From positions 1 through 35,268 of IMG/VR virus record IMGVR_UViG_3300018049_000068: a stretch of 35,268 nt of DNA, one strand, 5' to 3'. The notes beneath the pieces were generated by a model that did not search any database, was not told the DNA's origin, and saw only the letters and a program-made list of their open reading frames with translations. The stretch is from a virus. Both the position numbers and the translations under genes were made by a program. Below, one piece after another: positions 1 through 35,268 of this stretch (positions are counted from its first letter, which is position 1; each line of letters opens with the position of its first letter).

Positions 1-3000
1 CCGCTAAACATTCCTGTAAAGCTTTGGAACAAGTCTTTAATACCTCCCCAAAGACCTTTTAAAGCATTTCCAATTGAATCAAAAATGCTAGGAGTGCCTT
101 CTGCAGCGCCTTGCTCTGTACCTGTTTTAATTGCATCAGTAGTATCTTTACCTAGCTTTTCACCAACACCAAAAATACCGCTGAAGAATTCAGAAAGCGG
201 ACCTTCACCTTTTTCCAAAGAGCCAATAAGACCATCAAATAACGAAGTACTTAGTCCTTGAGTAAAGCTATCTATAACAGACGTAGTAAGCTGATCAACT
301 AACAAGTTTCCAAATTGTTTAAAGTCACCTGTAATTAAAGCTTCATTAAGACCTTGCTGGAACGTGCTTGCAAAGTCTTTTGCATATTGCATACCAATAG
401 TTTCACTTTCAAGTGCATCTCCACCTTGTCCACCTGCCTTTTTCTTAAGCTCATCAGAGACTTCACCATTCTCTAGATTATCAATGGCAGTAGTAAGTGC
501 TGCGTCATGATCTTGGAAGGCTATTAGTAGGCGTTCTTCTGCTTCTGCAAGTTGTGCCTTAAGCATAATGTCTTTTGGATTTATTTTTAATTGATCTTTT
601 ACTTGTTCAATTTGTTCACCAAGTCGTCTAATACGTCTTAAAGCAGTGTTAAAGTTTCTTAGCGTTGGCCCTTGAAGTATACCAGCAGAAAGTATTTCTT
701 GAATTTCTGATCCTGTATAAGCACTACCGCCTTTTTCAAATCTTGGAAGCAGCTTCCCAATTAAACCACCCATGCTAAATGCAGGGAAAGTTCCTGAGTT
801 GATTGCATCCATAAACTTTGTGCCATACTTGGCAACAGAACTTTGTCTAACAACATACTCACCATTTGATATTCTGGCAAGAATACTGTCTGAAGTTCCT
901 GATCCTGGGCCTGATACTTTACCACCTGAAGCAAAGGCTGTAGCTCCTTTTTCACCTCTTCCTGGAATTATAAAAGAAATATCTTTATTAGGAAGTTCTT
1001 TTAGCTTAGCTACATATTCTGACAAAGATTCAACAAGACCATCCATAGATGTTTTAAGATTATCTACTGACTTCTGTTGTTCAGGAGTAACAATAGGTAA
1101 TTCTCGAATAGACTTAAATGCTTCTTTAAACATTTCAATCTTTTCTTCTGCATCTAGGGCATCTATGATTTGTGTCTTAATGTCTTCTTCACCCTTTTGA
1201 AGAGCTTCTTCTGCTATTTCTAGGCTAGGATCGATTCTAAATACAATACCTGCATCTTTAAATGCTTGAGCAAAGCCGCCATATTCTTTAAAGGCTTCCT
1301 GATCAATTTTATTAGTTTCTTCATCAAGAAAACTAGAAAGAGTTGCCTTAAGAACATCATTGATATTTTGACCATCTTTAGTAGTAAATCCTGGAAATAA
1401 AGACTGAAAGTCAATTTTAATAGGATTTACATTTCTTAAGCGTTTATCAATTCTTGCGCCAATATCATCAAATAGCTTTTCACCAAGCTCTGAATCAATA
1501 ATCTCATTGATATTAAGACCATCTTCAATAGCTTTAATAAGACCTGCTCGGTTTTCAGTTAAGGCCGCACCAATATCAGTTGCAAAGGCAGCAGATACTC
1601 CCTTGGCTTGATCACCACCTACTGTAGGAGAAAACCCTAAAGCAAGTCGAAGATCTTGGCTATCTGCTGAGAAATTGTTTGCTGCAACAGTATAACCTTT
1701 AACCAAAGCATAACCCAAAGCAGCTGCAATGGCTGCAATTCCAACTGGGCCAGTGAAGCCAATAGCAATTCTGTCTAAGATCATACGACCTAAGATTTTA
1801 AATCTATTACCAGTGCCGAACTGTTCATTAAATTTAGCAGCAGTCCAAAGATCTTTAAAACCACCCCAAATTGCATTAGCGGCTTTTTCTGTAAGGAATC
1901 CTGCTCCAATTACAGTACCAATGTCTATTGCTACCCCTGTAAGCCCTTCTTGAGGAAGATTTAATTTATCAACAACCCAATCTAAAGCAATAACACCACC
2001 AACAGTACCTGCTGCCCTAAAGATATTTTTGGTAAGCATAAAAGCTTTACCTTTGGTTTGACTAATTAATTTCTTAGAATCTTCAGAACTAGGGTCAAAG
2101 ATAGCCGCTGCTATAATAGCATTTCTAACATTTTTACTAAAAATAGCACCAATACCTGCAAGAGCACCAACACCAAAAATAGCATCAAGAATATCATTGT
2201 CAGTAAAACCAAGCCCCTCACGAACCCCAGCGCCAAGACTACCTACTGTTAGAGTTACTGTAGCAAAAAGATTACCATCACTACCTGAAAGAAAATTATT
2301 AATTTCAGTTACAGTGTCTCGTGCTATTCTACGAACAGCTGATTGAAAACCTTCAGTCGGTGCAAAGTTAGCACCAATAGTAAGACCTGCAAGAGTTAAA
2401 AGTAAACCCTTAGTTCCTAGTTTTAATGCAGCAATACCCCCTACAACTAAAGCGGCATTAAACTTACTCAATAAATCATCTGCACTAAAACCAAGAGTAA
2501 TATTGCTTAGTTTATCAAGTTGTTCTGAAGTTTTAGCTGAAATATCTACAACTACTTTTTGAGTAACTGTTACAGTGTCTTGTAAGATAGTTGAGCCAGC
2601 TTTGAAAGTTCCATCTTCATTATATAAAAATGATCCTTTGACAGCGGCTTCTAAGTCTTTAATATACCCTGTTGCAGTATCTTTAAAACTTTTTAGTTGA
2701 GGTAAAATGTTTCCATCTATAAAGCCAAAAAGATTTCTTTTTACTTTTTCAGTGCCACCTGGAGTTTCTACTGTTGTATAAACAATAAAGTCGAATAAGT
2801 CAGCAAAGGCTTGTTTAATTCTGTCAATTACAGGAAGAACGTCATTATAAGCATCTTCTAAGAATTGAAATAAACGCCTCTTAACTTTCTTATTGCCGCC
2901 CATTCCATCAAGGCGAGTGTTTTCTTCTGTAGTTGTGTAGACAATAAAATTAAATAATTCTTTAAATCTTTGTCTTGCAGCACTTATATAGGAGCTAATA

Positions 3001-4490
3001 TTTTCTAAAGAGAGTTTTCCCCATACTTGATTAATTTCATCAACAGTATCAGGTACAACTGAGTTACCTACAAGATAGTCATAAAGTTTCCAAAACGCAC
3101 TAGAAACCCAACCAGTAAATTCAAGAATAGCTTGAATTGCAGGAGAACCTTCTTTTAATTTTTGGAATTCTGTTCCAATATCTCTTACAATATTTTTGAT
3201 AGTTGCTGAAACGGCTTGTAAGTTAGCTAGGCTATTCCCAAAGAAATTATCTCTAGGTAGTAGTTCTTCAACCCCTGGACCAACAACTTTAGTTTCATAG
3301 AAAATATCAGTAATTGCTGATTTAATATCTCTTATAACTTCTAGAGTGCTGTTTTTAGCATTAATTAAAGAGGCTCTAAAGTTTTCATAATTTAGCTCAG
3401 GTAAAGAAAATTCTATACTTGAAAGTTCTTTAAGGATAGCTTCTGCTACGCCTCTAATTGGCCTTTTTACTTTTTCAGTGCCACCTGGAGTGTCTACAGT
3501 AGTATAAAGAACTCTTTCAATTATTTCTTGTAATTCTTTATAAGCCTTAGTAAACCCGCTTGTGTCAATACTAAAAGTATCTTTAAAAGCATTTTTAACT
3601 GCAAGAAAAGCTAAGTAAGCATCTGACCTAAAAATAAAGATCTCATCACCAATAAGTCTTAGGTTATTTGCAAAAGTTCGTCTAAAATTATAAACAGCAT
3701 CGGTAACTAAATTAATGCCAGTAATAATAACTTGAGAAAACCCAACTTCTTGATCTACTGCAGAAATAGCTGCAACAAATTCATTTTTGAATACAGTAGT
3801 TGCTTGATCAATAGTTGTTGCAATCAACTTAAACTGTTCATCAACAGCTATGCCTTGAGATAAAAGTGCGTCTAGAATAACTTGCGTTGTTAAAGCACCT
3901 TCTTCACCTAACTTCTTAAGAGCGCCTAGCTCTACACCAATACCATCAGCAATTGCTTGGGCTACTCGTGGAATTTGTTCTCTAACTGAGTTAAGTTCTT
4001 GTCCTCTAAGTTCACCAGAGGCAAGACCTTGGCCTAACTGTACAAGTGCTGCTCTTGCTGATTCAGCAGAAGCACCTGAAATAACAGTAGCCTTTTGAAT
4101 TGTTTCTGTAACTTCAAGGAGTTGTCCTGGGTCTACGTCTTTAATTGCTAGCCCAAAACGGTTAAATACCTCAACTGCTCCACCGATTTCGGTTCTAGAA
4201 CGAGCAGAGATATCATAAAGTTTTTCTAAAGTACCAGTAACATTACCCACTTCACCAGTAACTAGTCTAATTCTGTTTTCGAAGTTTTTAACAGAGTCGG
4301 TAGCTCTTGAAATACCTTTTACTACTTGAGTAGCAGCGAAAGCACTAGTAATACCAATAGCTAAATTTCTAAAGGCACCAACGGCTCTACTAGCTGTTTT
4401 ATCTAGATTTGTAACAGATCTTTCTAATTGCCCTAGATCCTTTCGGGCTTGAGTCGTATTAGCACGGACTCTAATTTCTACACCACTCAT
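1..4490 (-). CDS. Tail tape measure protein, 3' end cut off by the window
   Basis: The frame is open from the ATG at 4488-4490 to the left edge, giving 1496 complete codons and no stop. The start has a near-perfect ribosome site (AAGGAGG). Residues about 95-200 match the phage tape-measure N-terminal domain (FNRFG, later GLASGELRGQELNSVREQIP). The middle alternates hydrophobic Gly/Ala-rich segments (about 650-900) with helical stretches. Near residue 1190 is the typical late motif GGKVSGPGSGTSDS followed by NGEYVV. Tape measure proteins span the tail tube and set its length; using about 0.15 nm per residue, the visible part alone implies a tail over 220 nm, which points to a siphovirus or long myovirus. 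A motif around IVYTTVETPGGTEKVKR recurs three times (residues about 325-342, 510-540, 565-590). It follows the tail chaperone genes, as expected. Confidence 0.93.
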   Translation of the reverse strand, partial: MSGVEIRVRANTTQARKDLGQLERSVTNLDKTASRAVGAFRNLAIGITSAFAATQVVKGISRATDSVKNFENRIRLVTGEVGNVTGTLEKLYDISARSRTEIGGAVEVFNRFGLAIKDVDPGQLLEVTETIQKATVISGASAESARAALVQLGQGLASGELRGQELNSVREQIPRVAQAIADGIGVELGALKKLGEEGALTTQVILDALLSQGIAVDEQFKLIATTIDQATTVFKNEFVAAISAVDQEVGFSQVIITGINLVTDAVYNFRRTFANNLRLIGDEIFIFRSDAYLAFLAVKNAFKDTFSIDTSGFTKAYKELQEIIERVLYTTVDTPGGTEKVKRPIRGVAEAILKELSSIEFSLPELNYENFRASLINAKNSTLEVIRDIKSAITDIFYETKVVGPGVEELLPRDNFFGNSLANLQAVSATIKNIVRDIGTEFQKLKEGSPAIQAILEFTGWVSSAFWKLYDYLVGNSVVPDTVDEINQVWGKLSLENISSYISAARQRFKELFNFIVYTTTEENTRLDGMGGNKKVKRRLFQFLEDAYNDVLPVIDRIKQAFADLFDFIVYTTVETPGGTEKVKRNLFGFIDGNILPQLKSFKDTATGYIKDLEAAVKGSFLYNEDGTFKAGSTILQDTVTVTQKVVVDISAKTSEQLDKLSNITLGFSADDLLSKFNAALVVGGIAALKLGTKGLLLTLAGLTIGANFAPTEGFQSAVRRIARDTVTEINNFLSGSDGNLFATVTLTVGSLGAGVREGLGFTDNDILDAIFGVGALAGIGAIFSKNVRNAIIAAAIFDPSSEDSKKLISQTKGKAFMLTKNIFRAAGTVGGVIALDWVVDKLNLPQEGLTGVAIDIGTVIGAGFLTEKAANAIWGGFKDLWTAAKFNEQFGTGNRFKILGRMILDRIAIGFTGPVGIAAIAAALGYALVKGYTVAANNFSADSQDLRLALGFSPTVGGDQAKGVSAAFATDIGAALTENRAGLIKAIEDGLNINEIIDSELGEKLFDDIGARIDKRLRNVNPIKIDFQSLFPGFTTKDGQNINDVLKATLSSFLDEETNKIDQEAFKEYGGFAQAFKDAGIVFRIDPSLEIAEEALQKGEEDIKTQIIDALDAEEKIEMFKEAFKSIRELPIVTPEQQKSVDNLKTSMDGLVESLSEYVAKLKELPNKDISFIIPGRGEKGATAFASGGKVSGPGSGTSDSILARISNGEYVVRQSSVAKYGTKFMDAINSGTFPAFSMGGLIGKLLPRFEKGGSAYTGSEIQEILSAGILQGPTLRNFNTALRRIRRLGEQIEQVKDQLKINPKDIMLKAQLAEAEERLLIAFQDHDAALTTAIDNLENGEVSDELKKKAGGQGGDALESETIGMQYAKDFASTFQQGLNEALITGDFKQFGNLLVDQLTTSVIDSFTQGLSTSLFDGLIGSLEKGEGPLSEFFSGIFGVGEKLGKDTTDAIKTGTEQGAAEGTPSIFDSIGNALKGLWGGIKDLFQSFTGMFS

Positions 4491-4506
4491 ACGTGACCTC
4501 CTTAAT

Positions 4507-4559
4507 AAATTAGCCCCCTAACGAGTTCCCGATACAGGAAGCCATCAGAGGGCTAATTT
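4507..4559 (-). terminator. Long hairpin between the gp10-like gene and the tape measure gene
   Basis: On the minus strand AAATTAGCCC pairs perfectly with GGGCTAATTT, and the interior continues pairing with one C-C mismatch and several G-U pairs down to a small loop, giving a stem of more than 20 bp. It begins right at the stop codon of the upstream gene. ATTTATTAAGGAGG follows, so a short U-rich tract runs straight into the tape measure ribosome site. It could be a partial terminator, an RNase III processing site or an mRNA stabiliser; the sequence does not decide between these. Confidence 0.65.
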
Positions 4560-4886
4560 TTAATTAGGGGTAATCAAGCCTATCTTCATTAAGACTTGCT
4601 CAATAAAGTATCTAGGCGCTTGCTTACTATGTCCTTGGTTAAGAACTGAAATGTATTCAACAGGGTTTTCAATTACCCCTTCAACAAACAAAGAACTATT
4701 CTTTCTTTTTCTGCTTTTCCAACCAGAACGAGCCTTGCCTGTATCAACAGGAGTAACTACTCGTAAAGTTTCTGTAGCATAATCTATTCTTTGTTCCAGA
4801 GACATATTAGCTTGTTCTCGAACTTCTCTTTCAACTCTTTCGAGTTCTTGTTTGAAGTTCACGATATCTAAACTAATTTTATTCAT
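4560..4886 (-). CDS. HK97 gp10-like tail/neck protein
   Basis: The 108-residue protein resembles the HK97 gp10-like minor tail or tail-completion family. It has a helical charged N-terminus (about 10-45), the typical core TPVDTGKARSGW (about 65-77), then a beta segment with VEGVIENPVEYISVLNQG and the ending GHSKQAPRYFIEQVL. Such proteins act at the head-tail joint or tail end during assembly. Its start overlaps the end of the T-like tail chaperone gene by 4 bases (ATGA), implying coupled translation. Its position directly before the tape measure gene is unusual for gp10 proteins, which more often lie between connector and terminator genes, so the exact role is uncertain. Confidence 0.6.
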   Translation of the reverse strand: MNKISLDIVNFKQELERVEREVREQANMSLEQRIDYATETLRVVTPVDTGKARSGWKSRKRKNSSLFVEGVIENPVEYISVLNQGHSKQAPRYFIEQVLMKIGLITPN

Positions 4887-5182
4887 TTATTTTTAAAATC
4901 AGGTTTCCAACCTGAATTGTCTCCATTTTTAGCTTTTAGCATTAATTCTAACATTTTACCTTTAGGAACTGCCTGATCGTTCTTTTGTTGCTTTATGCTA
5001 TTTGTTTTAATCTGTTTTAAAGTTTGGAATATACTTTCGGCGCTTCCTTTTACACCTTGAGAACGTAACATTAAATAAGTTCTTTGGTCTTCTCTCCAAC
5101 CAACAGGTCTTCTGTGAAAAAACTCAAACCACTTTAAAAGCTCTTCATAAGGCATTTCATCTAAGAGTTTATAAACAGGCAT
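4883..5182 (-). CDS. Lambda gpT-like tail assembly chaperone, made by -1 frameshift
   Basis: The 99 residues after the first ATG match the lambda gpT type of tail assembly protein: a short N-terminus, the core PYEELLKWFEFFHRRPVGWR, then RTYLMLRSQGVK and a Lys-rich tail. The frame is open upstream of this ATG to about 5293 and overlaps the end of the preceding G-like gene. A GGGAAAC slippery heptamer (5230-5236) directly before the G stop would shift ribosomes into this frame at codon CTA (5228-5230), giving a GT fusion of 215 residues (100 from G plus 115). The ATG at 5180-5182 has only a weak ribosome site, consistent with expression mainly as the fusion. In lambda, gpG and gpGT load onto the tape measure protein to start tube assembly. 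Confidence 0.8.
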   Translation of the reverse strand: MPVYKLLDEMPYEELLKWFEFFHRRPVGWREDQRTYLMLRSQGVKGSAESIFQTLKQIKTNSIKQQKNDQAVPKGKMLELMLKAKNGDNSGWKPDFKNK

Positions 5183-5226
5183 TTTTAACTCATACGCTAT
5201 TTCGAAAATAGATTCCTCTTTATCAG

Positions 5227-5529
5227 TTAGTTTCCCTCGGATTGTGCTCCTAAACCTGAGTATGCCATGATACTTTCGGAAAGAACATTTAATTCACCTA
5301 AAGGAAAAGTGTTAAAATCTTCATCGGTAAGTTGATCTGCACCAACAACTGCAATTTTAATAACTGATTTTAACAAGTCAATTTGGGCATCATTTGCTTT
5401 TGATTTTTCACTTTTTCGTACTAAATCTTGTACTTTAAGAACTTCTGAGACTGATAGTTTTTTAATCTCTACAGACTCTCCCATAAAATCAACCGTTTTT
5501 AAAATATTTTTACCAACTAAATGTTTCAT
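5227..5529 (-). CDS. Lambda gpG-like tail assembly chaperone
   Basis: This 100-residue protein has the layout of phage tail assembly chaperones: a beta N-terminus (VDFMGESVEIKKLSVSEVLK), a helix through the middle and an acidic late motif LTDEDFNTFPLGELN. It starts inside an ATGA overlap (5526-5529) with the upstream gene and ends in TAA placed directly after a GGGAAAC slippery sequence. It would be the abundant non-shifted product, with the shifted fraction carrying the gpT-like domain. It lies between the major tail protein and the tape measure gene, as in lambda-like phages. Confidence 0.82.
   Translation of the reverse strand: MKHLVGKNILKTVDFMGESVEIKKLSVSEVLKVQDLVRKSEKSKANDAQIDLLKSVIKIAVVGADQLTDEDFNTFPLGELNVLSESIMAYSGLGAQSEGN
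5230..5236 (-). promoter_or_regulatory. GGGAAAC programmed -1 ribosomal frameshift site
   Basis: On the minus strand the heptamer reads G GGA AAC in the frame of the G-like gene, followed immediately by the TAA stop. It fits the X XXY YYZ rule for -1 slippage and differs from lambda's GGGAAAG only in the last base. After slippage translation continues as CTA ACT GAT in the T-like frame, which is open to the T-like stop at 4883. Both the heptamer and the overlapping frame sit where this event is known in many tailed phages. Confidence 0.85.
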
Positions 5530-5762
5530 TGCAGTTTATCCTTTTCTGTAAACAAATCTTGATTATTAGCTTGAAAGTCATCAAGCATCTTTCTTACTGT
5601 GTGTAATACTGATAGAGTTTCTAAACACTCTTTTCCTTCTTTTGAATCTTCTTCAAAATCTTTAAAACGTTCAAAACTCTTTCGAATACTAATGTCTATA
5701 CTACGCCGCATATGCCTAAACGTAGTACGCATTACAAATGCTTTACTAAATGGTTTATCCAT
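5526..5762 (-). CDS. Small protein in the tail chaperone operon, function unknown
   Basis: I do not recognise a family for these 78 residues. It is highly charged and probably all-helical, with an Arg-rich first third (MRTTFRHMRRSIDISIRKSF) and a long acidic/basic helix after it. Its stop overlaps the G-like chaperone start by 4 bases (ATGA), so the two are probably translated together. Being the first gene after the hairpin that follows the major tail protein, it is likely a tail assembly factor, but that is inferred only from position. Confidence 0.6.
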   Translation of the reverse strand: MDKPFSKAFVMRTTFRHMRRSIDISIRKSFERFKDFEEDSKEGKECLETLSVLHTVRKMLDDFQANNQDLFTEKDKLQ

Positions 5763-5786
5763 AATATCTCTCTTATTATATAAGTA

Positions 5787-5810
5787 AGGAAGCCCCCAAA
5801 GGGACTCCCT
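5787..5810 (-). terminator. Hairpin after the major tail protein gene
   Basis: On the minus strand AGGGAGTCCC pairs with GGGGCTTCCT around the loop TTTG (10 pairs, two of them G-U). It begins about 12 bases after the major tail protein stop and is preceded by an A-rich run. Downstream is TACTTATATAAT, so the U tract is poor. It may be a leaky terminator that lowers expression of the chaperone and tape measure genes relative to the abundant tube protein. Confidence 0.55.
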
Positions 5811-5821
5811 AAAAAGTTTTT

Positions 5822-6352
5822 TTATGGTAGTGTAGCTGGACCAAAGAAGTCTGATTGAGTAGACAAAGTAACTGTAGCAGTTGTTTGGTCTGTCAATGCA
5901 GGGTTGATCAAGATAGCTTCAACTTTACCTTTGAAGTAAAATTCTGTGTTACCATATGTTAGTGCTGTAGCAGCAGTATCTAATGATGCAGCTTCTGTAG
6001 TTGCTTCTTCACACATCATAAAGCGGAAATAAACTTGTGTTCCGATTAGAGCATGAATATCTGTCATGTCGTTAGCAACATAGTTAACAGTAACTTCTAG
6101 AGTAGGTGCGTCAGACTGGCCTTGCACCTGAGAAGAAGAACTCTGACCATAAACTGGTACGTTAACGATGTTTGCAGGAGTACCAATTGAAGGGAACTCA
6201 CGAACAGAAGGCATACGGTCTACATCAGCAGCATTTGCTGTTACGAATAGGTCAGCATAACCCGCTGCATTTTCTGATGCAGGTGTTGATGCGCCACTAT
6301 AAATGTCTAGGTAGGTAAAAATACCTGCGCCTAGGGAATCAATATGAGCCAT
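5822..6352 (-). CDS. Major tail (tube) protein
   Basis: A 176-residue protein with beta-rich composition, placed between the tail terminator-like gene and the tail chaperones, the standard position of the siphovirus tube protein. Visible features are a polar loop region (about 55-80, PSIGTPANIVNVPVYG), a strand series including APTLEVTVNYVANDMTDIHA, and a C-terminal half with alternating hydrophobic residues (FYFKGKVEAILIN, TATVTLSTQSDFFGP). Many copies would polymerise into the tail tube around the tape measure protein. The hairpin directly after its stop fits a gene needing higher expression than those downstream. Assignment rests on synteny, size and fold-like pattern, not on a unique motif. 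Confidence 0.75.
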   Translation of the reverse strand: MAHIDSLGAGIFTYLDIYSGASTPASENAAGYADLFVTANAADVDRMPSVREFPSIGTPANIVNVPVYGQSSSSQVQGQSDAPTLEVTVNYVANDMTDIHALIGTQVYFRFMMCEEATTEAASLDTAATALTYGNTEFYFKGKVEAILINPALTDQTTATVTLSTQSDFFGPATLP

Positions 6353-6355
6353 TTA

Positions 6356-6757
6356 TTATTCTCCATATATTTTAAATGGTATTAAGTATCTAGCACTATA
6401 AAGTGCCTTATTAGATGGGTCTAGCCCTTCCACATTCAAATAAGATGTTCCAAGCTCAGTTCCATTTGTTAAACGTTTATTTTGTAAGCTAATATCTAGT
6501 ATGTCAGAAATCGCCATAAGACGAGATTGTCCTTCACCAGCTTTTACAAAAATCTTAACGGCAACAAGACCTTCAAGTTGCTTTCCACCGCCGTGAGCAT
6601 TATTTTCACTGTTACTAGGTAATACGTTAAGTCTACAAAACTCGTTCTGATCATCAATAGTACCTTGATAGTTATCAGGATAAATATCGATATTATTTGC
6701 AGTCCAAGTTGCGGAACCAAATACAGTTTCAATATCGTCTAAAACATTATCATACAT
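6356..6757 (-). CDS. Tail terminator-like protein
   Basis: The 133-residue protein lies between a head-tail connector gene and the major tail protein, the normal place for the tail terminator (lambda gpU role), which caps the finished tube and joins it to the head. It has an N-terminal helix (MYDNVLDDIETVF), a central strand around EGLVAVKIFVKAGEGQSRL, a helix that follows, and a C-terminal strand SARYLIPFKIYG. This alpha/beta pattern fits the terminator fold and resembles the DUF4128-type proteins often annotated here. Its start overlaps the stop of the upstream gene at 6757. Confidence 0.6.
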   Translation of the reverse strand: MYDNVLDDIETVFGSATWTANNIDIYPDNYQGTIDDQNEFCRLNVLPSNSENNAHGGGKQLEGLVAVKIFVKAGEGQSRLMAISDILDISLQNKRLTNGTELGTSYLNVEGLDPSNKALYSARYLIPFKIYGE

Positions 6758-7095
6758 TAGACTTTCTCCTTAGTTAGGATAGCCGTAATAACAAAATTAT
6801 TGTCAGTATAGTCAATAATGTTATAAACTTTAGAATCAACAGTTAATACATCATATACTGAAATATCAACCCCTGACTTCATAAGAGCCGTAGTTGTAAA
6901 CCCTTCACCTGAAGGTTTCTGAGTAGATTCAATAATAACGTCTACAGTTTGACTACTAATAGTACTAACTGTTTGTCGAGTATTAAAGTCATAACTAGAA
7001 ACTGCCTTAGTAGAAAGAGTTCCTTGCTTAACAAGATCACCTGCAGCAGTAAAAGCTTTATCAACAGCAGCAGTTACTTTTGCAGAAAGTGACAT
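6757..7095 (-). CDS. Head-tail joining (head closure-like) protein
   Basis: A 112-residue protein between the adaptor-like and tail terminator-like genes. After an N-terminal helix (AKVTAAVDKAFTAAGDL) it is mostly beta, with a middle segment QTVDVIIESTQKPSGEGF, GVDISVYDVLTVDSKVYNII and a final strand NFVITAILTKEK. The SYDxxTRQT and VDSKVYNI patterns are typical of small connector or stopper proteins that close the portal after packaging. The start overlaps the upstream stop as TAATG at 7095. Function is inferred from position and fold-like pattern. Confidence 0.55.
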   Translation of the reverse strand: MSLSAKVTAAVDKAFTAAGDLVKQGTLSTKAVSSYDFNTRQTVSTISSQTVDVIIESTQKPSGEGFTTTALMKSGVDISVYDVLTVDSKVYNIIDYTDNNFVITAILTKEKV

Positions 7096-7601
7096 TAGTT
7101 AGCCCTCCACCAACTGGAACCCATACCGAATGACCCTCTTCGAATAAGTGGTCTTAATGGTTTAATTACAAAAGCTGGTGTAATAGAAATTCTGGTTACA
7201 TCGTTGTTACTATCAGATAAACTAATTGATCCGATACTAATGCTTTCATAAGTTTGAGTAGTTTGAGCTAACAAGTCTTCATTGTTTAACAAATGTAATG
7301 CTTGTTCGTAAACGCCTATTTTTACAAGATCTGGCACAGTAGAGTCTGAAATAGAAATCTCTTGACCCATACGAGGATCATAGTAACGAGCGTTTTTACG
7401 AGGCCAAGCAAGAGCTTGAGAAGAGCTAACAGCCGATCCAATCCAAGGATTGTTGTCGATAATTTGTGTAGCAGTTACAAGTGCATCTTCTTTATCGTTA
7501 TTAGAGGCACTGTCCCAATTTGCAGAGTCAATTCGAGTTTCGAAGTAATCATCTGCATTAGCAACTGTTACATAACTATTAGTATTTAGAACTAAAGCCA
7601 T
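7095..7601 (-). CDS. Head-tail adaptor (DnaT-like family) protein
   Basis: These 168 residues resemble a phage family widely labelled 'putative DnaT-like ssDNA binding protein', which in this synteny is the adaptor that docks under the portal. The helix-rich N-terminal half contains NTNSYVTVANADDYFETR, then NDKEDALVTATQIIDN and LAWPRKNARYYDPRMG. The Trp-Pro-Arg and the preceding helices are characteristic. The C-terminal half has a helix (VKIGVYEQALHLLNN) and an extended arm ending in RRGSFGMGSSWWRAN. It directly follows the major capsid gene. The DnaT label should not be read as a replication role; position argues for a connector. Confidence 0.68.
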   Translation of the reverse strand: MALVLNTNSYVTVANADDYFETRIDSANWDSASNNDKEDALVTATQIIDNNPWIGSAVSSSQALAWPRKNARYYDPRMGQEISISDSTVPDLVKIGVYEQALHLLNNEDLLAQTTQTYESISIGSISLSDSNNDVTRISITPAFVIKPLRPLIRRGSFGMGSSWWRAN

Positions 7602-7617
7602 TAGCTCCTCCTATTTA

Positions 7618-8733
7618 TTATGAGTGGAAAATAGGTAGAATACCTAGGTTTAGGGCATCCATTTTACGATCCCATGAAGCACTTGCTGCATAGCTTGCGT
7701 TTGTTGCAAATGCGTTTGTAGCACCTGCCCAATCGTAGCCCATTGGGTGCATGATGAAGCCGTAACGATACCAAATATTTGTAGAACCGCCACCTGTGTA
7801 TGCTGCTGCGTCACGATCTACTTCTACTGGTGTAGGAGTCGCAACTGGAGCAAAAGTTACAGAACCTGGCTTAACAACGAAAGTACATTTTGTTGATTCT
7901 GCATTTAAGTCGCCTGATGCCGCTGTGTGCATTTGGTTTGCACGAGTCATTACTAGACGGAACTTACCACCAAAGATTGTGCTAAAGTTCAAGTTACCAT
8001 CTGTAACTGTTGTATCGTCAACCAAGTTGGCTGCACGCATTTCTGCCATGATTTCTGGTGAAGTTACAAGATACATGTAGTCTGGTTCGTAATCTTTGAA
8101 GCCCATGCCAATAGCTTGGAATAGACGCTCACCACGAGCAGCACCAATTGCTGTTGAGTCAAACAATTTACGAGCAGTTGAAGAGCCAGCTGCCGCTGTA
8201 CCAAATACACCACCTGCGTTAATGTCAACAAAGTTACCTGTTGCTGCAGAATCTGCATCTGTATCGTAGCCTACTAGACCACCGTTACCTGATCCACCTG
8301 CGTCACCTAGTGCTACTTCGTATGCTGCAACACCTTTTAGAAGGTTCATAAGAGCAGTACCTTCGTCATCGCCACGTACTTGTGCAAAGTCACGAGCAAT
8401 TTTTGCTAGACCGTCTTGCTTTGAAACAACTTCTTGCATGTTAACTTGTTGCGCACCAAATGTACGAACTGTTTTAACATAGTTAGCAATATCTGTTGTG
8501 ATGTCTGTATATGTACCATCTGTTGCAGATGACAAAGACGCAACATTGATATTTGCTGCTAGTGGTTTGTAGTAACGGAACTGACCGATGAAAGATTCAC
8601 CATCAGCATTGATGTCGTCACGCTGCCCAACAATACCTGTTGAGTTTAGCTTTTTCTCAGTAGTGTATGCTTCGTCTGCGTATGCAGAAATAGCGAGAGC
8701 TACATTTTGAAAATCTGTGTTTGTAATAGCCAT
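7618..8733 (-). CDS. Major capsid protein
   Basis: The 371-residue protein follows the scaffold gene and precedes the connector genes, the canonical major capsid position. It fits an HK97-fold coat protein: a helical N-terminus (FQNVALAISAYADEAYTTE), a loop region rich in Gly/Asp, a helix with RKLFDSTAIGAARGERLFQA, then DYMYLVTSPEIMAEMRAANL and a strand-rich C-terminus ending in WDRKMDALNLGILPIFHS. The AFATNASYAASASWDRK stretch is typical of phage coat proteins processed with a separate scaffold. There is no N-terminal protease or delta domain; the scaffold is a separate gene. The ribosome site is AAGGATT before ATGGC. Confidence 0.88.
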   Translation of the reverse strand: MAITNTDFQNVALAISAYADEAYTTEKKLNSTGIVGQRDDINADGESFIGQFRYYKPLAANINVASLSSATDGTYTDITTDIANYVKTVRTFGAQQVNMQEVVSKQDGLAKIARDFAQVRGDDEGTALMNLLKGVAAYEVALGDAGGSGNGGLVGYDTDADSAATGNFVDINAGGVFGTAAAGSSTARKLFDSTAIGAARGERLFQAIGMGFKDYEPDYMYLVTSPEIMAEMRAANLVDDTTVTDGNLNFSTIFGGKFRLVMTRANQMHTAASGDLNAESTKCTFVVKPGSVTFAPVATPTPVEVDRDAAAYTGGGSTNIWYRYGFIMHPMGYDWAGATNAFATNASYAASASWDRKMDALNLGILPIFHS

Positions 8734-8757
8734 AATTATTAATCCTTATTTAAACTA

Positions 8758-9444
8758 TTAGTATGTATAATTACCTAATTGACCTTTTGAGGCCATTGCT
8801 AAAACCTCCTCCTGTGTCATTTGAGATAGCGATTTCTTTTCAGTAACATTTGGCGTTCCTGCCGAAGTTGTTGTTCCTGCACCAGAATTTGCTTTAACAC
8901 GGAAAAGGAAAGAATTGTCTTCATTCTTTGAATAAGCGAGAATAAAGTCTTGAATAGTAGTGCCTGACTTATGAACCCAAGTACCGTTTTCATTTTGAAC
9001 GAGTTGCTCAACAATATCACGGTAGGCCATTTGACGACTACGCTCATTACGGAAGTCTAAACCACCTAGTTGCGAATTAACTACATTATCACGATTTAAC
9101 TTCGTGTTCTCTTCTTCGTAGACTTTTAGTTTTGCATTCGCTTCTGCAAGCTTCATTTCTAAAGCTTCCTGCAGCTTTCCTTCTTCTTCTAGCCGCTGAA
9201 TCTGTTCTTGTTTTTGTTGTTGTTCAATTTCAGCTGCCTTCTTAAGCGCTTCATCACGCTCTTTAGCCATGCGATCCATGTTAGACTTCATTTTAGTAAG
9301 CCGTTCTTGGACCTCACGTTCAATCGGATCTACCTCGTCATTGCTTGAAGCTTCAACGGTTTCCTCTTGAACTTCTTGTTCAGTAGTCTCATTGGATTCT
9401 ACTTCATTTACTGTTTCTTCTTCGATTTTATTTTCTTCACTCAT
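8758..9444 (-). CDS. Capsid scaffold protein
   Basis: I place the start at the ATG at 9442-9444 (228 residues), because AAAGGA lies just upstream; an in-frame TTG at 9457-9459 would put the ribosome site inside the gene. The sequence is what a scaffold looks like: an acidic, disordered N-terminus dense in Glu (about 1-45), a long coiled coil (about 50-125, rich in EAL, KEE and QQKQEQ), and a less charged C-terminal part ending LSQMTQEEVLAMASKGQLG, the likely capsid-binding end. It precedes the major capsid gene. It would drive procapsid assembly and leave before maturation. Confidence 0.87.
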   Translation of the reverse strand: MSEENKIEEETVNEVESNETTEQEVQEETVEASSNDEVDPIEREVQERLTKMKSNMDRMAKERDEALKKAAEIEQQQKQEQIQRLEEEGKLQEALEMKLAEANAKLKVYEEENTKLNRDNVVNSQLGGLDFRNERSRQMAYRDIVEQLVQNENGTWVHKSGTTIQDFILAYSKNEDNSFLFRVKANSGAGTTTSAGTPNVTEKKSLSQMTQEEVLAMASKGQLGNYTY

Positions 9445-9456
9445 AATTTTTCCTTT

Positions 9457-9469
9457 CAAGCACAGCTTG
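9457..9469 (-). repeat. Small hairpin, 5-bp stem and 3-base loop, before the scaffold gene
   Basis: The minus strand reads CAAGC TGT GCTTG, a perfect 5-bp stem with a 3-base loop, ending against the scaffold ribosome site. The same stem and loop size, and the same TGT loop, occur 30 bases upstream (9487-9499). The geometry is that of phage N4 virion RNA polymerase promoters, but it could equally tune scaffold translation. About 34 such perfect 13-mers are expected by chance in 35 kb, so one alone means little. Confidence 0.4.
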
Positions 9470-9486
9470 AGTTGTATATAATATTT

Positions 9487-9499
9487 GTGTCACAGACAC
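9487..9499 (-). repeat. Second 5-bp stem, 3-base loop hairpin after the RNA polymerase fusion gene
   Basis: The minus strand reads GTGTC TGT GACAC. It lies in the 90-base gap between the MuF-RNA polymerase gene and the scaffold gene, with ATATTATATACAA following, which also resembles a bacterial -10 region. The gap is the only break between portal and capsid genes long enough for a promoter, so a promoter for the scaffold-capsid transcript here is plausible but unproven. Confidence 0.4.
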
Positions 9500-9534
9500 G
9501 GTTATTTAAAAGTCCTATAGGCTATTACAAATAA

Positions 9535-12500
9535 CTACGGACCGATGCCATACCAGTCTTTATTGCCTGATAGTGGTGATAATATATCAGATCTAGTGAT
9601 CTTATTTTTTGGATTTATTAGACCTTGGGCTATTGCCTCTTGTCTAAGTTCATTATACGATTTTCTAGAAAGACCTTGTTTGCGCATTTCTTTTAAAGTC
9701 TTTTCAATCGTATTACCTTCAAGAGCATTTGCATAAATGGTTCTTAAAGCATCTTTTGCACGATTAGCTTCACTAATATTAGTAAAGAAGGCATCGTGAA
9801 TTGTTCCAGTTCCGACTTTGTTTTTACGACCCCACTCGTGGAATTGTCTAACAATAACAGCGTCATTACTGTGATTTCCATTAACACCTAATCCAATCCT
9901 AGCATCTACTAAAGAGCCTTTTCCTAAAAGCTTTCCGTCTTCTGCTGAATCTTCATAAATATTAGAAATTCTTCTACCAGTTACAGGGTCTCGAAACTCA
10001 ATTCTTTCCTGTATTTTTGGTCTATACCTTTGAGTCATAATTTTTCCATCAAAAGTTACCCAAGGTATATCTACGCTTTGAGTTTCTTCAACATATCTAA
10101 CAGCTACCTTTTTCCAGTAATTAATAAAATTATCAGTTACAGGCGCTCTTTGGGACATATTTTTGCTCATAATACGAGATATTTCTGAGAATTCTTTTGG
10201 TCCAATTACTCCTTGTCTAGCATTGTACATTTTGTCTACAAAATCACCAACATCAGGGTGAATTTGTTGTGCATCTTTTAATAGTGTTCTACCAACAGGT
10301 TGTCCCTTGTTTACTATCTCTACTAGTTCATCTCTAAAAGATTTTAATTCTGCTGCTGTAGCTGTAGCCCCAGTTCTTTCAGCAATTTTAATTTTACCAT
10401 CAACTAGTCTTAAATTAGAGTTTAAGCTTTCTTTTGTTATAGTAAGAAAACCTTTTCCCTCAAGAACAGAGACAAGCCCTCTAGAAACATTAGCAGTTTT
10501 AGTTGCTGCACCAGCACCATAAAAACCCACCATGTTTTGATATTTAGCAGCCTTGGCTAAATCTTCCCAAGTTAAGTTAGCGTTCCTTAAAGCAGGTATT
10601 GCTAAAAACTCTGGATCATTAACAGTATCAATTGCTACCAAGTCATAAAGACGGTTTTTCTGAGTAGTTGCAAGAACATTAGAAGACTCTGCTAAAGACC
10701 TATCTCCTGTAGACAATGCAATAATTTGAGCACCAGAAGAACTAGCATCATTTTCAATCATTAGTCGAGTTTGATAAGTTGTAAGTGGATTTCCTTGATC
10801 AATATGTCTTTGTATTCTAGCATACTCTAAGGACATTCTTCCAAGTTTAGCCACTTCAGCACCTTCAAGTCCTCTCATTAAGGGGTGTTCAAGAAACTGT
10901 CTAATCCGTCTATCTCTTTGAGTGGTAGACATCATTATTTGGCCTAGCTCTAAAATATTACTTTCGTTTCTATTAAAAATAGCTCTACGACCTGCTTGAG
11001 TAAGTGCTTCTGTCCCTGGACCTAGTAAAGCACCAACCTGTATTTTTAGTTCATCTAAAGCTTCTTCTGTCATGTTAACTGCATAGCCAGAGTTTAAAAA
11101 TGGACGTCCTAGTTCACCAGTAGTAGGTGTTAGGTATCCTCTGTGATAAACTCGACCTCGACTATCTAAAAACGCTTGAGTTTTAAAGTTTTTACCTCTT
11201 TGAGCATGATATTTTGCAGTGGACATAAGGCCGTAACCTTGTTCGCCCCTGTTTAAAATTTCATGACGAAACTCATTAATACCGTCATAGTATTTAGTGT
11301 TTCCCCTTGGATCTCTAAATCTAGCAACATCATCCATGAATGAAAAGAACTCACTATCAACGCTATACTCCACATCCATAACATGATTTAACATTTTTGC
11401 CATATCACGATCAATTTGTTTTTCATCGTAATCAGGAAATTTATCTCTAGAAATTAAAGGTATTCCTGTATCATTACCTCTGGCATCTACATAAGTCTTT
11501 TTACCTGCTTTAACATACAGTTGATCTCTTGGTGTAGTAACACCTAGTCGCCTTGAAATTGTTACTCTACGCTCTGCTTCTTGAAGTTTTAAAAGTTCTT
11601 TGTTAACAACAACAACTTCTCTAGAAATTGTATCGCCCCAACCCCCTGAAGCACGACCTGTTTCTAAATCAATAACCCCTCTTCGGGTTTTACCTCTAAA
11701 CTGTACTTTAATATAACCTTGCTGTACAAAGAAGTCTAGTATTTTAGAACCTTCTTTATGATAGTCTTTTAAAGTATGTTTAGTAAAAGGAATTACATTT
11801 TCAAAATCTTTAGAAAACTGTTTACCAATATTAATAGCTAAAGTATCATAATCAGTAGATTGTCCTGATGCGATTAATTTAGCAGATTTAGTAATATTGT
11901 CTATCGCCTTGTCATCAAAGAATTTTGATGTAGGTTTTTTAGATGCAATTAAAAACTCTCGATCAAGTATTTGACGAAATACTTCTCTCTTTTTTGCAAA
12001 AGTTTTAGTAATCCAAGAGTCTGATGGACCTCTGTCAAGAAATTCATCAAGCTTATTCTTAGCAAGATAAGCTCTATAAGCTATATCAAAAGAAGGAACA
12101 ACTCTGAGTTTCTTTATAAGATCTTCCCTAGAAGGATAACTGTCTATAAACTTTCTAAAGTAAACTCGTAAAGGCGCTCTTCCTGTTGCATATAGCCGAT
12201 TAGCTAATTTTACACCTTCTTTTCTGCGCCAAGCATCGATAAATCTTTGATCTTTTAACTGATTCCTTTGTATATCATCAAAAGTATAGTACTTCCCCAT
12301 TATTTGCACTTGAGGCGTATCTTTCGATAGATAAGAAACAAACATTTCTGATCGTTGTCTTGATCTTGTGTCTAAAAGCCTAGATACGTTTTGAACTGAA
12401 AAGCGGTTTTCAGCTCTTACAACTGAAGCAAAATCTGTCCACGGAGTTTTATCTTTTGCATAACGCTCAAAAACAACTCTTAAGTTTTCAATAACTACTG

Positions 12501-14307
12501 TTTGTTGATTTACTGAAATTCTGTCATCTAAACTAGCAGCAACAGACTCAATAAAATCTTTCTGATCATTATTAAGAAGTTTAGAGTTTCTCATAAAATC
12601 AATACGCTCTTGATACAAATTGAAGTCAGGGTCATAAAGATTATTGTTTTTAATTTCGCCAGTTAAAGGATCAGCACTAAAGTTTCTTTCATCAAACTCA
12701 TTACCCACTCTTCGTCTAGAGGCGGTTTTACCTGCAAGACTTGTTCCTTTAAAATCTGTTAAAGAAATAGTCTTACTAAAATCATCAGAGTCTAATAAAA
12801 ATAATTGTCTTAAATCATTTTTATGCTTTGGATTTCTTAATAGCATTGCGGGTGTTGTTGCTTCAACTCTTATATCTTGCTCTCGTATTTTTTGGCGAGG
12901 CTTATATATGGAAGTTGCGTCTGATGCTCTTTTTCTTAAGGCTTGAATACTAAGAGCAGTTCCCTTTGGAGTAACAAACTCTCTTGCTTCTAACGCACCA
13001 CCCTTAAAAAGCTTAGCTCTATCTTCGTCACCAAGCATTTTTACCATTATAGAAAAGTCTTGTTTTCTCAACCATTCTGTAAAAGATTGTATTCCTGGAG
13101 AAAGACCATTTAAAAAGTTTGCAGGAAACTTTTCTAGTTCTTTCTTTTTAATATTTGTTCTAGAAGGGAAAACTTTTCCTCTATAATCAATCTTTCTTAA
13201 AGTTTTATCTTGAAAAATTAAAGATTTACTATCAAAGACATGATCGTTGCCCATTAAAAAGGCATTCTTTACAGATTTGTCTGCATTTGTAATTTGTTTA
13301 TAGATAAATGCCTCACGGTCTCTCTGAAACTGTTCTGTTTCTCCACCATATTTTTTGCGTAAACTAGTTTTTTCTTTAAATGAAAGATCACCCTTTCTAA
13401 GTATAAAGTTATTGGTTTTAGCCCATTTTATAACTTCAGGGTCTTCATAAAATTCATGATAAACTATTTTAGGCTTAAAGGCTTCCATGCGTTTTTCAAC
13501 TTCACGGACATTTTTTCTAGTATGAGATTCTCCAAAAATTGTAACATTTTCAGTCCCAACTTGTTGCATCTCTTCTTTACTTTTAATAACAGGTACTAGA
13601 GAACTACGACAATTCCAATGTAAAGGTGGTACAAACCGTTTATCATCTACTTCATAAACTTTTCCATTATGATAAGAACAAATAGGGCTTGTACGAGAGT
13701 CAAGTATTGCAGTAAACATAAAGCCTTTTATAATCTCTTTATTTTCTTCTGCAACTTTTCTTAAGGCTGACGTCTGAGTAGCTGTAATAGAAGTCCTAGT
13801 TAAAGCTCTTGCTTGATTTTCAGTTAACTTAGTAGTTTTTAAAACATCAGCAATAATTTCTTTAGGTGGTCTTCCGTTTGCAAGTCCTGCCTTTACTTTG
13901 GATTGAATTCTAACAAGTTCTCCTGCAGATATATTTCTAACATTTGTAGAAAGATCTTTAGCACCACGCATAGTAGGGCCAGTAATTTCTGCAAGAAGCT
14001 CTTTTGTTTTTGGGCGATTTACTTTATAGAATTTATTTACTTCTTTAAAAAGATTGTCACTATGAAAATCTAATTGAGAAGTTGAAAATTCTTTTAAAGT
14101 GTTTCTTTTATGAGAAAGAAATTCAGTTCCAAACCTAGAAACTTCTTTAGAAACATCTGCTCTGATATTCTTTTGCAGTAAATCTCTTAAGTTTTTTCTA
14201 TGACGCTTAATAATACGTCTATTTTGGATTTGAACTCCTTCTTCATAAAGTCTTACATCTGCCATATGATCTACAATACGATCATAAATTTTGTCGTTAA
14301 TGTTCAT
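9535..14307 (-). CDS. MuF minor capsid protein fused to a TIKI-like domain and a single-subunit RNA polymerase
   Basis: The 1590-residue protein lies between portal and scaffold, the MuF site, with GGAG six bases before the ATG. Residues 1-241 form a phage head morphogenesis (MuF) domain with ENQARALTRTSITATQTSAL and a late zinc-site-like set C210, H213, H230, C233. Residues about 252-378 resemble TraB/TIKI proteins: GESH (259-262), E285, GNDH (353-356). Residues about 480-1590 form a T7/N4-type RNA polymerase: D1048-SRGR with R1052, motif A D1187-ASSSGAQ (T7 D537), motif B K1255 to Y1263-G1264 (T7 K631, Y639), TFDGKIMTQRY near 1418, and motif C H1504-D1505 (T7 H811-D812). All catalytic residues are kept; the Arg four before K1255 is Ala. 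The likely role is a polymerase packaged in the head and injected with DNA to transcribe early genes; this is inference by analogy with N4. The frame is continuous, so the fusion is not a boundary artefact. Confidence 0.92.
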   Translation of the reverse strand: MNINDKIYDRIVDHMADVRLYEEGVQIQNRRIIKRHRKNLRDLLQKNIRADVSKEVSRFGTEFLSHKRNTLKEFSTSQLDFHSDNLFKEVNKFYKVNRPKTKELLAEITGPTMRGAKDLSTNVRNISAGELVRIQSKVKAGLANGRPPKEIIADVLKTTKLTENQARALTRTSITATQTSALRKVAEENKEIIKGFMFTAILDSRTSPICSYHNGKVYEVDDKRFVPPLHWNCRSSLVPVIKSKEEMQQVGTENVTIFGESHTRKNVREVEKRMEAFKPKIVYHEFYEDPEVIKWAKTNNFILRKGDLSFKEKTSLRKKYGGETEQFQRDREAFIYKQITNADKSVKNAFLMGNDHVFDSKSLIFQDKTLRKIDYRGKVFPSRTNIKKKELEKFPANFLNGLSPGIQSFTEWLRKQDFSIMVKMLGDEDRAKLFKGGALEAREFVTPKGTALSIQALRKRASDATSIYKPRQKIREQDIRVEATTPAMLLRNPKHKNDLRQLFLLDSDDFSKTISLTDFKGTSLAGKTASRRRVGNEFDERNFSADPLTGEIKNNNLYDPDFNLYQERIDFMRNSKLLNNDQKDFIESVAASLDDRISVNQQTVVIENLRVVFERYAKDKTPWTDFASVVRAENRFSVQNVSRLLDTRSRQRSEMFVSYLSKDTPQVQIMGKYYTFDDIQRNQLKDQRFIDAWRRKEGVKLANRLYATGRAPLRVYFRKFIDSYPSREDLIKKLRVVPSFDIAYRAYLAKNKLDEFLDRGPSDSWITKTFAKKREVFRQILDREFLIASKKPTSKFFDDKAIDNITKSAKLIASGQSTDYDTLAINIGKQFSKDFENVIPFTKHTLKDYHKEGSKILDFFVQQGYIKVQFRGKTRRGVIDLETGRASGGWGDTISREVVVVNKELLKLQEAERRVTISRRLGVTTPRDQLYVKAGKKTYVDARGNDTGIPLISRDKFPDYDEKQIDRDMAKMLNHVMDVEYSVDSEFFSFMDDVARFRDPRGNTKYYDGINEFRHEILNRGEQGYGLMSTAKYHAQRGKNFKTQAFLDSRGRVYHRGYLTPTTGELGRPFLNSGYAVNMTEEALDELKIQVGALLGPGTEALTQAGRRAIFNRNESNILELGQIMMSTTQRDRRIRQFLEHPLMRGLEGAEVAKLGRMSLEYARIQRHIDQGNPLTTYQTRLMIENDASSSGAQIIALSTGDRSLAESSNVLATTQKNRLYDLVAIDTVNDPEFLAIPALRNANLTWEDLAKAAKYQNMVGFYGAGAATKTANVSRGLVSVLEGKGFLTITKESLNSNLRLVDGKIKIAERTGATATAAELKSFRDELVEIVNKGQPVGRTLLKDAQQIHPDVGDFVDKMYNARQGVIGPKEFSEISRIMSKNMSQRAPVTDNFINYWKKVAVRYVEETQSVDIPWVTFDGKIMTQRYRPKIQERIEFRDPVTGRRISNIYEDSAEDGKLLGKGSLVDARIGLGVNGNHSNDAVIVRQFHEWGRKNKVGTGTIHDAFFTNISEANRAKDALRTIYANALEGNTIEKTLKEMRKQGLSRKSYNELRQEAIAQGLINPKNKITRSDILSPLSGNKDWYGIGP

Positions 14308-14332
14308 CTAGTACTCCATTGAGTAGTTAGAG

Positions 14333-15901
14333 TTATTCTTCAATTTCTACTTGATTATCTGAAGGTGTTTGTACAAGAGGATCTGTTTGAATTTCTTCAA
14401 CAGCCAATTCATCTTGATAATCTGCAGGAAGGAAATCATTGTATTTAGCAATATTAACAAATGTTGTTCTAGAAATAATGCCGCTTTGATACCACTCGGA
14501 AACAAGTCTCATTGCGCCTTCTCCACCAACCATAGGTGAGAAGTCATTAGACATTTGGAAATTTATATCGCTAGCCGTATAATCTGTTTCATATTTCCAG
14601 TTCAGCATAAATGCAATTACTTCACGCATAGTTCCTGATACTTTAGCATTAAGAGTACCTAACTGTGCGGTTTGTGAAGCATTACGAATTTCCAAAGCTA
14701 CACCTGACGCAGCAAATTCTGGAGAAAGCATTTTAATGCCCATTTGCCCCATTTGAACGATAGTAGTCTCAATAGAACGATCCATATCTGCAAGAGCTGA
14801 AGTAGGTGTTTCTAGTACACTAATTGATTCATCCTTACGAACTCGTAGCCAAGTACCCAGCCCTGCATCCACAATCTCTTGGAATTCTTCGTCTGTCATG
14901 TCAGACTGAACAACAGGAGTATAAGTGGCTGCACCATATAGTAAGTGATTACGGCGAGATACCTTATTGTAAAGTGAAATCTCACGATCAATTAATGGCA
15001 TAAGAACAGGTTCTACTGGATCTATCTGCCCATTCAAAGGCCATGCAGGAATACGCATTAAGCGTTCACCAAACATAGTTGGATAAACTGTATTAACTTT
15101 GACAAATTGAGTTTGATGTCCAAACTCTACATATTCTTGTTTTGCATCACCGTTAAGAACTTTAATTTCGTTATTACTGTCTGGATGTTCGTAATAATCA
15201 AGAACTAAACGACCAGTTTCATCAAGATAATGATCACAAACAGTATCAATATAATTTGGATGCCAAGGATTATCGTTAGTATACTTTTTAGTAAGATAAC
15301 GTGTTACCATACGTGTTAGCGTCTTTTGACGAGTAACAGGGTGTGTATCTGTTTGAATATTGATTACGTTTTCAGCTTCAAGAATAACAGGGTATGGTTT
15401 AATTGTATCACGCTCTTCGGGTGTCATTGCATCATACTGCTCAACACTTAACTCAGGATAATCAACATAAACCCAAGCACGAGATGTTTGAAGCTCTTCC
15501 CAAAGTGCAGCATCTAAAAAGTTAAACAAAGAACGACCATCTAGTGTAAAGTTGTCTTTAATCCAAGTGAAGGCATCTTCAGGAAGTTCTTCTGGTAAAA
15601 CCAGTTGAGAATCCTTACGTAGCAAAGAGCTAATAAGAACTTTACAATACTGTGCAGTTAAACCTGGAAGTTCTGCTTCTGAACGATAAAAATCATATTG
15701 ACGCTGTGTCATACTAGGTGAGAAAGGAATAAGTACATTAGAATAATCATGCATTAGATATTCATCATGTGCCTTAACATTTTCTTGTCCTTGTAGTACA
15801 GCACGAGACTTTTTCCACATAGGTTTTAAAGACTGATAACTATCACTAGGATCAGCTACCGACTTTTTAATATTCTTTGTTGGTTTCGTTAATTGAGCCA
15901 T
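14333..15901 (-). CDS. Portal protein (DUF4055 type)
   Basis: The 522-residue protein fits the portal family labelled DUF4055. Typical segments are LPGLTAQYCKVLISSLLRK (about 78-96), a middle WxYVDYPELS region, PLIDREISLYNKVSRRNHLL followed by GAATYTPVVQSDM, and AASGVALEIRNASQTAQLGT with a long helix that would line the crown. A dodecamer of this protein forms the channel for DNA entry and exit and nucleates head assembly. It overlaps the small upstream gene as TAATG at 15901 and is followed after 25 bases by the MuF-polymerase fusion, whose MuF domain should bind next to it. Confidence 0.88.
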   Translation of the reverse strand: MAQLTKPTKNIKKSVADPSDSYQSLKPMWKKSRAVLQGQENVKAHDEYLMHDYSNVLIPFSPSMTQRQYDFYRSEAELPGLTAQYCKVLISSLLRKDSQLVLPEELPEDAFTWIKDNFTLDGRSLFNFLDAALWEELQTSRAWVYVDYPELSVEQYDAMTPEERDTIKPYPVILEAENVINIQTDTHPVTRQKTLTRMVTRYLTKKYTNDNPWHPNYIDTVCDHYLDETGRLVLDYYEHPDSNNEIKVLNGDAKQEYVEFGHQTQFVKVNTVYPTMFGERLMRIPAWPLNGQIDPVEPVLMPLIDREISLYNKVSRRNHLLYGAATYTPVVQSDMTDEEFQEIVDAGLGTWLRVRKDESISVLETPTSALADMDRSIETTIVQMGQMGIKMLSPEFAASGVALEIRNASQTAQLGTLNAKVSGTMREVIAFMLNWKYETDYTASDINFQMSNDFSPMVGGEGAMRLVSEWYQSGIISRTTFVNIAKYNDFLPADYQDELAVEEIQTDPLVQTPSDNQVEIEE

Positions 15902-16035
15902 TACCGTTTCCTCTTATTCTTTTTATAGCCAGAGGCATAAATAGCTTTGGCTTGTTTTTCGGCTTCTTTTTTGGTTTTATAAACTTTACCAGTCTTTCCC
16001 CAACGATAGCCGCCCTTAACTTTTTGTACTGGCAT
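15901..16035 (-). CDS. Small basic phage protein, 44 residues
   Basis: A short but convincing gene: MPVQKVKGGYRWGKTGKVY, then a Lys/Glu helix and an ending in YASGYKKNKRKR. The KGGYRWG...GKVY...AEKQAKAIYASGY pattern is a recurrent small protein beside phage portal and terminase genes; its function is unknown to me. It has TAATG overlaps on both sides (16035 with the upstream gene, 15901 with the portal), so translation is coupled through all three. The strong positive charge suggests nucleic acid contact. Confidence 0.8.
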   Translation of the reverse strand: MPVQKVKGGYRWGKTGKVYKTKKEAEKQAKAIYASGYKKNKRKR

Positions 16036-16322
16036 TACCACTTCACCTTATCTGCCCAATAAGCAGCACTCATTTTACCTTTAGCAATATTGGTAGCATG
16101 ACGAGCTTTCCAAGCTAATCTACGGGCTTTGTACTTAGCAGATTCACCTTCTTTCTTAGGAGAACCAACAGCACCTTGAGCACCAAAGCGAATTGTTTTT
16201 ACTTTATCACCAACTTTAGCCACAACAATATGTGATTTAGTTGGATGATTTGGAGTACGTTTAGGCTTATTATAACCAGATACTCCTGCACGTTCTAAGC
16301 GTGAGTCTTTCTTTTTAGCCAT
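16035..16322 (-). CDS. Small basic conserved phage protein (DUF6321-like)
   Basis: The 95 residues match, from memory, the uncharacterised phage family DUF6321: an N-terminal KKKDSRLERAGVSGYNKPKR, the core TKSHIVVAKVGDKVKTIRFG, and the highly typical end ARHATNIAKGKMSAAYWADK. The compact beta core with a basic C-terminal helix suggests nucleic acid or virion binding, but no activity is known to me. It is the first gene after the 193-bp regulatory-looking gap and its end overlaps the next gene as TAATG. The start is supported by AAGAGGTCGTT just upstream. Confidence 0.83.
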   Translation of the reverse strand: MAKKKDSRLERAGVSGYNKPKRTPNHPTKSHIVVAKVGDKVKTIRFGAQGAVGSPKKEGESAKYKARRLAWKARHATNIAKGKMSAAYWADKVKW

Positions 16323-16401
16323 AACGACCTCTTATTGGTTATTAATATAATTAAAATAAATAATATACTTATATACTTAAAATATATTAAAATACCCCTA
16401 G

Positions 16402-16419
16402 TTTATTCTTAAACGTCAG
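16402..16419 (-). repeat. 18-bp direct repeat, copy 2 in transcription order
   Basis: The minus strand reads CTGACGTTTAAGAATAAA, identical to 16494-16511. It lies after the hairpin and before the A/T-rich stretch that leads to the portal-side genes, a promoter-like position. AATAC precedes it and CTAGGGG follows. Confidence 0.8.
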
Positions 16420-16430
16420 GTATTAAGTAA

Positions 16431-16450
16431 GGGGTGAGCGCACCCACCCC
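16431..16450 (-). terminator. G/C-rich hairpin after the lysis cassette
   Basis: On the minus strand GGGGTG pairs with CACCCC (or, with a smaller loop, GGGTG with CACCC around CGCT). TTACTTAATACC follows, so it lacks a proper U run. It is the strongest G/C stem in an A/T-rich gap and probably helps end or process the lysis transcript. Confidence 0.45.
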
Positions 16451-16493
16451 CTTTAGAGACTTTCAGGTAAACTTGAGTGTTTTTTCCTGTCTC

Positions 16494-16511
16494 TTTATTC
16501 TTAAACGTCAG
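16494..16511 (-). repeat. 18-bp direct repeat, copy 1 in transcription order
   Basis: Identical to 16402-16419 and placed just four bases after the endolysin stop. Identity continues in part on one side (AATAG versus AATAC before the core). Two copies flanking the hairpins are best explained as paired binding or promoter sites, or as the trace of a small duplication. Confidence 0.8.
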
Positions 16512-16515
16512 CTAT

Positions 16516-16968
16516 TTACATTAGTTCAAAATGAGGTCCATCTATGAAGGGTCTACGTCCTTGTGATCGACGTAAATCAATGTATTTCATCATAGCGTCT
16601 TCTGCTGTTCCTGGATAAGAACGAATATCGCCCTCTGACCAAGCAGCTCCCCATTTAATAGCTACACCTAGTTCTTCTGCAGCTGCTTTCATAGCGTCAC
16701 AAAGATCATCGTAAACATTTAGTTCCCAACAACCTTTTCCATCTACATAAGCCATAAGGTCTACTGCACGACCTTCTAGGTGTTTTGATTTCATTGTCTG
16801 AGACTTACCTGCTGCAACAAGTTTTTCTTGCTCTTCAACAGTACGAAGTCCATAAACAACTCCGAAGTCTACTTTAGTTAACTCAATAGCTCGTTTTACA
16901 ACTGCTACTAAGTTTTCATCAACACCTTCTAATTTTCCTAAACTACGATTTGATAATTTAAAACTCAT
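16516..16968 (-). CDS. Endolysin, M15-type peptidase
   Basis: The 150-residue protein fits the phage M15 family of zinc peptidases (L-alanyl-D-glutamate or D-Ala-D-Ala type) that cut peptidoglycan cross-link peptides. The zinc ligands are visible: H63 and D70 in SKHLEGRAVD and H146 in GPHFEL. Before them lies the usual VVYGLRTVEEQEKLVAAGKS. There is no signal peptide, so release needs a holin, and two holin-like genes lie directly upstream; the start overlaps the second of them as TAATG at 16968. It is the last gene before the intergenic gap. Confidence 0.92.
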   Translation of the reverse strand: MSFKLSNRSLGKLEGVDENLVAVVKRAIELTKVDFGVVYGLRTVEEQEKLVAAGKSQTMKSKHLEGRAVDLMAYVDGKGCWELNVYDDLCDAMKAAAEELGVAIKWGAAWSEGDIRSYPGTAEDAMMKYIDLRRSQGRRPFIDGPHFELM

Positions 16969-17354
16969 TACTTCTTCCCAAATAATCTTGTTGCGGATCT
17001 GACACCAAAGCTGGCAGCTACAATAACACCTAAAGTGTACTGATACCAGTCTGGCATTGTCTCAAGTGCAGCAAAACCATTTGCTACAATCTCTCGGCCC
17101 CAATCTCCAGTAAAAACTAACACAAGGGGGATACTAAACAGAATTGTTAGCCACTCGTCTTTCCAAGAAGACTGCGACCCTTCTGCCATAATCTTTTCCC
17201 AGTCTGCTTCACTAGTTGCCCTAGAAAGCATAATCTGTGCTTCAGCTTCAGACTTAGCAACTTTTGCTTTAGTTTCAGCAGCTTTTGTTTCAACTTTTCC
17301 ATTTAACCATGTCCCCGCCAAACTTGTTAATGGTCCTATTAAAGCTTGTATCAT
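16968..17354 (-). CDS. Holin, three-TM (GTA holin-like) type
   Basis: The 128-residue protein resembles the phage and gene-transfer-agent holins with three membrane segments. The N-terminal segment is amphipathic (IQALIGPLTSLAGTWL), followed by a charged helix rich in Lys/Glu/Ala (about 20-58). Two clear hydrophobic segments follow at about 67-83 (EWLTILFSIPLVLVFTG) and 103-120 (YQYTLGVIVAASFGVRSA), and it ends in RLFGKK. It would open the inner membrane for the M15 endolysin encoded next. It overlaps the upstream small membrane protein by 4 bases (ATGA). Confidence 0.8.
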   Translation of the reverse strand: MIQALIGPLTSLAGTWLNGKVETKAAETKAKVAKSEAEAQIMLSRATSEADWEKIMAEGSQSSWKDEWLTILFSIPLVLVFTGDWGREIVANGFAALETMPDWYQYTLGVIVAASFGVRSATRLFGKK

Positions 17355-17551
17355 TTATTAACTTCCTTTCCCATCCAAATGCCAAAACAACCTGTTAAGG
17401 CACCCATACAGACAGAGACTAGCCCTGCCTGTGCGTTACTGGGTTCAGGTAAAGCCATAAACCAATGTACGGCTTGATAAGTTAAAATAGTTACTGCAAG
17501 CATCATTAATCGTGGAATAATTTTCCAGTCATCAATTATTGTTCTTGCCAT
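17351..17551 (-). CDS. Small two-TM membrane protein, possible second holin or antiholin
   Basis: A 66-residue protein with two hydrophobic segments, about 13-34 (PRLMMLAVTILTYQAVHWF) and 42-60 (GLVSVCMGALTGCFGIWMG), and a short charged N-terminus MARTIIDDWK. This is a common small protein of marine phage lysis cassettes. It sits directly upstream of the three-TM holin with a 4-base overlap, so a holin or antiholin role is likely; the sequence does not say which. Confidence 0.7.
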   Translation of the reverse strand: MARTIIDDWKIIPRLMMLAVTILTYQAVHWFMALPEPSNAQAGLVSVCMGALTGCFGIWMGKEVNK

Positions 17552-17552
17552 G

Positions 17553-18296
17553 TTATTCTCCTAACTTTTTCTCTAGGCTTTCTATCTTAACTTGTTGCTC
17601 TTTAATAGCCTCAATAAGTAACCCTACAATGTTTCCGTAAGATACTGATAAATAGCCTTCTTCGTTTTCTTTAACAACTTCTGGTATAACTTCTTGTATA
17701 TCTTGAGCAATAAGACCAATTTTATCTTTATTATTCATTTTAAAAGATACACCTTGAAGTGCTTTTACTTTATCTAAAGCATTTTCTAGATTATTGATAT
17801 CTGTTTTTAAACGCCTATCTGAAGTTGTATTCAAGTCATCTGCTTCTACATCACCTGAAAATGTACCATTTACTGCAGTAATATCACCTGTAAATGTTCC
17901 ATCTACTCCTGATACATTTCCTGTAAATGTTCCACCTACTCCTGAAATATTCCCACTAGCCGTTACAGTAGTAGTAGATACTCCACCGTTTGCAGTAATA
18001 AGTCCTGTAAATGTAGATGTACTTGTTACCGTTGCGGTAGCGGTTGTCAGGGCATTAACACTAGTAGATACATTTGTACTACTCAACGTAAATAATGATT
18101 TCCAACCGCTTCTGTAAATTTTTAGAACAGGGTCTGTTCCACTTGTGTCTAACCAAAGTTTACCTGCAGATACTTCAGTGGTAGGTGCCGAAGACCCTGA
18201 ATGACAAGTGTTAATTGCAGCTAAACCTGCATTTAAATCGGCTGTATAAGCAAGGCCACTTTGGTTGGCGTCAATAACTAAACTCGCTGTTGACAT
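17553..18296 (-). CDS. Short tail fibre or spike with C-terminal S74 chaperone
   Basis: The 247-residue protein has an N-terminal fibre module (SSAPTTEVSAGKLWLDTSGT, then KIYRSGWKSLF) like those in the 820-residue fibre. A Thr/Gly/Asn beta-repeat shaft follows (about 85-155) with the cadence GTFTGNVSG / GTFTGDITA / GTFSGDVEA. The C-terminal intramolecular chaperone starts at about 159 with SDRRLK, S159 and K164 in the Ser-x4-Lys arrangement known for autocleavage, and ends in the coiled coil LIEAIKEQQVKIESLEKKL. The chaperone trimerises the fibre and cuts itself off. It follows the J-like gene and carries a strong AAAGGAG site. Confidence 0.85.
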   Translation of the reverse strand: MSTASLVIDANQSGLAYTADLNAGLAAINTCHSGSSAPTTEVSAGKLWLDTSGTDPVLKIYRSGWKSLFTLSSTNVSTSVNALTTATATVTSTSTFTGLITANGGVSTTTVTASGNISGVGGTFTGNVSGVDGTFTGDITAVNGTFSGDVEADDLNTTSDRRLKTDINNLENALDKVKALQGVSFKMNNKDKIGLIAQDIQEVIPEVVKENEEGYLSVSYGNIVGLLIEAIKEQQVKIESLEKKLGE

Positions 18297-18307
18297 AATT
18301 TTCTCCT

Positions 18308-21300
18308 TTATTGACCAATTGCTTGGTAATCTATTGTTCTTTGTACTCTAGAACCGCCGTTATAAATTGAGTAAACAAACCCAGTATTATCACGAGACGA
18401 GATTACAACCTGATCTCCTGCAAGACCTCCGATAGTCTGTATACCAACTCTAGGTGCATTTGTTCCTGTAAGTCCACCATAAAATGCTGTGGGATAAGAC
18501 ACAGTGACATCTGCTGAAGTACTGCTTGTACTTGTGCCTGTCTTAATAACATCCTTTTTATCGAGTGTAACATTAAGATCTGTAACAGAAACTGCGGTAT
18601 TAGAATCTACAGTGTCAACTTCCAACTTAAACTTCATAGCTCTAGCTTTGTAGCTACTAACCAATAGGAATTTCCAGTCACTCCATGTTGGAGTTCCGCT
18701 GGGATCGTCGTCAGTAGTAGCAACATAAATTTTAGCAGTAGCATCCGCAAAAGGACCAACAAAACGAGGTTCATTTGCAATATTAACATAATCTGCAACA
18801 TCAACTCCTGCGTTAGTAACTAACATTTTAAGGTCTGGTGTTACTCGTACAGTTACAACTTCATTTAAGTCTACTACTGAATTAAATTCATAAACCATAG
18901 ATGTTTGATTGGCATCTAGATCTAATGTACCCGTACTCGAATTATAAGTACAATTTGTTTTAGCACCACTATAATTTATTGCGTCTTGGTCATATTCTTG
19001 AATAAAGTTAAATGATTCATCAACAAACGTACTAATAAACTGTGCAGGTGTTGCTGAGAAGTTTCCAAAAGCATCATAAAATCTTATAAAGAAAGTTCCA
19101 GTTAGAGTAGGAACTGTTTTGTTGGTAGTATTACCTGATAAAGAAGAAACCACGGTTGAAGCGGTGTCCCAAGTAGCAGTTCCATCAGTTGCTAAGTGAA
19201 ATTTAATTTCAGAATGACCGCCATAAAGTACATCTAGGTCTGTTGGCTCATCCCAAGTTAAGTTAATTTGTCCTTCATTAATATTACCTGTAAACCCTGT
19301 TGGGCTTGCAGGATCAGCAGAAAATCCAACAATTGTTTGTTGAGCTTCAAACGTATCTCCTGCATAATTATAAACACTATAAGGAGTTATCCTAAAATCA
19401 AAAATACCTGCTCTTACATCAGGAATAGATATTTCTGGATTGTTAGTTGTACCTACTACTTGATAAGTAGATTCAGTATTTTGTTTATATTCTACTAAAT
19501 AATAATAAGATAAAACACCTGTATTATCGGGAGCCCAATTTAAAAGAAGCCTGTTCTTTAGACCTGAAGCATTGTTTGTAATATACTGTTCTTCATTAAT
19601 TTGCAAAGAAATAATTTCATTTGGAGCTTTTTTAACAAGTTGGTTTGTAATTTCTACAGGGTCACTTAATTGACCTAGAGGAGATTTAGCCTGTACTTTA
19701 AAATCAAAATAATCATTATTAGCTAATCCTTCAAAATTAAACAATTCAAGTTGATTATATTTAGTATTAGCTAAAAAGATATAATCGGATGCTCCATTTA
19801 CACGATAAGATACGTCATAAGAAAAAGCACTGCCGTTATTGTTATCAGTCCAAGTCAAATTACCAATAACATGCTTATTATCATTATTAACAGAGCCTTC
19901 ATCATAAACAAAATTTGTAGGCGCATCTACTGTAAAATCATAAGTAGGTTGCTCTGTATAAGCAATATCGTTAGCAATATTCCATGCTAAAACATTATGA
20001 TCAAAAGTATAACCAGATATTTTAACACTTAAGTCTGAATTAACTTGTATTTCTTCAACTCTAACAATTTGGTCTGTTATATTATTTTGAGGAATAGTTA
20101 CTTTAATAAAATCCCCAGGTTCAACTGTTAACCCAGAATTGTCAACTCTAAAAGAAATTGATTTTAGTGTTCTAGAGCGTCTTACTAGCTGCTCACAAAG
20201 AGCTTGTGCATGATAAGGATCAGTAACACCGCCCGAAGTTATAGAAGACTTAAGAGGTTGATTACCATCCTCTGCAATATAAGTGTTATAAGTACTACTA
20301 TAAAGAGGAGGCCAAGAAATACTATCTTCTTTAAAATCTTCATGCTCATTAACAAAGCTTATTGTTGCTTGATTAAATCTATCTGATGCAGAAGTATAAG
20401 CAATTTTTACTTCATCTTTAAGAATATTATCCTCATTAAATACATGAGCAGGATCTACAAGCGCTTCGGCTTCTTGTTGCGTAGTAGGATATTTAAGAGA
20501 TAGTTTATATTTACCAGAGGTTGTCCAGCTTAGTTCAGCTAGTCCCATTGTATAAAGCAGCTGTTCAATATTATCTCTAATAGGTGCTTCTGGGTTAATA
20601 ACCATATTACATTCATACAAAGGAATATCTCTACGCTCATCATAAGATGTTTCTGCCCAAGATGTTCGTTGCCATTGATAAAAGTTTTCAGTGTCTTCTG
20701 TCTGCCAGACTTCATTTTCATAGGTTCTATCTTCAAGATTTCCTGGAAGAGACGCATAGTCTGCAACAGTATGAATAGTTTTGTGACCGTTAACTTGACC
20801 ACCGATTAAGGCTTGTGTCATAACAATAGTATCGCAAACCTTTGCTGCATCGTAAAAAGATTCTAAATCAATTTCTGATTCAGGAAGCCCTCTACCAAAA
20901 TTAGCATTCATTAAATAATCTAGTAAACAATAAGCAGGGTTATTACTATAACTTGATGCTGTAGACAAAGCATAAGTATAAGGATCTGCACTTGTTCCTG
21001 CACCGCTTCTTACTATTGTCTTAATCTTACGCCCTTTTACCAAAAACTCTACAGAAGGAACTCCTGCATAGTTATAATCGTCACGATTAAGTTTATATGT
21101 TGCAGAAGCATTTGCTGTACCTGTAAAAGTATTTGTAGAAGGAAAACCATTAGCAACAGCTGCAGGGTCTGCTGTACCACCATCATTATAAATTCTAAAT
21201 CTATGTTGGAATTTAGATTGACTGTCGTTATAGTCTACTCCATTAACTTTAATCCACTGTACGCCCTCTATACCTTCGTGACATAGCGCATATTGTACGT

Positions 21301-21637
21301 GTAAAAATTCGTTTTTAGAGCCACTCCCTGAAGCACCTAGCCCTTGAGATAAAACTTTACTAGCTGAAGCCTCACTACCTGAAGCATAATTATTGCTTAC
21401 CTTATGTGCTGTTTCAATACCACCTAATACGTTTTTACCGTAAACAATTGGCAAAGGAGCTGCTTGACCACTAACCGTAAAGGAAAATCCTTTTCGCTTG
21501 TCAGCTTCTGCTGCCATACGAGCTTCTTGTTCCCGCATTCTGCGTTCTTGTTCAGCACGCATTTTTGCCATTTGATTTTGCTGATGAGAAATAGAAATAA
21601 CAGTAACGAGAATTCTAAGAAATAATTTAAAAGCCAT
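18308..21637 (-). CDS. Tail tip attachment protein, lambda J-like
   Basis: The 1109-residue protein fits the host-specificity family of siphophage tips. It has a short hydrophobic N-terminus (1-17), a charged helix (20-50), then GQAAPLPIVYGKNVLGG (57-73), which is typical of J proteins. The hub region extends to about 560 and includes LKSISFRVDNSGLTVEPGDF (491-510). At least three fibronectin type III-like repeats follow, starting at about 572, 671 and 780 (each with an LTW or LLNW strand). The rest is a beta-rich C-terminal part. It would form the central tip and contact the host receptor. Its start overlaps the preceding hub gene as TAATG at 21637. Confidence 0.9.
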   Translation of the reverse strand: MAFKLFLRILVTVISISHQQNQMAKMRAEQERRMREQEARMAAEADKRKGFSFTVSGQAAPLPIVYGKNVLGGIETAHKVSNNYASGSEASASKVLSQGLGASGSGSKNEFLHVQYALCHEGIEGVQWIKVNGVDYNDSQSKFQHRFRIYNDGGTADPAAVANGFPSTNTFTGTANASATYKLNRDDYNYAGVPSVEFLVKGRKIKTIVRSGAGTSADPYTYALSTASSYSNNPAYCLLDYLMNANFGRGLPESEIDLESFYDAAKVCDTIVMTQALIGGQVNGHKTIHTVADYASLPGNLEDRTYENEVWQTEDTENFYQWQRTSWAETSYDERRDIPLYECNMVINPEAPIRDNIEQLLYTMGLAELSWTTSGKYKLSLKYPTTQQEAEALVDPAHVFNEDNILKDEVKIAYTSASDRFNQATISFVNEHEDFKEDSISWPPLYSSTYNTYIAEDGNQPLKSSITSGGVTDPYHAQALCEQLVRRSRTLKSISFRVDNSGLTVEPGDFIKVTIPQNNITDQIVRVEEIQVNSDLSVKISGYTFDHNVLAWNIANDIAYTEQPTYDFTVDAPTNFVYDEGSVNNDNKHVIGNLTWTDNNNGSAFSYDVSYRVNGASDYIFLANTKYNQLELFNFEGLANNDYFDFKVQAKSPLGQLSDPVEITNQLVKKAPNEIISLQINEEQYITNNASGLKNRLLLNWAPDNTGVLSYYYLVEYKQNTESTYQVVGTTNNPEISIPDVRAGIFDFRITPYSVYNYAGDTFEAQQTIVGFSADPASPTGFTGNINEGQINLTWDEPTDLDVLYGGHSEIKFHLATDGTATWDTASTVVSSLSGNTTNKTVPTLTGTFFIRFYDAFGNFSATPAQFISTFVDESFNFIQEYDQDAINYSGAKTNCTYNSSTGTLDLDANQTSMVYEFNSVVDLNEVVTVRVTPDLKMLVTNAGVDVADYVNIANEPRFVGPFADATAKIYVATTDDDPSGTPTWSDWKFLLVSSYKARAMKFKLEVDTVDSNTAVSVTDLNVTLDKKDVIKTGTSTSSTSADVTVSYPTAFYGGLTGTNAPRVGIQTIGGLAGDQVVISSRDNTGFVYSIYNGGSRVQRTIDYQAIGQ

Positions 21638-22197
21638 TATACTTTACCCCACTTTAGAGTTATTTCTCTGTTTCCATAAATTTCATCAAAAGAAGTATCA
21701 TTAGTATTAACTTGATCCATACCATCTTTAGAAGTAAATCTGACATTAACTGCATCAAGGTCTGCCATAGGAGATGTACCCTCTATTACAGCAAGTTTTT
21801 CTTCCCAGTCATTTGAGATTGCAGGGCTGTCTGCTCTGCCTCTATAAACAGAAACAACATCATCTGTACCTAATAAGGGTTGGCCATTAGTGTCAACAAA
21901 ACCAACTTTTACATCAATAGGTTTACCAACAACGTTAGCTTCAAACTCTGCAAACATTTCATCTAAGTCTTCTGCAATAACAATACGATAAGCTTCTCTG
22001 TCAACTACAGAAGAAAATTTAGGTTCATCTATTTCAAATAAACCACCATCTGCTGTATAAGTATTTCCATCATAAATTAAATTAGAACGATAACTAGTCA
22101 GCCTATAAGTACTTGTAAATTCTAAAGTAATTAAGAAAAAGTATTCTATATTACCACTATCAATTAATGTTTGAACTGCACTAGAAAAGACTCTCAT
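21637..22197 (-). CDS. Tail hub / tail tip protein (DUF2163 or lambda L-like role)
   Basis: The 186 residues show the hub pattern common before J-like genes. An N-terminal strand region contains FFLITLEFTSTYRLTSYRSN and LIYDGNTYTADGGLFEIDE, a middle domain has VDVKVGF-type strands, and near 140 there is EGTSPMADLDAVNVRFTSKD with the closing TSFDEIYGNREITLKWG. The SPMADLD...RFTSKDG...F-D pattern is familiar from baseplate hub proteins of siphophages. It is coupled to the J-like gene by a TAATG overlap. No cysteine cluster for an iron-sulfur site, as in lambda gpL, is present. Confidence 0.65.
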   Translation of the reverse strand: MRVFSSAVQTLIDSGNIEYFFLITLEFTSTYRLTSYRSNLIYDGNTYTADGGLFEIDEPKFSSVVDREAYRIVIAEDLDEMFAEFEANVVGKPIDVKVGFVDTNGQPLLGTDDVVSVYRGRADSPAISNDWEEKLAVIEGTSPMADLDAVNVRFTSKDGMDQVNTNDTSFDEIYGNREITLKWGKV

Positions 22198-22198
22198 T

Positions 22199-22807
22199 TT
22201 AAATTGCCTCTAATAGTGTAATTGTTCCTGGATTTGCTAAAACACCATCTGTAAAGGTAATTCCTGTTTGGTTATTAATATCTTTGTAGTAAGAAAATAC
22301 TACAGAGTCACCTGTCAGCAGTTGAGATCCTAAATTAACATTTTGAGTTAGTTTTGGATAAATACTAACAACAACTTCTCCAGTATTAGAACTAAATGTA
22401 GAATCTGAAGTAACAATGTGTAATTTATCAGAAGTATTAAACTTAATAAAATAACCTTTTGGAATAGTCCCTGAATTTGTTATTGTATCACTTATATTAA
22501 CTGTTGTTGAATTTGCTAATGCTGTAGCTGATACAGTAGCTGGTCCTGAAAAGGAAAATCGATCTACTACAGAAGTCATTTGAGGCATAATCATAGTTTC
22601 TGAATTTAAATTATCAACACCTGCTAGTAATGTTTCTTCTATATTATTGTCTGTAGGTTGGATATTAAAGCTTAATTCCCAACGCTGATGTCCTTGTGAA
22701 GCTCTTCGAGTCTTAAGAGACACTGTTGTCATATCAAACATAGGTTCATTCGATACAATACTAACAGGAGCTAATATCTGTGAATTTTTATAATAATAAA
22801 CTGCCAT
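22199..22807 (-). CDS. Minor tail protein, probable distal tail / tip component
   Basis: A 202-residue beta-rich protein beside the hub gene. Notable segments are SIVSNEPMFDMTTVSLKTRR followed by ASQGHQRWELSF (about 18-48), a conserved-looking surface motif seen in marine phage tail proteins, and a later Ser/Thr-rich insertion SGPATVSATALANSTTVNIS (about 87-107). It ends in a short strand PGTITLLEAI. Size and place suit the distal tail ring protein (lambda gpM position). I cannot name the family with certainty. Confidence 0.6.
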   Translation of the reverse strand: MAVYYYKNSQILAPVSIVSNEPMFDMTTVSLKTRRASQGHQRWELSFNIQPTDNNIEETLLAGVDNLNSETMIMPQMTSVVDRFSFSGPATVSATALANSTTVNISDTITNSGTIPKGYFIKFNTSDKLHIVTSDSTFSSNTGEVVVSIYPKLTQNVNLGSQLLTGDSVVFSYYKDINNQTGITFTDGVLANPGTITLLEAI

Positions 22808-22810
22808 AAT

Positions 22811-23263
22811 TTATTCCCTTATTGGCCTGACGATTAAAGGAAAATTAAGTTCTAAGAACATTTTTTGAGTAGCTCTTACAACACCTTTATCGCCTCGTGC
22901 TGTTACCCAATGGCTTTTGTCAGCTATTAAAGCGGAGATATTTCCGTCATTCATAATCTGATAAGCAACATCACCAATTTTGGGTTTTTTATTTTTAACA
23001 ATTTTGTAGTTAGTGTAATCTGCAAAGATTTCGTAACTTCTAAATAACTTTTTTATTTGTAATTCCCAAGATATAGGGCTATCATAGCTGATTTCTAAAT
23101 CTTTTAACTTAGAGTCATTTCCTCTTAAGAATAAATCATAATTAGAAACAAACTGCCAACAATCGTTATAGCCCCATATCTCTTTACTTTTTCGGGAATT
23201 TAATTCATCTTTCGCCTTTTCTAGCGCAATAATTCTTTCTTCTTCCGAATAATATTCTGTCAT
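22811..23263 (-). CDS. NlpC/P60-like tail protein
   Basis: The 150-residue protein resembles NlpC/P60-type or DUF6950-type proteins next to tail tip genes (lambda gpK position). The possible nucleophile is C35 in IWGYNDCWQFV, and a His follows at 118 (DKSHWVTARG) after a GDVAY turn, giving the Cys-then-His order of the family. It ends with PLIVRPIRE, similar to the RPI strand of such domains. It may trim peptidoglycan during infection or only be a structural tip piece. The third catalytic polar residue is not obvious, so activity is uncertain. Confidence 0.6.
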   Translation of the reverse strand: MTEYYSEEERIIALEKAKDELNSRKSKEIWGYNDCWQFVSNYDLFLRGNDSKLKDLEISYDSPISWELQIKKLFRSYEIFADYTNYKIVKNKKPKIGDVAYQIMNDGNISALIADKSHWVTARGDKGVVRATQKMFLELNFPLIVRPIRE

Positions 23264-23271
23264 AAGATTCT

Positions 23272-23955
23272 CTATATTTTCTGTGCTATAAACATCCTTA
23301 CAAGATCTGCTACAATATCGCTACGAACAATATCATCAACGGAAAATTCTACAACAGGTAAACTAATTCCTGTTTGTTTAATTAAGCTGCAAAATCTCAT
23401 AAGATCCTTACCTTCTTTTACATCCGATTGAGCAGGATCACCCATAAGTATTAACTTAGAGTTTTCACCCAAGCGTGTACTAATAGCTTTTAGCTCATCC
23501 ATGTTTAAATTTTGAGCTTCATCAACTAAAACAAGAGCGTTCTCGTAAGAACGCCCTCTAATAGTCTCAATCGGTTGTATTTCAATCTCACCTTTATTTA
23601 TCATATACTGATATTTGGCTTTGCCAAAAGCTTTTTCTAAAACTTCTAACATTGGTAATAACCAAGGAGTCATCTTTTCTTGAATACTTCCAGGAAAGTG
23701 TCCAAGGCTTTTACCTGTAGGAACGTTAGCACGAGTTAATACAATTTTATCGTATTTACCTTGAAGATATAACTGTGCTACAGTTCCTGCACTACAATAA
23801 GTTTTTCCTGTTCCTGCACAACCAATTGTAACAGTAATAGGATACACTTTAATACTTCTTATAAGTTTATCTTGTTTTTCATTTTTAGGTATTACATGAA
23901 ATCCAAGACGATGAACGTTATTTTTAGTAGCGTAGCGAGATTTTCTTTTTGACAT
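23272..23955 (-). CDS. phoH: PhoH-like ATPase
   Basis: The 227-residue protein is a clear PhoH-type P-loop ATPase: Walker A GCAGTGKT (45-52), PhoH segment LTRANVPTGKSLGHFPGS (73-90), a long helix, TIRGRSYENALVLVDEAQN with Walker B D145-E146, and GDPAQSD (172-178). In bacteria the family is linked to phosphate stress and RNA handling; the phage role is unsettled. phoH is a frequent auxiliary gene of marine phages. Here it lies inside the tail gene block, 8 bases from the NlpC-like gene and 14 from the fibre chaperone gene, so it is expressed late. No extra domain is fused to it. Confidence 0.92.
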   Translation of the reverse strand: MSKRKSRYATKNNVHRLGFHVIPKNEKQDKLIRSIKVYPITVTIGCAGTGKTYCSAGTVAQLYLQGKYDKIVLTRANVPTGKSLGHFPGSIQEKMTPWLLPMLEVLEKAFGKAKYQYMINKGEIEIQPIETIRGRSYENALVLVDEAQNLNMDELKAISTRLGENSKLILMGDPAQSDVKEGKDLMRFCSLIKQTGISLPVVEFSVDDIVRSDIVADLVRMFIAQKI

Positions 23956-23969
23956 TAATAGTCCTTGTT

Positions 23970-24182
23970 TTAAGGTTTAGTGGGCCATGTTACTGTAACA
24001 GGAAACCCTTCTTGCTGTGGTACATCACGCAAAGCCTGACGGTAATCTGTCTCAGCTTGGGTCATCGTGCGGTCACTTACAGCCCACCAATCGGTTTCTG
24101 CTAGGAGAGTGTTACGTTTTTCTCTTGCTTCTTCTGTACTAAGGCTGTAAGAGCCATCATCATTATATACACGTTCAGTCAT
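23970..24182 (-). CDS. Tail fibre assembly chaperone-like protein
   Basis: These 70 residues match the small tail assembly chaperone family found directly after phage fibre genes. The N-terminal helix is REKRNTLLAETDWWAVSDRT, followed by YRQALRDVPQQEGFP and the ending VTVTWPTKP. The TDW, YRQALRD-P-Q and FP-x-WP marks are characteristic. It follows the beta-propeller-like adhesin gene and likely helps that adhesin fold or attach. Confidence 0.82.
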   Translation of the reverse strand: MTERVYNDDGSYSLSTEEAREKRNTLLAETDWWAVSDRTMTQAETDYRQALRDVPQQEGFPVTVTWPTKP

Positions 24183-24196
24183 TTTATTATAATCCC

Positions 24197-25240
24197 TTAT
24201 AGCGTTGTAGTAAATGTTGCGCCGTTACCACATACGACCAGATTACCACCGCCTGTTGCCATAGCATTAACAGTAGCACCACCAGTTGGTGAGAAGTTTG
24301 CGGCCCAGTATTCACCAGTAGGGGATGTGTAAATATAGTTAGTAGCAATAGCTATATACTGGCTATTAGCAGAATCCCATACAACTTTATTAGTACCGCT
24401 CGGTACAGACATACTACTCTGTACTTGATAACCATTTGAGTTAGAAACATGGTAAAAATAGTAGTCACTACCAAAAGCTAAATCAGTTGAACTATTTATT
24501 GTTTTTACAAAGGCGTTACTATCCTGTTGCGGCCCACTATAAGAGGGGTTAAACGTAGGAGAGCCAAGAGGGTTTTGTATTTGAAAACCACCTACAACAA
24601 CTTGGTTGGTGTTATAACCTGAATAGTGTCCATAGCCGAAGTTACCCATACTTTGTGAGCCACCTCCATACCAAGTACTGCCTTGGTTGTCACTATAAGA
24701 TATACCCCAAGTCCCATAAGAACCTGTCCAACCATGCCCAGCAATAAAGCGGCCATCTGTTCTAGAACCTGTGTTTACACCGCTACCCCATACGTAACCA
24801 ATACCTTGGACACCACCCCATCCACTATATAGAGCACGGTACGTCCAGTTCCCTGAACTTGTTGGGTTGCTTGCAATGTACATATGCCTACTGCTAAAGA
24901 GAATCCATTTTTGCGCTGCTTCATACCATCTTAGCTTGTTAGTGTAATAGGTATTAGATGCTGCTGATGGCAATGTATATGAAGACCAGCTAGTTCCATT
25001 TGATGAGTAGTAAACAGTGTAAGGGTTTGTTGTTTGATCTAGCATTACAAAGTAACCATTACCATACTGAAGGTTGGAAAAGGCCTTTGACAATGTTGCT
25101 TCGAACTGTAACCCTGACGCTATTGAAATATCACCAGAGCCTAAAAGACTGTTACCGCCTACGGTCTTTAAACCTCCTACGCTGCTTGTTAGGTTTTGAC
25201 TGTTATCTATGACGGTTACACCGCCTACTTGTATAGCCAT
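24197..25240 (-). CDS. Beta-propeller-like tail adhesin (Asp-box repeats)
   Basis: The 347-residue protein begins with a fibre-type linker (VGGLKTVGGNSLLGSGDISI, 21-40). The rest is extremely rich in Gly, Ser, Tyr and Trp, with repeated strand sets and Asp-box-like turns: SSNGTSW (79-85), SDNQGSTW (183-190, a good S-x-D-x-G-x-T-W match) and TSPTGEYW (305-312). This pattern suits a sialidase- or BNR-type beta propeller used as a glycan- or protein-binding head; no catalytic residues can be assigned. It is followed by its probable assembly chaperone and preceded by two fibre genes, so it is likely the receptor-binding tip. The start has AAGGAGA upstream. Confidence 0.7.
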   Translation of the reverse strand: MAIQVGGVTVIDNSQNLTSSVGGLKTVGGNSLLGSGDISIASGLQFEATLSKAFSNLQYGNGYFVMLDQTTNPYTVYYSSNGTSWSSYTLPSAASNTYYTNKLRWYEAAQKWILFSSRHMYIASNPTSSGNWTYRALYSGWGGVQGIGYVWGSGVNTGSRTDGRFIAGHGWTGSYGTWGISYSDNQGSTWYGGGSQSMGNFGYGHYSGYNTNQVVVGGFQIQNPLGSPTFNPSYSGPQQDSNAFVKTINSSTDLAFGSDYYFYHVSNSNGYQVQSSMSVPSGTNKVVWDSANSQYIAIATNYIYTSPTGEYWAANFSPTGGATVNAMATGGGNLVVCGNGATFTTTL

Positions 25241-25260
25241 CTTCGTATCTCCTTATACTA

Positions 25261-28212
25261 TTAGCTATTGATTTGTTCTTTAAGAGCATTAATTTGCTCT
25301 TGTTGTTCTTTAATTGCTTCTACAAGATGACCAATAAGTCCAATGTAATTAACAGACTTAATTCCATCATCATCGTTTGTATTAACCAAGTCTGGCAAAA
25401 TAGGTTCTACTTGCTGTGCAATAAACCCTGAAGCTTTAGTTCCAGTATCTTTCCAATTAAAAGACACGCCGTTTAGTTTACAAATATCACTTAAGGCATT
25501 TTCAATTGGATTAATGTTTTCTTTAAGACGCTCATCTGAAGTACTGTTTAAGTCACCACTTACAAGAACGTGTGGTGAGCTATTCTTAACTTCTAAACGC
25601 TCTGAGCCTCCCACAACAACACGCCACTGATCTCCTGCATGATACTGAGTATAAGTGTTAGTATCACCATAAGAGTAAATTGCACCATCAACATAAAGGT
25701 TAGAAAATGTTGGGCTGTTATTTGTATTAAGAGACTGGTTGGCAGTAAAGGTTGTATACCCTGCACCATTAGTTAGCTGGTTGTTGTTTGTGATGTAGTT
25801 AGCGTTTGTTGCACCAGTATACCCAAGGTCAGCTAGGGTAAGGACACGTGTACCCATGCTAGTGATAACACCATCTGTAACGTAGATGTTATCAATGATG
25901 GTAGAGCCTGATGTATTGATGTCAGTGTCTGTACCAATGATAGTGTTGTAAGTACCAGCTGCTTGTGCGCCTACGTCAGAATAAGAAAGTGTCTTAGAAG
26001 CTAGCCCTGTTACATGACCATAAGTATCAAGTGTTACGTCTTGTATTACAGTCGCACCACTATTATTAACGGAAGACTGACTAGAAGTGTCATCATGGCT
26101 TATGCTTATCGTTGTGTTGCCACTTTGATTAGCCGTGAATGTACCACTGCCACCAAGCGCACCTGTACCTTCAACAGTTAAGGTTCCGTTACCCACTGAA
26201 ACTGTTCCAGTTCCAATAGACTGAACGTGTCCATAGGTATCAAATGTGATATCTTGAATGAACGTGTTACCACTATTGTTACTATCCGTTACCGAACTTG
26301 TATCAGCGTGGCTTAGAGTTACGTTACCTGTACCACCACCAGAAAGACCGCTTCCTGCTGTAATAGTCTGGTCATCTTTAGCGCTTGTTTCAATGCCATT
26401 AAGCTTCGTTAATAAAGCATCAGTAAAAGCATTTGTATTAGAATTACTTTCATAAGCTATCTTAATTTCACTTGCTGTTTGGTCTCCAGTTGCACCTGAT
26501 TCAATGCCGTTAAGTTTAGTATGATCTGCGTCTGTAAAGACATTACTATCAGTTGCACTTTCGACAAGAGCACGGATTTCACTGGCAGTTTGATCACCAG
26601 TTGCACCGCTTTCAATGCTATCTAGCTTTGATCCATCGCTTGCTACGTCACGACCATCTACTGTTCCTGTAACTGTAATATTGTTAAAAGTTACGTTAGA
26701 AGATGTTGCTACGTCTTGTCCAATAGAGAATACAGTACCATCAAGTGTTATACCTGTTCCTGCAGTATAAACCGCAGTTTCAGCAATAACTGTAAATGTA
26801 ATAGCAGTAGTACCAAAAGTAATAGTTCCTGCTGTATTCATCACATAGAGTTCACCAGCACCTGTATCACCCTCTTTAACAAAGAAAGCGTCACCTTCAC
26901 CAAAAGCTTCTGGATCAGATGTGCCATAGCTATCGGCATCTGTGGCACGAGTAAGTACCCAGTTAGTAGAACCTGATCCTACATTAGTAACTGTATAAAC
27001 ACCATTGTGTGCTGCGTTAGTTTGGTTATACACCAATACACGATCAGCAGAGTTTAATGTTACACCATCAATCACTAGTGCAGCTTGTGTACCTGCATTA
27101 GTAAGTGTAGCACCTACACCAGAAGAACCGTTGTTATATGTAGCATTTAAGTTACTTGGTGATTCAACACGTACAGGATCATGGTAGTGAATACCTGCTG
27201 CTGCAATAGTATCAACATACTCTTTTGTTGCTGCATGTAAAGCATTAGTAGGGTCTGCATGTAAAGTTAAAAACCCACTCATAGTGTCGCCTGAACGACT
27301 AACTTGAGTTGTAAGATCTACAGTTGACCAAGTATAGTCACTTCCACTCCACTCAAGATATTGTCCTGAAGAAGCGCCAGAAACATTAATATGTGCGTCT
27401 ACTAAAGGTTCAACATTGGCTGCATCTGTTACGTCTGCACTCGCCTCAATACCTGCTAACTTAGTTTTCTCAGAATCAGTAAATGCATTTGTATCTGCCT
27501 CAGATTCATAGGCAGTCTTTATTTCTGCACCTGTTTGATCCGCAGTAGCTCCTGCCTCGATACCATCTAGTTTTGCACCATCTACTGATACATCACGACC
27601 ATCTACATTACCTGCTGTGATAATCCCTGCAAAAGTAGGAGTATCAGTGGTAGCAACACCTTGATCAAGAGCTTTGACAGAAGCTTCAGATGTTAGCTCA
27701 GAGTCCATTACGGCCCCTGCTGCTTCAACATTAGTTGCGTCTGTAACATCCGCTAAGGCTTCAATACCTGATAGCTTAGTCTTTTCAGCATCTGTAAAGG
27801 CATTTGTGTCAGCTTCACCTTCATAAGCAGTTTTAATCTCTGCGCCCGTTTGATCTGCAGTAGCTCCTGTTTCAATACCTGCTAGTTTAGTAAACTGAGC
27901 ATCAGTGAAAGCATTAGCTTCTGCCTCATAAAGAGCCTTTATTTCAGAACCTGTTTGGTCTGCTGTGGCATTAGCTTCAATGCCAGAAAGTTTAGTTTGT
28001 TCTGCATCTGTAAAAGCATTTGTGTCTGAGTTATTTTCATATGCTGTTTTAATATCAGAGTCAGATCTTGGAATCGGGAAGCCACCTGCAGTAGAACCGT
28101 CATGTACAACGAGGGTATCTTTATCTGTGTCTACGGTTACTTCACGAACTGCACCCGTAAAAGTTGAGTGCTCAGTGGTAGTCCCACCACGAAGTTGTAA
28201 TAATTTACTCAT
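25261..28212 (-). CDS. Large tail fibre with ~35-residue repeats and S74 chaperone
   Basis: The 983-residue fibre begins with a binding module (LLQLRGGTTTEHSTFTGAVR, then VDTDKDTLVVHDGSTAGGFP). It continues with about seven units of the form FTDAEKTKLSGIEAGATADQ, each followed by TGAEIKTAYE and spaced about 35 residues. A globular insert lies at about 330-490, and Gly/Ser/Thr beta repeats follow to about 880. The C-terminal chaperone begins at S892 in SDERLK (K897 five residues on), the autocleavage arrangement, and ends in the coiled coil AIKEQQEQINALKEQ. It is paralogous at the C-terminus with the 247-residue fibre. Trimeric attachment to the tail is expected. Confidence 0.9.
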   Translation of the reverse strand: MSKLLQLRGGTTTEHSTFTGAVREVTVDTDKDTLVVHDGSTAGGFPIPRSDSDIKTAYENNSDTNAFTDAEQTKLSGIEANATADQTGSEIKALYEAEANAFTDAQFTKLAGIETGATADQTGAEIKTAYEGEADTNAFTDAEKTKLSGIEALADVTDATNVEAAGAVMDSELTSEASVKALDQGVATTDTPTFAGIITAGNVDGRDVSVDGAKLDGIEAGATADQTGAEIKTAYESEADTNAFTDSEKTKLAGIEASADVTDAANVEPLVDAHINVSGASSGQYLEWSGSDYTWSTVDLTTQVSRSGDTMSGFLTLHADPTNALHAATKEYVDTIAAAGIHYHDPVRVESPSNLNATYNNGSSGVGATLTNAGTQAALVIDGVTLNSADRVLVYNQTNAAHNGVYTVTNVGSGSTNWVLTRATDADSYGTSDPEAFGEGDAFFVKEGDTGAGELYVMNTAGTITFGTTAITFTVIAETAVYTAGTGITLDGTVFSIGQDVATSSNVTFNNITVTGTVDGRDVASDGSKLDSIESGATGDQTASEIRALVESATDSNVFTDADHTKLNGIESGATGDQTASEIKIAYESNSNTNAFTDALLTKLNGIETSAKDDQTITAGSGLSGGGTGNVTLSHADTSSVTDSNNSGNTFIQDITFDTYGHVQSIGTGTVSVGNGTLTVEGTGALGGSGTFTANQSGNTTISISHDDTSSQSSVNNSGATVIQDVTLDTYGHVTGLASKTLSYSDVGAQAAGTYNTIIGTDTDINTSGSTIIDNIYVTDGVITSMGTRVLTLADLGYTGATNANYITNNNQLTNGAGYTTFTANQSLNTNNSPTFSNLYVDGAIYSYGDTNTYTQYHAGDQWRVVVGGSERLEVKNSSPHVLVSGDLNSTSDERLKENINPIENALSDICKLNGVSFNWKDTGTKASGFIAQQVEPILPDLVNTNDDDGIKSVNYIGLIGHLVEAIKEQQEQINALKEQINS

Positions 28213-28214
28213 TT

Positions 28215-30677
28215 TTATAGACCTCCAAAGTCTAGCTGAAGGTTAGAACCAGAAATGGTACCTACGTTTGTCATATCATTATCTTGAGCATCTAGTGTGC
28301 CACCTAGTTGGGGCGTTGTATCGCTAACAATATCAGAAATACCTGCTGAAATCGAAGCAAATACACTACCTGTATAAAACTTTAGTGTATTGGCTACACT
28401 ATCATACCACAAATCTCCTGGAGAAGGACTACTAGGAGCTGTTGCTGAAATAACATATTGTGTAGCATAACGATTAATGTCGCTCATATAAGGCGCAATT
28501 GTATTTACACTAACGATATTTGTCCCAACGGTATTAACATCTGTTATAGAAGCTGCAACGGTAGTAACGTCACTAATATCTGTAGCCACCGCAGTTACAT
28601 CTGCAATAGCGTCTCCAACAACAGTAATTGAGCTTCCGCTACCTGTTGTAACAGTATCAGTAATTGATCCTAGATCTTCTGAATAAACCAGATCTCCTGC
28701 TACAATATTAATAGCAGTCTGATCTGCTGCAGAAGGTGCTGTTGCTTGCCATACACTATTAGTAGTATTATAAGCTCTTAGCTCATTGTTAGTTGTATTC
28801 CACCACAGATCACCACTATCCAAAGAAGTTGTAGGTGCTGATGCTGAAATACGATACTTATTAGCAAAGCTATTAACGTCACCAATGTTAGTTGCAACAG
28901 TATTAATATTAGTAGAATTTCCTGCAACTGAAGTTACGTCTGATGAAATCCCTGCTACTGTAGTAACATTGCTTGATATTGTTGAAACAGTATTTACATC
29001 TGTTGAAACACCTGCTACTGTAGAAATGTCTGCTTCATTAGCAGAGACACTAGTTACATCAGCGGAAATCCCCGAAACAATAGAAACATCAGAACTAATT
29101 CCTGAAACAGTTGTTACATCAGAAGAAATACCTGAAACGGTATTAATAGCTGTTTGATCACTGCTTGTAGGTGTTGTACGCAACCAAGAAGTTGTACCTA
29201 AGTCGTACACCTTCATAATGTTATTAGTTGTATCAAAGTACAAGGCACCGTCAATAAGAGCGTCACCGTCATTATCAAGAGTAGGATCAGAAGCTTTTGC
29301 GCCTAAGTAACGATCATCAAAGCTATCATAACTAGCTGCTGCTGCTGCCGCTGAAGCCGCTGCATTACTTTCTGAGGCAGCTGCATTAGTTTCCGAAGTA
29401 CTTGCATTAGATTCTGAAGTAGCCGCAGCAGACTCACTTGCAGCTGCGTTTGATTCAGAACTTGCTGCCGCTGTTTCGGAAGATGCTGCCGCAGTAGCCG
29501 AAGCTGCCGCCGCCGTTGCACTAGAAGCTGCCGCTGAAGCACTGTTAGAAGCACTTGTTGAAGGTGCAACCCAAGCAGAACCACTAAAGACCTTTAGTTC
29601 ATTAGTTGTTGTATTGTAATAGAACGTACCAGTAACTAAAGCATTACCATCATTATCAACTACTGGATCTGAACTCTTATTACCTAAGTAACGATCGTCA
29701 AAGTTATCATAAATAGTTTGTACTTGAGACAAAGCTGTAGCTGCATTACTTTCACTAGTTGCAGCATTAGTCGCCGAAGTAGCAGCGTTAGTTGCACTTG
29801 TAGACGCACTTGATTGGGAGTTTGCTGCGTTAGCTTCTGATACAGCCGCTGCAGAAGCAGAAGCCGAGGCATTACCTTCAGAGGTTGCTGCATCGTTAGC
29901 ATAAGATAGTGCATTGCCTTCTGCTGTTGAGGCGTTACTTTCGGAAGTCGCCGCATTTGACTCAGAAGTAGCTGCGTTAGTTGCACTTGTAGCCGCCGCT
30001 GTAGCACTATTTGCGGCTGCTGTTTCAGAAGTAGCTGCGTTTAACTCAGAAGCAGCTGCATTAGTCTCAGAAGTCGAAGCGTTAGCTGCAGAAGTAGCTG
30101 CATTTGTTTCTGATGTAGCTGCATTAGTCTCAGAAGTCGATGCATTTGTTTCTGAAGTGGCTGATGCAGTTTGGGATGCAAGAGCATTAGCTTCAGAGGT
30201 TGCCGCATTAGTCTCAGAGGTAGCCGCATTGGTTTCTGAAGTAGATGCATTAGTCTCTGCTAGTTCTGCTGCTGTCTGAGCTGTTTCTGCCGCTGTCTGA
30301 GCCGCTTGTGCTTCTGATACTGGATATTCCCAGGCTGTGCCATTGTATACACCAAGGCTACTACTTGTAGTATCAAAGTAAATAGCTCCTGTTAAAAGGG
30401 CATCACCGTCATTGTCTACTGTAGGTGCTGAAGTTTTATGGCCTAAGTAACGATCATCAAAACTATCATAAAGAGCTTCTGTAGCTGCAATATAAGTTGA
30501 ACCGCCAACATTAGTTGTTGAAACAACATTCCCCGCAGAATTTGAAATAACAACAATAAGATCACCATCTTCATTCATTGTTACACTAGTAACAGAATCA
30601 CCTTTGCTGCCTTGCCCACCTGTTCGGGCTAGACTTGCTTGGTATTGCTGTTGATTAATCGTAAGATCATATGCCAT
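28215..30677 (-). CDS. Alanine/serine-repeat tail fibre
   Basis: The 820-residue protein opens with a short head (to about 65). Three modules YDSFDDRYLG...DNDGDALLTG...YFDTT...W (starting at about 70, 325 and 452) alternate with long Ala/Ser/Thr repeats such as TSETNAATSE, a low-complexity coiled shaft known from phage fibres. The second half has DVTTVSGIS-type repeats and two related modules (about 605 and 735, ISASAPTT...GDLWWNTT). It ends DTTPQLGGTLDAQDNDM and FGGL. The next gene starts 2 bases later. It probably connects the adaptor-like protein at 30679 with the distal fibre. Confidence 0.87.
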   Translation of the reverse strand: MAYDLTINQQQYQASLARTGGQGSKGDSVTSVTMNEDGDLIVVISNSAGNVVSTTNVGGSTYIAATEALYDSFDDRYLGHKTSAPTVDNDGDALLTGAIYFDTTSSSLGVYNGTAWEYPVSEAQAAQTAAETAQTAAELAETNASTSETNAATSETNAATSEANALASQTASATSETNASTSETNAATSETNAATSAANASTSETNAAASELNAATSETAAANSATAAATSATNAATSESNAATSESNASTAEGNALSYANDAATSEGNASASASAAAVSEANAANSQSSASTSATNAATSATNAATSESNAATALSQVQTIYDNFDDRYLGNKSSDPVVDNDGNALVTGTFYYNTTTNELKVFSGSAWVAPSTSASNSASAAASSATAAAASATAAASSETAAASSESNAAASESAAATSESNASTSETNAAASESNAAASAAAAAASYDSFDDRYLGAKASDPTLDNDGDALIDGALYFDTTNNIMKVYDLGTTSWLRTTPTSSDQTAINTVSGISSDVTTVSGISSDVSIVSGISADVTSVSANEADISTVAGVSTDVNTVSTISSNVTTVAGISSDVTSVAGNSTNINTVATNIGDVNSFANKYRISASAPTTSLDSGDLWWNTTNNELRAYNTTNSVWQATAPSAADQTAINIVAGDLVYSEDLGSITDTVTTGSGSSITVVGDAIADVTAVATDISDVTTVAASITDVNTVGTNIVSVNTIAPYMSDINRYATQYVISATAPSSPSPGDLWYDSVANTLKFYTGSVFASISAGISDIVSDTTPQLGGTLDAQDNDMTNVGTISGSNLQLDFGGL

Positions 30678-30678
30678 C

Positions 30679-31122
30679 TTATGTAGCCTCCGTAGGTGAG
30701 TAACAAACCTCTAACAGACCTCTAATTGGTTTCCAAATTTGTTGTGCATCCCCTGTACCAGTATCGGCAATTTTTAAACCAATAAAACCATAGATAGGTT
30801 GATCTGGTTCTGGGGTTGTTGACCAAGTATCAATAACAGTTGATGGAATTACAATATCAAATTGATTATCTGTCGGGTCATCATCTACGATTGGAAGCGT
30901 AATAACTGCTCCTGCAGGTTGTGGGTCTGTAGGTTTTTCCCCTGAGCCTTGGATGTTAGCTGCTTCCACTACTTTTGCTGTAATTGTATAGCCAGAAAGG
31001 TTAGTTAACCAGCTAGCTACTATGTCTAGACGAGTTTGCTCGCCATGTATTACAGAGACTAGTACAGCACCGTCATCTGTAATTAGGTCTTGTGAACCAG
31101 ACGTTATTTTAGAACGTGGCAT
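30679..31122 (-). CDS. Structural adaptor-like protein at the head of the fibre operon
   Basis: A 147-residue beta-rich protein. The segment TRLDIVASWLTNLSGYTITAKVVEA, then QGSGEKPTDPQPAGAV and DDDPTDNQFDIVIPS, ends with IWKPIRGLLEVCYSPTEA. This kind of immunoglobulin-like small protein is common ahead of marine phage fibres and is thought to anchor them. Strong ribosome site (CAGGAGG) and first position after the terminator at 31.2 kb mark it as the start of the fibre transcript. The next gene follows after 1 base. Function is inferred. Confidence 0.6.
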   Translation of the reverse strand: MPRSKITSGSQDLITDDGAVLVSVIHGEQTRLDIVASWLTNLSGYTITAKVVEAANIQGSGEKPTDPQPAGAVITLPIVDDDPTDNQFDIVIPSTVIDTWSTTPEPDQPIYGFIGLKIADTGTGDAQQIWKPIRGLLEVCYSPTEAT

Positions 31123-31195
31123 AGTATTTCCTCCTGCCGATCCTCAGATGGGCTTAAGTGTTATTATTGTTATTATTTCCGCACTATTCTTAATA

Positions 31196-31225
31196 CTATA
31201 AAAAGAAGGGAGCATAAGCCCCCTT
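31196..31225 (-). terminator. Rho-independent terminator after the basic-protein genes
   Basis: On the minus strand AAGGGGGC TTAT GCTCCCTT forms an 8-bp stem (one G-U pair) followed by CTTTTTAT. It lies about 20 bases after the stop of the 125-residue basic protein and is the clearest terminator in the window. It separates the terminase block from the fibre block, so a new promoter is expected in the following 70 bases. Confidence 0.85.
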
Positions 31226-31244
31226 GCTTTGTTTTTATTATGGT

Positions 31245-31622
31245 TTAGCGAATTCCGCCACCTGTACGGCCTGTACCACGGCGTGAAGTACGCCCCATTG
31301 CAGTACGAGCACGAGCTATTGCTGATGAAACTGTATTTGTTGCACGGTTCTTGCCTTTGCGTGCCTGTGCTGAAGCTCTACGAGCTTTTGCCAAAGCTGC
31401 TCGGCGAGCAGAAGTAAACTGAAATTTAACTTTACCCACTGCACGTTTAGCTTTCATTAGCTTTGCGCCACGAGCTTTCTTACGTGCCATACGAGCACGC
31501 ATTCCTGCAACACCTTCAGTTCCTACTGAGGTTCTGTTACGAGCTGCTGATTTTGCTTTACCATAGGCACGACCAATTGCGTTGCCAATGCGGGACTGTG
31601 ACCCCATTTTACGTTTTGCCAT
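31245..31622 (-). CDS. Extremely basic histone-like protein, 125 residues
   Basis: 37 of 125 residues are Lys or Arg and only one is acidic, with no Cys. The composition (Ala, Gly, Arg, Lys) recalls protamine- or histone-H1-like proteins. A motif FTSARRAALAKARRASAQAR (about 70-89) resembles FTPARKRALAKARQ at the C-terminus of the neighbouring 266-residue protein, so the two may share a DNA-binding unit. Position just after the terminase and before a terminator suggests a late virion or DNA-packaging role. No specific family is recognised. Confidence 0.75.
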   Translation of the reverse strand: MAKRKMGSQSRIGNAIGRAYGKAKSAARNRTSVGTEGVAGMRARMARKKARGAKLMKAKRAVGKVKFQFTSARRAALAKARRASAQARKGKNRATNTVSSAIARARTAMGRTSRRGTGRTGGGIR

Positions 31623-31648
31623 TTGTTTATTCCTTTATTAATAAATAT

Positions 31649-32449
31649 TTAACGATTTTGTTTGCGCATTTGTCTTGCTTTAGCAAGTGCTCTTTTACGA
31701 GCTGGTGTAAATACGTATTTTTTACGCATACCTGATGCTGCTATAAACTTACCACTACGAAGCTGACCAGTTCTTTGAATACCAAGACCTGTCTTCTTAG
31801 CAATAGTTCCAAAAGTTTTTGCTCTGTTAGAAGCCTTAACTCGCTTAGATGCATTTTGTGCATTAATACGTTTACGCATTTGTGCAGTAGTTTCTTTGCC
31901 GTATTTTTTACGAGCAATACGAGTCTTTACTGCACCAACTACACGACCCGCTGTAGCACCAAATAAACCTTTTCTAGTACGAGACTTTGTGCCTGTACGA
32001 GCCTTGACATTTCTTTTAATGCCTTTAGGTGCGCCAGCCGCCATACCTGCTAGAGTTGCATACCCTAAGGTCATTTGATTTGCAACATTGCTTAGAGAAA
32101 GGCTGCCACGTCTACCAGATACTGTTTTACGTAAAACACCTTTTACTTTTGCTCTATCACGGTAATCACTAACATCAAATCCTGCTTTCTTTAAAGTTTT
32201 GTCAATAGTACCTGATGTTATTCCTTTACCTACGTTATAAAACAAGCTAGTGTTTACTTTAGCCTGATTGTAACGTCTAAGAAGTTTGCTTTTCAGCCGA
32301 TCTATAGAGTCGCCCTGCTTATAAGCACGTTTGCCACCACGACCGCCTTTGTAGCGAGAGGCAATTTCTTGCTTTTGAACACTTTTAAGATATTTATTAA
32401 TAGAATTAACTGTGGTTGGAGAAATCTTCTTTAATGGTTTGTCTGCCAT
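31649..32449 (-). CDS. Basic protein, 266 residues, likely DNA-binding virion protein
   Basis: About 70 of 266 residues are Lys/Arg against about 9 acidic. Residues 30-60 hold RYKGGRGGKRAYKQGDSIDR, the middle (about 118-145) is a neutral, Gly/Ala-rich segment (LGYATLAGMAAGAPKG) that could sit in a membrane or bury on folding, and the C-terminal half is strongly basic, ending in YVFTPARKRALAKARQMRKQ. It lies between the terminase and the 125-residue basic gene. A role in condensing or guiding packaged DNA is inferred; no family is known to me. Confidence 0.7.
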   Translation of the reverse strand: MADKPLKKISPTTVNSINKYLKSVQKQEIASRYKGGRGGKRAYKQGDSIDRLKSKLLRRYNQAKVNTSLFYNVGKGITSGTIDKTLKKAGFDVSDYRDRAKVKGVLRKTVSGRRGSLSLSNVANQMTLGYATLAGMAAGAPKGIKRNVKARTGTKSRTRKGLFGATAGRVVGAVKTRIARKKYGKETTAQMRKRINAQNASKRVKASNRAKTFGTIAKKTGLGIQRTGQLRSGKFIAASGMRKKYVFTPARKRALAKARQMRKQNR

Positions 32450-32475
32450 TATTTTATTCCTTCTTTGCTGTGTTA

Positions 32476-33801
32476 TTAGAAATTAAAGCCACGCTTAACG
32501 ACTTTAGTTCCTGCTCTGATTGGATATAGATATTCTACTGCATAGCGCAGTGCATCTGTCCAATGTTCAATACCTTCTTTTTTATCAATCGTGGCACTAT
32601 CTGGGTTAGACTCTACCCACTGTGTACGCTCTAGAGACTTAATGGTATTAACACACTTAGGATGAACTAGCATGTCAATATCACCATTGGCGTTCTTAAA
32701 CTTTTTATTCACAGCTGCTACTGAGTCTACAATCGGTGGAGCTTTTGTATGTGCTCTGGTAAATATACCGTGTGTCTCTAGGATCCTGAAATCAGTAACA
32801 CCGACAGCAGCTGAAGTTTTTCTCGCCCTCCCAGCAGGATCAGGATAAGAAATGATACGATGATCATTATACTTTTCCTTAAGCGCTCTTGCTAGGGTTT
32901 CAGTATCGGGGTGTCCTTGCATCTCATCCAGTATTTGGATTTGATTTCCCCGAATAGCAAAGATAACTGAGGCCATGATTCCAACGTTAAAGTCAATAGC
33001 GACATGAACGTCTTCACCTTCCTCAAAATTTTGAAGTGTATTGTCAATATGCTCTTTACGATTAAACGTATAAAACACATTATTACCTGAATCTTCAAAG
33101 CTTGCAGTATATTCTCTAGCAAACTTTAAGGGGTCCAGTGTTAGCTTTACCCTTTCAATCTCCTCTTCATCTAAGAAAGGAGAATCCTTGTATGTATATG
33201 TATAACTTTTCCAGTCATCATCATAATCTTGTCTGTTATACATCTCATAGAAATAATCATAACCACTGGGAGTACTAATAATAAGTGCTCGACCAGAGTT
33301 AGCGTTAAACTTTTTAGCGTTCATAGGAGACCAACGAGTAGCAACACAAGGTTGTATAATTGATTCCCATGACTCTTTAAGGTTCATACCAGCACCCTTC
33401 CAAGAAGTAACCTCATCGGCTACTATAAAATACTGGCCTGTACCCCGCATACGTTGTGATGCTTCATAAGACCAAAGCTTAAGCTGAACGTTATTTGGAA
33501 ACCAAAATTGTCCTGCTGCTTTAGAAGCCTTATCAGCAAAGTCCTCCATACCCAGTTGCCAAGCTATCAGTGGATAGTAAATATCTACTGCTTGGCTGTA
33601 GGTAGGGGCAATGAGGGCTACGTTCTTATTAGGAACATCCTCATCTAAATTCATTAATTCTTGTACTGCTATAATAGCCGCTGTAGCTGCTAAGTAAGAC
33701 TTGCCAAAGCCTCGACTAGCATTAACTACTGCATAACGATTACTCTTATTTACAAATAAATCTCTAATAACTTCTGACTGTTTCTCATGTAACTTTATCA
33801 C
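32476..33801 (-). CDS. terL: Terminase large subunit
   Basis: The 441-residue protein carries both activities of the packaging motor. ATPase: Walker A ASRGFGKS (28-35), Walker B YFIVADEV with D129-E130, coupling motif IISTPSG (174-180). Nuclease of the RNase H fold: D270 in VAIDFNVG, D321 in YPDPAGRARKTSA and D416 in EHWTDALRYAVEYLYP. Length is typical. It overlaps the upstream basic protein by 4 bases (ATGA). A small terminase subunit is not recognisable in the window; the preceding small basic genes are candidates only by position. Confidence 0.95.
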   Translation of the reverse strand: MIKLHEKQSEVIRDLFVNKSNRYAVVNASRGFGKSYLAATAAIIAVQELMNLDEDVPNKNVALIAPTYSQAVDIYYPLIAWQLGMEDFADKASKAAGQFWFPNNVQLKLWSYEASQRMRGTGQYFIVADEVTSWKGAGMNLKESWESIIQPCVATRWSPMNAKKFNANSGRALIISTPSGYDYFYEMYNRQDYDDDWKSYTYTYKDSPFLDEEEIERVKLTLDPLKFAREYTASFEDSGNNVFYTFNRKEHIDNTLQNFEEGEDVHVAIDFNVGIMASVIFAIRGNQIQILDEMQGHPDTETLARALKEKYNDHRIISYPDPAGRARKTSAAVGVTDFRILETHGIFTRAHTKAPPIVDSVAAVNKKFKNANGDIDMLVHPKCVNTIKSLERTQWVESNPDSATIDKKEGIEHWTDALRYAVEYLYPIRAGTKVVKRGFNF

Positions 33802-34181
33802 TTTTTACGACCTAACTTTTTCTTGACCTTTTTGGGCTGTTGGGAAAATTGTTTTCCCTTCTTAAGATCAGCTCGCTTTTTTCTAGTGGTGGAGGCATAC
33901 TGTGCTTTGGTAAGCTTTTCACGATCCCTTTTAGGCAAATAACGCTCACCAGTAGCATCTTTACCAAGAACACTATTCTTACCACTCTTAGTACCCCAGT
34001 CTTGTTTAGTCCATTTAGTCATAGACTTCTGAGCTGCTGTTTTACCACCAGTGTATTTACCGCCCATGTCTTTATAGTATTTAGCGGCTAATTGCATGGC
34101 TCTAGCAGAATGTTTACCACCCATACGAGCTTTAGCTTTAGCCTTTGCTCTTTCCCAAATGCGTGGATTTGCTCTAGCCAT
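33798..34181 (-). CDS. Basic conserved protein (DUF5872-like) next to the terminase
   Basis: The 127 residues resemble, from memory, the uncharacterised family DUF5872 found in phages and giant viruses: KHSARAMQLAAKYYKDMGGK, TKWTKQDWGTK, GERYLPKRDREKLTKAQYA and the basic end RKKRADLKKGKQFSQQPKK. The WTKQDW and RYLP motifs are characteristic. Overlaps with the upstream 46-residue gene (TAATG at 34181) and the terminase (ATGA at 33798-33801) tie it to packaging. It could be DNA-binding; it lacks the helix-turn-helix layout that would mark a small terminase subunit. Confidence 0.75.
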   Translation of the reverse strand: MARANPRIWERAKAKAKARMGGKHSARAMQLAAKYYKDMGGKYTGGKTAAQKSMTKWTKQDWGTKSGKNSVLGKDATGERYLPKRDREKLTKAQYASTTRKKRADLKKGKQFSQQPKKVKKKLGRKK

Positions 34182-34321
34182 TACTTTTTCCTTCCACTCT
34201 TATGAGTAGCACCCTTCATAAGCTTTCCATTAGGCATGTAGTGATAACCTTTAGGTGCCTTTTTCTTTGGCTTTGCGCTTGTTGGGCTTTTTCTTTTTGC
34301 TTTTCCGTTGTGATAGGACAT
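34181..34321 (-). CDS. Small basic protein, 46 residues
   Basis: Reads MSYHNGKAKRKSPTS, a Lys-rich middle, and ends GYHYMPNGKLMKGATHKSG. The YHYMPNGKLMK motif recurs in small proteins of marine phages. The start has GAGGAG ten bases upstream and the stop overlaps the next gene as TAATG. It overlaps the preceding 51-residue frame by 71 bases, which is unusual, so one of the two may be minor. Function unknown. Confidence 0.6.
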   Translation of the reverse strand: MSYHNGKAKRKSPTSAKPKKKAPKGYHYMPNGKLMKGATHKSGRKK

Positions 34322-34406
34322 TTTTAACGTACTCCTCACCTATGCGTTTATGTCTAGTCATGATGAGTACTTTTCCTTTGTCATCATAATAAACATATTT
34401 CTTCAC
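34251..34406 (-). CDS. Small basic protein, 51 residues, GTG start
   Basis: From a GTG at 34404-34406 the frame reads MKKYVYYDDKGKVLIMTRH..., then a very Lys/Arg-rich end. An internal ATG (34359-34361) would give only 36 residues. I favour the GTG because AAAGG lies upstream, the N-terminus looks protein-like (YVYYDDKGKVLI strand) and it joins the upstream stop directly. It shares 71 bases with the 46-residue gene in another frame. No family recognised. Confidence 0.45.
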   Translation of the reverse strand: MKKYVYYDDKGKVLIMTRHKRIGEEYVKNVLSQRKSKKKKPNKRKAKEKGT

Positions 34407-34768
34407 ATATCATTACCTTTCATATCAAACATACCTTCATGGTCACGCCCAATATACTTAAGTTCTGTCTCGATAGCTGCTATTCTTTGCTTTAGCCTGT
34501 TAATATCATTAAGTGACATAGATAGCCCTTCTAGCTCATCCCAGAGATCATCGTTGTCATCCCAAATGTGGCCTATTTCCATAGCATTATCTTGTACGTC
34601 TCTTTTAAGATTAACATTATCTTCTATAGCCATTTTAGAGCCTAGTTGATTAACAGTCTCTTCTAAGTTAGCAATAGTAGCAGCTTGTTGGGATACCCAC
34701 CACACACCACCTGCTAACTGTGCTGCCATAGCTAACACTAAAGCAATAGGTAGTTTTAAGTTTTCCAT
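34403..34768 (-). CDS. Membrane-anchored coiled-coil protein
   Basis: The 121-residue protein has one N-terminal membrane segment (about 5-27, KLPIALVLAMAAQLAGGVWW) followed by a soluble helix with heptad character (ATIANLEETVNQLGS; DINRLKQRIAAIETELKYIG) and an acidic middle DNDDLWDELEG. This layout resembles an inner-membrane spanin or a small signal-anchored lysis accessory, but it lies far from the lysis cassette. Its neighbour upstream is also a single-TM protein, one base away, and the pair may act together. Function unknown. Confidence 0.7.
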   Translation of the reverse strand: MENLKLPIALVLAMAAQLAGGVWWVSQQAATIANLEETVNQLGSKMAIEDNVNLKRDVQDNAMEIGHIWDDNDDLWDELEGLSMSLNDINRLKQRIAAIETELKYIGRDHEGMFDMKGNDM

Positions 34769-34769
34769 G

Positions 34770-35246
34770 TTACCACTTTCCTTGTGCTACACCAATATAA
34801 TAAAAGATTAATATCATCATACCAAGACCAAGACCAAAAATAGCTAGTCCTGCAGTCCAGTTAATAATAGCATCCATACGTTGCTGTTTAGCATATAACT
34901 CTTGTTTACGTTTACGTCTCATACTTGCTTCTATCTGTAATACTTCTTCCCAAGCAGAAGGGCCATAATGCCAAGAGATATGATCTTTGATCTCTTTGCG
35001 CATCTGTTCCATTTTCTTCTTGTGTGCAAATATTTCAAGGGCAGTTTCTTCATCACTGCCTTTAAACGTCTTTTGCCACCACGGAGGGTTTTTAGCTCTC
35101 TCTTCTAAGTTAGTAAAGTCACTAAAAGCCTTACCCCAAGTGGATAGTTGGCTAGTCATGTCTTGTAAGTCTTTTCCAGCGCCTATAGCAGCCTTAATAG
35201 TCTTAAAAGCACCAGCCGCAAGAGTTACGCAGCTAATAGGATCCAT
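34770..35246 (-). CDS. Single-TM protein with charged helical domain
   Basis: The 158 residues begin with an Ala/Gly-rich helix (SCVTLAAGAFKTIKAAIGAG), continue as a charged helical domain with Trp residues (NPPWWQKTF, ISWHYGPSAWEEVLQ) and a basic stretch SMRRKRKQELYAKQQ, and end in a membrane segment (about 128-150, WTAGLAIFGLGLGMMILIFY). A C-terminal anchor with a basic flank suggests the bulk stays in the cytoplasm. It is a recurrent type in marine phages with no known role. It is the first complete gene at the right edge; the 22 bases before it hold only the possible tail of another gene. Confidence 0.7.
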   Translation of the reverse strand: MDPISCVTLAAGAFKTIKAAIGAGKDLQDMTSQLSTWGKAFSDFTNLEERAKNPPWWQKTFKGSDEETALEIFAHKKKMEQMRKEIKDHISWHYGPSAWEEVLQIEASMRRKRKQELYAKQQRMDAIINWTAGLAIFGLGLGMMILIFYYIGVAQGKW

Positions 35247-35268
35247 CTTAGTTTGACCTAGATTTTTC

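Follow-up and report, generated by a model that had tools for sequence, protein, structure and literature searches.

The window analysed here, a 35,268-nucleotide stretch of viral DNA (IMG/VR record IMGVR_UViG_3300018049_000068), carries on its minus strand a single gene that joins a MuF capsid protein to a predicted RNA polymerase (RNAP). The frame runs from 14307 to 9535, beginning with ATG and continuing for 1590 codons with zero internal stops, as the initial annotation had described; its strand is now fixed as minus. The proposed placement in the MuF slot between portal and scaffold also holds, with PHROGs matches identifying a portal gene upstream and genes for the scaffold and the major head protein downstream, the same order as in SPP1. 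The features of the locus are as follows.

16499..16514, minus strand: class-I promoter-like site TAGCTGACGTTTAAGA (motif search)
16407..16422, minus strand: class-I promoter-like site TACCTGACGTTTAAGA (motif search)
14333..15901, minus strand: portal protein gene (phrog_145, DUF4055)
9535..14307, minus strand: MuF-RNA polymerase fusion gene, 1590 aa (ORF, Pfam, PHROGs, alignment)
13597..13908, minus strand: MuF (Phage_Mu_F) domain, aa 134-237 (Pfam, alignment, model)
13174..13545, minus strand: alpha/beta insert with GESH motif, aa ~255-378 (alignment, model)
12289..13140, minus strand: conserved region between MuF and polymerase, aa ~390-673 (alignment, model)
9538..12288, minus strand: predicted T7-type single-subunit RNA polymerase domain, aa ~674-1590 (profile, predicted fold)
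11152..11154, minus strand: R1052, aligned with T7 R425 (alignment)
10747..10749, minus strand: D1187, aligned with T7 D537, catalytic Asp (alignment)
10519..10545, minus strand: K1255 to Y1263, aligned with T7 K631 to Y639, fingers motif B (alignment)
9793..9798, minus strand: H1504-D1505, aligned with T7 H811-D812, catalytic Asp (alignment)
8758..9459, minus strand: head scaffolding protein gene (phrog_206)
7618..8733, minus strand: major head protein gene (phrog_247)

The surrounding module is of siphovirus type, with Pfam and PHROGs also identifying tape measure, terminase, PhoH and tail genes, the tape measure gene being truncated by the window edge. The window is a fragment without the region that would hold a second RNAP (see below), and its early region is missing. 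Adjoining the terminase gene, positions 31245-34181 encode three small, highly Lys/Arg-rich proteins (125, 266 and 127 aa), two of which have no convincing family and which are possible DNA-binding head proteins. An 820-aa protein with long ATSETNAATSE-like repeats (28215-30677) is probably a tail fibre, and the 983-aa protein adjoining it combines an Mtd N-terminal domain with an S74 chaperone domain.

The MuF half of the fusion protein

The MuF identity proposed for the N-terminus is borne out by two profile matches: PF04233 at aa 134-237 (E=1.1e-14; 55.6 bits against a curated cut-off of 29.6) and the head morphogenesis family phrog_241 across aa 1-481 (E=9e-45). Within this domain, residues D203, C210, H230 and C233 are invariant in 91 of 91 full-length fusions. 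The preceding segment (aa 1-133) is predicted to be helical. A model of the N-terminal 480 residues has a pLDDT of 86, and a Foldseek search with the predicted N-terminal half returned no meaningful PDB match.

Following the MuF domain, an insert of ~124 residues (aa ~255-378) is present in few close relatives and missing from most. Its GESH motif and its predicted alternation of strands and helices recall EreA/ChaN/TraB-type domains. The region that connects it to the polymerase (aa ~390-670) is conserved across relatives and is additional to the T7-like fold. Neither the insert nor aa 390-670 has a Pfam family.

The polymerase half is predicted to be complete

Profile searches of the C-terminal half matched two RNAP families: PF00940, which passes its curated threshold with E=8e-6 and covers aa 1175-1555, and phrog_414 at aa 1043-1275 (E=2e-20). 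There was also a weak match to the N4-like RNA polymerase PHROG (E=1e-3). Against the PDB, a single-sequence phmmer search returned no match for the fusion protein, and a profile built from the family matched T7 RNAP at E=1e-5.

An AlphaFold2 model of aa 400-1590, computed with 40 relatives, has a pLDDT of 81 and a pTM of 0.70. Foldseek ranked T7 RNAP first for this model (E ~1e-18, probability 1.00), followed by mitochondrial RNAPs. The model has the palm/fingers fold of T7 RNAP, and a finer structural alignment to that enzyme gives a Z score of 28.3 over 518 residues at 3.6 A; the corresponding scores were ~25 for mitochondrial RNAPs, 15.7 for N4 mini-vRNAP and 15.0 for N4 RNAPII. Profile and structure comparison thus return the relationships that the initial annotation had anticipated, MuF through Pfam, and T7 RNAP and N4 vRNAP through the predicted fold. 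The match begins at model residue ~275, equivalent to aa ~674 of the window protein, and covers T7 residues ~30-883, so that the polymerase looks complete and spans aa ~674-1590. Of the span first proposed (aa 480-1590), the T7-type fold stands, but it occupies only the part from aa ~674 onwards. We describe the C-terminus as a predicted complete T7-type single-subunit RNAP with palm, fingers and thumb.

The active site is intact. R1052, D1187, K1255, Y1263 and D1505, singled out from the start as catalytic landmarks, align with T7 R425, D537, K631, Y639 and D812. None of the 91 full-length fusions departs from them, nor from H1504, the counterpart of T7 H811. All six positions also align with SP6, a phiKMV-type enzyme, N4 RNAPII and the second RNAPs that the phages themselves encode. 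N4 vRNAP aligns at the catalytic positions but has F at the position of T7 H811.

The fusion is conserved across aquatic phages

Relatives of the fusion are encoded by more than 500 viral contigs in IMG/VR. In the first set of relatives, the matching part forms one uninterrupted frame in 80 of 80 loci; a second clade comprises 48 loci around EBPR siphovirus 1, and the fusion is kept as a conserved single gene in both clades, which are ~30% identical. The joining of MuF to RNAP is retained in every full-length copy (91), and so are all the residues that were compared, eight in the RNAP part and four in MuF.

Among the phage-record matches listed, the whole fusion is found only in the roseophages DSS3_VP1 and DSS3_PM1 (Naomviridae, Noahvirus; 60% identity) and in EBPR siphovirus 1 (30%), and nearly all other listed phage records match at the MuF end only. 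The cultured DSS3_VP1, a phage of Ruegeria pomeroyi DSS-3 whose fusion protein is QGH74596.1, has the same gene order as the window, plus a second RNAP. Unlike our assignment, existing records of the roseophage orthologs carry only the labels "minor head protein-like protein" (the GenBank label in DSS3_VP1) or "head morphogenesis". A tRNA-Asn gene (L002:19822-19897) sits between the portal and MuF-RNAP genes of DSS3_VP1.

The DSS3_VP1 genome has dU in place of dT (PMC12697855). A link between the fusion and dU-containing DNA was considered and rejected, with a dCTP deaminase found in DSS3_VP1 and in 0 of 14 other fusion records. A prophage origin was likewise rejected: two short peptide patterns, in themselves weak evidence, detected no relative of the fusion in a set of bacterial and archaeal genomes. 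Absence from bacterial genome contigs would fit phages that are lytic.

Introns interrupt the gene at active-site codons

In EBPR siphovirus 1, an interruption divides the fusion gene within the motif of the catalytic Tyr, at NMV|TFYGAG. The gap contains an HNH gene and a match to the group I intron family RF00028 (E=1.5e-8) that scores below the gathering threshold, yet lies exactly at the junction. The fusion genes of two related loci contain group I introns whose scores do exceed the gathering threshold, four in L157 and five in L159. Across these and related loci, the intron positions are at or near SGETF|RPFL, NMV|TFYG, YGVN|MNHSND and IHD|AFF, beside active-site motifs. Homing introns prefer invariant codons, and their presence at active-site codons would therefore constitute independent evidence for a working polymerase gene. 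Intron-broken MuF-RNAP genes of the EBPR-like clade are found at L003:23179-24039 and in L157, L159, L151, L125 and L154. In L159, the first exon (8339-11536) encodes the MuF domain and, beyond it, has weak matches to HINT and LAGLIDADG that suggest an intein.

A second, free-standing polymerase accompanies the fusion

Of 15 long fusion records, 13 also encode a separate T7-type RNAP of ~730 aa, whose gene is in some cases split by introns; the two records without it are 43 and 47 kb in size. In DSS3_VP1, this second enzyme is QGH74624.1 (42436-44634). The second RNAP gene lies in several frames in the records behind L118, L125, L137 and L159, and these frame breaks are probably introns.

In a phylogenetic tree, the MuF-RNAPs form one clade (100/100) that is separate from the second RNAPs and joins N4 RNAPII (98/97), with long branches. 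The best tree also parts MuF-RNAP from N4 vRNAP, a joint clade receiving a p-AU of 0.144 with long branches. The idea that the enzyme evolved independently is thus favored by the fold (Z of 28 to T7 compared with 16 to N4 vRNAP) and by the best tree, but a common clade is not rejected at this p-AU value. An origin of MuF-RNAP independent of N4 vRNAP is likely.

Two classes of promoter-like sites

Two strand-specific classes of promoter-like motif are present in these genomes, and they differ in location. Class I was defined in DSS3_VP1 as TAGG[GT]T[GA]CGTTAAAG / TAGGTGACG[TC]TAAAG, a motif resembling the SP6 promoter. DSS3_VP1 contains 21 such sites (at most two mismatches), 19 of them on the coding strand compared with an expectation of ~2 per strand, and they lie ahead of the PhoH gene and of portal, tail and further genes. 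Both class-I sites of the window (16514-16499 and 16422-16407) lie upstream of the portal and MuF-RNAP genes. The exact DSS3_VP1 motif is absent from the pieces of relatives that were searched, in which a variant resembling TAGCTGACGTTTAAGA is present; freshwater phages have CCCGTT[AG]AATTAACCC in its place. In a total of 1.75 Mb from structural-region loci, every one of the 68 class-I sites has the orientation of the coding strand, with the majority grouped 1.7-2.1 kb ahead of the fusion gene.

Class-II sites precede the block with the second RNAP, lying 3' of the tape measure gene and 5' of the second RNAP gene; in DSS3_VP1 they are located at 35.8 and 36.25 kb. Their core takes the forms CATCTATAATGA and TATCTTATATGA, and the pattern [CT]ATCT(TATATGA or ATAATGA) has 39 matches in 387 kb, compared with 3-7 expected from second-order Markov sequence. 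The motif is found in 12 of the 13 genomes, with G005 having ATCTATAATAGA instead, and a ribosome-binding-site-like sequence usually follows 12-55 nt 3' of the site. The upstream part is conserved as well, marine phages having AAAAAGTGAGAAAA and freshwater phages TGCG together with an A/T tract, giving an extended motif of ~29 bp that reads AAAAAGTGAGAAAA.TA.GCATCTATAATGA in the marine and TGCG.AAAA...GGTATCTTATATGA in the freshwater form. No class-II site occurs in the window, whose early region is missing.

The class-II sites show no sign of a sigma-70 -35 element: at a spacing of 16-18 bp, the best match to TTGACA is 1.4 of 6 positions in marine and 2.7 in freshwater sites, against a background of 2.5. 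Marine sites do include TATAAT, and host RNAP could therefore still read them; freshwater sites read TTATATGA.

At 15 of 25 marine sites, a partly redundant set, a hairpin with a 6-7 bp stem and a 3-4 nt loop starts exactly at the TGA of the class-II motif, compared with a background of 1.6% for stems of at least 6 bp. The stems show compensating changes (GATAC/GTATC and GATATA/TATATC). Hairpin-bearing sites occur in the records behind L006, L010 and L046 and in loci L014, L017, L032 and L036. These hairpins may form at the 5' end of the mRNA or may belong to the promoter itself. If the hairpin marks the RNA 5' end, transcription would start directly after the TATA stretch, as at promoters of single-subunit RNAPs, and not ~7 nt further on as with sigma-70.

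Hairpin promoters of the N4 type (5-7 bp stem and 3-nt loop upstream of the start) did not emerge as a general early signal: hairpins of 6-7 bp are seen downstream of many marine class-II sites, but not regularly elsewhere. Some repeats turned out to lie in the coding sequence of a tail protein, and a repeat in G011 looks like a ribosome-binding site with a start codon.

Discussion

The explanation that best fits these observations as a whole, and in which we have good confidence, is that the fusion gene encodes a MuF-delivered virion RNAP that opens a two-polymerase cascade like those of N4 and P23-45. During assembly, a small number of copies would be brought by their MuF part to the portal-proximal interior of the head, from where the polymerase would enter the cell together with the DNA. 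The packaged MuF-RNAP would then transcribe early genes from the family-wide ~29 bp class-II promoter, and these genes would thus be started without the host enzyme. The early products would include the second, free-standing T7-type RNAP, which in turn would read class-I promoters to express middle and late genes, including those for structural proteins and the next MuF-RNAP.

Indirect support for a virion RNAP serving the early genes comes from the MuF slot by the portal, the second phage RNAP and the early motif without a sigma-70 -35 element. We infer packaging, injection and enzymatic activity of MuF-RNAP, the first two from the MuF fusion and analogous systems. The pairing of class II with MuF-RNAP and of class I with the second RNAP would follow from the location of the sites and from analogy with N4 and P23-45. 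Against virion delivery, a protein of ~180 kDa would have to get through the portal and tail, raising the physical question of how such passage proceeds in a siphovirus.

Alternatively, the RNAP domain could act only after its synthesis in the infected cell, perhaps once cleavage has freed it from MuF, and serve as a late RNAP or in packaging, with host RNAP transcribing the early genes as in T7. Such a role would suit the location of the fusion gene among late structural genes behind class-I sites, and the TATAAT within marine class-II sites. However, a free-standing second RNAP is already available for middle and late genes, the class-II sites lack a -35 element and have the freshwater form TTATATGA, searches with window proteins gave no match to a known head protease family, and the MuF fusion is retained in all full-length copies. 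We consider this alternative unlikely.

T7 RNAP helps to internalise T7 DNA, and an injected polymerase could similarly act mainly to pull the genome in through transcription-coupled entry, or to prime replication, with promoter-specific early transcription a minor function. A portal-proximal location suits DNA entry, and coupling of transcription to DNA entry has been proposed for P23-45 (PMC10770324), but the conserved ~29 bp early motif without a -35 element suggests promoter-specific use, and we regard such a primary role as quite improbable. Finally, the origin of the window from an uncultured contig could point to an assembly artefact, a chance frame or a degenerate polymerase, a reading virtually refuted by the same fusion in cultured DSS3_VP1 and DSS3_PM1, by the existence of more than 500 relatives, by single frames in the 80 independent contigs of the first set, and by catalytic residues that are all invariant.

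If the MuF-delivered polymerase is real, then an entire transcription machine can be accommodated in the MuF slot, and the start of infection would be explained for a large aquatic phage group that includes the Naomviridae. The cultured member DSS3_VP1 makes the virion-RNAP idea directly testable. In addition, the two conserved motif classes offer ready templates on which each polymerase could be assayed, and new pairs of polymerase and promoter might come from them. The second RNAP, the promoter-like motifs, the introns and the cultured relatives all go beyond the initial annotation. On balance, it is probable that a large aquatic siphovirus group packages a MuF-fused T7-type RNAP, uses a ~29-bp early promoter and runs a two-polymerase cascade, built separately from those of N4 and P23-45.

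Comparison with known systems

To our knowledge, virion RNAPs are known from few systems, namely N4-like, crAss-like and jumbo phages and P23-45. We found no report of a MuF-RNAP fusion in the literature searched, and the original DSS3_VP1 paper and the 2025 single-particle genomics paper may mention it.

Coliphage N4 (Schitoviridae) is similar in that its gp50 is a large late protein with a T7-type RNAP domain, whose catalytic residues are shared with MuF-RNAP, and in that a second phage enzyme, N4 RNAPII, is present. In contrast, N4 is a podovirus that uses hairpin promoters, and the predicted fold of MuF-RNAP is nearer to T7 RNAP (Z 28) than to N4 vRNAP (Z 15.7). N4 gp50 lacks a MuF domain and instead has a helical injection region, a metallopeptidase and other domains (PMC5512222). 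Neither this architecture nor an N4-like neighborhood is present at our locus, which instead has a MuF N-terminus and an SPP1-like head module with a tape measure protein.

In the long-tailed Thermus phage P23-45, a structural protein is likewise fused to a virion RNAP (gp96) and a second, non-virion phage RNAP (gp64) is present; the tape-measure-fused gp96 transcribes pre-early genes, including the gene of the second RNAP (PMC10770324). P23-45 has, however, two-barrel RNAPs of the cellular type and uses its tape measure protein as the carrier, whereas both enzymes described here are T7-type and the carrier is MuF. T7 RNAP and other free-standing phage RNAPs share the complete fold and active site, but T7 RNAP has no capsid-protein fusion and is synthesised only in the infected cell, its early gene being transcribed by the host enzyme.

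The closest parallel for the carrier is provided by MuF-effector fusions (ART, PBECR RNase, RelA/SpoT, Nudix and 2H), in which MuF bears an enzyme at its C-terminus that is predicted to enter the virion and then the host cell, the published view of such fusions (PMC5512222, PMC9503650). Among the reported MuF fusions in the literature searched, none was found with an RNAP as cargo, whereas MuF is here joined to a complete one. A virion-delivered RNAP with MuF as a new carrier and a T7-type core would thus be what sets this system apart.
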